Source: Clostridiaceae bacterium
GTDB lineage: Bacteria > Bacillota > Clostridia > DSM-8532
NCBI GenBank assembly: GCA_012522505.1
Contig: JAAYKJ010000119.1
Location: forward strand, 1-38,441
DNA: 38,441 bases
Reading direction: 5' to 3'
Shown: in pieces, positions 1 through 38,441 of the stretch
Layout of the letters: each line of letters starts with the position of its first letter
Position numbering within the stretch: the first letter of the stretch is position 1
The notes under the pieces: generated by a model
Database searches by the model: none
Told to the model about the DNA's origin: nothing
What the model saw: the letters and a program-made list of their open reading frames with translations, nothing else
Made by a program: the position numbers and the translations under genes

Positions 1-628
1 GCTCCAATGTGCTCCCCGTCGTCATCACATCATCCACCAGGAGTATTCGTTTACCCCGAATCATTTCAGGATGATTCACACGAAAAGCTTCCTTCAGATT
101 TTTTAACCGTTCTCCTTTTTTCAGAGAACTTTGAGGTGGCGTGTTCAAACTTTTAACCAAAACCTTACGATGAAAGGCAATCGCCAACCGTTTAGCCAGT
201 CTTTTGGACAGGAGCTCCGACTGGTTATATCCTCTTTGTTGTTTTCTGCGGAAATGGATTGGAACTGGTATAATTATATCATATTTTGGCGAATCATTAT
301 AGGGGGATAAACCGTAAAAAAATTGTTTTAGCACTGGCAGAGAAAGGTCTACCAATATGGCGGCATTGCTTGGTCGGTCATTGAATTTCAGGTTATGAAT
401 AGCCCTCCGGATCCCTTCTTCATAGTCGAAAGCAGAAATGATTTTGCCAACGCTGTTTCCGGCGGGATTTGAAAATTCATGTTTTTTCAGAAAAGGTAAA
501 TCCACTTCGCAGTCCCGGCACAGCATTCCATGTGTTTTCAGGGGCAAAAGTGTATCGCAGCATATGCACCGGGGCGGGAAAAAAAACCTCAACACGCATT
601 CATGGAAGGGAATAACCTTGTTTTGCAT
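1..628 (-). CDS. comF: ComF family protein (phosphoribosyltransferase-like), 3' end cut by window
   Basis: I translated this directly from the minus strand; it has no stop before the window edge, so the C-terminus is missing. The N-terminus has a four-cysteine zinc-finger pattern (CICC near residue 21, then CRDC about 20 residues on). Next come the ComF-typical segments VPIHFRRKQQRGYNQSE and, near the edge, the PRPP-loop LLVDDVMTTGSTLE. In naturally competent bacteria ComF acts at the membrane in uptake and handling of transforming DNA; homologs are widespread and often of unclear role. The ATG at 628 follows an AGAGGAAG ribosome binding site, 22 bases after the recD2 stop, so the two genes are likely cotranscribed. 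Confidence 0.9.
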   Translation of the reverse strand, partial: MQNKVIPFHECVLRFFFPPRCICCDTLLPLKTHGMLCRDCEVDLPFLKKHEFSNPAGNSVGKIISAFDYEEGIRRAIHNLKFNDRPSNAAILVDLSLPVLKQFFYGLSPYNDSPKYDIIIPVPIHFRRKQQRGYNQSELLSKRLAKRLAIAFHRKVLVKSLNTPPQSSLKKGERLKNLKEAFRVNHPEMIRGKRILLVDDVMTTGSTLE

Positions 629-650
629 AAATTCTTCCTCTTAACTGATT

Positions 651-2897
651 TTATAGGGTTACGGAAACCTGTGTGGCTTCCCCGTGCTTGGGAACAAGCT
701 CTGCCAGTTTCTCTTTCAAGCCGGTATACCGCTCTCTTTCAGTAATATTTTTGATCATGTTTTTGAGTGTATGTGTATCGCCTACTAAAACGACAAGTTC
801 TCTTGCACGCGTGACACCAGTATACAGAAGGTTTCGGCATGTCAGCATCGGAGGTGTGCCCGACAGTGAAATAACAACTGCCGGAAATTCACTGCCCTGG
901 CTTTTATGCACGGTAATCGCGTAAGACAGCTCCAACTCATCCAGCATGTCAAAAGTGTAATCAACGAGCTTTCCGTCATCAAAAGATACCGTAAGGGTAT
1001 TGTTTCTTGTGTCGATTTCGTGGATAATCCCCATATCCCCATTGAATACGCCTTCACCCGTAAGCGCTTTACCATCCTCTCCAGTGCTTTTCCAAGACAG
1101 GCCATAATTGTTTTTAATCTGCATCACTCTGTCTCCTTCACGGAAATGCATGTCTCTGTATGATCTTTCTTTCAGTTTTGGATTTGGTGGGTTCAGCCGG
1201 TTCTGAAGAGCCGCGTTCAGCTTGAACACCCCTGCGGCACCTTTCTTTGTCGGAGATAAAACCTGTATATCTCTCATCGGATCCAAACCGAATTTCTCGG
1301 GAATCCTAACAGTACAGAGCTCGATAACAGCGGCTGCTGCATCCTGAGGAATGTTTCTGGATACAAAGAAGAAATCTGATTCGGGTGCATTCACTTCAGG
1401 ATACTGTCCCTTGTTAATCCTGTGTGCATTGAGAACGATCAGGCTTTCTTCGGCTTGTCGGAAAATCTGATCCAGGGTGATCACCTCAAGAAACCCGCTT
1501 TCGATCAGATCGGACAGAACCCGGCCCGGGCCTACCGAAGGAAGTTGATCTGCATCCCCAACAAGCACAAGCCTTGTACCGGGTTCAATGGCTTTCAGTA
1601 ATGCCTGCATTAGAAGTATGTCTACCATGGATACTTCGTCAATAATAATGATATCTGCCTCTATCGGATCCTGTTCGTTCTTCTTGAACTCACGGTTGTA
1701 TTCATCCCCGCTATACCCGGTTTCCAAAAGCCGGTGAATGGTTTTTGCTTCTGTACCGGTTGCTTCGGTCATTCTTTTAGCTGCCCTTCCAGTAGGCGCT
1801 GCTAAAACAACCTTCATCCCTTCTTTTTTGAAGAGCCCGATAATACCCCTGATTAACGTTGTCTTCCCCGTTCCAGGACCACCGGTAACAACCAGCATGC
1901 TGTTTTTTGCGGACAGGCGCATGGCCTCCAGCTGTTTTTCAGCATATTGAACCTGCTGTTCTGCTTCAATCTCCTTTAGTGTACCTTCAAGATCGGTTAT
2001 TTCCCGGTTAGGCCTGGTTTGGCACAAGTGACTTATTTTGCGGCATACATACATCTCAGCACGATAGAATGCTGCAAGATATACCCGGTTTTCTGTGGAC
2101 TTTTCGATATAGATGCTCTCTTCAAAAACCATGTCAGCCAACGTTTCTTCCAAAGCCTGTGGGGTTGCCCCCAACAGCCCTGCAGCATAGGGCACCAAAA
2201 CCTTGGAAGGGAGATAGACATGGCCACTCTGTACAGCTTTGGACAAGGCGTACTTGATTCCGCTTTGCAAACGGAACTTTGAAGATGGATCTATCCCCAT
2301 CGTAATGGCGACCCTGTCTGCGATCTTAAACCCGATGTTGATATCTTCGTCCGTCAGCCGGTATGGGTTTCGCTTTATTTCGTTGACGGCTTCCCCACCA
2401 AACTTCTTCCATATTTTAATTGCGTAATTTGCTGATATGCCATACTGCTGAAAAAACATGACGGTCTGGCGAATCTGTTCTTGCTCCATGAAGGCCTGTC
2501 CTATCCCAAGAGCCTTGTCGGTACTGATCCCCTTAATTTTTGAAAGCCGGATGGGTTCAAATTGTAAAACCTTTAGTGTATCATCTCCGAAGGTATCAGT
2601 AATCCTTTTGGCGGTAACTTCTCCAACCCCTTTAATCATGCCGGATGAAAGGTATTTGAATATGTCTTCCGTGGTACTGGGCAGACGCCGCTCACAGGTT
2701 TCCACCTTCAGTTGTTTTCCGTAGTCCTGATGAATCATCCATGTCCCGCTCATAAGAATGTTTTCGCCCACACCAAGACCGGGCATACACCCTACGGCGG
2801 TTATCAAGCGTCGTCCGGCTCGGACATCACAAACCGTATAACCATTTTGATCATTATAATAAATGATTTCTTCTACAATTCCTTCGAGCTGTTCCAA
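651..2897 (-). CDS. recD2: RecD2-type ATP-dependent DNA helicase
   Basis: The 748-residue protein has the layout of RecD2 (YrrC), a 5'-3' superfamily 1B DNA helicase that works without RecBC. An N-terminal OB-like region is followed by helix-hairpin-helix segments (about residues 86-135). The helicase core has Walker A GGPGTGKTT at about 339-347, Walker B IIIIDEVSM at 416-424, motif III VGDADQLPSVGPG at 446-458, QIFRQ at 477-481, and C-terminal motifs ITVHKSQGSEFP and YTGVTRAREL. Length and motifs are complete, so I expect an active enzyme for DNA repair or replication fork processing. It precedes comF by 22 bases; a 140-base spacer separates it from the small membrane protein upstream. Confidence 0.95.
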   Translation of the reverse strand: MEQLEGIVEEIIYYNDQNGYTVCDVRAGRRLITAVGCMPGLGVGENILMSGTWMIHQDYGKQLKVETCERRLPSTTEDIFKYLSSGMIKGVGEVTAKRITDTFGDDTLKVLQFEPIRLSKIKGISTDKALGIGQAFMEQEQIRQTVMFFQQYGISANYAIKIWKKFGGEAVNEIKRNPYRLTDEDINIGFKIADRVAITMGIDPSSKFRLQSGIKYALSKAVQSGHVYLPSKVLVPYAAGLLGATPQALEETLADMVFEESIYIEKSTENRVYLAAFYRAEMYVCRKISHLCQTRPNREITDLEGTLKEIEAEQQVQYAEKQLEAMRLSAKNSMLVVTGGPGTGKTTLIRGIIGLFKKEGMKVVLAAPTGRAAKRMTEATGTEAKTIHRLLETGYSGDEYNREFKKNEQDPIEADIIIIDEVSMVDILLMQALLKAIEPGTRLVLVGDADQLPSVGPGRVLSDLIESGFLEVITLDQIFRQAEESLIVLNAHRINKGQYPEVNAPESDFFFVSRNIPQDAAAAVIELCTVRIPEKFGLDPMRDIQVLSPTKKGAAGVFKLNAALQNRLNPPNPKLKERSYRDMHFREGDRVMQIKNNYGLSWKSTGEDGKALTGEGVFNGDMGIIHEIDTRNNTLTVSFDDGKLVDYTFDMLDELELSYAITVHKSQGSEFPAVVISLSGTPPMLTCRNLLYTGVTRARELVVLVGDTHTLKNMIKNITERERYTGLKEKLAELVPKHGEATQVSVTL

Positions 2898-3037
2898 GAA
2901 ATATACCTCTCCGCGATTCTCTGGCAGGATTGATCTGAGAAAAGCCCGTTATAGTAAACATACACGGAGCATTCCTGCCCCTTTATGAATCGTATCTGAG
3001 CTCCTCCGTACATCAGAACGGAGTTATCCTGCCCGGG

Positions 3038-3382
3038 TCATGATCCTAGCTGTCTCTCTCTGGAACCTATTCTACTCAAATTTAAAATATCCAGCAAGAC
3101 CAACCGAGGATTCTCATTGGCAAGCCTCTCTAACAGGGGCTTGTTTGGATCATTTTCCTCGATCCTAATGTACAGGTAGCTATCGGTCCCCAACTTCTCC
3201 GGGATCTCTTCCAGAAAGATACACCGAATCCTTCCTTCCAGCTTTTCATCCCCTGGTTGCGGAACAAGGCACAGCTTTCCGCCCTCCTGCCTGCAGCCAG
3301 TTTTTATCTTTACAGCGATATCGCGAAGCAAATGGAAAAAACCGTAGAATGCAAACAGTGATATAATGATATACACCACCAT
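3038..3382 (-). CDS. small membrane-anchored protein, unknown function
   Basis: This 114-residue protein starts with a single hydrophobic helix (MVVYIIISLFAFYGFFHLL), followed by a charged soluble domain of about 90 residues with a beta-alpha look (LYIRIEEND, LVLLDILNL). I do not recognise the family. The ATG at 3382 is chosen because AGGTG lies eight bases upstream and the membrane helix then begins at residue 1; the frame could extend to 3568, but those residues look non-coding. Small one-helix proteins of this kind occur in many Clostridia, but I cannot assign a role. It lies upstream of recD2 on the same strand. Confidence 0.6.
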   Translation of the reverse strand: MVVYIIISLFAFYGFFHLLRDIAVKIKTGCRQEGGKLCLVPQPGDEKLEGRIRCIFLEEIPEKLGTDSYLYIRIEENDPNKPLLERLANENPRLVLLDILNLSRIGSRERQLGS

Positions 3383-3555
3383 ATTTCCCACACCTAACTT
3401 TGGTTTCAATATATTGTATGTATATGAAATTTTTTTGTTATAACCCCGGTGCAATGTGGGTATATATACAATAGCTTCCTTGGGTACTGTAGATGCTGAC
3501 CAGATTTCAATGAGTGTTTGCGCGAATTGTGCGCCAAAATGCGCTATGCGTCGCA

Positions 3556-3713
3556 AGCATTTTATCAAATGCTACTTCAGTGGGGGATTTAAACCCGCAA
3601 CTGAAGTATTGGTTTATGTCCGCCTATTCGTGTTTTTTAGCCCTCTCGGCTAAAAATACACTTCCTCACTTTGTGGCCTTTAGGGCACGGAGTCTTGGAA
3701 GCATTTGATAAAA
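3556..3713. repeat. palindromic element with nested hairpins (MITE-like or IS200/IS605-derived candidate)
   Basis: The spacer from 3383 to 3956 holds no convincing gene, but it contains an ordered palindromic block. TTTTATCAAATGCT at 3560-3573 is matched by its exact reverse complement at 3700-3713. Between them are a hairpin TACTTCAGT/ACTGAAGTA (3573-3581 and 3599-3607) and a hairpin TTTTAGCC/GGCTAAAA (3635-3642 and 3648-3655), then a weaker GTGGCC/GGGCAC pairing near 3673-3687. The left arm alone also folds (AGCATTT/AAATGCT around TATC, 3556-3573). The layout resembles small non-autonomous elements with subterminal palindromes; a structured RNA is the alternative. There is no transposase and no clear target duplication. 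Confidence 0.5.
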
Positions 3714-3956
3714 ACCATACGATTATTGGTCGGCTTTTTTATTCTCTAAAATTTTTGTGTTTTTCAACACACAGGAATAAACATTCTGATGCATCGTGTT
3801 TATAGAATGTTCGATGAATGAGTTTTTTATTTCTGTGTGCTTCAAGCTGGTATGGGGAAATACGGAAAAACACCAAACAAAATAATAAAAGAAATCTATT
3901 GTAGTTCTTGACAGGACACGTAATAAGATTCAAGTAAATTGTATGAGGTTGTAGAG

Positions 3957-5009
3957 ATGAGGAAGGTTTCTTTAGATGAACTGGCCCCGGGGATGAAGCT
4001 TGCGAAGGATGTAATTTTGGATGATGGACGCTTTCTGCTGTTGAAAGGCTTTACAATTAAGAAGCGGTATATTGATAAAATCCGACTGTACAATATCCCC
4101 TATCTGTATGTTGAGGATGAAATAGGGAAGTACGAGCATTTCAGTGAAGAAGTGGTCTATACCGAAACATTTCAGACCATAAAAAATGTGATGGAAAGTG
4201 TTCGACAAGGCGACACCATTCATCTTCCAGTTCTGAAGGAAACCGTTGACGGTATCGTTCAAAAGATTCTGAATGATGACAATGTTTTTATGAAGCTTAC
4301 AGGAATACGGGACATTGATAATTATACATATCTTCATTCGGTGGATGTTTGCATCTATTCGGTCATCGCCGGTAAAAGCCTGAACCTGACAGACAGTGAA
4401 GTGAAAGAATTGGGTATGGGTGCGATTCTTCATGATATCGGGAAATGCAAGGTTCCCCTGTGCATTTTGAATAAACCCGCAAGGCTGACAAAAAGCGAAT
4501 ATGAAACCATTAAAAAACACACCCAGTATGGATATGAAATTGTTCTTAGCACACCGGGAGTCAACCCCGCTGTAGCGAATATTGCACTTCACCACCATGA
4601 GCACTGGAATGGTACGGGCTATCCATCAGGTAAATCCGGGCATAAAATAGATCTTTTCTCCAGAATTGTTGCAATCGCTGATGTTTATGATGCCTTAACG
4701 GCAAATCGGGTTTATCGGAAACGGTTCATGCCCCATGAGGCCGCTGAGTATATCATCGCTAATGCCGCTCAATATTTTGACCCGGACCTTCTGCAGGTAT
4801 TCCTGGACAATATCGCTGTGTATCCTGCCGACATCATCGTCCTTTTGAATACCGGTGAAATTGCCAGAGTGGTGGAGGCAAAAGGTGAAGCTTCCATTCG
4901 CCCGAAAGTCATGGTTATCACCCGAAAGGATGGCCCGCCTGTATTGGATCCATATGAAATTGATTTAACAGAAAACCCCAGTGTCAATATTGTGGATATC
5001 ATCAGTTAA
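3957..5009 (+). CDS. HD-GYP domain protein, probable c-di-GMP phosphodiesterase
   Basis: The N-terminal 60 residues form the small beta-rich domain often seen before clostridial HD-GYP domains (VSLDELAPGMKLAKDV). The C-terminal half carries the HD-GYP signature: HD dyad in LHDIGKCKVP at residues 159-160, HHEHWNGTGYP from 213 to 223, and IVAIADVYDALT. This family hydrolyses cyclic di-GMP in the cytoplasm. The ATG at 3957 has GAGGT eight bases upstream; an earlier in-frame TTG at 3939 lacks that site. A TTGACA stands at 3908-3913, but no good -10 lies at the right distance. The gene converges on metK and appears monocistronic. Confidence 0.9.
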   Translation: MRKVSLDELAPGMKLAKDVILDDGRFLLLKGFTIKKRYIDKIRLYNIPYLYVEDEIGKYEHFSEEVVYTETFQTIKNVMESVRQGDTIHLPVLKETVDGIVQKILNDDNVFMKLTGIRDIDNYTYLHSVDVCIYSVIAGKSLNLTDSEVKELGMGAILHDIGKCKVPLCILNKPARLTKSEYETIKKHTQYGYEIVLSTPGVNPAVANIALHHHEHWNGTGYPSGKSGHKIDLFSRIVAIADVYDALTANRVYRKRFMPHEAAEYIIANAAQYFDPDLLQVFLDNIAVYPADIIVLLNTGEIARVVEAKGEASIRPKVMVITRKDGPPVLDPYEIDLTENPSVNIVDIIS

Positions 5010-5040
5010 CATACAAAGCCGTTCTCGGTCCACAGCCATT

Positions 5041-5083
5041 CCGGGTTTGCACAGAAAGCAGGCAATGCCCCCATGCAACCCGG
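5041..5083. terminator. weak hairpin between convergent genes
   Basis: CCGGGTTTGC (5041-5050) pairs with GCAACCCGG (5075-5083) with one bulged base, in the 93-base space between the convergent HD-GYP and metK genes. Neither side has a clear T-run, so a shared terminator is only a guess. Confidence 0.3.
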
Positions 5084-5102
5084 ACAACATCTGCTATATT
5101 AA

Positions 5103-6293
5103 TTACAATCCTGCTTCGCGCCTTATTGCTTTGGCCTTGTCTGTTTTTTCCCAGGTGAAAGCCTCATCATCTCTGCCAAAATGCCCATATGCTGCAGTCT
5201 TGCGGTATATGGGACGCCGCAGGTTTAAATCCCTGATAATTGCTGCAGGCCGGAGATCAAATAGCTTACCGACGATCTGTGCTATCTGCTCTTCGGGTAT
5301 TTTTCCTGTTCCAAATGTATCAATCATAATGGACACCGGCTTTGCCACCCCAATCGCATAGGCCAGCTGCACCTCACAGCGATTTGCCAAACCGGCTGCC
5401 ACGATATTTTTCGCAACATACCTGGCTGCATAAGCCGCTGAACGATCCACCTTGGTCGGATCCTTTCCTGAAAAAGCGCCACCGCCGTGTCGCCCCATTC
5501 CCCCATAAGTATCGACGATAATCTTTCTGCCTGTCAGACCGGAATCGCCCTGAGGGCCTCCGATCACAAACCTGCCTGTCGGGTTAATCAGATACCGGGT
5601 TTTTTCATCTAAAAGGTGTGCAGGAATGACAGGCAGAATAATCTTTTGGATCACTTCCCGCTCTATGGTATCGTGATCAACTTCCGGGCTGTGTTGGGTT
5701 GAAATAACCACTGTATCGACCCGTTTTGGTTTATGGTCTTCATATTCTACAGTCACCTGCGATTTCCCGTCAGGGAGCAAAAAATTCAACAGACCGCTCT
5801 TCCGTGCATCGGTAAGTGCTTTTGTCAGCTTATGAGCCAGTGATATTGGCATGGGCATCAATTCGGGGGTTTCGTCACAGGCATAGCCGAACATCATACC
5901 CTGATCTCCTGCTCCAATCGCTTCTATCGAATTGCTTTCCATTTCATTTCTCTTTGCCTCCAGTGCTTCATTCACACCCAGAGCAATATCTGTAGACTGC
6001 TCGTCAATGGCGGTCAGTACCGCACACGTGTCGCTATCAAAGCCATATTTAGCCCTGTCATATCCGATATCCCGAATGGTCTCCCGGACCACCTTTGGAA
6101 TGTCAACATAGCAAGATGTTGTAATCTCCCCCATCACCAAAACCATTCCGGTTGTCACTGCCGTTTCGCAGGCTACCCTCGCCATCGGATCCTCCGTTAG
6201 GATTGCGTCCAGGATGGCATCGGATATATTGTCACATATCTTGTCCGGATGGCCTTCTGTTACTGATTCCGAAGTAAACAGAACGTTTGACAT
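5103..6293 (-). CDS. metK: S-adenosylmethionine synthetase
   Basis: The 396-residue protein is a full-length MetK, which makes S-adenosylmethionine from methionine and ATP. Visible signatures are the N-terminal [13 protein letters not shown] with the active-site His (GHPDK at residues 14-18), [12 protein letters not shown], and [20 protein letters not shown] chose the ATG at 6293 because AAAGGAG sits nine bases upstream; the in-frame ATG at 6302 directly abuts that site. The gene stands alone behind its own promoter and a SAM-I riboswitch with an attenuator, so it should be shut down when its product is abundant. Confidence 0.98.
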
Positions 6294-6398
6294 AAAATGC
6301 ATCTCCTTTCAAAACTTCTTCAATGAAGCATGCAGGGTTAATCATTTCCAAAAAGCCATCTGCCAATACTTGGGTTATGGAAAGCTTTCTGCAGAAAT

Positions 6399-6422
6399 AA
6401 AAAAATCTCTTCCATGAAGAGA
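6399..6422 (-). terminator. intrinsic terminator of the SAM riboswitch
   Basis: A perfect 7-bp stem TCTCTTC/GAAGAGA with a 3-nt loop is followed, in the minus direction, by seven T. It lies between the aptamer and metK and is the expected expression platform: SAM binding should favour this terminator. Confidence 0.92.
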
Positions 6423-6436
6423 CCCAATTCACGCTC

Positions 6437-6533
6437 CTCATCTTTCAGGATATATCCTGCAGGAATTGGCACCGTACCAAATGCCGGTTGCCGGGTTTCA
6501 CAGGGCCCAGTCCCTCCACCTCTCTTGATAAGG
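6437..6533 (-). ncRNA. SAM-I (S-box) riboswitch aptamer
   Basis: Read on the minus strand, the leader has the conserved S-box blocks in order: CTTATCAAGAGAGGTGGAGG, GGACTGGGCCC, TGAAACCCGGCAACC, GGTGCCAATTCC, then a closing GATGAG. This is the standard SAM-I aptamer that senses S-adenosylmethionine and ends transcription early. It sits about 140 bases before metK with the terminator just after it. Confidence 0.95.
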
Positions 6534-6558
6534 AAAAACCAATATTTAGCTACCACAT

Positions 6559-6587
6559 ATACTAGCATAATCTGCTTGTGAAATCAA
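6559..6587 (-). promoter_or_regulatory. metK promoter (sigma-A type)
   Basis: On the minus strand TTGATT (6582-6587) and TAGTAT (6559-6564) are spaced by 17 bases, about 25 bases before the start of the riboswitch aptamer. Confidence 0.7.
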
Positions 6588-6610
6588 GCACAAGAAAACA
6601 AAATTTTACC

Positions 6611-6674
6611 AAAAATTTACCAGGGAAGCTTAGCTTGTTGGGATATGTCCGCATCAAAATATGCTTTCCCTGGT
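6611..6674 (-). terminator. probable terminator after the rubredoxin gene
   Basis: On the minus strand ACCAGGGAAAGC (6663-6674) pairs with GCTTCCCTGGT (6619-6629) with one bulge and a loop of about 33 bases, followed by AAATTTTT. The stem is good, the loop long. Confidence 0.5.
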
Positions 6675-6706
6675 TTTTCACGTTGGCAGAAAATTACGCC
6701 GCCTGG

Positions 6707-6868
6707 TTAAGATTCCTGTTCGAACATGTCCTTGCCAACACCGCAGTCGGGACAAACCCAATCCTCCGGAAGCTCTTCAAATGGTGTGTCCGGTTCAACA
6801 CCATTATCAGGATCACCTACTTCTGGATCATAAACATAACCGCAAACAGTACAAACCCACTTTTCCAT
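6707..6868 (-). CDS. rubredoxin
   Basis: A 53-residue protein found by direct translation. It has both iron-binding motifs: CTVCGY at residues 6-11 and CPDCG at 39-43, plus the family features [11 protein letters not shown] and PEDWVCP. Rubredoxins carry one iron on four cysteines and shuttle electrons in the cytoplasm, often for oxygen and peroxide detoxification in anaerobes. The ATG at 6868 has GGAG eight bases upstream. It appears monocistronic, with its own promoter and terminator. Confidence 0.97.
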
Positions 6869-6894
6869 GCTAAACACTCCTTTCATTATTCATA

Positions 6895-6924
6895 AATATA
6901 CCACGCAGATATTGTCTGTAACAA
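6895..6924 (-). promoter_or_regulatory. candidate rubredoxin promoter
   Basis: On the minus strand TTGTTA (6919-6924) and TATATT (6895-6900) are separated by 18 bases, about 27 bases before the rubredoxin start codon. Confidence 0.5.
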
Positions 6925-6939
6925 CTATTTTCATTAATT

Positions 6940-7578
6940 TCACTGGATATATCGGTTCATTGATTCCTTTTCCTGACGGTAATACTTCCATAGAGCATGT
7001 CTCAGACCATCAGATATGATTTCAGCCATTTTCATAACAAGGCCCAGGCGGGTATTTTGCAACACCATAAAATCCATCCATCCCGAATGGTTCACGATTC
7101 CCGTAATATTTATATCACCGGTTTCAGGCAATTCCTTATTCAGCCCCGAACCAGGTTTCAGCGGGCCCTCTCCTATTACTATCCGTCCTATATGCCCCAC
7201 AGCACCCAGGCAGGCATCAATGGCGATTGTAAAATTATCGGGTACAGTATCTTCAATTTTCGATAGGGTTTCTGCCAGGTTCCTTGCATGAACCGGATGT
7301 TCAAGGGTTCCTGCCACCCTTGCCCCCAATGTATGATACTGGCTTAAGCGATATCCTACCAGTGGACCAAGGGAATCACCAGTGGAACGGTCGGTACCGA
7401 TACACAAAATAACGATCGTGGTATTATATGGGACCGCAGCTAAATGTTTGAGGACTGCATGGGATAAGTCCCATGCGGCTCCACTCTTGTGAATATTGAC
7501 ATAATCCTTCACGATGGCTTCTCCTTTATCTGCAAACAGATGAATGTTTTCTCTGGTCCGTATATCCGCCGGTATCAT
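6940..7578 (-). CDS. yyaC: YyaC family sporulation protein
   Basis: The 212-residue product matches the YyaC family, which has a fold related to the germination protease GPR and is found in endospore formers. The key segment CIGTDRSTGDSLGPLVGYRL is followed by HPVHARNL and by AIDACLG. Its exact biochemical role is unknown to me. I chose the ATG at 7578; a TTG at 7596 would add six residues, and neither has a strong ribosome binding site. A forespore-type promoter candidate lies about 60 bases upstream. Confidence 0.9.
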   Translation of the reverse strand: MIPADIRTRENIHLFADKGEAIVKDYVNIHKSGAAWDLSHAVLKHLAAVPYNTTIVILCIGTDRSTGDSLGPLVGYRLSQYHTLGARVAGTLEHPVHARNLAETLSKIEDTVPDNFTIAIDACLGAVGHIGRIVIGEGPLKPGSGLNKELPETGDINITGIVNHSGWMDFMVLQNTRLGLVMKMAEIISDGLRHALWKYYRQEKESMNRYIQ

Positions 7579-7636
7579 TGTGCTTTGTCCGGGCAAAAGC
7601 CCAGTGAACCGGGAAAATCTTCAAAACCTATTTAAT

Positions 7637-7665
7637 GATTATTCCCATAGGACCTGTGCTTATGC
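7637..7665 (-). promoter_or_regulatory. candidate sigma-F/G (forespore) promoter for yyaC
   Basis: On the minus strand GCATA (7661-7665) is followed after 14 bases by GGGAATAATC (7637-7646). This resembles the sigma-F pattern GYATA, about 15 bases, GGnnAnAnTR, with a mismatch at the last base and a short spacer. The downstream gene is of sporulation type. Confidence 0.4.
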
Positions 7666-7741
7666 ATTGATTTTCTTTATGAAAAAGAGGATTTAATCCG
7701 TATCGCAGGAAACCCATAATTTGTAGAATAAGCAAAATTCA

Positions 7742-7770
7742 TTGCGGCAGCTTGAATTTTATGTTAGTAT
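7742..7770 (+). promoter_or_regulatory. candidate promoter for the SpoIIE-type phosphatase
   Basis: TTGCGG (7742-7747) and TAGTAT (7765-7770) are spaced by 17 bases, 57 bases before the start codon. Confidence 0.4.
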
Positions 7771-7827
7771 TAGTGCAGGAAACAAGACATTATATTTTAT
7801 TGACAACCGTTGTGACAGGAGCAAAGT

Positions 7828-9006
7828 ATGTTTTCACCTTATTATTCTTCCGACGATTCAAGCTTCAAATTCATACTGGATATCCTCGATGGGATGCATG
7901 ATTGGGTGCGTGTGGTAGATCGGAATAATTCGGTTATCTTTATGAACCGCTCCATGGAGGAAGGTTTGAAGATAGAAGAGCTTGCGGGTAAAAAATGCTA
8001 TGAGCTGCTGGGAAGGGATATCCCCTGCGAAAACTGTATTACCCGGAAAGTGGTTTTTGAGGGGAAAACTTTTAAGAAGGAAGAGGTTTGTAACAACAGA
8101 ACCTATTCCGTGATGAGTTCACCCATTATTGCCGACGACGGAAACATTCACTATGCCGTGGAAGTTTTACGGGATATTACAAAGGAAAAAGAACTGGAAA
8201 CCCGAATTCTGAAACAGAATCTTAAGCTGCAACAGGATCTGGAAATGGCCAGGAAACTGCAGATGCAGCTCCTGCCACGGGACATACAGGTAACCGGGGT
8301 GGATTTTGCTTACCGGTATCACCCCTGTGATGATCTAAGCGGGGATATGGTCAATCTATTCCAAATCGACAAAGACCATATCGGCTTGTACATTGCCGAT
8401 GTGTCCGGCCATGGTGTTTCAGCTTCAATGCTGACAGTTTTTCTTATTTCAGTCCTAAGCAGAAGAGTCTATTCGCCCGCCCGGGCGTTATATCGGCTTT
8501 TCAGGCAGTTCAATGCCGGCGACTTCGATAAGAATTCTTATATCACCGTATTTTATGCGATCTATAATTTGAAGACCCGTCTGTTGACTTATGCCAACGC
8601 AGGTCACAACTGCATTCCGATCATCTGCGGACCCGAGGGAGTTAAAAGGCTGTTCATGCCCGGTATCCCGATCAGTGATTGGCTGGATAAACCCCAATAC
8701 AGAGATGCGTCCGTCAACTTGAATCTGGATGAGCGGCTGTTTCTTTACACCGATGGGGTCACCGATCAATGGCTGGGAGATCCAGATAAGTTGATCGAAG
8801 ACAACTATGTCTTGAGTATTCTGAAAGATCGGCATCTTGATATCAATATTTCATTGAACCTGATCAGCCGTTATATCTATCACCAGCTGGATTCCATGAA
8901 TGTCAGGCAGAAGGACGATATTACCATGGCTCTTATTCAGCCTGTTCCCAGGAAAGCCCCTCACCCATCCAAAGAACGAAAATCACCGGATACCCTTCAC
9001 CGTTGA
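7828..9006 (+). CDS. PAS domain and SpoIIE-type PP2C serine phosphatase
   Basis: The 392-residue protein has a PAS domain at about residues 12-117 with a cysteine cluster (CYELLGRDIPCENC) common in clostridial PAS proteins. A coiled-coil linker spans about 117-147. The SpoIIE/RsbU phosphatase domain follows, with metal-binding segments LSGDMVN (about 170-176), IADVSGHGVSASML, LYTDGVTDQ and QKDDITM. Proteins of this build dephosphorylate anti-sigma factor antagonists in partner-switching pathways; the partner here is not visible. AGGAG precedes the ATG at 7828. There are no membrane helices, so it should be a cytoplasmic sensor, and it is not SpoIIE itself, which is longer and membrane-bound. 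Confidence 0.88.
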   Translation: MFSPYYSSDDSSFKFILDILDGMHDWVRVVDRNNSVIFMNRSMEEGLKIEELAGKKCYELLGRDIPCENCITRKVVFEGKTFKKEEVCNNRTYSVMSSPIIADDGNIHYAVEVLRDITKEKELETRILKQNLKLQQDLEMARKLQMQLLPRDIQVTGVDFAYRYHPCDDLSGDMVNLFQIDKDHIGLYIADVSGHGVSASMLTVFLISVLSRRVYSPARALYRLFRQFNAGDFDKNSYITVFYAIYNLKTRLLTYANAGHNCIPIICGPEGVKRLFMPGIPISDWLDKPQYRDASVNLNLDERLFLYTDGVTDQWLGDPDKLIEDNYVLSILKDRHLDINISLNLISRYIYHQLDSMNVRQKDDITMALIQPVPRKAPHPSKERKSPDTLHR

Positions 9007-9127
9007 ACAAAACAAACTTAACGAAATGTGCTATTATGCCCGACCATCAATCAGCAGATCCCCCAAGGCTTTCGACTATCCCGGAACAGCCCGCGCCATG
9101 GAACCTGTGACAGGATGATTTTGGGCC

Positions 9128-9156
9128 TTTACAAAGAACGTTTGTTCGCTTATAAT
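9128..9156 (+). promoter_or_regulatory. promoter with LexA-like (SOS) operator
   Basis: TTTACA (9128-9133) and a perfect TATAAT (9151-9156) are spaced by 17 bases. Inside the spacer, 9136-9147 reads GAACGTTTGTTC, the GAAC-N4-GTTC core of Gram-positive LexA (DinR) boxes. A repressor bound there would block the promoter. The next gene starts at 9192. Confidence 0.6.
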
Positions 9157-9191
9157 AAGGGCAAGGAGTTTACTGTAAGGATGGTTGCAGC

Positions 9192-9455
9192 ATGAAAATC
9201 TTAATGCGAGCTGTGGATATGATTTGCTGTACAAACAAAGACGGGGTCATCACCCCGATAAAGTTTCGTATTACAGACGAAGATAAAAAATACAGGATTA
9301 TCCGTATCGACAGAATTCTGTCGCGGAAGGAGGAGAAGCTTGCCGGAAACCGTATGCTGGTTTTTGCGGTGCAAAGCATTATTCGTGGAATCGAATACCG
9401 GTTTGAAATGAAATATGAGTTTACTACCTGCAAATGGTTCCTGTATAAAATGTGA
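9192..9455 (+). CDS. small conserved clostridial protein, unknown function
   Basis: The 87-residue protein begins MKILMRAVDMICCTNKDG and ends with an RFEMKYEFTTCKWFLYKM segment, rich in alternating hydrophobic and charged residues, so probably a small beta-barrel-like cytoplasmic domain. I recall similar uncharacterised clostridial proteins with the same ending, but I assign no function. AAGGATGG lies upstream of the ATG at a fitting distance. It has the best promoter in this region, with a LexA-like box, so it may respond to DNA damage. Confidence 0.75.
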   Translation: MKILMRAVDMICCTNKDGVITPIKFRITDEDKKYRIIRIDRILSRKEEKLAGNRMLVFAVQSIIRGIEYRFEMKYEFTTCKWFLYKM

Positions 9456-9535
9456 CTGGACATTTGCTTTTCAAGCACACCTCTGGTTACCGGTCCACTG
9501 CATGCCGTCGCATAGCAGTCTGCTGGCTGCTGGTC

Positions 9536-9632
9536 TGCTCTCAGCGTCCTGTTTGCTCTGTAAGAGGCGAATGTGTTTGACTTCACGCCAGACGTTGTCG
9601 ATGCTCTCAGTGCCCTATCTGCTCTGTAAGGG
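9536..9632. repeat. imperfect direct repeat at the 3' end of the polyprenyl synthase gene
   Basis: The 31-base segments 9536-9566 and 9602-9632 match at 26 positions, with identical TGCTCTCAG starts and a shared TGCTCTGTAAG. The right copy covers the last codons and stop of the synthase gene; the left copy is outside it. The 66-base period suggests a local duplication of the gene end. Confidence 0.5.
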
Positions 9633-10563
9633 CTGCCAGTATCTCTTTTTCACGTCTGTTTGGAAGAGACATCAGCATGCTCTTCGCTTTTTGGCGGTAC
9701 CGCTCTATCCATGTCCTCGCCCCGTCAATACCGCCTGCATGGAGGATCTCCCGTGTAATACACATAATGTCTTTATGTTCGGGCTTTCCTTCCAAAAACA
9801 TCTGTTTCACACACTCTTTAAGGTCCGAGCTGTTCCGCATAGCTAAAATAAAGGGAAGCGTTATCACGCCTTCCTGTATGTCATTGCCTTTCGGTTTTCC
9901 GGTTTCAGCACTATCCCGAGTTAAGTTTGTAATATCGTCCTGTATTTGGAATGCCATTCCATAATAAAAACCGAATTTCGCAAGGATTCTTGCATACTCA
10001 TAGGGAGTTTTTGAAAGAAAAGCCCCTTCACCGCATGAATAGGAAAACATCATCGCAGTTTTCCGTCCGATCCTCTTCAGATAGGTTACAAGAGATATCT
10101 CATAATGGAAACGGCTGTAGAATTGTTCAACCTCGGCTTCACAGATCGATTTGATACCTCTGGCCAATCGCTCCATACGCTCTTCAGGCATGGCTCTTGA
10201 TAGTAACATAACCGCACGGGTTAACAGGTAATCTCCCATATAGACTGCCATCTTATCACCATGGAGGTGGTTAATGGTGGGATGTCCACGTCTTACGTCT
10301 GCACCGTCAATGATATCGTCATGGATCAGCGTTGCCATGTGTAAAATTTCAATTCCGGCCGCGGCGTTCAGAATATTATCGTCTCCATTATTGCCAAAGC
10401 CTGATGACAAAATGACAAAGGCAGGCCGCAGCCTTTTACCCCCCGCATTACTCAGGGCATATAGTAGCTCCTCCATGGGCTTGACCTTTGATTTCAGGTT
10501 CTGCTCAATCACCAATTCGACCTTTTCCAGTCTGTCCCTAATCTCTGGATACTGTTCCCACAC
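9607..10563 (-). CDS. polyprenyl diphosphate synthase
   Basis: The 318-residue protein is a trans-prenyltransferase that extends isoprenoid diphosphates. The first aspartate-rich motif is LIHDDIIDGADVRRG (DDIID) and the second is QIQDDITNL; GGKRLRP binds substrate diphosphate. Which chain length it makes cannot be read safely; likely uses are quinone side chains or undecaprenyl-type lipids. The start is GTG at 10563, with AAGGAG seven bases upstream. The upstream gene is an FMN-binding lipoprotein. That pairing is also seen in flavin-based extracellular electron transfer loci, but no other genes of such a locus are here, and a terminator lies between the two. Confidence 0.92.
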   Translation of the reverse strand: MWEQYPEIRDRLEKVELVIEQNLKSKVKPMEELLYALSNAGGKRLRPAFVILSSGFGNNGDDNILNAAAGIEILHMATLIHDDIIDGADVRRGHPTINHLHGDKMAVYMGDYLLTRAVMLLSRAMPEERMERLARGIKSICEAEVEQFYSRFHYEISLVTYLKRIGRKTAMMFSYSCGEGAFLSKTPYEYARILAKFGFYYGMAFQIQDDITNLTRDSAETGKPKGNDIQEGVITLPFILAMRNSSDLKECVKQMFLEGKPEHKDIMCITREILHAGGIDGARTWIERYRQKAKSMLMSLPNRREKEILAALTEQIGH

Positions 10564-10596
10564 TTGCTTTCTCCTTCACAAAACACATCGGAAATG

Positions 10597-10622
10597 AAAG
10601 AAAAGCCCTGAAAACAGGGCTT
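10597..10622 (-). terminator. intrinsic terminator after the FMN-binding gene
   Basis: An 8-bp perfect stem AAGCCCTG/CAGGGCTT with a 4-base loop (10603-10622) is followed on the minus strand by TTTTCTTTC. It lies five bases after the intact-frame stop of the FMN-binding gene. Confidence 0.75.
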
Positions 10623-10626
10623 GGTT

Positions 10627-11021
10627 TTATTTTGCCTTCGCCAGTGCATCTTTGGCTGCTTCTTGGAATTGTTTCAATGAGCTGGGGCACCCGTAACAGC
10701 GTCCACTTTGCTCACATCTTGTGTTTCAATCAGTTTTTTGGGATATTCCTTTGAATATTCCAGCGCATTCTGTGCTGTCTTGTAGTTCTCTTCACCTGCT
10801 TCTTTTCCGTAGTTTTCATCCTTTACCGTTCCATCGGAATTATACTGTATAAACTCCGCAGATGTGATCTTCCCGTCCTTTACCACCAATGAAACGATGC
10901 TGTATGCCCCGCGGCTGTCATCTGCGCTTCGTCCTTCATAGGTTCCATCTTTATAAGTATTCCCGCAGGCAGGTAAAACGAACAGCGACAATACGACAAT
11001 CAATGCTAGAAACTTTTTCAT
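10627..11021 (-). pseudogene. FMN-binding domain lipoprotein, broken by a frameshift
   Basis: The N-terminus is a lipoprotein signal (MKKFLALIVVLSLFVLPAC) with Cys 19 as the expected lipidated residue. The FMN_bind domain follows (YKDGTYEGRS, VVKDGKITSAEF). The frame ends at 10674 with DAVTGAPAH, where the family normally has a GAT motif plus a C-terminal helix. That missing helix is present just downstream in another frame (SLKQFQEAAKDALAKAK, ending TAA at 10627-10629). Inserting one base in GCCCCAGC at 10681-10688 would give VTGATSSLKQ. The gene therefore carries a one-base deletion or a sequence error. The threonine lost is the one that ApbE-type transferases flavinylate. Confidence 0.8.
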
Positions 11022-11121
11022 AGCAACCCCTCCTTAAATTAATTTCAATTCTATGTTTACCCAGCAAATGCAGAAACAAACCAAAAACCTTATGAATATT
11101 CCGCAGAATTTATTCCCATGT

Positions 11122-11547
11122 CTATTCTTTTTTACACCGTCCACACACACCATATATCTCCAGGCGATGCCCGGCAGGTTCAAAGCCTTCCCGGCTGCAC
11201 AGGGATTTGGCATATTCATCAATGGGACAACCCATAACCGGGATCACATGGTTACAGCAGATACATACCAGATGATGCTTGTGTTCTCTTCTGTTAAATT
11301 CATAACGGGACTTGCTGTCATCCATTAGCGTGGTCTTTAACACAATTTCCTTTTTCAGCAGTGTTTCCAGCGTCCGATATACCGTTGAAAGATTAGCGGA
11401 GGGCTCTATCTTTTTTAGACACAAAAAAATTTCATCCGCCGCCATCGGACTTGAAGCATGATCCAGAATATGAAGAACCAATATTCTTGCTTTTGTATTC
11501 TTCAAACCCGTCTGGGTAAGCAATCTACGGTACCGTTCTGCATCCAT
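11122..11547 (-). CDS. zur: Fur family regulator, probable zinc uptake regulator Zur
   Basis: The 141-residue protein has the Fur winged-helix region (STVYRTLETLLKKEIV) and a metal-binding C-terminal part with HKHHLVCICC and CGRC zinc motifs. Being last in the znuACB operon, it is most likely the zinc sensor rather than Fur or PerR. I prefer the ATG at 11547, which has AGGAGG six bases upstream and gives the usual Fur length; an upstream GTG at 11601 would add 18 residues. It should repress its own operon when zinc is sufficient. Confidence 0.85.
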   Translation of the reverse strand: MDAERYRRLLTQTGLKNTKARILVLHILDHASSPMAADEIFLCLKKIEPSANLSTVYRTLETLLKKEIVLKTTLMDDSKSRYEFNRREHKHHLVCICCNHVIPVMGCPIDEYAKSLCSREGFEPAGHRLEIYGVCGRCKKE

Positions 11548-11604
11548 CATATCCCTCCTGACAACCTCTTCCGTTTCAGTGAGGAGTCTTTTTCCGATCA
11601 CCTT

Positions 11605-12420
11605 TTAAGACCTCCGCCTCGTTCTGCTTTTAAAGCTGTTCACAAGCAGTGTTATGATTAAGGAAGATGCCCCTGTCATCACAATGGTGCCCCCTGGCTT
11701 CAAATCCAGATAGTATGACAGAAAAAGACCTGTCACCACAAAGAATACCGAAAATAAAACCGAGAAAATGACCGTTTGCCTGTAGCTTTTTGCTATTTGC
11801 ATCGAAACGGCCACAGGAAGTACCATCATCGATGAAACCACCAAAGCACCAACTACTCTGGCAGATACAGAAATCGTAACAGCCGTCAGAATCGTAAAAA
11901 TGGTTCCGACAAGCCGAACCGGGATTCCGGAAAGTTTTGCAGATTCCTCATCAAAGGCCATATAAAACAACGCCTTGAACAAAATAAAAAACAATGCAAT
12001 GACAACAACGCTTAACCCGATGACGAGATATAGCTCGAAAGGGCTTATCGCCACCAAGCTTCCAAAAAGGAAGCTGTTGAAATTGGTGCTTTTTACAAAA
12101 CCTGAAAATATCGCGGCCAATCCAATTCCCACAGATGTAATAACAGCGGTGGAAATTTCACCATATTTCGGAATTGATTTGCGTATCTTTTCTATCCCCA
12201 AAGCAGATATACAAGCGAATATCACCGCACCGAGTATCGGATTCAAGCCCAAAGCAAGGCCAGCCGCAACACCTGCCAGACTAGTATGGGACAAGGCATT
12301 CCCGATCATGGATAGCCGTTTTAGTACAATAACAGTTCCGATACATGGGGTAATAATCGCTACCAGGGTACCCACCAAGAATGCCTTGAGCATAAAATCA
12401 TATTGAAATATTTCTAGCAT
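11605..12420 (-). CDS. znuB: zinc ABC transporter permease
   Basis: A 271-residue, very hydrophobic protein with about seven or more membrane helices, of the ABC-3 family used for zinc and manganese. Typical segments are GTVIVLKRLSMIGNALSHTSLAGVA near the N-terminus and SARVVGALVVSSMMVLPVA. It forms the membrane channel for the ZnuA-delivered metal. The start overlaps the end of znuC by seven bases, so translation is probably coupled. A short gap separates it from zur. Confidence 0.92.
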   Translation of the reverse strand: MLEIFQYDFMLKAFLVGTLVAIITPCIGTVIVLKRLSMIGNALSHTSLAGVAAGLALGLNPILGAVIFACISALGIEKIRKSIPKYGEISTAVITSVGIGLAAIFSGFVKSTNFNSFLFGSLVAISPFELYLVIGLSVVVIALFFILFKALFYMAFDEESAKLSGIPVRLVGTIFTILTAVTISVSARVVGALVVSSMMVLPVAVSMQIAKSYRQTVIFSVLFSVFFVVTGLFLSYYLDLKPGGTIVMTGASSLIITLLVNSFKSRTRRRS

Positions 12421-13196
12421 GGCGCCCCCCCTTGATTCCTTTCGCAGCCATGACAGCGATGTCCATGTAAACGGACCCCATAGCCATAAAGCTTTGATAA
12501 CTTTTCTTCGGTCAGAGGTTCATGAATGTCATGGACGACAAACCCATCTTCGCCAAGGCATACAAGTTTATTGGCATGAACGGTAATCGCGCCGATATCA
12601 TGGGTTACCATGACAACCGTGATTCCCAACTCTTCGACCAATCTGGCGAGCAGACAATACAATGCCTCTTCCGAATTGGCATCAATTCCGACTGTTGGCT
12701 CGTCCAGAAACAGAATTTCCGGATCGCTGACCAGCACTCTGGCGATAAAAACCCTTTGCTGTTGGCCTCCCGAAAGCCTGCCGATCAACTTATCGCCATA
12801 CTCCTGCATCCCAACCTTTATTAATGCATCATCTATCCTGTCACCATAGTCCTTCGGCCTTTTTCCAAATATCCCTGACCGTGCGATAAGATTCAACCCG
12901 ACAATCTCCCGTACAGTAGCCGGAAAGTCTCCGTTAAAGCTGTTTGCCTTTTGGGATACATACCCTATTTTAGACCATCCGTCAAACTTTCGGATGTCTT
13001 GTCCAAGGATTCTAATTTCACCCTTGTCGGGAACTAAAATTTTCAGCATGCATTTAATAAGTGTGCTCTTCCCTGAACCGTTTGGGCCGATAACGCCTAA
13101 AAAGTCACCCTTATCGATGGAAAAGCTCACATCTTTTAAAACTGGTTTGCCCTGATAGGCAAAGGAAAGGTCTTTTACCTCCAGAATATGTTCCAT
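12414..13196 (-). CDS. znuC: zinc ABC transporter ATP-binding protein
   Basis: The 260-residue ATPase has Walker A GPNGSGKST, signature LSGGQQQRV and Walker B EILFLDEPTVGID, and powers the ZnuB channel. Its last 20 residues are rich in His and Cys (HGHRCHGCERN), suggesting a metal-binding tail. The coding end contains a run of seven G just before the znuB start, which also serves as the znuB ribosome binding site. Neighbours on both sides are the other transporter subunits. Confidence 0.93.
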   Translation of the reverse strand: MEHILEVKDLSFAYQGKPVLKDVSFSIDKGDFLGVIGPNGSGKSTLIKCMLKILVPDKGEIRILGQDIRKFDGWSKIGYVSQKANSFNGDFPATVREIVGLNLIARSGIFGKRPKDYGDRIDDALIKVGMQEYGDKLIGRLSGGQQQRVFIARVLVSDPEILFLDEPTVGIDANSEEALYCLLARLVEELGITVVMVTHDIGAITVHANKLVCLGEDGFVVHDIHEPLTEEKLSKLYGYGVRLHGHRCHGCERNQGGAPC

Positions 13197-13323
13197 TCCT
13201 TCATCCTTACCTCTTTTGTTTTACTTGATGAATTGCTGTTAACTGTTTGTCCGCCACCAAAGAGCAGACCCGGCTATGCACGGGATATGCATGAATCCCG
13301 GGCGCTGTTGGGACGTTGAGTTT

Positions 13324-14289
13324 CTACTTTAATGCCTGCTTTAGAGCCTCCAGGTTCTCTTCCATGACCGAAAAGTATTCCTTGCCCGCATCAAGGCTTT
13401 CCTGCGCCAAACCTCCCAGGGGGTTCAACAGTGCAGTTGTCACTCCTGTCTCCCGTGCAATTTCTTCAGCTACCTTTGGGCTTGTCAGTTCTTCGAAGAA
13501 GATGACCCTCACATCATGTTCGTTAACAAAATCAATGATCTTAGCCATTTTGGCAGGGGTAGGTTCAAACTCACTGGATAATCCCTCAATGGCCATCTGT
13601 TTCAGTCCATACGCGTCACACAGATAACCAAAAGCCTGGTGTGACACAACAATTTCTTTCTTTGTAAATGTCGCCGCGGCGGCTTGATATGCCTGATCCA
13701 ACGCGTCCAGTTTTTCGGCGTAAACCCGGAAATTCTCCTGGTAAAACCTGCTGTTTTGGGGGTCAACCTGAATTAACCCATCCCGGATGGCTTCCATCTG
13801 TTTTTTTGCATTCAGGGGATACAACCATACATGGGGATCGTATTCCAGATCATCGTGGGAATGCCGTGTCGTATCTTTGCTTTCTTCGTCATGGTCGGGC
13901 TCATGTGGCGCTTTGTTCAGCTTGATATCTTTTGAAGTTTCAATTGCGAGCAGCTTAGGATTGTTGATGGAGGCCAACACCTTTTCCGCCCAACCTTCCA
14001 TGCCAGCACCATTATAGATGAACAGATCCGCATGGGATAAGCCAGCGATGTCTCTTGGGCTTGGTTCCCAGTTATGAGGTTCCATTCCCGAAGGCACCAT
14101 ATTCACAACATCCACCTTGCCACCACTGATTTTCAAAGTAAAATCATACATAGTATAAAAGCTGGTATAAACAGTTATTTTCGTATCATCCCCATCTGGT
14201 GCCGCAGGACTGGTGCTGCATCCGCTAAACAACATCAAAAGCAGCGACAAAAGCAATATGGGTATTGAAAAAACTTTCCTCCCTACCAT
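13324..14289 (-). CDS. znuA: zinc ABC transporter substrate-binding lipoprotein
   Basis: The 321-residue protein has a lipoprotein signal ending LMLFSGC and the cluster A-I metal-binding fold. Metal-ligand segments are PSGMEPHNWEPSP, DPHVWLYP, VVSHQAFGYL and FFEELTSP. A His- and Asp-rich loop (HEPDHDEESKDTTRHSHDD) is typical of zinc rather than manganese receptors. The ATG at 14289 has GGAGG seven to eight bases upstream; an earlier in-frame start at 14334 lacks one. It is the first gene of the operon and sits just behind the Zur-like operator. Confidence 0.93.
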   Translation of the reverse strand: MVGRKVFSIPILLLSLLLMLFSGCSTSPAAPDGDDTKITVYTSFYTMYDFTLKISGGKVDVVNMVPSGMEPHNWEPSPRDIAGLSHADLFIYNGAGMEGWAEKVLASINNPKLLAIETSKDIKLNKAPHEPDHDEESKDTTRHSHDDLEYDPHVWLYPLNAKKQMEAIRDGLIQVDPQNSRFYQENFRVYAEKLDALDQAYQAAAATFTKKEIVVSHQAFGYLCDAYGLKQMAIEGLSSEFEPTPAKMAKIIDFVNEHDVRVIFFEELTSPKVAEEIARETGVTTALLNPLGGLAQESLDAGKEYFSVMEENLEALKQALK

Positions 14290-14338
14290 AACAAACCTCC
14301 GGATCAATAGGATAGTTGCACGGATACCGCGCAATTCC

Positions 14339-14397
14339 TAAATGCAAATTATTCGCATTTGCATTTATAATTATACTCTATTGTGCCCAAATTGCAA
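14339..14397 (-). promoter_or_regulatory. znu operon promoter and Zur-like operator
   Basis: On the minus strand TTGCAA (14392-14397) and TATAAT (14370-14375) are spaced by 16 bases. Downstream, 14340-14360 is a 10-1-10 inverted repeat with half-sites AAATGCAAAT and ATTCGCATTT, the same architecture as Bacillus Zur boxes. It is nested in a wider perfect repeat TAAATGCAAAT/ATTTGCATTTA (14339-14349 and 14357-14367). Repressor binding here would block transcription of znuA-znuC-znuB-zur. Confidence 0.75.
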
Positions 14398-14429
14398 GCA
14401 TTTCATTCCATATTCTTCTTTATTACAAA

Positions 14430-14572
14430 ATAAACGGTGACTGTTCAGAGGTATCTGATGAGAGATAGATGTGCAATATTAGGAAACATTAGCGTAATGC
14501 AGCTTAGAGATGTATAGTCAGGGCGAGGACATGCAAGCCGACTGTTTGAACAGTAACTATAAACGGTGACTG
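14430..14572. repeat. intergenic element bounded by 14-bp direct repeats
   Basis: ATAAACGGTGACTG occurs exactly at 14430-14443 and 14559-14572. Inside, ACTGTTCA (14440-14447) is matched by TGAACAGT (14547-14554), and ACTGTTTGAACAGT (14541-14554) is a perfect short palindrome. The 240 bases between lysE and the znu promoter hold no other gene I can support. This may be a repetitive intergenic sequence or a small non-autonomous element. Confidence 0.45.
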
Positions 14573-14646
14573 ATAAGACCTGTAATAATCAGGCTAAAGC
14601 TGTTATGCTGAATGTTTTCGAAGTATTGGAACAGGAAGAGCTCATC

Positions 14647-15291
14647 CTATGCATAGGTTGTCAGCGCCTTAATGGCATCAAAAACAAACTTCCCGCCAAA
14701 AAAGATCAGAAGGACACCGAGAATGGCAACAATAATTCGATAGGGTTTTTCCTTGATAAACTTTCTTGTTTTCCCTACTATGATGGAAATGAGGCCATAC
14801 CACCCGACATCGGCTGTAATATGCCCTAAATAGTAAACAATTACTCCTGCAAGACCAAAGGTTTCGTAGGATTGCATGATAAACCCAAGCCCGATGATAG
14901 CCCACCATAATAAAAAATATGGGTTGGCTGCGGAAATAATGACACCGGATAAAACCATGCTTCCGGGGCGGGTTTCGTCCGGGTTCACCTGAACAGAAAT
15001 TTTCTTTTTGGCGGCATTGATAATCATGTCGGTACCCATCCATGCCAGAAGAATTCCGCCAATAATTCCGATACCGATTTGTATTGGTTCAGCCTTAAGA
15101 ACCACGTCAAACCCTAGAAAAATAACAACAACAAGGGCGAACTCCAGCAGCGCGTGACCGAGAACAATGATAAAACCAGCACGCGGCCCAGCAGATAAAG
15201 ACTTGCGAATTGTGTATGTAAGTAGAGAACCCGGCATCATTGCTCCGGATAATCCAACAATAAAGGCTGAAATAAAAAGTAGAAAAAGCAT
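14647..15291 (-). CDS. LysE family transporter
   Basis: The 214-residue protein has about six hydrophobic helices and begins with the LysE-like stretch FIVGLSGAMMPGSLLTYTI. The ISAANPYFLLWWAIIG segment is also typical. Members export amino acids or related solutes; the substrate here is unknown. It starts 13 bases after the methyltransferase gene, so it is probably last in the ECF-TPR-methyltransferase group. Confidence 0.88.
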   Translation of the reverse strand: MLFLLFISAFIVGLSGAMMPGSLLTYTIRKSLSAGPRAGFIIVLGHALLEFALVVVIFLGFDVVLKAEPIQIGIGIIGGILLAWMGTDMIINAAKKKISVQVNPDETRPGSMVLSGVIISAANPYFLLWWAIIGLGFIMQSYETFGLAGVIVYYLGHITADVGWYGLISIIVGKTRKFIKEKPYRIIVAILGVLLIFFGGKFVFDAIKALTTYA

Positions 15292-15304
15292 TGGCTTCTA
15301 TCCT

Positions 15305-15907
15305 CTAACCTTTCTGCAAAATTGATCGGTATACCCGTATTCCGCCTTGTTTTTCAATGTCTTCGGCATTTCCGAATGTTTCTTCCATAATCCCTTTAAA
15401 GGTTGAGCCACCTTTGTTATGATACGCCACCAACCATAGCGCGCCGCTGGGCTGCAGGTGTTCCCTGGCTTGTTTGATCAGCTGCGTCACTACTTTCTTA
15501 CCAGCTGCAACAGGCGGATTTGTTACAATATCATGGTATAGCGTTCCATTCAAAGCTTTATACAGATCACTTTGGATAACCTTTACCCATAGATTGTTTC
15601 GTTCTGCATTGATGCTTGCATACGCTACAGCTCTTTCATTGATATCCACCAAAGTGAGCGATAGTTGAGGATACAATGCTTTTAGAAACAAACCGATGGC
15701 ACCGTATCCGCACCCCATATCCAAAACAGAGTACCCCGATGGGGTATAATTTTCAATTAATAGCCGCGAAGCCTTGTCAAGCTGTGTTCCATAAGAGAAA
15801 ACTCCACTGACCGATGTGAATGTCAATTTTTTGTTTTTCCAGGCTGCGACAAATTCTTTTTCCTTCACTTCCGATTGTGGTTTTTCACTGTAATAAAAAT
15901 CATTCAT
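15305..15907 (-). CDS. RsmC-like class I methyltransferase
   Basis: The 200-residue protein shows the SAM-binding motif VLDMGCGYGAIGLFL at about residues 61-75 and the catalytic-type motif VTNPPVAAGKKVV. That set is typical of the YbxB/RsmC-like group, which methylates 16S rRNA guanine N2; the precise target here is inferred. Its ATG overlaps the stop of the TPR gene by eight bases, suggesting coupled translation. Confidence 0.88.
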   Translation of the reverse strand: MNDFYYSEKPQSEVKEKEFVAAWKNKKLTFTSVSGVFSYGTQLDKASRLLIENYTPSGYSVLDMGCGYGAIGLFLKALYPQLSLTLVDINERAVAYASINAERNNLWVKVIQSDLYKALNGTLYHDIVTNPPVAAGKKVVTQLIKQAREHLQPSGALWLVAYHNKGGSTFKGIMEETFGNAEDIEKQGGIRVYRSILQKG

Positions 15908-16790
15908 TGCATTCTTCCTGCTTGGACAATATTTTTTTCAGCGCTTTATATCCGGGAAGCTTTCTGACACTTTCCAGATCCTCATCCTTCTCAGCGTATT
16001 TGATAAAGGACGGATTCAGTTTTGCTGCACGCACTACGTCAATAAACGCATCATCGACATTCCCCGTGATAGCTAAAAAGCATGCCCTGTTATAATACAA
16101 AAAGGAGGCATTGGGATTACACCGGATACCTTCGCTGATCACAACGATTGCCCTTTCCAGCTGTTTTTGGTTTTTATATAGTAAGGAAAGATTCAGAAAG
16201 CTGTAGGGGTACCGGTTGTATCCACGGATGGACTCCCAATAATATTCCTGTGCCTTCTGCTCATAACCCATTTTTGAAAGAACAACGCCGATATTGAACA
16301 GCGCTTTATGCTGCCTCGGGATGATTTCCAGGGCTTTTCTGAAATACTGAAGGGCTTCGGTATTCCTGTCCAGTTCTTCACAGATGGAACCTGCGTTATT
16401 ATAGGCCCAGAAATTTGAGGGATCCAGGTCAATCACCTTTTGATAGCATTCGATGGCCATCTGCTTATCCCCTGTTTCATGTGCTGCACCAGCCAGGAAA
16501 AACCATGCAGGAATAAATTTAGGGTTTACTTCCAGTGCTTTTTTATACCAATCGTTCGCCTTGTGATATTGTTTTCTATTGTCGTTTAGGATTGCAATGC
16601 CATAATACCCTCTCGCATCTTCCGGATATTCCTTTATAATTCTGTAATAGCTCCTTGCAGCACGAAATACCCATCCCAATTGCTCCGCAATTAAAGCAAG
16701 CTCCAATGCGTATTGGAGGGTTTTTTTCTTATTCACTCGATATAGAACACATGTTAATCCATAGCGGATATATAGTAATAACTCTTTCAT
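15900..16790 (-). CDS. tetratricopeptide repeat protein
   Basis: At least six TPR units are visible (for example AWFFLAGAAHETGDKQMAIECYQKVIDLDP and NNAGSICEELDRNTEALQYFRKALEI, each shown in part), preceded by a basic N-terminal helix. TPR proteins are scaffolds for protein contacts; the partner is unknown. I start at the ATG at 16790, giving 296 residues. A TTG at 16877 would overlap ecfT by 14 bases; neither start has a strong ribosome binding site, so the N-terminus is uncertain. Confidence 0.8.
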   Translation of the reverse strand: MKELLLYIRYGLTCVLYRVNKKKTLQYALELALIAEQLGWVFRAARSYYRIIKEYPEDARGYYGIAILNDNRKQYHKANDWYKKALEVNPKFIPAWFFLAGAAHETGDKQMAIECYQKVIDLDPSNFWAYNNAGSICEELDRNTEALQYFRKALEIIPRQHKALFNIGVVLSKMGYEQKAQEYYWESIRGYNRYPYSFLNLSLLYKNQKQLERAIVVISEGIRCNPNASFLYYNRACFLAITGNVDDAFIDVVRAAKLNPSFIKYAEKDEDLESVRKLPGYKALKKILSKQEECNE

Positions 16791-16863
16791 CGTGAACCCG
16801 TCTTCATACCTCCAGAGATATATTGTAGCTGAAGATGCATCGATAGGCAATAGAATCCATTCA

Positions 16864-17670
16864 TCATCGAAATACAAATGTGGTCAATATAAAAAGGATC
16901 ATAAACAGGAGAAGAAAAAGACTGATATTCCTGTCCACCTTTGTATACCGAAGCTGTTTCATCCTTGTCCGTCCGATATCCCCCCGGTAACATCTCGATT
17001 CCATTGCCGTAGCCAATTCTTCTGCCCTTTTAAATGCGCTCACAAATAGGGGAATGAGCACCGGAACAAAGCTTTTTGCCTTTTCAAGAATATTCCCCGT
17101 ATCAAAATCAGCACCACGGGAAGCCTGTGCTTTAATGATTCGATCGGTTTCCTCCAGAAGTGTTGGAATAAACCGAAGTGCGATGGACATCATCATCGCC
17201 ATTTCATGAACCGGCACACGCCACTTTTTCAACGGCTTTAAAAGACTTTCAAGCCCGTCGGTCAAGGCCATTGGCGTTGTGGTCAGCGTAAGTACGGAAC
17301 CCAGAATGACCATCAGGCATAACCTGCCGGCAATGACAGCCGCCTGTATCAAGCCCTCCAGCGTAATATTTGCACCCCACACAGACCATAAAACGGTCGT
17401 TCCGGGATACGTAAAAATGTTAATCGCTGAAGTGATGACCAAAATAATTAATAGTGGCTTTATTCCCTTTAATGTAAAACTGACAGGAACCTCACTAACC
17501 AGCAGCATTATGGTTATAATCGCCAGCATCATCACATAACCAGAGAAATTGTTGGCAGTAAAAAGAGCTACCATCAGTATAATTACCCAAATCATTTTTA
17601 TTCTGGGATCAGCCCGGTGTAAAACAGAATTTCCCGGGATATACTGTCCCATGGTAATATTTTTTAGCAT
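16864..17670 (-). CDS. ecfT: ECF transporter transmembrane component EcfT
   Basis: The 268-residue membrane protein has the EcfT layout: N-terminal GQYIPGNSVLHRADPRIK, several helices, then the two coupling motifs AQASRGADF and AMESRCYRG (Ala-Arg-Gly type) that bind the ATPases. It forms the shared energy module for many vitamin uptake proteins. The start overlaps the ATPase gene by seven bases. It is in the usual position after ecfA near rplQ. Confidence 0.94.
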   Translation of the reverse strand: MLKNITMGQYIPGNSVLHRADPRIKMIWVIILMVALFTANNFSGYVMMLAIITIMLLVSEVPVSFTLKGIKPLLIILVITSAINIFTYPGTTVLWSVWGANITLEGLIQAAVIAGRLCLMVILGSVLTLTTTPMALTDGLESLLKPLKKWRVPVHEMAMMMSIALRFIPTLLEETDRIIKAQASRGADFDTGNILEKAKSFVPVLIPLFVSAFKRAEELATAMESRCYRGDIGRTRMKQLRYTKVDRNISLFLLLFMILFILTTFVFR

Positions 17671-19424
17671 ATGCTTTCCTGATGACCTCCCATAATCCTT
17701 TTCAGCTCTAAAACCCCTTCTTCTACTGTCAGAATATCTTTTCGAACGTTTGGGTTGTCTCTGTTAAGCCGGTAAAACAATTCGGTAACCTGAGGTATAT
17801 CAAGCCCCATTTGTTCGAGTACTTCCTTTTGCGAAAAAACATTCCTTGTTTGATCCAGCATGGCAAGCCTGCCATGGTCCATCACAACCACCCGTTCACA
17901 ATATTGTGCAACCTCTTCCATGGTATGGGATACGATGATAATGGTCGTTTGCCTTTCTCTTCTCAGGCTGTCAAGAAATCGATAAATTTCTATACTGCCC
18001 GCCGGATCCAGCCCTGCAGTCGGCTCATCAAGCACAAGAATTTCTGGCTGCATGACGATCACACCGGCGATGGCCACTCTCCTTTTTTGCCCGCCAGATA
18101 GTTCAAATGGAGATTTGTCCAGGATATCAGATGGTAAACCGGTAATCGCCAAGGCTTCTTCCAGGCGGTTTTTGACTTCATCTGTGGTTAGTCCAAGCTT
18201 TTTCAGCCCAAAACAGATATCCTTTTCGACCGTCTCTTCAAATAGCTGATCTTCAGGATTTTGGAAGATGAGTCCAACTTTTCTTCTAAGCTCTTTTAAG
18301 GCCTTACCCTTTGGTTCTATTCCGGCAACCTTGATATTACCCTCCGAGGCAGTCAAAAGACCATTGAAGTGTTGTATCAACGTGGATTTCCCAGAGCCGG
18401 TATGGCCGATGATCCCCAAAAACTCACCTTGATATACCTTCAGGGAAACCTCCTTCAATGCCTGACGTTCATATGGAGTGTTTGGCATATACACATATGA
18501 GAGATTTTCAATACTGATTATTTCCTGGTTGTTTGCCCTTACTTCTCCAGGTCTATCCGCATCGTTTCTGCCTTTCCAGGTAAAGAATTTCCTTTTAAAA
18601 ATATTCTCGGCTTCCTCCATGGTAACAGGCATACGTCCTTCTTCCACGAGACCTGCTTTTGACGCCTCCAGATAGAGTGCAGAAACCTGTGGGATATCCA
18701 ATCCAGCCTGGCGTAATATTTGCTCTTCCATGAAGACCTGGCTGGGTGTTCCTTCAAGAACGATCTTCCCATTATCCATTACGATAATCCGGTGCGCCTG
18801 TGCAGCTTCATTCATATGGTGTGTAATCAAAACGATGGTTATTTTCTCTTCCTGGTTCAGTTTCCTCAATATGGCCATAACATCTTCACGTCCCTGAGGG
18901 TCGAGCATGGAAGTAGCCTCATCCAATACGATGCATTTTGGTTTCATCGCCAAAACACCAGCTATTGCAATCTTCTGCTTTTGACCGCCAGACAGCATAT
19001 GGGGAGGATGTTCCAGATGCTCCTCCATATTGACTTTCTGTAGGGCTTGTATAACCCGTTCACGGATTTCTGCAGGTTCGACTCCCAGATTTTCAGGCCC
19101 GAATGCAACATCCTCTTCCACAGTTGTAGCCACCAGCTGATTATCCGGATTTTGGAATACCATTCCAAGCGTGGTGCGAATGTTCCATATCAAATCATCC
19201 GCGTTGGTATATTGTCCATGAATGCAGACTGTCCCCCGGGAAGGAAGCAATAAGCCATTCAGATGCCTGGCCAGCGTTGATTTCCCTGAACCATTCCTTC
19301 CGACAATCGCAACGAATTCTCCTTTTTCAATCGAAAAGGAGACGTCATTCAATGCTGCCACCGGGGAAGCATTTCCACGGGGACTGTATTCATATTTCAA
19401 GTCTTCTACGACAATTGCTTTCAT
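17664..19424 (-). CDS. fused EcfA1-EcfA2 energy-coupling ATPase
   Basis: One reading frame of 586 residues carries two complete ABC ATPase domains. Domain 1 has GRNGSGKST (residues 42-50), LSGGQ (144-148) and VLDEATSMLDP (Walker B DE at 168-169), the EcfA1 type. Domain 2 has GHTGSGKST (341-349), LSGGQ (442-446) and VLDEPTAGLDP (466-467), the EcfA2 type. A charged linker of about 30 residues (273-303) joins them. The usual arrangement by rplQ is two separate genes. I chose the ATG at 19424, with GGAG eight bases upstream, rather than 19475. No stop, start cluster or frameshift divides the domains. Confidence 0.93.
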   Translation of the reverse strand: MKAIVVEDLKYEYSPRGNASPVAALNDVSFSIEKGEFVAIVGRNGSGKSTLARHLNGLLLPSRGTVCIHGQYTNADDLIWNIRTTLGMVFQNPDNQLVATTVEEDVAFGPENLGVEPAEIRERVIQALQKVNMEEHLEHPPHMLSGGQKQKIAIAGVLAMKPKCIVLDEATSMLDPQGREDVMAILRKLNQEEKITIVLITHHMNEAAQAHRIIVMDNGKIVLEGTPSQVFMEEQILRQAGLDIPQVSALYLEASKAGLVEEGRMPVTMEEAENIFKRKFFTWKGRNDADRPGEVRANNQEIISIENLSYVYMPNTPYERQALKEVSLKVYQGEFLGIIGHTGSGKSTLIQHFNGLLTASEGNIKVAGIEPKGKALKELRRKVGLIFQNPEDQLFEETVEKDICFGLKKLGLTTDEVKNRLEEALAITGLPSDILDKSPFELSGGQKRRVAIAGVIVMQPEILVLDEPTAGLDPAGSIEIYRFLDSLRRERQTTIIIVSHTMEEVAQYCERVVVMDHGRLAMLDQTRNVFSQKEVLEQMGLDIPQVTELFYRLNRDNPNVRKDILTVEEGVLELKRIMGGHQESIC

Positions 19425-19530
19425 GCTACATCTCCAAATTCGAGTGTCAAGTTCGTAAAATGAGTTGCTGGGCATGGATGATGAAACTGCATTTCTCTAT
19501 CATCAGTTTCCAATAACCTTTTGCCCGAAT

Positions 19531-19562
19531 GAAATAAAGGAGAACGAATCTCTTCGCTCTCC
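19531..19562 (-). terminator. terminator after rplQ
   Basis: GGAGAGCGAA pairs with TTCGTTCTCC (10 bp, one G-U pair, 4-base loop; 19539-19562) and is followed on the minus strand by TTTATTTC. It comes just after the rplQ stop and probably ends, at least partly, the ribosomal operon. A second hairpin GAAACTG/CAGTTTC (19483-19510) lies further on. Confidence 0.6.
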
Positions 19563-19573
19563 CCATCAAGAAT

Positions 19574-20110
19574 TTATTCTTTAACCAGTTCCAGTATAAC
19601 CATTTCGGCTGCATCCCCTTTTCTGGGGCCGATTTTGTAAATTCTGGTGAAGCCCGAAAACCTGTTCTTTTCTTTAAACCTTGGACCTATCTCATCCATC
19701 AGTTTGTTTGCCAGATTCACATTGTTTCCATCCTCATCCTTTACTCTGTAAAGCCAGGATATCATCTGTCTTCTGGCATGTAACCGTGTGGGGCTGTCAA
19801 CCGGTTTCATTTCAGTTTTTTCCTCACGTTCAACAACATCATAGCTGTTTCCGTTTTTGGATTTCTTAGATTGTGTCATCTTTTTCCCTTTGCTGTCCAG
19901 GACGGCCTTGCTGATCTTTACCTGCTTTGTCGTAAAGTTATCGCATTCCTTTACAGCCAGAGAAATCAATCTGTCGGCAATGGGTTGTACTTCCTTCGCC
20001 CTGGTCGCGGTTGTTTCAATTTTTCCATATTGTATCAGTGAAGTTACCAGACTTCTCAGGATGGCTTTCCTTTGGTCAGTCGTCCTTCCTAGTTTTCTTT
20101 GCCATGGCAT
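19574..20110 (-). CDS. rplQ: 50S ribosomal protein L17
   Basis: The 178-residue protein starts MPWQRKLGRTTDQRKAILRSL and ends TRIYKIGPRKGDAAEMVILELV, both diagnostic for L17. A charged insertion of about 50 residues in the middle makes it longer than the E. coli form; that size is common among clostridial L17. The ATG at 20110 follows GGGAGGG by eight bases. It is the last ribosomal gene of the operon. Confidence 0.97.
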   Translation of the reverse strand: MPWQRKLGRTTDQRKAILRSLVTSLIQYGKIETTATRAKEVQPIADRLISLAVKECDNFTTKQVKISKAVLDSKGKKMTQSKKSKNGNSYDVVEREEKTEMKPVDSPTRLHARRQMISWLYRVKDEDGNNVNLANKLMDEIGPRFKEKNRFSGFTRIYKIGPRKGDAAEMVILELVKE

Positions 20111-20138
20111 TTTTGTTTCCCTCCCTATGAATTTAGTT

Positions 20139-21089
20139 TTATGCTTCTTCAGACGGAGCCAGAGCCAATCCAAGGACATCCAGTTTTTGCACGACTTCTT
20201 CCAGAGATTTACGCCCGAGGTTTCTTACCTTCATCATGTCCTCTTCCGTCTTGCTAATCAGATCTTCAACTGTGTTAATCCCAGCGCGCTTCAAACAGTT
20301 GTATGAACGCACCGAAAGATCCAGTTCTTCGATGGTCATCTCAAGAACCTTTTCTTTCTTTGTTTCTTCCTTTTCCACCATGATCTCAGCATCTTTGGCG
20401 TGATCGGTCAGATTGATGAATAAATTCAGGTGCTCACTTAAAATTTTTGCGCCGAGGCTGATGGCTTCATCGGGTTGGATGCTCCCATTAGTCCAGACCT
20501 CTATGGTAAGCTTGTCAAAGTCGGTCACCTGTCCTACACGGGTGTTTTCAACCGTATAGTTGACTTTTTTTACCGGCGTATTGATGGAATCTATTGGAAT
20601 GATGCCAATAGGTTGATTGGGTTGTTTGTTTTTTTCAGCCGGAACATACCCACGACCAGTGTCGACCATCAATTCCATGTAGAGCCGATTGTTTCCGCTA
20701 AGAGTCGCAATATGCAGTTCGGGGTTTAAAACCTCAACATCTGCATCTGTCTTTATATCTCCTGCTTTTATTTCGCCATCACCTTCGTAGTCAATGTATA
20801 TAACCTTTTGCCCCTCGGAATGAACTTTTAACGCCAAATCCTTGATGTTGAGAATCATTTCGGTTACATCTTCCACGACTCCGGGAATGGTTGAAAATTC
20901 ATGCAACACTCCGTCTATTTTTATGGAAACAACTGAAGCCCCCGGAAGAGATGATAAAAGAATTCGCCTGAGGGAGTTTCCTAAGGTGATTCCGTATCCT
21001 CTTTCAAGTGGTTCAACAACAAACCTTCCATAGCTGTAGTCTTCGGCCATTTCAACACATTCAATTCTTGGCTTTTCAATTTCTATCAT
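20139..21089 (-). CDS. rpoA: RNA polymerase alpha subunit
   Basis: The 316-residue protein has the complete alpha N-terminal domain ([23 protein letters not shown]), which dimerises and assembles RNA polymerase. The C-terminal domain ([22 protein letters not shown], shown in part) contacts promoter UP elements and activators. Length and order between rpsD and rplQ are standard. Confidence 0.98.
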
Positions 21090-21120
21090 TCAAAGACCCT
21101 CCCTGCTATCAAACCGGTTT

Positions 21121-21747
21121 TTACTTGGAGTACAATTCTACGATAAGGTGCTCCTGTATTGGTAGATCTACATCTTCTCTGTCAGGCAGTGTAAGCACCT
21201 TTCCCGTCAGGTTTTCCTGATCAACCTCCAACCATTTTGGCACAACCTTACTGCCTGTTATGTCCAAAATATCCGCAAAGCGGGGAGATTTTCTACTGCT
21301 TTCGGCAACCCGAATTTCATCGCCTGGCTTTACCAGATAGGAAGGAATGGTGACACGTCTTCCATTTACAAAAAAGTGTCCATGCGTAACCAATTGCCGC
21401 GATTCATCCCTTGAGGTACCAAATCCCATTCTGTGCACAACATTGTCCAGACGGCTTTCAAGAAGCTGTTACAGGATTTCACCAGTAACCCCTTTTTTGC
21501 GTATTGCCATTTCATAGTATCTTCTGAACTGGCTTTCCAATACTCCGTAAAAACGTTTTGCTTTCTGCTTCTCACGAAGCTGAATACCATACTCAGATAT
21601 TTTTTTGCGCTGCTGTCCGTGCATGCCTGGCGCATATGGTCTTCTATCTATTGCGCATTTATTGGTATAGCACCTTTGGCCTTTCAGGAAAAGCTTCTGG
21701 CCTTCCCGCCGGCACAGTTTACAAGATGCACCCGTATATCTTGCCAT
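21121..21747 (-). pseudogene. rpsD: 30S ribosomal protein S4, interrupted by an in-frame TAA
   Basis: The frame from ATG 21747 to the stop at 21121 is 209 codons, the normal S4 size, but codon 93 is TAA (21469-21471). Before it lies a full S4 N-terminal part ([19 protein letters not shown], ending KKGVTGEIL); after it, in the same frame, comes [16 protein letters not shown] and the S4 RNA-binding domain to the normal end. Family members have Leu at the stop position, so TTA to TAA by one change is the simplest explanation. S4 starts 30S assembly and is normally essential. The break may be a sequence error, a pseudogene backed by a second rpsD copy, or a read-through codon. Confidence 0.9.
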
Positions 21748-21957
21748 TTGTCTTTACACCTCCGATTAATGTAACCTTTCATTTTCATACCCCTGATATG
21801 ATGATCATGCACACCGGTTATGGGTGCCATAAACTACAAAACAGGGCTCTCTGTTCATATAGATGATTTCCAATTTTTGCATATTCTATCCATACAGGAA
21901 TAAGCTTGGAAATATAACGGGGTTGCAGAAGCCATTCTGCGTCACCGCAAACCTTAA
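21748..21957 (-). other. 210-base spacer before rpsD, possible regulatory leader
   Basis: No gene is supported here. On the minus strand the hairpin GCAGAATGGCTTCTGC (21925-21940; 6-bp stem) begins 18 bases after the rpsK stop. The AAATGAAAGG and GGAGGTG stretches near the rpsD start serve translation. The length is unusual inside this operon, so an internal promoter or an S4 autoregulatory leader is possible. Confidence 0.35.
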
Positions 21958-22353
21958 TTATACCCTTCTTCTTTTCGGGGGTCTGCACCCATTGTGCGGA
22001 ATCGGGGTAACATCCTTTATCAGGTTAACTTCAAGACCTGCAGCCTGAAGTGCACGGATCGCAGCTTCACGTCCTGAACCTGGCCCTTTAACAAATACCG
22101 AAACGGTTTTCATTCCATGTTCCATCGCTGCTTTTGCCGCTGTTTCGGCTGCCTGCTGAGAGGCAAACGGGGTACTCTTTTTCGATCCTCTGAAACCGAG
22201 GCCGCCCGAACTTGCCCATGATACCGCATTCCCCTGAACATCGGTGATGGTTACAATCGTATTGTTAAAGGATGAATGAATATGGGCACATCCGCGCTCA
22301 ATATTCTTTTTTTCCTTCTTCTTTCCTCTTCTTCTAACAACTTTAGCCGCCAT
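21958..22353 (-). CDS. rpsK: 30S ribosomal protein S11
   Basis: The 131-residue protein carries the S11 signature segments [27 protein letters not shown] and the C-terminal [18 protein letters not shown]. It binds 16S rRNA in the small-subunit platform. It follows rpsM with a 17-base gap. Confidence 0.98.
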
Positions 22354-22370
22354 TAAAACCCAACCTCCTG

Positions 22371-22739
22371 TTATTTCTTCTTGTTGGCTACGGTCTTCTT
22401 CGGACCCTTCCTGGTTCTTGCGTTGGTTTTTGTTCTCTGACCACGTACAGGCAGCCCCATTCTATGACGTCGGCCACGATAGCAGCCTATCTCCATCAAT
22501 CGCTTGATGTTCAGAGCAATATCTCTTCTGAGGTCCCCTTCTACAATATATTCTTTTTCGATGACATCCCTTAATTTGCTGATTTCATCATCGGTCAGAT
22601 CACGGATACGGGTATCCGGATTCACGCTGGTTTTTCCCAATATTTCTTTTGAACGGGTTCTGCCTATTCCAAAAATATAGGTTAGCCCTATCTCAACTCT
22701 TTTTTCTCTTGGCAGATCCACACCTGCAATACGAGCCAA
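22371..22739 (-). CDS. rpsM: 30S ribosomal protein S13
   Basis: The 122-residue protein starts [21 protein letters not shown] and ends with the basic tail [20 protein letters not shown] of S13, which contacts the 50S subunit and tRNA. A 229-base spacer separates it from rpmJ upstream. Confidence 0.98.
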
Positions 22740-22937
22740 TATCTTACACCTCCGAAAGTAATCATATACTCAGCGGCAGCCCAAAAGGCCATCCGCCATA
22801 TCGTTCCCTGCGCGTTTACCGTCGCAGGCCTGTTTGATATTCTTATTCCGTAATCGCCTTATCTTATATAATCAAAGATTCCTCTGGCAACAAATAATTT
22901 TGTTTCAGCCGCGCCGTTAGAATCTTTATTTTCTTCA

Positions 22938-22958
22938 GGTTTCGGGACTCCCGAAACC
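22938..22958. other. stable hairpin between rpmJ and rpsM
   Basis: GGTTTCGGG and CCCGAAACC form a perfect 9-bp stem with a 3-base loop, 11 bases after the rpmJ stop. There is no T-run on the minus strand, so it may be a processing or stability element rather than a terminator. The rest of the 229-base spacer (22740-22968) holds no gene that I can see. Confidence 0.6.
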
Positions 22959-22968
22959 ATTCCTGTCG

Positions 22969-23082
22969 CTAGCCCTGACGTTGCTTGTGTTTCGGGGTTT
23001 CGCAAATAACCATAACTCTACCTTTTCTACGGATTATTTTACATTTTTCGCATATCTTCTTCACTGAAGGTTTTACTTTCAT
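22969..23082 (-). CDS. rpmJ: 50S ribosomal protein L36
   Basis: A 37-residue protein found by direct translation: it begins [20 protein letters not shown] and ends [10 protein letters not shown]. It has the C-x2-C zinc ligands (CEKC) and a further Cys (VICETPKH). The ATG at 23082 follows an AGGAGGG site. This is the normal place of rpmJ, between infA and rpsM. Confidence 0.97.
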
Positions 23083-23197
23083 CTTCGACCCTCCTGTTCT
23101 TCTGCGTCTGGTACCTGTTTTGTTCTATCAAATAAAGAGCAGTGGCATAATAAGCCATCTGTTTTTATTTATCACAAATCCTATAATCAAGACGGTT

Positions 23198-23416
23198 TTA
23201 TTTTCCCCGCCAGGTTATTCTGCCCCTGGTGAGGTCGTATGGTGACATTTCCACCGTAACCTTATCCCCAGGTAAAATCCTGATATAATGCATTCTCAGT
23301 TTTCCGGAGATATGTGCCAGAATTTTGTGCCCGTTTTCCAGTTCAACCTTGAACATTGCATTCGGCATCGCTTCAAGCACCTTACCTTCAACCTCAATGA
23401 CACCTTCTTTTGACAA
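23198..23416 (-). CDS. infA: translation initiation factor IF-1
   Basis: The 72-residue OB-fold protein contains [20 protein letters not shown] and [17 protein letters not shown], typical of IF-1. The start is TTG at 23416, fixed by AGGAGGG about eight bases upstream; a longer upstream extension would lack that site. IF-1 binds the ribosomal A site during initiation. Confidence 0.96.
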
Positions 23417-23435
23417 ACTGAAACCCTCCTTAACT

Positions 23436-23714
23436 TTAGAGCAACTCCTGTAGTTCCCTGATGGCATCCTTTAAATCCTGATTTAGCAGTTTCTTGCCGC
23501 CATTAAGTTTTTCCACAACGGCTTCAGCTGTTAAATCGGTATACTTCAGATGCTTAATTCTTTTCTTCTTTGGCCTTTCCACCGGACGTAAACCACCATC
23601 CGCAACCAAAACAAAATCTTCATTCAAAACATCAATTACAATAAGCAGTTTTCCTTTATCTCTTCCAGCTTTCGAATACACAACCCTGCCAATTACAGGA
23701 TTCAAGCCATTCAT
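23436..23714 (-). CDS. KOW domain RNA-binding protein (L14e-like)
   Basis: The 92-residue protein has a KOW motif ([21 protein letters not shown]) like that of eukaryotic and archaeal L14e, followed by a basic segment [12 protein letters not shown]. It is a regular part of clostridial spc operons between map and infA; its role is not known to me. I prefer the ATG at 23714, with AAAGG nine bases upstream, over the one at 23723. Confidence 0.88.
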
Positions 23715-23792
23715 CCTTACCATCCTTTTTTTAGCCTAACTCTTTTATTCTATAGGAAGTTCATCCTGTTTTCAAGTTATCAGCCAAAAATT

Positions 23793-24557
23793 CTAGAGTT
23801 TCGTGAGTATTTCCGGATCATTCCCGGTTACGGCAACTGTATTTTCATAATGCGCTGACAGTTTACCGTCTTTTGTAACAACGGTCCATTTGTCTTTTAG
23901 AAGCTTCACTTGCCAATCCCCTTGGTTTACCATCGGCTCTATCGCAAGGGTCATGCCCCTTCGAAGCCTTGGTCCTCTTTCTCTGCTTACATAATTCGGA
24001 ATCTGCGGAGGTTCATGCATTTCAGTTCCAATCCCGTGACCAACAAAATCCCTGACGATGGAAAATCCATTTTGTTCAACATATTGTTGAATAGCTCTTG
24101 AAATATCCTGGATACGCATACCTTCCCGAACCATTTCCAGCCCTTTGTAAAAGCTGTCGCGGGTAACGGTTACAAGCCTGTGTGCTTCCGCAGATACTTG
24201 CCCAACCTCGAAGGTTCTGGCAGCATCACCATGGAATCCTTCAAAAATTGCTCCGATATCCACACTGATGATGTCACCCTCTTTAAGTGGCTTGTCATTA
24301 GGGATCCCGTGAATGACTTCCTGGTTCACCGAGGCACAGATACTAGCCGGGAAATCAAACCCTCCATAAGGACACGGTACACCTTTAAAAGAAGGAATCC
24401 CACCTGCTTTTCGAATAACTTCCTCTGCTGCTCTGTCAAGCTCCTTCGTTGTAACCCCCGGTGCAATCAGTTCCCTGATCCTGTTGTGAGCCAACATGAC
24501 AATTCTGCCAGCCTGGCGCATGATATCCAGTTCGCGCGTTGACTTTACAGTAATCAA
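23793..24557 (-). CDS. map: methionine aminopeptidase, type I
   Basis: The 254-residue enzyme removes N-terminal methionine from new proteins. Metal ligand segments are SVDIGAIFEGFHGDAART, DFVGHGIGTEMHEPP, LAIEPMV and HYENTVAV. I chose TTG at 24557, preceded by GGGAG at six bases and starting one base after the adk stop; a GTG at 24575 is the alternative. Confidence 0.95.
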   Translation of the reverse strand: MITVKSTRELDIMRQAGRIVMLAHNRIRELIAPGVTTKELDRAAEEVIRKAGGIPSFKGVPCPYGGFDFPASICASVNQEVIHGIPNDKPLKEGDIISVDIGAIFEGFHGDAARTFEVGQVSAEAHRLVTVTRDSFYKGLEMVREGMRIQDISRAIQQYVEQNGFSIVRDFVGHGIGTEMHEPPQIPNYVSRERGPRLRRGMTLAIEPMVNQGDWQVKLLKDKWTVVTKDGKLSAHYENTVAVTGNDPEILTKL

Positions 24558-24558
24558 T

Positions 24559-25221
24559 TCATACTCCCTTCGCACACTGCCCTTTAATACAATCCATTAT
24601 TTCCCTTGTAGTCTCCAAGATGTCCTTTGTGCCGTCAAAGTGGAGCAGTAGATTCCTTTTTTCATAAAAACCTATAAGCGGTTCTGTTTTTTTCGTATAT
24701 GTTTTCAGGCGTTCCAAAACGGTTTCTTCCCTGTCATCATCACGGATGATTAAAGGTCCACCGCATTTGTCACAAATTCCTTCCTGCTTGGGAGGAATCG
24801 TAACAATGTGGTAGTTCCTGCCACAATTTTTACAGACTCTGCGGCCTGCCATTCTGCGTACAATCACTTCATTCGGTACATCAAGGCTGATGACCGCATC
24901 AAGCTCCATATTCATGCCTGCCAGCACATCCTCAAGGCTTTCAGCTTGTGGGATTGTTCTTGGAAAGCCATCGAACAGAAAGCCATTCCTGCAATCGTCC
25001 TTCTGTAACCTGTCTTCAACAATGCTCATCGTTAGCGTGTCCGGCACAAGTTTCCCTGCGTCGATATAGGTTTTGGCCTTTAGCCCCAATTCGGTTCCCT
25101 CACGAATATTCGCCCTGAAAATATCTCCTGTGGAAATATGGGGAATATGCAGCTCTTTTGACAGATTAACCGCCTGTGTACCTTTTCCTGCTCCTGGAGC
25201 ACCCAACAAAATAAGCCTCAT
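24559..25221 (-). CDS. adk: adenylate kinase
   Basis: The 220-residue enzyme interconverts AMP, ADP and ATP. The P-loop GAPGAGKGT is at residues 7-15, and FDGFPRT binds AMP. The lid carries a four-cysteine zinc site (C130, C133, C150, C153), typical of Gram-positive forms. The ATG at 25221 is preferred over an upstream GTG. It abuts map. Confidence 0.97.
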   Translation of the reverse strand: MRLILLGAPGAGKGTQAVNLSKELHIPHISTGDIFRANIREGTELGLKAKTYIDAGKLVPDTLTMSIVEDRLQKDDCRNGFLFDGFPRTIPQAESLEDVLAGMNMELDAVISLDVPNEVIVRRMAGRRVCKNCGRNYHIVTIPPKQEGICDKCGGPLIIRDDDREETVLERLKTYTKKTEPLIGFYEKRNLLLHFDGTKDILETTREIMDCIKGQCAKGV

Positions 25222-25245
25222 TTTTATACACACCTGCTTTTCGGT

Positions 25246-25300
25246 GTGAGTTGTGAGATGTTGGCTGTGAATTGTTCACTTGTTACATCTCACTTCTCAC
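25246..25300. repeat. long imperfect inverted repeat between adk and secY
   Basis: GTGAGTTGTGAGATGT (25246-25261) pairs with ACATCTCACTTCTCAC (25285-25300) at 14 of 16 positions. An inner 5-bp hairpin GTGAA/TTCAC occupies 25267-25279. There is no T-run. It fills most of the 85-base spacer and could be an mRNA structure or a repetitive intergenic sequence. Confidence 0.6.
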
Positions 25301-25306
25301 TTAAAG

Positions 25307-26602
25307 TTAATCCAGGAACCCCTTATAATGCCGCATGAGCATCTGGGATTCGATCTGTTTCACAGTTTCCAACGCTACACTGACCATGATCAACAGTGAT
25401 GTTCCTCCGAACCATACATTCCCAATTTTTGTAAAGGTCTGCAATAAACTCGGCAGGACTGTGATCAATGCCAGAAATAGTGCCCCGAACCAGGTAACTC
25501 GATTCAGAACCTTCGTAATATAATCTGCTGTAGGCTTTCCAGGACGGATTCCTGGAACAAAACCACCGTTCTTCTTGATGTTGTTGGCCAACTCTACCGG
25601 GTTAAACGCAATCATGGTGTAGAAGAATGTGAAGAACATGACCAACAGCGCATAAGCAACGGTAAACCATGGTTTTTCATTGATTGTTTTCAGATAGGTC
25701 AGAAACGGTCCGGTTTCCCTGGCACCCCAGATCAGGTTGATGATCGTCGGCGGGAACGTCATCAGGGACATAGCGAAGATGATCGGCATAACACCGGCTA
25801 CATTCACCTTAATCGGAATGTGTGTGCTTTGGCCTCCGTACATCTTCCGGCCAACTACCCGCTTGGCATACTGAACAGGAATCCTTCTTTCCGCTTCCTG
25901 TACAAACACAACCAATGCAATCATCGCAACCAAAACCAGAAGGATTAAGGCCATGACAATATATGAGATAATGCCCTCGCCGAAAACCTTTGCCTGCTGA
26001 TATCCAATCAACGTCAACAGACCATCGGGAGCACGGCTGATAATTCCTGCAAAGATCAACAGGGAGATTCCGTTTCCGATACCATACTCGTTGATCTGTT
26101 CACCTAACCACATCAAAAATGCAGTTCCTGCGGTGAATGTCATTGTAATGGTCAGGTAGGACCAGAAATCTCTAGTCGTAACCGCCTGCCGAATACCAAA
26201 GTAAAGCGCGGTGGCCTGCACAAACCCAAGAATAACGGTTCCATAGCGAGTCCACTGAGCCATGATTTTTCTACCCTGCTCACCCTCTTTGGACAGTTGC
26301 TCCAGTTTAGGGATTGCGATTGTCAGTAATTGAATAATAATGGAGGCTGTAATATATGGACCGATGGACATGGCAAAAATACTCGCATTTTGAAAGGCTC
26401 CACCAGAGATAATATTAAAGAACCCAAACAGGGAACTGCCTCCTGAAGCCAGTTCTGTAAGCGCGGCACTACTTAACCCCGGTACCGGAATATGTGTGCC
26501 AAAACGGAAAATCAACAGCATCAACACTGTCATCAGGATCTTCTTTCGAAGTTCCGGAATTTTCCATGCGTTTCTAATTGATGCGACCATGCTGTTATCC
26601 AT
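25307..26602 (-). CDS. secY: protein translocase subunit SecY
   Basis: The 431-residue protein has ten predicted membrane helices and SecY hallmarks: FRFGTHIPVPGL near the N-terminus, the plug region GGSSLFGFFNIISGG, and the cytoplasmic loop AERRIPVQYAKR. It is the channel for export and membrane insertion. Its ATG comes one base after the rplO stop, so translation is likely coupled. Confidence 0.98.
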   Translation of the reverse strand: MDNSMVASIRNAWKIPELRKKILMTVLMLLIFRFGTHIPVPGLSSAALTELASGGSSLFGFFNIISGGAFQNASIFAMSIGPYITASIIIQLLTIAIPKLEQLSKEGEQGRKIMAQWTRYGTVILGFVQATALYFGIRQAVTTRDFWSYLTITMTFTAGTAFLMWLGEQINEYGIGNGISLLIFAGIISRAPDGLLTLIGYQQAKVFGEGIISYIVMALILLVLVAMIALVVFVQEAERRIPVQYAKRVVGRKMYGGQSTHIPIKVNVAGVMPIIFAMSLMTFPPTIINLIWGARETGPFLTYLKTINEKPWFTVAYALLVMFFTFFYTMIAFNPVELANNIKKNGGFVPGIRPGKPTADYITKVLNRVTWFGALFLALITVLPSLLQTFTKIGNVWFGGTSLLIMVSVALETVKQIESQMLMRHYKGFLD

Positions 26603-26603
26603 A

Positions 26604-27041
26604 CTATACCACCTCTACCTTTCCTCCCGCAGCTTCAATCTTCTCTTTAGCTGACTTAGTAAACCTGGCGGCCTGCACGGTGAGGTTCCTGGTGAGTTCT
26701 CCCGACCCCAGTATGACAATCCCGTCATTTACTTTTTTAATAATTCCCTTGCTTAAAAGAAGTTCAGCATTGACTACTGTTCCGCTCTCAAATTTATCCA
26801 GCGTGGACAGCTTCACTTCGGTGTAGGTCTTTCCAAAAATGTTGTTGAAGCCTCTTTTGGGAAGTCTTCTGTAAAGAGGCATCTGCCCGCCTTCATAGCC
26901 AATTCTAACACCGCCTCCTGAACGTGCATTCTGTCCCTTGTGTCCTCTTCCCGCTGTTTTTCCATTTCCGGATCCAGGCCCTCTACCTTTTCTGACAGCT
27001 TTCTTTTTCGGAGCACCTGGTCTTAATTCAGACAGATTCAT
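26604..27041 (-). CDS. rplO: 50S ribosomal protein L15
   Basis: The 145-residue protein begins [20 protein letters not shown] and contains [15 protein letters not shown] and the L15 glycine-rich stretch [20 protein letters not shown]. The ATG at 27041 follows GGGGAGGTG. It helps late 50S assembly. Confidence 0.97.
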
Positions 27042-27057
27042 GGGTTCTTCACCTCCC

Positions 27058-27237
27058 CTATATTTCTTCCACCTGGAGCAGATGTTCAACTTTCTTGATC
27101 ATTCCGCGGATCTGTGGATTATCCTTTTGTGTAACTGAGCTACCGATCTTACGAAGGCCGAGAGCCTCAACAGTAGCTTTTTGCTCTTTTTTCGATTTAA
27201 TCGTACTCTTTTTCAGAGTTATCTTCAAATTCCCCAT
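27058..27237 (-). CDS. rpmD: 50S ribosomal protein L30
   Basis: A 59-residue protein found by direct translation: it starts [20 protein letters not shown] and has [20 protein letters not shown], the L30 core, ending EHLLQVEEI. The ATG at 27237 has AGGAGG eight bases upstream. It sits in its usual place between rpsE and rplO. Confidence 0.97.
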
Positions 27238-27249
27238 GGAAAAAGCCTC

Positions 27250-27750
27250 CTATCCCAAGATTTCTTCCACTGACTTCCCTCTTAACCTGGCATATTCTTC
27301 TGCCGTGTGCAATTGGTTTAAACCGTCAATGGTAGCGCGGACCATGTTGGTGGGATTACTGGAGCCTAATGACTTTGTACGGATATCACGGACTCCCGCC
27401 AGTTCCAGTACGGCACGCACGGGACCTCCGGCAATAACACCGGATCCTTCTTCCGCAGGTTTAAGCAAAACCTGCCCCGCACCGTATACACCAAGCGCTT
27501 CATGTGGAATTGTAGTACCCACGAGTGGCACGCGCATCAAGTTCTTTTTCGCATCTTCTATCCCTTTACGGATAGCGTCGGGTATTTCGGCTGCTTTTCC
27601 GGATCCAACGCCGACATAACCATTTTCGTCTCCGATAACAACCAGAGCGCTAAAACGGAAATTACGACCACCTTTAACAACCTTTGTAACACGCCCGATA
27701 TTTACAACCTTTTCTTTCAGGTCCAATGTGCTGGCATCAATTTTCAGCAA
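27250..27750 (-). CDS. rpsE: 30S ribosomal protein S5
   Basis: The 166-residue protein has the S5 N-terminal RNA-binding part ([20 protein letters not shown]) and the C-terminal [20 protein letters not shown]5 is important for decoding accuracy. The start is TTG at 27750, preceded by AGGAGGGGAG. Confidence 0.97.
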
Positions 27751-27776
27751 GTGACTCCCCTCCTTTGTTCCAACTA

Positions 27777-28145
27777 TTAGAATTCCAGACCGGCTTCTCT
27801 TGCACCATCCGCCAGTTCCTTAACTCTTCCGTGATAGAGGTATCCGCCTCTGTCAAAAACAACCTGTTTTATTCCCTGTTCAATGGCCTTCGTACCAATC
27901 AATTTTCCTACTTCATGCGCTGCACCCTTGTTGCCTGTGTATGAAAGCTTCCCCTTTACCGCCTCATCCAGTGTGGAAGCAGCGGTTAGTGTTTTACCGG
28001 TTGCATCGTCTATAACCTGTGCGTAGATGTGCTTCGCACTTCTGAAAACACACAGTCTTGGCCTTTCAGCAGTGCCCGAAATCTTTTTGCGAACACGGGC
28101 ATGTTTTCTAAGCCGAATTTTATTTTTGTCTTGTAACTTTATCAT
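27777..28145 (-). CDS. rplR: 50S ribosomal protein L18
   Basis: The 122-residue protein has [20 protein letters not shown] and the C-terminal [20 protein letters not shown], typical of L18, which binds 5S rRNA. It follows rplF by 20 bases and precedes rpsE. Confidence 0.97.
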
Positions 28146-28165
28146 GAAGCACTCACTCCTTTCTA

Positions 28166-28708
28166 CTACTTCTTAACTCCTGTTTTCCCTTCTTTTCTCA
28201 GGATAACCTCATTGGCATACTTGACTCCCTTACCCTTATAGGGCTCTGGAGGCCTCTTTTCGCGGATCTTCGCAGCAACTTCACCGACCGCCTGTTTGTC
28301 AATTCCTCTGACAACAATCTGGTTTTGTGCTGGAACATCAATGGTTATGCCATCAGGCTCTTCCATTTCAACCGGATGAGAGAAACCAAGCGTAAGAATA
28401 AGCTTATTACCCTGTTTCTGTGCCCTGTAACCAACACCATTGATTTCAAGAGCCTTGGAAAAACCTTCTGTCACACCGATTACCATGTTATTCAGAAGGG
28501 AACGGGTGAGGCCATGAAGAGCCTTATGCTTTTTCAATTCGGAAGGTCTTTTTATATGAATTTCGTTACCTTCCTTTTCAATCACCATATCTGGGTGAAA
28601 GATTTGAGTGAGTGTTCCTTTCGGACCTTTAACGGTAACTTCACTGCCGTTCAATTTTACATCCACTCCGGCGGGTATTTCCACCGGCAGTTTTCCTATA
28701 CGGGACAT
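28166..28708 (-). CDS. rplF: 50S ribosomal protein L6
   Basis: The 180-residue protein has two tandem L6 domains, beginning [17 protein letters not shown] and ending in the rRNA-binding signature [18 protein letters not shown]. It lies near the GTPase-associated region of the 50S subunit. Confidence 0.98.
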
Positions 28709-28768
28709 ATTTGTTGCACCTCCGCCCTTATATTGAAGATGGACACCTTCGCGCCATCCTTTTCAGAA

Positions 28769-28800
28769 CATTGGCTACTGCCCATTTGCAGTAACCAGTG
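28769..28800. other. hairpin directly after the rpsH stop
   Basis: CATTGGCTACTGC (28769-28781) and GCAGTAACCAGTG (28788-28800) pair over 12 of 13 positions, counting one G-U and one mismatch, with a 6-base loop. On the minus strand it starts one base after the rpsH stop. No T-run follows, so it is not a classic terminator; it may protect or process the mRNA. Confidence 0.5.
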
Positions 28801-28801
28801 A

Positions 28802-29200
28802 CTACCATACGAAAGCGAGAACTTCTCCGCCAACGCCTTCTTTTCTGGCTGCTCTGTCTGTCATAACGCCTTTTGATGTTGAAACAATTGCAATTCCCAG
28901 TCCGCCCAATACCTTTGGGAGTTCATCTTTTCTCGCGTATACCCTAAGGCCAGGCTTGGAAATCCTTTTAATTCCTGAAATGACTCCGCGCTTTCCTTCG
29001 GTGTATTTCAGCGTAATGCGAATGACACCCTGCTTCTTGTCGTTTATTTCAGAAAAACTTTTAATATACCCTTCTTCTAAAAGAATTTCAGCTATTTTTC
29101 TTTTCAGATTGGATGCGGGAACGTCTACAGTATCATGCCTTGATGACGCCGCATTTCTTATTCTTGTCAGCATATCCGCAATTACGTCGGTTGCATGCAT
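28802..29200 (-). CDS. rpsH: 30S ribosomal protein S8
   Basis: The 132-residue protein begins with [13 protein letters not shown] and ends with [20 protein letters not shown], the S8 pattern. It binds the central domain of 16S rRNA. It sits between rpsZ and rplF. Confidence 0.98.
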
Positions 29201-29224
29201 GGTTACGACCTCCTTTCGGGACTG

Positions 29225-29410
29225 TTACCAACTGGCTTTTTTAACACCGGGTATCTGGCCCTTGTAAGCCAATTCCCTGAAACACAAACGGCAGACGGCG
29301 AATTTTCTCATATACGCATGAGGCCTTCCGCATATCTTACACCGGTTGTAATAACGGGTTGAAAATTTTGGCTTTAGTTTCTGCTTATGAATCATTGATT
29401 TTTTTGCCAA
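29225..29410 (-). CDS. rpsZ: 30S ribosomal protein S14 type Z
   Basis: The 61-residue protein is the short zinc-binding form of S14, with two CxxC pairs: CKICGRPH and CRLCFREL. It keeps the usual C-terminus [14 protein letters not shown]. The zinc need links it in principle to the Zur-controlled uptake operon in this window, but no zinc-free paralog is seen here. Confidence 0.97.
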
Positions 29411-29424
29411 GCTCTATACCTCCC

Positions 29425-29964
29425 TTAGCGGCTGAACGGCAATCCGAGGAGTGCCAACAGTTCTTTCGCTTCTTCGTCGGTTTTGGCGGTGGTGACAAAT
29501 GAGATATCCATGCCACGCACCTTTTCTACCTTATCGATATCAATTTCAGGGAATATCAGCTGTTCCTTCACACCCATGGAGAAGTTCCCGCGCCCGTCAA
29601 AGGAATTGGAATTAATCCCTCTGAAGTCCCGTACTCTCGGAAGTGCTACGTTAAACAGTTTATCCACAAATTCATACATCCTTACACCACGCAAGGTGAC
29701 CTTGCAGCCGATATTCATGCCTTCGCGCAATTTGAAATTGGCGACAGATTTCTTGGCCTTGGTAACCACCGGTTTTTGTCCGGATATGGTCGCCAATTCA
29801 TTGACTGCGGCCTCCAAAGCCTTGGCATTTTCCTTTACGTCACCGACACCCATATTAACAACAACCTTGACGAGCTTTGGCAGCTGCATGGGGGTGGTGT
29901 ACTGAAATTTATCCTTTAATGCCGGAGCAACTTCATTGTTGTATTTATCCATCATTCTAGGCAT
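29425..29964 (-). CDS. rplE: 50S ribosomal protein L5
   Basis: The 179-residue protein has [24 protein letters not shown] and the end [19 protein letters not shown], typical of L5, which binds 5S rRNA and contacts P-site tRNA. Confidence 0.98.
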
Positions 29965-29986
29965 TGCCGGTTAACCTCCCTTCATC

Positions 29987-30331
29987 CTAATCCTTGGTTT
30001 CGCTAATTATATCTATTACTTCTCCGCACTTTTTGCAAACTCTCGCTTTTGAACCGTCTTCAAGGAACTTCTTTCCGACCTTTGTCGGCGAATCGCACTT
30101 GTTGCATACAAGCATAACCTTATCGGCATAAATCGGTAACTCTTGGCGTATAAGGCCACCTTGCTGCATTTGGTTTTTAGGTTTCACATGCTTTGTTACA
30201 ATATTGATCCCCTCTACCACAACCATCCGTTTTGCTGGTAACACGCCGAGAACCTTACCTTTTTTGCCTCTGTTCTTTCCGTTGAGTACAATTACGTTAT
30301 CACCTTTTTTTACGTGAACCTTGTTCTTCAT
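29987..30331 (-). CDS. rplX: 50S ribosomal protein L24
   Basis: The 114-residue protein has a KOW motif ([20 protein letters not shown]) and a C-terminal zinc-ribbon-like part with CNKC and CKKC. It starts assembly of the 50S subunit. Confidence 0.97.
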
Positions 30332-30346
30332 TCGAGTGCCTCCTCT

Positions 30347-30715
30347 CTACAGTACTTCTGGTGCGAGAGATATGATTTTCATATAATTTTTTTCCCTTAA
30401 TTCTCTAGCAACAGGGCCAAAAATACGGGTACCTCTGGGGTTTCCATCGTCTTTAAGAATGACTGCAGCGTTTTCATCAAACCGGATGTAAGACCCGTCC
30501 GTCCGGCGTAATCCCTTTACAGAGCGAACGATAACGGCCCTGACAACCTCGCCCTTCTTAACCACACCGCCGGGTGCAGCATTTTTCACCGAACAAACAA
30601 TAGTATCACCAATATTGGCATATTTTCTCTTGGAGCCGCCAAGTACCTTGATGCACATTAATTCTTTTGCACCGGTATTGTCTGCGGACTTCAGCACTGA
30701 CTGCATCTGAATCAT
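30347..30715 (-). CDS. rplN: 50S ribosomal protein L14
   Basis: The 122-residue protein begins [20 protein letters not shown] and ends SLAPEVL, both strongly conserved in L14. The ATG at 30715 has AGGAGGTG upstream; an earlier in-frame start at 30733 does not. A 111-base spacer to rpsQ (30716-30826) shows no gene. Confidence 0.98.
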
Positions 30716-30826
30716 TTCCGGCACCTCCTTCAATCAATAATTGTGAGCCCTGCCGATGTTTCTTCTTTTGCCTGTAGTGCGCAGGTACTCTTTCGTTTCT
30801 TTTCGTGCCATATATAATTAGGAGCT

Positions 30827-31084
30827 TTATTTTGCCTTTTCAATAATTTCAACCAAACGCCACCGCTTATCCTTCGATAATGGTCTGGTTTCCATCACGC
30901 GAACCTTGTCCCCAACCTTGCAGGCATTTTCTTCATCATGAGCCTTTAGCTTGAAGGTTCTTTTAATAATTTTCTTATACAGTGGATGCTTTACATTATC
31001 CTCTACAGCCACAACAATGGTTTTATCCATCTTATCGCTGACAACTTTACCAACACGGGTCTTCCTTAAATTTCTCTCAGCCAT
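30827..31084 (-). CDS. rpsQ: 30S ribosomal protein S17
   Basis: The 85-residue OB-fold protein begins [20 protein letters not shown] and contains [21 protein letters not shown] and [17 protein letters not shown], typical of S17. The ATG at 31084 follows AAAGGAGG. Confidence 0.97.
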
Positions 31085-31108
31085 GTCGAACAAACCTCCT
31101 TTCGGCTC

Positions 31109-31309
31109 CTACCGCTTAATTCCAAGTTCCATCTCCCGTATGACCGTTTTTACGCGGGCGATGTTTCTTTTCACGTTTTTCAGTTTTATCGGATTGTCCA
31201 ACTGATTTGTCGCATGCTGGAAACGCAGTTTAAAAAGCTCGCTTTTCAGTTCCTGTAATTCCTGCGTCAGTTCAGTCATATTCTTTTCTCTCAGTTCACT
31301 CGTCTTCAT
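31109..31309 (-). CDS. rpmC: 50S ribosomal protein L29
   Basis: The 66-residue helical hairpin protein has [20 protein letters not shown] and the signature [11 protein letters not shown]. The ATG at 31309 lies inside the end of rplP (14-base overlap), so translation is probably coupled. Confidence 0.96.
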
Positions 31310-31730
31310 TTGCTCCACCTACCTCTTCCCGTGCAACAACCTTGCACTTGACTGGCAACTTGTGAGCAGCCAAACGTAACGCTTCTCTAGCTGTCTCTTC
31401 GTTTACTCCGGCCATTTCAAACAGGACACGTCCCGGTTTAACAACAGCCACCCAGTATTCCGGGGCTCCTTTACCGCTACCCATACGCGTTTCAGCAGGC
31501 TTCTTAGAAATAGGCTTATCTGGGAATATTTTGATCCAGACCTTACCGCCTCTTCTGACAAAACGGGTCATTGCAACACGGGCAGCTTCGATTTGGTTGC
31601 TGGTAATCCACCCCGGCTCTGTGGCCTGAAGCCCATATTCACCATAGGCTACCACGTTGCCGCGTGTTGCCTTACCCTTCATTCTGCCTCGATGCACACG
31701 TCTGTATTTAACTCTTTTGGGCATTAACAT
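31296..31730 (-). CDS. rplP: 50S ribosomal protein L16
   Basis: The 144-residue protein begins [19 protein letters not shown] and contains [18 protein letters not shown], the L16 core. It shapes the A site of the 50S subunit. Its ATG overlaps the rpsC stop (TAATG). Confidence 0.98.
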
Positions 31731-32392
31731 TATTTGCCTCCCCCTTCCGTTTTATCTTTCTTAACGGGAAGTACTTCACCCTTATATATCCAAACCTTAA
31801 CACCAATTTTACCGTAGGTTGTATTGGCTTCAGCAAAACCGTAATCGATATCGGCACGCAATGTCTGAAGAGGTATTGTCCCTTCATGATAATGCTCTGT
31901 TCTGGCGATTTCAGCACCGCCTACCCGACCTGATACAGATGTTTTAATCCCTTTTGCGTTAAACTTCATGGCTCTTGTCATTGCCTGTTTCATTGCACGG
32001 CGGAATGAAATTCTTCTTTCCAGCTGGCCGGCAATGTTTTCTGCCACAAGCTGCGCATTTGTTTCCGGTGATTTGATCTCGGTGATATTCACCAAAACAT
32101 TCTTTCCGGTTAACTTTTCAACTTCCTTGCGGAGTTGATCAATGCCTGAACCGCCCTTCCCGATGACAAGACCAGGTTTTGAAGTATGAAGATTCAACTT
32201 GATTTTATTGGCGGCGCGTTCGATTTCAATCCTGGCGATACCGGCAATATACAGTTTCTTCTTAATAAACTCTCTGATCTTGAAGTCTTCAACCAAAAGA
32301 GCGCCAAAATCTTTACTCCCCGCATACCATTTGGTGTCCCAGTCTTTAATGATTCCGATCCTCAGTCCGTGCGGATTCACTTTCTGGCCCAT
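31730..32392 (-). CDS. rpsC: 30S ribosomal protein S3
   Basis: The 220-residue protein has the KH domain ([20 protein letters not shown]) and the S3 C-terminal motif [20 protein letters not shown]. It lines the mRNA entry channel. Confidence 0.98.
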
Positions 32393-32411
32393 TCGAAAAC
32401 CTCCTTAATTC

Positions 32412-32888
32412 TTACGCCTTTTCCTTTAATACCAATGTCAGATGGCTTGTTCTTTTACGGATTCTGAACGCACGCCCCTGTGCCCTTGGTGATATTCTTT
32501 TCAGCGTAGGTCCCTGAGTAGCATAACATTCTGCCACATACAGATTATTGCGATCCAGTCCGTTATTATTCACTGCATTTGCTTCTGCAGATTTCAGCAT
32601 CTTCTCCAGAATCTCGGCTGCGTTTCTCGGTGTATATTTCAATATTGCATATGCCTCATCAATATCTTTGTTCCGAATCAGGTCAATCACCAACTTGGCT
32701 TTTCTGGATGAGACCCTGGCATGCTTCACTGTGGCCCGCCCCTCGTCTTTACCAATTCCGAGAATCTTCTTCTCCTTTTTCGTAAGAACAGGAAGTTTCT
32801 TGGATTTTCTCTGCTCTTTTTGGTATTGGGGTATGAGTTCGTCCTTCTTCTCCAGAAGTTCGTCCTTGGACATAACCTTTCTGCCCAC
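32412..32888 (-). CDS. rplV: 50S ribosomal protein L22 with long N-terminal extension
   Basis: The C-terminal part is a normal L22 ([19 protein letters not shown], then [18 protein letters not shown], each shown in part). It is preceded by about 50 charged residues ([33 protein letters not shown]), so the protein is about 158 residues rather than about 110. The GTG start at 32888 is fixed by AGGAGG at eight bases. An alternative ATG at 32873 would still leave most of the extension. The extension is lysine-rich and could bind rRNA. Confidence 0.92.
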
Positions 32889-32917
32889 GTCTATTCCTCC
32901 TTCCGGGTTTTTAGCGC

Positions 32918-32934
32918 CCGAAACCTCGTTTCGG
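32918..32934. other. hairpin upstream of rplV
   Basis: CCGAAAC and GTTTCGG form a perfect 7-bp stem with a 3-base loop, about 30 bases before the rplV GTG. It is part of a 174-base spacer (32889-33062) with no other gene I can support. Confidence 0.5.
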
Positions 32935-33062
32935 AGACTTATCCTGCTAATTCCCTTATGATGCATTCCATTTTTACAACTGAATATGCCTTGTGAAACC
33001 CTAATAAAGCCTTAAACGTTACGATGCCAAGCCTGTAGCTTCAGCAAGACAAATCATTTTGA

Positions 33063-33347
33063 TTATTTCTTAACCCTGCTGCTCTTTTCGCCCTTGCCGT
33101 GGCCTCTATAGGTGCGGGTTGGAGCGAACTCACCCAGCTTATGGCCTACCATATCCTCTGACAGATAAACAGGTACATGTTTTCTGCCATCATGCACAGC
33201 AATGGTGTGCCCGACCATTTGGGGGAATATGGTGGAATCTCTAGACCAGGTTTTCAGCACTTTCTTCTCGCCTTTTTCGTTCATTTCGTTTATTTTTTTC
33301 AGTAACTTTTCATTGACATAAGGTCCTTTTTTTACTGATCTACCCAC
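33063..33347 (-). CDS. rpsS: 30S ribosomal protein S19
   Basis: The 94-residue protein begins [19 protein letters not shown] and contains [20 protein letters not shown] and [11 protein letters not shown], all typical of S19, which sits in the 30S head with S13. Confidence 0.98.
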
Positions 33348-33370
33348 AGAACTAACCTCCTCCCGGCTTC

Positions 33371-34204
33371 CTACTTCTCATTACGTTTCTTAACGATAAA
33401 CTTGTCGCTCTGTTTATTCTTCTTCCTTGTCTTGTACCCTAAAGTGGGTTTACCCCAAGGTGTTACAGGGCTGGGCATACCAATGGGAGATTTTCCTTCT
33501 CCGCCGCCGTGAGGGTGGTCACTCGGGTTCATAACAACACCGCGAACACGGGGTCTGCGACCCATCCAGCGTTTCCTACCGGCCTTACCGATAGTAATAT
33601 TCTCATGTTCAATGTTTCCCACCTGGCCGAGGGTTGCCTTGCAATTGATACCCACCGTGCGGACTTCACCAGACGGAAGCCTGATTTGGGCGTATTTGCC
33701 TTCGCGGGCCATCAACTGAGCCATGTTTCCGGCTGACCGTACCAGTTGGCCGCCTTTACCGGGCTTCAATTCAATGTTGTGTATCACAGAACCTACCGGA
33801 ATATTCGCCAGGGGAATTGCATTTCCCACACGAATATCGGCTTTTGCCCCTGAAACAACCGTATCTCCGACCTTTAAACCAAGGGGAGCCAGGATATAAC
33901 GTTTTTCGCCGTCTACATAATGCAAAAGGGCAATATTTGCAGAACGGTTCGGATCATATTCAATAGCCGCAACCTTTGCGGGAATATTATCTTTATCTCG
34001 TTTGAAATCGATAATTCTGTATTGCTGCTTTGCTCCGCCGCCGCGGTACCTTACAGTTATTCTTCCGTACGAATTTCTCCCACCAGACCTTTTTATCGGA
34101 GCCAAAAGTGTTTTTTCGGGCTCTTTTTTAGTGATTTCTTCAAAGGTGGACACAGTCATCTGTCTTCTTGCAGGAGAAGTTGGTCTGTATTTTTTTAATG
34201 GCAT
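33371..34204 (-). CDS. rplB: 50S ribosomal protein L2
   Basis: The 277-residue protein has the catalytic-centre loop [20 protein letters not shown] and the start [20 protein letters not shown]2 is needed for subunit joining and peptidyl transfer. The ATG at 34204 follows AAAGGAG. Confidence 0.98.
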
Positions 34205-34437
34205 GACGTTCACTCCTTTACATCAATTCAGTTCCTCCGTTAGCAGGCCGACTGTTGAGCCTATTCGACCGGAGAACCTGCTGTGCAGCCTTCTGCCTGG
34301 GATATCCAAACTGTTTATTTCCAGATGGCCATAATTTCAGGCTGTATTGGTTTCATCCCGTTGCTTACCGAATGCCATATGCATTCTGTTACCAGCAAAA
34401 CGGTATTGTATATTCGACTGATGCCGAAACGTACAGT
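34205..34437 (-). other. long structured spacer between rplW and rplB
   Basis: These 233 bases hold no supported gene, unlike the close spacing usual here. On the minus strand CCGTTTTGCT (34394-34403) pairs with AGCAACGG (34358-34365) with a two-base bulge, enclosing a perfect GAATGC/GCATTC hairpin (34370-34386). A second pairing, GTTCTCCG with CGGAGGAAC, lies just before the rplB ribosome binding site. It may be a regulatory or processing structure. Confidence 0.45.
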
Positions 34438-34791
34438 TTATTGCATTCCACCAAATTCCTGTATTTCGGTTTTGTATTTCTTACTGGTGGTTACGAGTTT
34501 TCCATTCTTGTCGAGGTAACTAACAGGCTGCGGATCTGTGTCGATCTTAACGATGGCTTTTTTCCATTTTGCCGTTTTCCCAAGATGTACGCCCATTCTC
34601 TTCTCTTTACCTTCGTAATTTATGGTATTCACATTGAGTACCTTGACATTGAAGAGCTTTTCTACAGCGTTTTTGATGGCTGTTTTTGTGGCACCGTACT
34701 CCACAATAAAAGTGTATTTACCTTCTGCAAGATCGTCATTGCTTTTTTCTGTAATAAACGGACGAATGATGATATCTTCTGCAAAACGCAT
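34438..34791 (-). CDS. rplW: 50S ribosomal protein L23
   Basis: The 117-residue protein has IIIRPFITEKSNDDLAEGKY and the L23 KLFNVKVLNVNTINYEGK core. It lies at the exit tunnel and docks chaperones and the signal recognition particle. Its ATG overlaps the rplD stop (TAATG). Confidence 0.97.
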   Translation of the reverse strand: MRFAEDIIIRPFITEKSNDDLAEGKYTFIVEYGATKTAIKNAVEKLFNVKVLNVNTINYEGKEKRMGVHLGKTAKWKKAIVKIDTDPQPVSYLDKNGKLVTTSKKYKTEIQEFGGMQ

Positions 34792-35414
34792 TACGCATAC
34801 ACCTCCTCGATCTTGGCAACCGCCTCTTTGGTGACAATGAATTTTTTGTGCTTGAGGATGTCCAATGTATTGATTGTATTCACAAGAGCTGTCTTGATCT
34901 GCGGAATGTTTCTTGCAGATTTAACAACCTTTTCATCAACGATTGGGAGTACAACCAGTGCTGAGGTATCTACATTCAGGTTATTTAAAAGCTTTACGAA
35001 CTCTTTCGTCTTGATATCGATCAGAGTTATATCCTCAAGTACGATGATGTTGTTTTCCAAGACCTTGCTTGACAATGCACTTCTCAAAGCAACGCGTCTC
35101 ATCTTTTTGGGAATTGTGTAGTTATAGCTTCTCGGTTTCGGAGCAAAAGCAATTCCGCCCCCCGTCCATTGTACAGAGCGAATGCTTCCTTGACGGGCAC
35201 GACCAGTTCCCTTCTGCCTCCAAGGTTTTCTCCCGCCGCCCCTGACTTCACTGATTGTTAGGGCGGATTGGGTTCCCTGGCGCTTATTTGCCAATTGATT
35301 GACCACTGCACTATGCATGGCCGCTTCATTTACCTTTACGCCGAATATATCATCGCTGAGATCCATTTGCCCAACGACTTCGCCTTTCATATTGAATACA
35401 TCCACTTTTGGCAT
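34791..35414 (-). CDS. rplD: 50S ribosomal protein L4
   Basis: The 207-residue protein begins [19 protein letters not shown] and has the tunnel-loop segment [19 protein letters not shown]. The ATG at 35414 follows AAGGAGG. In E. coli L4 also represses the S10 operon through its leader; whether it does so here is unknown. Confidence 0.98.
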
Positions 35415-35444
35415 TTCAGGTCCTCCTTCCATAAAGTTAATGCT

Positions 35445-36077
35445 TTACGCCTTCACAGTATCTTTGATGACAATAAGGCCGCCTTTAGGACCGGGAATTG
35501 AACCCCTGACAATCAACAGGCCTCTTTCAGCATCAACACGGACAACTGCAAGGTTTTGAACGGTTACTTTATCCACACCCATATGCCCTGGAAGTTTCTT
35601 ACCCTTGAAAACACGGCTTGGGCTGGAAGCTCCTCCCAAAGAGCCAACGCCTCTGTGGTAACTGGAACCATGTGACATCGGACCACGGGCAGTTCCATAA
35701 CGTTTTACGGTACCTTGAAAACCTTTGCCCTTGGAAATACCGGATATATCAACCTTGTCGCCTTCCTTGAACATATCTTCAACTTTAATTTCCTGTCCAA
35801 CCTCATAAGCATCAACATTTTCAAACCTGAATTCCTTCATTGTCTTTTTAGCGGTGATGCCGGCCTTTTCAAATTGACCCTTGGTCGGTTTGTTCAGTTT
35901 CTTTTCCTTGACATCCACATATCCTACCTTAATGGCATTGTATCCGTCAGTGTCTACCGTCTTCTTCTGCACAACAGATACTGGGCCGGCCTGGATAACC
36001 GTTACTGGAATCGCAATGCCTTCGTCTGTGAATATTTGTGTCATCCCTATTTTTGTGCCAAGCATGCATTTTTGCAT
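35445..36077 (-). CDS. rplC: 50S ribosomal protein L3
   Basis: The 210-residue protein begins [16 protein letters not shown] (after MQKC) and has [12 protein letters not shown] and the [18 protein letters not shown] loop of L3, which binds near the peptidyl transferase centre and helps begin 50S assembly. Confidence 0.98.
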
Positions 36078-36101
36078 TTTTTGTTTTCCCTCCTGTCATC
36101 G

Positions 36102-36119
36102 GTTCGGCTTTCACCGAAC
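36102..36119. other. small hairpin between rpsJ and rplC
   Basis: GTTCGG and CCGAAC form a 6-bp stem with a 6-base loop, about 20 bases after the rpsJ stop. No T-run follows. Confidence 0.35.
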
Positions 36120-36138
36120 ATAACATTATTGTTTCAGT

Positions 36139-36450
36139 TTACAGTTTGATTTCGATATCCACGCCAGCCGGAAGATCCATTCTCATCAGAGCATCTACCG
36201 TTTTCGGTGTTGGAACCAGAATATCAATCAACCTTTTATGGGTCCTCATTTCAAACTGTTCGCGTGAATCCTTATATTTGTGGGGCGCACGCAGAATAGT
36301 GATTATCTCTTTCCTGGTCGGTAGTGGTACCGGCCCCGATACCTTTGCCCCGGTCCTTTTTGCCGTATCCACAATTCTCTCTGCGGATTGATCCAATACT
36401 TGATGATCAAAAGCTTTCAGCCGAATACGGATTTTTTGTTTGTTCGCCAT
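36139..36450 (-). CDS. rpsJ: 30S ribosomal protein S10
   Basis: The 103-residue protein has [20 protein letters not shown] and [20 protein letters not shown], typical of S10 (NusE), which also takes part in transcription antitermination with NusB. It is the first gene of the operon. GGAGG lies seven bases before the ATG. Confidence 0.98.
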
Positions 36451-36468
36451 ACATAAGCCTCCTCACTC

Positions 36469-36504
36469 ATGCTTCCAACACTGCAACTCAACGCGTGAAA
36501 GCAT
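36469..36504 (-). promoter_or_regulatory. hairpin just upstream of the rpsJ ribosome binding site
   Basis: On the minus strand ATGCTTTC pairs with GAAGCAT with one bulge, ending a few bases before the GAGGAGG of rpsJ. Another stem ACACTC/GAGTGT (36559-36585) lies between it and the leader terminator. They could control access to the start site. Confidence 0.35.
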
Positions 36505-36592
36505 TTTATTGTTTGTACCATCCGGCACATTTTGTAATGACGCAACAAGTTTTTCTGTACACTCTGCCGGGTGTGTCGCGAGTGTTCATATG

Positions 36593-36637
36593 AAAAACCC
36601 AGGACGAACAAACAACAAAATGTTTGTTAAACCTGGG
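36593..36637 (-). terminator. intrinsic terminator inside the S10 operon leader
   Basis: CCCAGG/CCTGGG (6 bp) stacks on AACAAACA/TGTTTGTT (8 bp) across a 3x3 internal loop, with a 6-base apex, followed on the minus strand by TTTTTC. It lies about 160 bases after the promoter and 143 bases before rpsJ, so it would stop operon transcripts unless read through. Confidence 0.8.
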
Positions 36638-36658
36638 CTCTGTAACAAACATACTTCA

Positions 36659-36678
36659 CGCATATGCGAACATATGCG
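36659..36678 (-). other. UUCG-loop hairpin in the S10 leader
   Basis: On the minus strand CGCATATG and CATATGCG form a perfect 8-bp stem closed by a TTCG loop, about 20 bases before the leader terminator. Such loops are stable and common in structured RNAs. Confidence 0.6.
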
Positions 36679-36801
36679 ATCACGCAAGATGTACAGTGAC
36701 TTGTCGCCCGGTTTCTCTGAATCGGACATTCTCCATTGAAGTTCCCCAGATCGAGCCTGGCCATCTCCAATTTCATCGTATGCCATGTCACAACGTTCAT
36801 C

Positions 36802-36830
36802 ATTATACTATAAATTTTTTTTCATGGCAA
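36802..36830 (-). promoter_or_regulatory. S10-spc-alpha operon promoter
   Basis: On the minus strand TTGCCA (36825-36830) and a perfect TATAAT (36802-36807) are spaced by 17 bases, with an A/T-rich spacer. Transcription would start near 36795, giving a leader of about 345 bases before rpsJ. It lies between rimI and rpsJ. Confidence 0.8.
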
Positions 36831-36902
36831 GGTTTTTTTTAAAATTTTTCCTGACCGTAAAATGAAAAGTTAAAGTCTATCTTTGGTAGTGTCTCGCAGC
36901 AC

Positions 36903-37379
36903 TTAACCCCGGCTTTGCAAATTCTCCAAATAACACCACATCACCAATGCATCCTCTTGCGTGTCCCTATAATACGCTTTTCTTCTGCCTTCGACCCGAA
37001 AACCAAAACCCTTGTATAAAGAAATTGCGGGCGTATTTCCCGCCCGAACCTCAAGAGTAAGGCTTCTTAGCTTGTTTCCAGCTGCGATGTTGGTAATTTT
37101 CTGAATAAGCTCTGTAGCAATCTGCTGCCTGCGCCAGGAGGGGTCTACGGCGATATTGGTAATATGTCCTTCGTCTGCGATGATCCATAAACCGGCATAG
37201 CCGACAACCGTTGCATCGTATGTAGCAACAAAATAGAGCGCGAGTGGATTGTTCAGTTCATCCAGAAACATCCTCCTGGACCATGGGATTGTAAAGGAAC
37301 GGTTTTCAACCAGGAGAACCCCCTCTACATCCTCTTCTCTCATTTCTCGCACAACAATCCTGCATTCAGCTTTGTCCAT
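36903..37379 (-). CDS. rimI: ribosomal protein alanine N-acetyltransferase-type GNAT
   Basis: The 158-residue GNAT protein has the acetyl-CoA segments ITNIAVDPSWRRQQIATELI and LEVRAGNTPAISLYKGFGF, the latter typical of RimI. The neighbourhood tsaE-tsaB-rimI is the common bacterial cluster and supports the name. The ATG at 37379 lies inside the end of tsaB. Substrate specificity (ribosomal protein S18 in E. coli) is inferred only. Confidence 0.92.
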   Translation of the reverse strand: MDKAECRIVVREMREEDVEGVLLVENRSFTIPWSRRMFLDELNNPLALYFVATYDATVVGYAGLWIIADEGHITNIAVDPSWRRQQIATELIQKITNIAAGNKLRSLTLEVRAGNTPAISLYKGFGFRVEGRRKAYYRDTQEDALVMWCYLENLQSRG

Positions 37380-38085
37380 TGCTTTTTTCTCCAACCACTT
37401 TGGCTTTCATTCTTTCGGCTTGAGATTTCCGCAGATAATTTGGCACCGCGGAAAAAGCATCTGCGACAAGACCTTTCTTCTGCATAAACCAAGCAAGCCT
37501 GGCTACTGAAGCAGCCCTGTGGGTAAACACATCATCTGGAGCAAAAAAAACATCAATATTCTGATCTTTCAGATAACCTTCATATAATGGTACCGCATCC
37601 CCTACGAAATGAACCGGAACTTGCATTTTTTTAATTGTTTGCGCAAGTTCTTCTATTGTAATACCGCAGTCCTCATGAAGTACTGTTACTGTGTCACCCT
37701 TGATTCTATAGATCCCTGTAAACACCTGTCGGTTTCTGGCGTCCATCATCGGACAGATCACTCCGTCCTGCTCACCAAGTGTAGCTGCCAGGGCCATTAA
37801 CGTGGGAACCTCTACCAATGGAATATTCAAGGCGTAGGAAAAGGCTTTCATGGTTACAACACCAATACGAAGGCCAGTAAAGGAACCTGGGCCGTTTGCT
37901 ACCGCTAAAAGATTGATATCTTCAGGCTTTAGCTCCAGCATCGTCAATAATGCTTCCACCATTGGAATTATTTTTTGGGAGTGTGTCCTACCATTACGGA
38001 TTGTCAGCTCTCCGGTTAAATACCCGTCCCGTGCAACAGCAGCAGTCGCTGCTGCACCCGATGTGTCCAGTGCAAGGATATTCAT
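37366..38085 (-). CDS. tsaB: tRNA threonylcarbamoyladenosine biosynthesis protein TsaB
   Basis: The 239-residue protein starts MNILALDTSGAAATAAVARD and has NGPGSFTGLRIGVVTMKAFS, the TsaB signature. It partners TsaD and TsaE in adding threonylcarbamoyl to A37 of ANN-decoding tRNAs. Its ATG overlaps the tsaE stop, and its end overlaps rimI, so the three are cotranslated. Confidence 0.96.
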   Translation of the reverse strand: MNILALDTSGAAATAAVARDGYLTGELTIRNGRTHSQKIIPMVEALLTMLELKPEDINLLAVANGPGSFTGLRIGVVTMKAFSYALNIPLVEVPTLMALAATLGEQDGVICPMMDARNRQVFTGIYRIKGDTVTVLHEDCGITIEELAQTIKKMQVPVHFVGDAVPLYEGYLKDQNIDVFFAPDDVFTHRAASVARLAWFMQKKGLVADAFSAVPNYLRKSQAERMKAKVVGEKSNGQS

Positions 38086-38441
38086 ACCTCTTCCATCCCC
38101 TTTATCGTGATTTTACGTTCATCTGCGCTGTTTTGTGTTCGCTCAAGATGAATCCATTTCGTATGAAGAGGAAGTAAATGCCGAACCAAATCCGCCCATT
38201 CTATCACACAAATATCTTCTCCATACAGGTACTCTTCAAAGCCGATTTCAAAAAGCTCTTCCTCTTCCGATACCCTGTAAACATCAAAATGATGAAGGGT
38301 TACTGAAGGGCTCTCATAACTGTGAACCAATGTAAAGGTTGGGCTTGTGATATGATCGTCAATTTTCAGCCCTTTTGCGATCCCTTTCACCAGTGCTGTT
38401 TTGCCGCTGCCAAGCTCTCCTGTTACAGCAAGAATATCTCC
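38082..38441 (-). CDS. tsaE: TsaE ATPase, 5' end cut by window
   Basis: The 119 visible residues begin inside the P-loop region (GDILAVTGELGSGKTALVKG) and contain SPTFTLVHSYES, FDVYRVS and VIEWADL, all typical of TsaE (YjeE), the ATPase of the t6A synthesis complex. The start codon lies beyond the right edge, roughly 20-30 residues away. Confidence 0.95.
   Translation of the reverse strand, partial: GDILAVTGELGSGKTALVKGIAKGLKIDDHITSPTFTLVHSYESPSVTLHHFDVYRVSEEEELFEIGFEEYLYGEDICVIEWADLVRHLLPLHTKWIHLERTQNSADERKITIKGMEEV

Follow-up and report, generated by a model that had tools for sequence, protein, structure and literature searches.

Why an intrinsic terminator should lie between the promoter and the first gene of the S10 operon is the question raised by a locus of a Clostridiaceae bacterium (contig JAAYKJ010000119.1), examined here in a window that comprises the whole stretch of 38,441 nt. 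To our knowledge, the control of the large S10-spc-alpha ribosomal protein cluster in Gram-positive bacteria is poorly known, and the L4 mechanism of Escherichia coli is not thought to be applicable to all of them.

On the minus strand of the window, promoter and rpsJ are separated by a structured leader of about 345 nt (Table 1). The strong promoter found before rpsJ in the sequence-only reading is present; promoter-like hexamers occur at the equivalent site in the leaders of relatives, and transcription is expected to start near 36795. An open reading frame overlapping the leader (36786..36586) was rejected as a leader peptide, its frame being broken by length changes in relatives.

Table 1. 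Coordinates of the rpsJ leader and its predicted elements in the window
Feature	Position	Strand	Remarks
Sigma-70 type promoter	36830..36802	-	TTGCCA-17-TATAAT; 11/12 consensus matches
S10-Clostridia leader domain, RF03136	36784..36701	-	conserved 5′ strand, P1, P2, P3
P1	36771-36765/36741-36735	-	
P2	36760-36756/36750-36746	-	
P3	36727-36723/36710-36706	-	
5′ strand common to PL and P4	36706..36690	-	CGACAAGU..CUGUACA
P4	36696-36690/36647-36640	-	
P4b	36678-36671/36666-36659	-	apical UUCG-loop hairpin within P4 (36678..36659)
Possible lineage-specific antiterminator hairpin	36652..36620	-	AUGUUUGUUA/UAACAAACAU; exclusive with terminator
Intrinsic terminator	36640..36593	-	lower stem GAGCCCAGG/CCTGGGTTT, upper stem AACAAACA/TGTTTGTT, five-U tract 36597-36593
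Post-terminator element	36577..36565	-	GACACACCCGGCA (consensus GAAACACCCGGCA)
PL 3′ strand	36561..36543	-	UGUACAG..ACUUGUUG
Hairpin 1 of two between PL and ribosome binding site	36529..36514	-	
Hairpin 2 of two between PL and ribosome binding site	36504..36469	-	
rpsJ Shine-Dalgarno	36463..36458	-	AGGAGG; from sequence
rpsJ (ribosomal protein S10)	36450..36139	-	S10 operon gene 1

The RF03136 domain and related leaders

The sequence-only reading could not match the leader to a named class and pointed to the Rfam leader models; a named class does fit, since a permissive Rfam scan returned a full-length match before rpsJ to RF03136, the S10-Clostridia leader, with 34.4 bits and an E-value of 3.2e-5, that is 0.7 bits below the gathering cutoff of 35.1 bits. 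The match is the sole significant one in the genome and sits in the 5′ UTR of rpsJ, on the same strand as the gene; the cutoff is exceeded in at least three genomes of the same bacterial family, and RF03136 was matched in 252 of 391 Clostridia genomes. A control search of E. coli gave no match to RF03136 at E ≤0.01. The model has 81 positions, fits the first 84 nt here, and ends at the P3 3′ strand and a few bases beyond it. In the ten close leaders, 100%, 81% and 100% of the cells were paired for P1, P2 and P3, respectively; a further helix P0 (GUGAC/GUCAC) was rejected, its covariation not being significant (z -1.5). Judged by sequence, the leader belongs to a known RNA family, whose catalogue model covers only its first half. 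Elsewhere, the window contains an ordinary SAM (S-box) riboswitch (6435-6534, minus strand, 91.6 bits), which precedes a metK-like open reading frame (5103..6302, minus strand) by about 130 nt.

The S10 ribosomal protein leader of Clostridia was described as fundamentally the Firmicutes motif of Yao et al. 2007 and was not discussed further (PMC7247131). The leaders studied here agree with RF03136 in the site before rpsJ and in the sequence and structure of P1-P3; the model lacks the insert described below, and with it the terminator, the element and the helices P4 and PL. Another motif, RLC-47-1, is likewise a structured rpsJ 5′ UTR of Clostridia and probably represents the same or an overlapping leader; in the passages of that paper considered here, it is assigned to three genera of one family only, the Peptostreptococcaceae, and a terminator is not mentioned (PMC11109978). 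Attenuators have also been predicted for translation-related operons of many bacteria, namely the rpsL-leader and rimP-leader, but these are different motifs in front of other operons, and rpsJ is absent from the main text of that paper (PMC2965389). Within the main texts of the papers searched, neither the terminator nor P4 or PL of the Clostridia S10 leader was found to be described. The S10 leader family is known, and what is added here is the insert with its terminator, P4, element and PL.

The insert, its terminator and its helices

The first leader set was chosen partly via a P3 DNA pattern, and the main tests were rerun on 135 rpsJ leaders of the class Clostridia picked by RF03136 alone. 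These leaders contain a module inserted 3′ of the RF03136 domain, with a conserved element (GAAACACCCGGCA) at its 3′ edge; the element is matched at 10 or more of its 13 positions in 109 of the 135, compared with a mean of 2.8 leaders for shuffled consensus sequences, and the distance from the end of P3 to the GAAACACCCGGCA block ranges from 35 to 234 nt. One genome (G028) carries two rpsJ leaders of different lineages, L014 (G028:C35) and L050 (G028:C14), which looks like assembly contamination.

The terminator of the window folds at -24.2 kcal/mol (z -6.2, none of 200 shuffles being as good). It had been described as a 14-bp two-part terminator with a T-run; the terminator, its two-part stem and five U stand, while the stem is really of about 16-17 pairs. 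A simple scanner overlooked it because of the internal loop. The conservation and covariation of the stem that the sequence-only reading would imply were both found in relatives: a hairpin at least as stable as -9 kcal/mol, with a U-tract on its 3′ side, is present at a fixed site just 5′ of the element, about 22 nt before it, in 80 of the 87 leaders with an insert of at least 100 nt, compared with 21-27% of shuffled inserts, and the stem covaries with a z of -16.6. None of the 19 leaders with inserts of 30-60 nt has it. In a larger, partly pattern-chosen set, the hairpin occupies the fixed site in 130 of 131 long inserts, and the distance between the U-tract of the best hairpin and the element is 21-25 nt in 105 of 129. 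Nearly all stems have the U-tract on their 3′ side (mean 5.4 T in 8 nt), and the terminator-bearing leaders are drawn from more than 20 families. The base of the lower stem, GCCC(A/G)..(U/C)GGGU, recurs in the window (36639-36593) and in distant Clostridia, and is conserved beyond what a terminator needs. A pairing between the terminator 3′ arm and the post-terminator element was rejected (no covariation, z -0.8). Leaders L174-L178, also from Clostridia, have PL and the element and no terminator hairpin; together with L005 and L006 they form a clade with the top RF03136 scores, in which PL and the GGACACACACGGGAGAGUGUACAG block are kept, the terminator is missing and a different hairpin lies immediately 5′ of GAAAAGGAGG.

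The insert is closed by a long-range helix, PL, in which the strand following P3 (CGACAAGU, CUGUACA in the window) pairs with the strand following the element (UGUACAG, ACUUGUUG). PL was tested without alignment of the arms: for each leader, the duplex energy of its native arms was set against that of arms exchanged among leaders. Across 82 dereplicated leaders, native arms gave -18.26 and permuted ones -13.98 (sd 0.31, z -13.7, 0 of 3000 permutations), with z -10.9 for short-insert and z -7.6 for long-insert leaders. Arm swapping controls for relatedness incompletely and shifted windows do so in part; the control windows (shifted, reversed and at the start codon) gave z between +0.4 and -2.2. 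In some lineages the arms are wholly different yet complementary, as in L015, where GCGACUUUAAGACGUUUCGAUAA pairs with UUAUCGGUGUCUUAAGUCGC. PL is also present in the short-insert leaders, which lack the terminator hairpin. Since its 3′ arm lies downstream of the terminator, PL itself is unable to decide termination.

The strand following P3 can also pair with the 30 nt immediately 5′ of the terminator, forming a helix here named P4 (z -4.6 and -5.7, with controls from -0.8 to -1.8); because both helices use the CUGUACA strand, P4 and PL are mutually exclusive. The UUCG-loop hairpin noticed in the sequence-only reading is indeed present, as the apical part of P4 (P4b). Its loop, being closed by G-C, is not of the extra-stable cUUCGg type and is not conserved among relatives, whereas the stem is kept, with four of the eight pairs changed on both sides. 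The two further hairpins, of which the last was said to lie beside the ribosome binding site, were also recovered: the last one does adjoin this site, ending 5 nt short of the Shine-Dalgarno sequence and leaving it uncovered. Both are present in the nearest genera only, and hairpin 2 corresponds to a consensus stem in the alignment of ten close leaders.

A candidate for the antiterminator is the P3 3′ strand (CCGGGC), to which the 5′ arm of the terminator (GCCCRG) is complementary in the majority of leaders. In foldings of leaders truncated just before the terminator 3′ arm, the base of the 5′ arm paired with the P3 3′ strand at a mean probability of 0.29 (above 0.5 in 22 of 70), compared with 0.10 for scrambled arms (7% above 0.5); the pairing does not covary (z -1.2), as there is almost no variation in either strand. 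Its probability is low in the window (0.06), and equilibrium folding always favoured the terminator. The local hairpin AUGUUUGUUA/UAACAAACAU has 92% of its cells paired in ten leaders; its covariation is at the level of shuffles and it was rejected as a general antiterminator, but it could act in place of the P3 strand in the lineage of the window. Base pairing between the 5′ end and the stretch preceding the terminator was predicted for the window but rejected, as it is not conserved (z +2.4).

Proposed premature termination and the alternatives to it

The second half of the Clostridia leaders, with its long-range helix and, in most, a terminator at a fixed place, points to feedback control by premature termination, as far as sequence comparison can tell. 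We put at about 0.6 the probability that the full-length Clostridia S10 leader consists of a domain binding a ribosomal protein (P1-P3) coupled to an inserted transcription-attenuation platform. The likely attenuation suggested in the sequence-only reading is partly supported by comparison, namely by the fixed site of the terminator, its covarying stem and the abutting P4; that read-through is regulated, and that a protein ligand and an antiterminator take part, we infer. In the proposed mechanism, the P3 3′ strand would pair alternatively with the P3 5′ strand (GUCCG) or, across P4, with the terminator 5′ arm. An excess of a ribosomal protein of the operon would bind and hold P1-P3, leaving the terminator arm free, so that the terminator would form and end transcription at about 203 nt; with too little protein, the arm would be held by P4 and the P3 strand, and RNA polymerase would continue into the operon. 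After read-through, PL would replace P4 and fix the mature leader.

The terminator might instead be constitutive and partial, stopping a fixed share of transcripts or trimming those arriving from the upstream tsaE-tsaB-rimI genes, with translation as the regulated step, via P1-P3 and PL. Translation is the likely target in the compact leaders of other classes, and several Clostridia lineages keep PL and the element without a terminator. Against this, the terminator is part of the leader that the operon's own promoter transcribes, most of the class keeps its spacing to the element fixed, and it is directly preceded by a covarying helix; in the window, it lies far from the start codon. This explanation is regarded as unlikely.

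The E. coli S10 leader is subject to attenuation by L4 and NusA (PMC10931766). Both leaders are long and structured and precede the same operon, and the premature Rho-independent termination of the E. coli leader is predicted in the Clostridia one as well; the covarying P4 and PL are features of the Clostridia leader. By analogy with this precedent, L4 bound to the upstream domain could stabilise a NusA-paused polymerase at the terminator, with no strand exchange; a strong terminator with a preceding hairpin is found here as in E. coli. On the other hand, no recognisable rRNA-like site was found: in a crude sequence comparison with a relative's 16S and 23S loci, no leader segment outscored shuffles. 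A heat-stress proteome study of Clostridium difficile reported its own data not to fit the E. coli L4 model (PMC3933415). A mechanism of this kind is regarded as quite unlikely.

Alternatively, the hairpin could be mainly a structural arm of the mature leader inside PL, or an element for processing or stability, with an incidental U-tract. The constant spacing to the element and the closure of the domain by PL after read-through would suit such a role, but a U-tract stands behind the stem in almost every leader, the apical part varies freely as it does in terminators, and leaders with short inserts possess PL while lacking the hairpin; we consider it improbable.

Antitermination by NusB-S10 at a boxA in the leader, one form of the Nus-type control suggested earlier, comes to mind since S10 is identical to NusE and is encoded by rpsJ, with which the operon begins. 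It is unsupported and very improbable: no sequence resembling boxA was found in the leader, the closest match (6/11) falling short of the shuffle mean of 7.2.

Proposed expression platforms across the phylum

In other classes of the phylum, the P3 3′ strand lies directly 5′ of the Shine-Dalgarno sequence in 34 of 35 leaders (as in CGGGCGAAAAGGAGG), and the motif start is 80-115 nt from the start codon where measured; in Clostridia this distance is 170-442 nt (median 263), and the longer distance implies extra sequence between the domain and the start site. Among the leaders of these other classes (L281-L297 and L302-L321), in which the P3 strand runs into the Shine-Dalgarno sequence, L304 is the sole exception of the 35, its long insert containing a block that resembles CACACACGG. 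Since the domain sits directly on the Shine-Dalgarno sequence in the other classes, it most likely acts there on translation. The simplest reading would be that the expression platform has changed, acting on translation elsewhere and by transcription attenuation in many Clostridia, with no direction of change implied.

Tentatively, and at somewhat less than even odds, we further propose that a single ribosomal protein leader domain serves two platforms within one phylum: a translational one placed on the Shine-Dalgarno sequence and, in Clostridia, attenuation by a terminator module closed by PL, where exchange of the P3 strand would couple protein binding to termination and PL would act as a second checkpoint after read-through.

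In Clostridia, the S10 leader as catalogued makes up just the 5′ half of a far larger RNA. The comparison defines individual stems of this RNA, predicts a stopped transcript of about 203 nt and suggests mutations that can be tested; the protein-binding domain seems to have swapped its expression platform.
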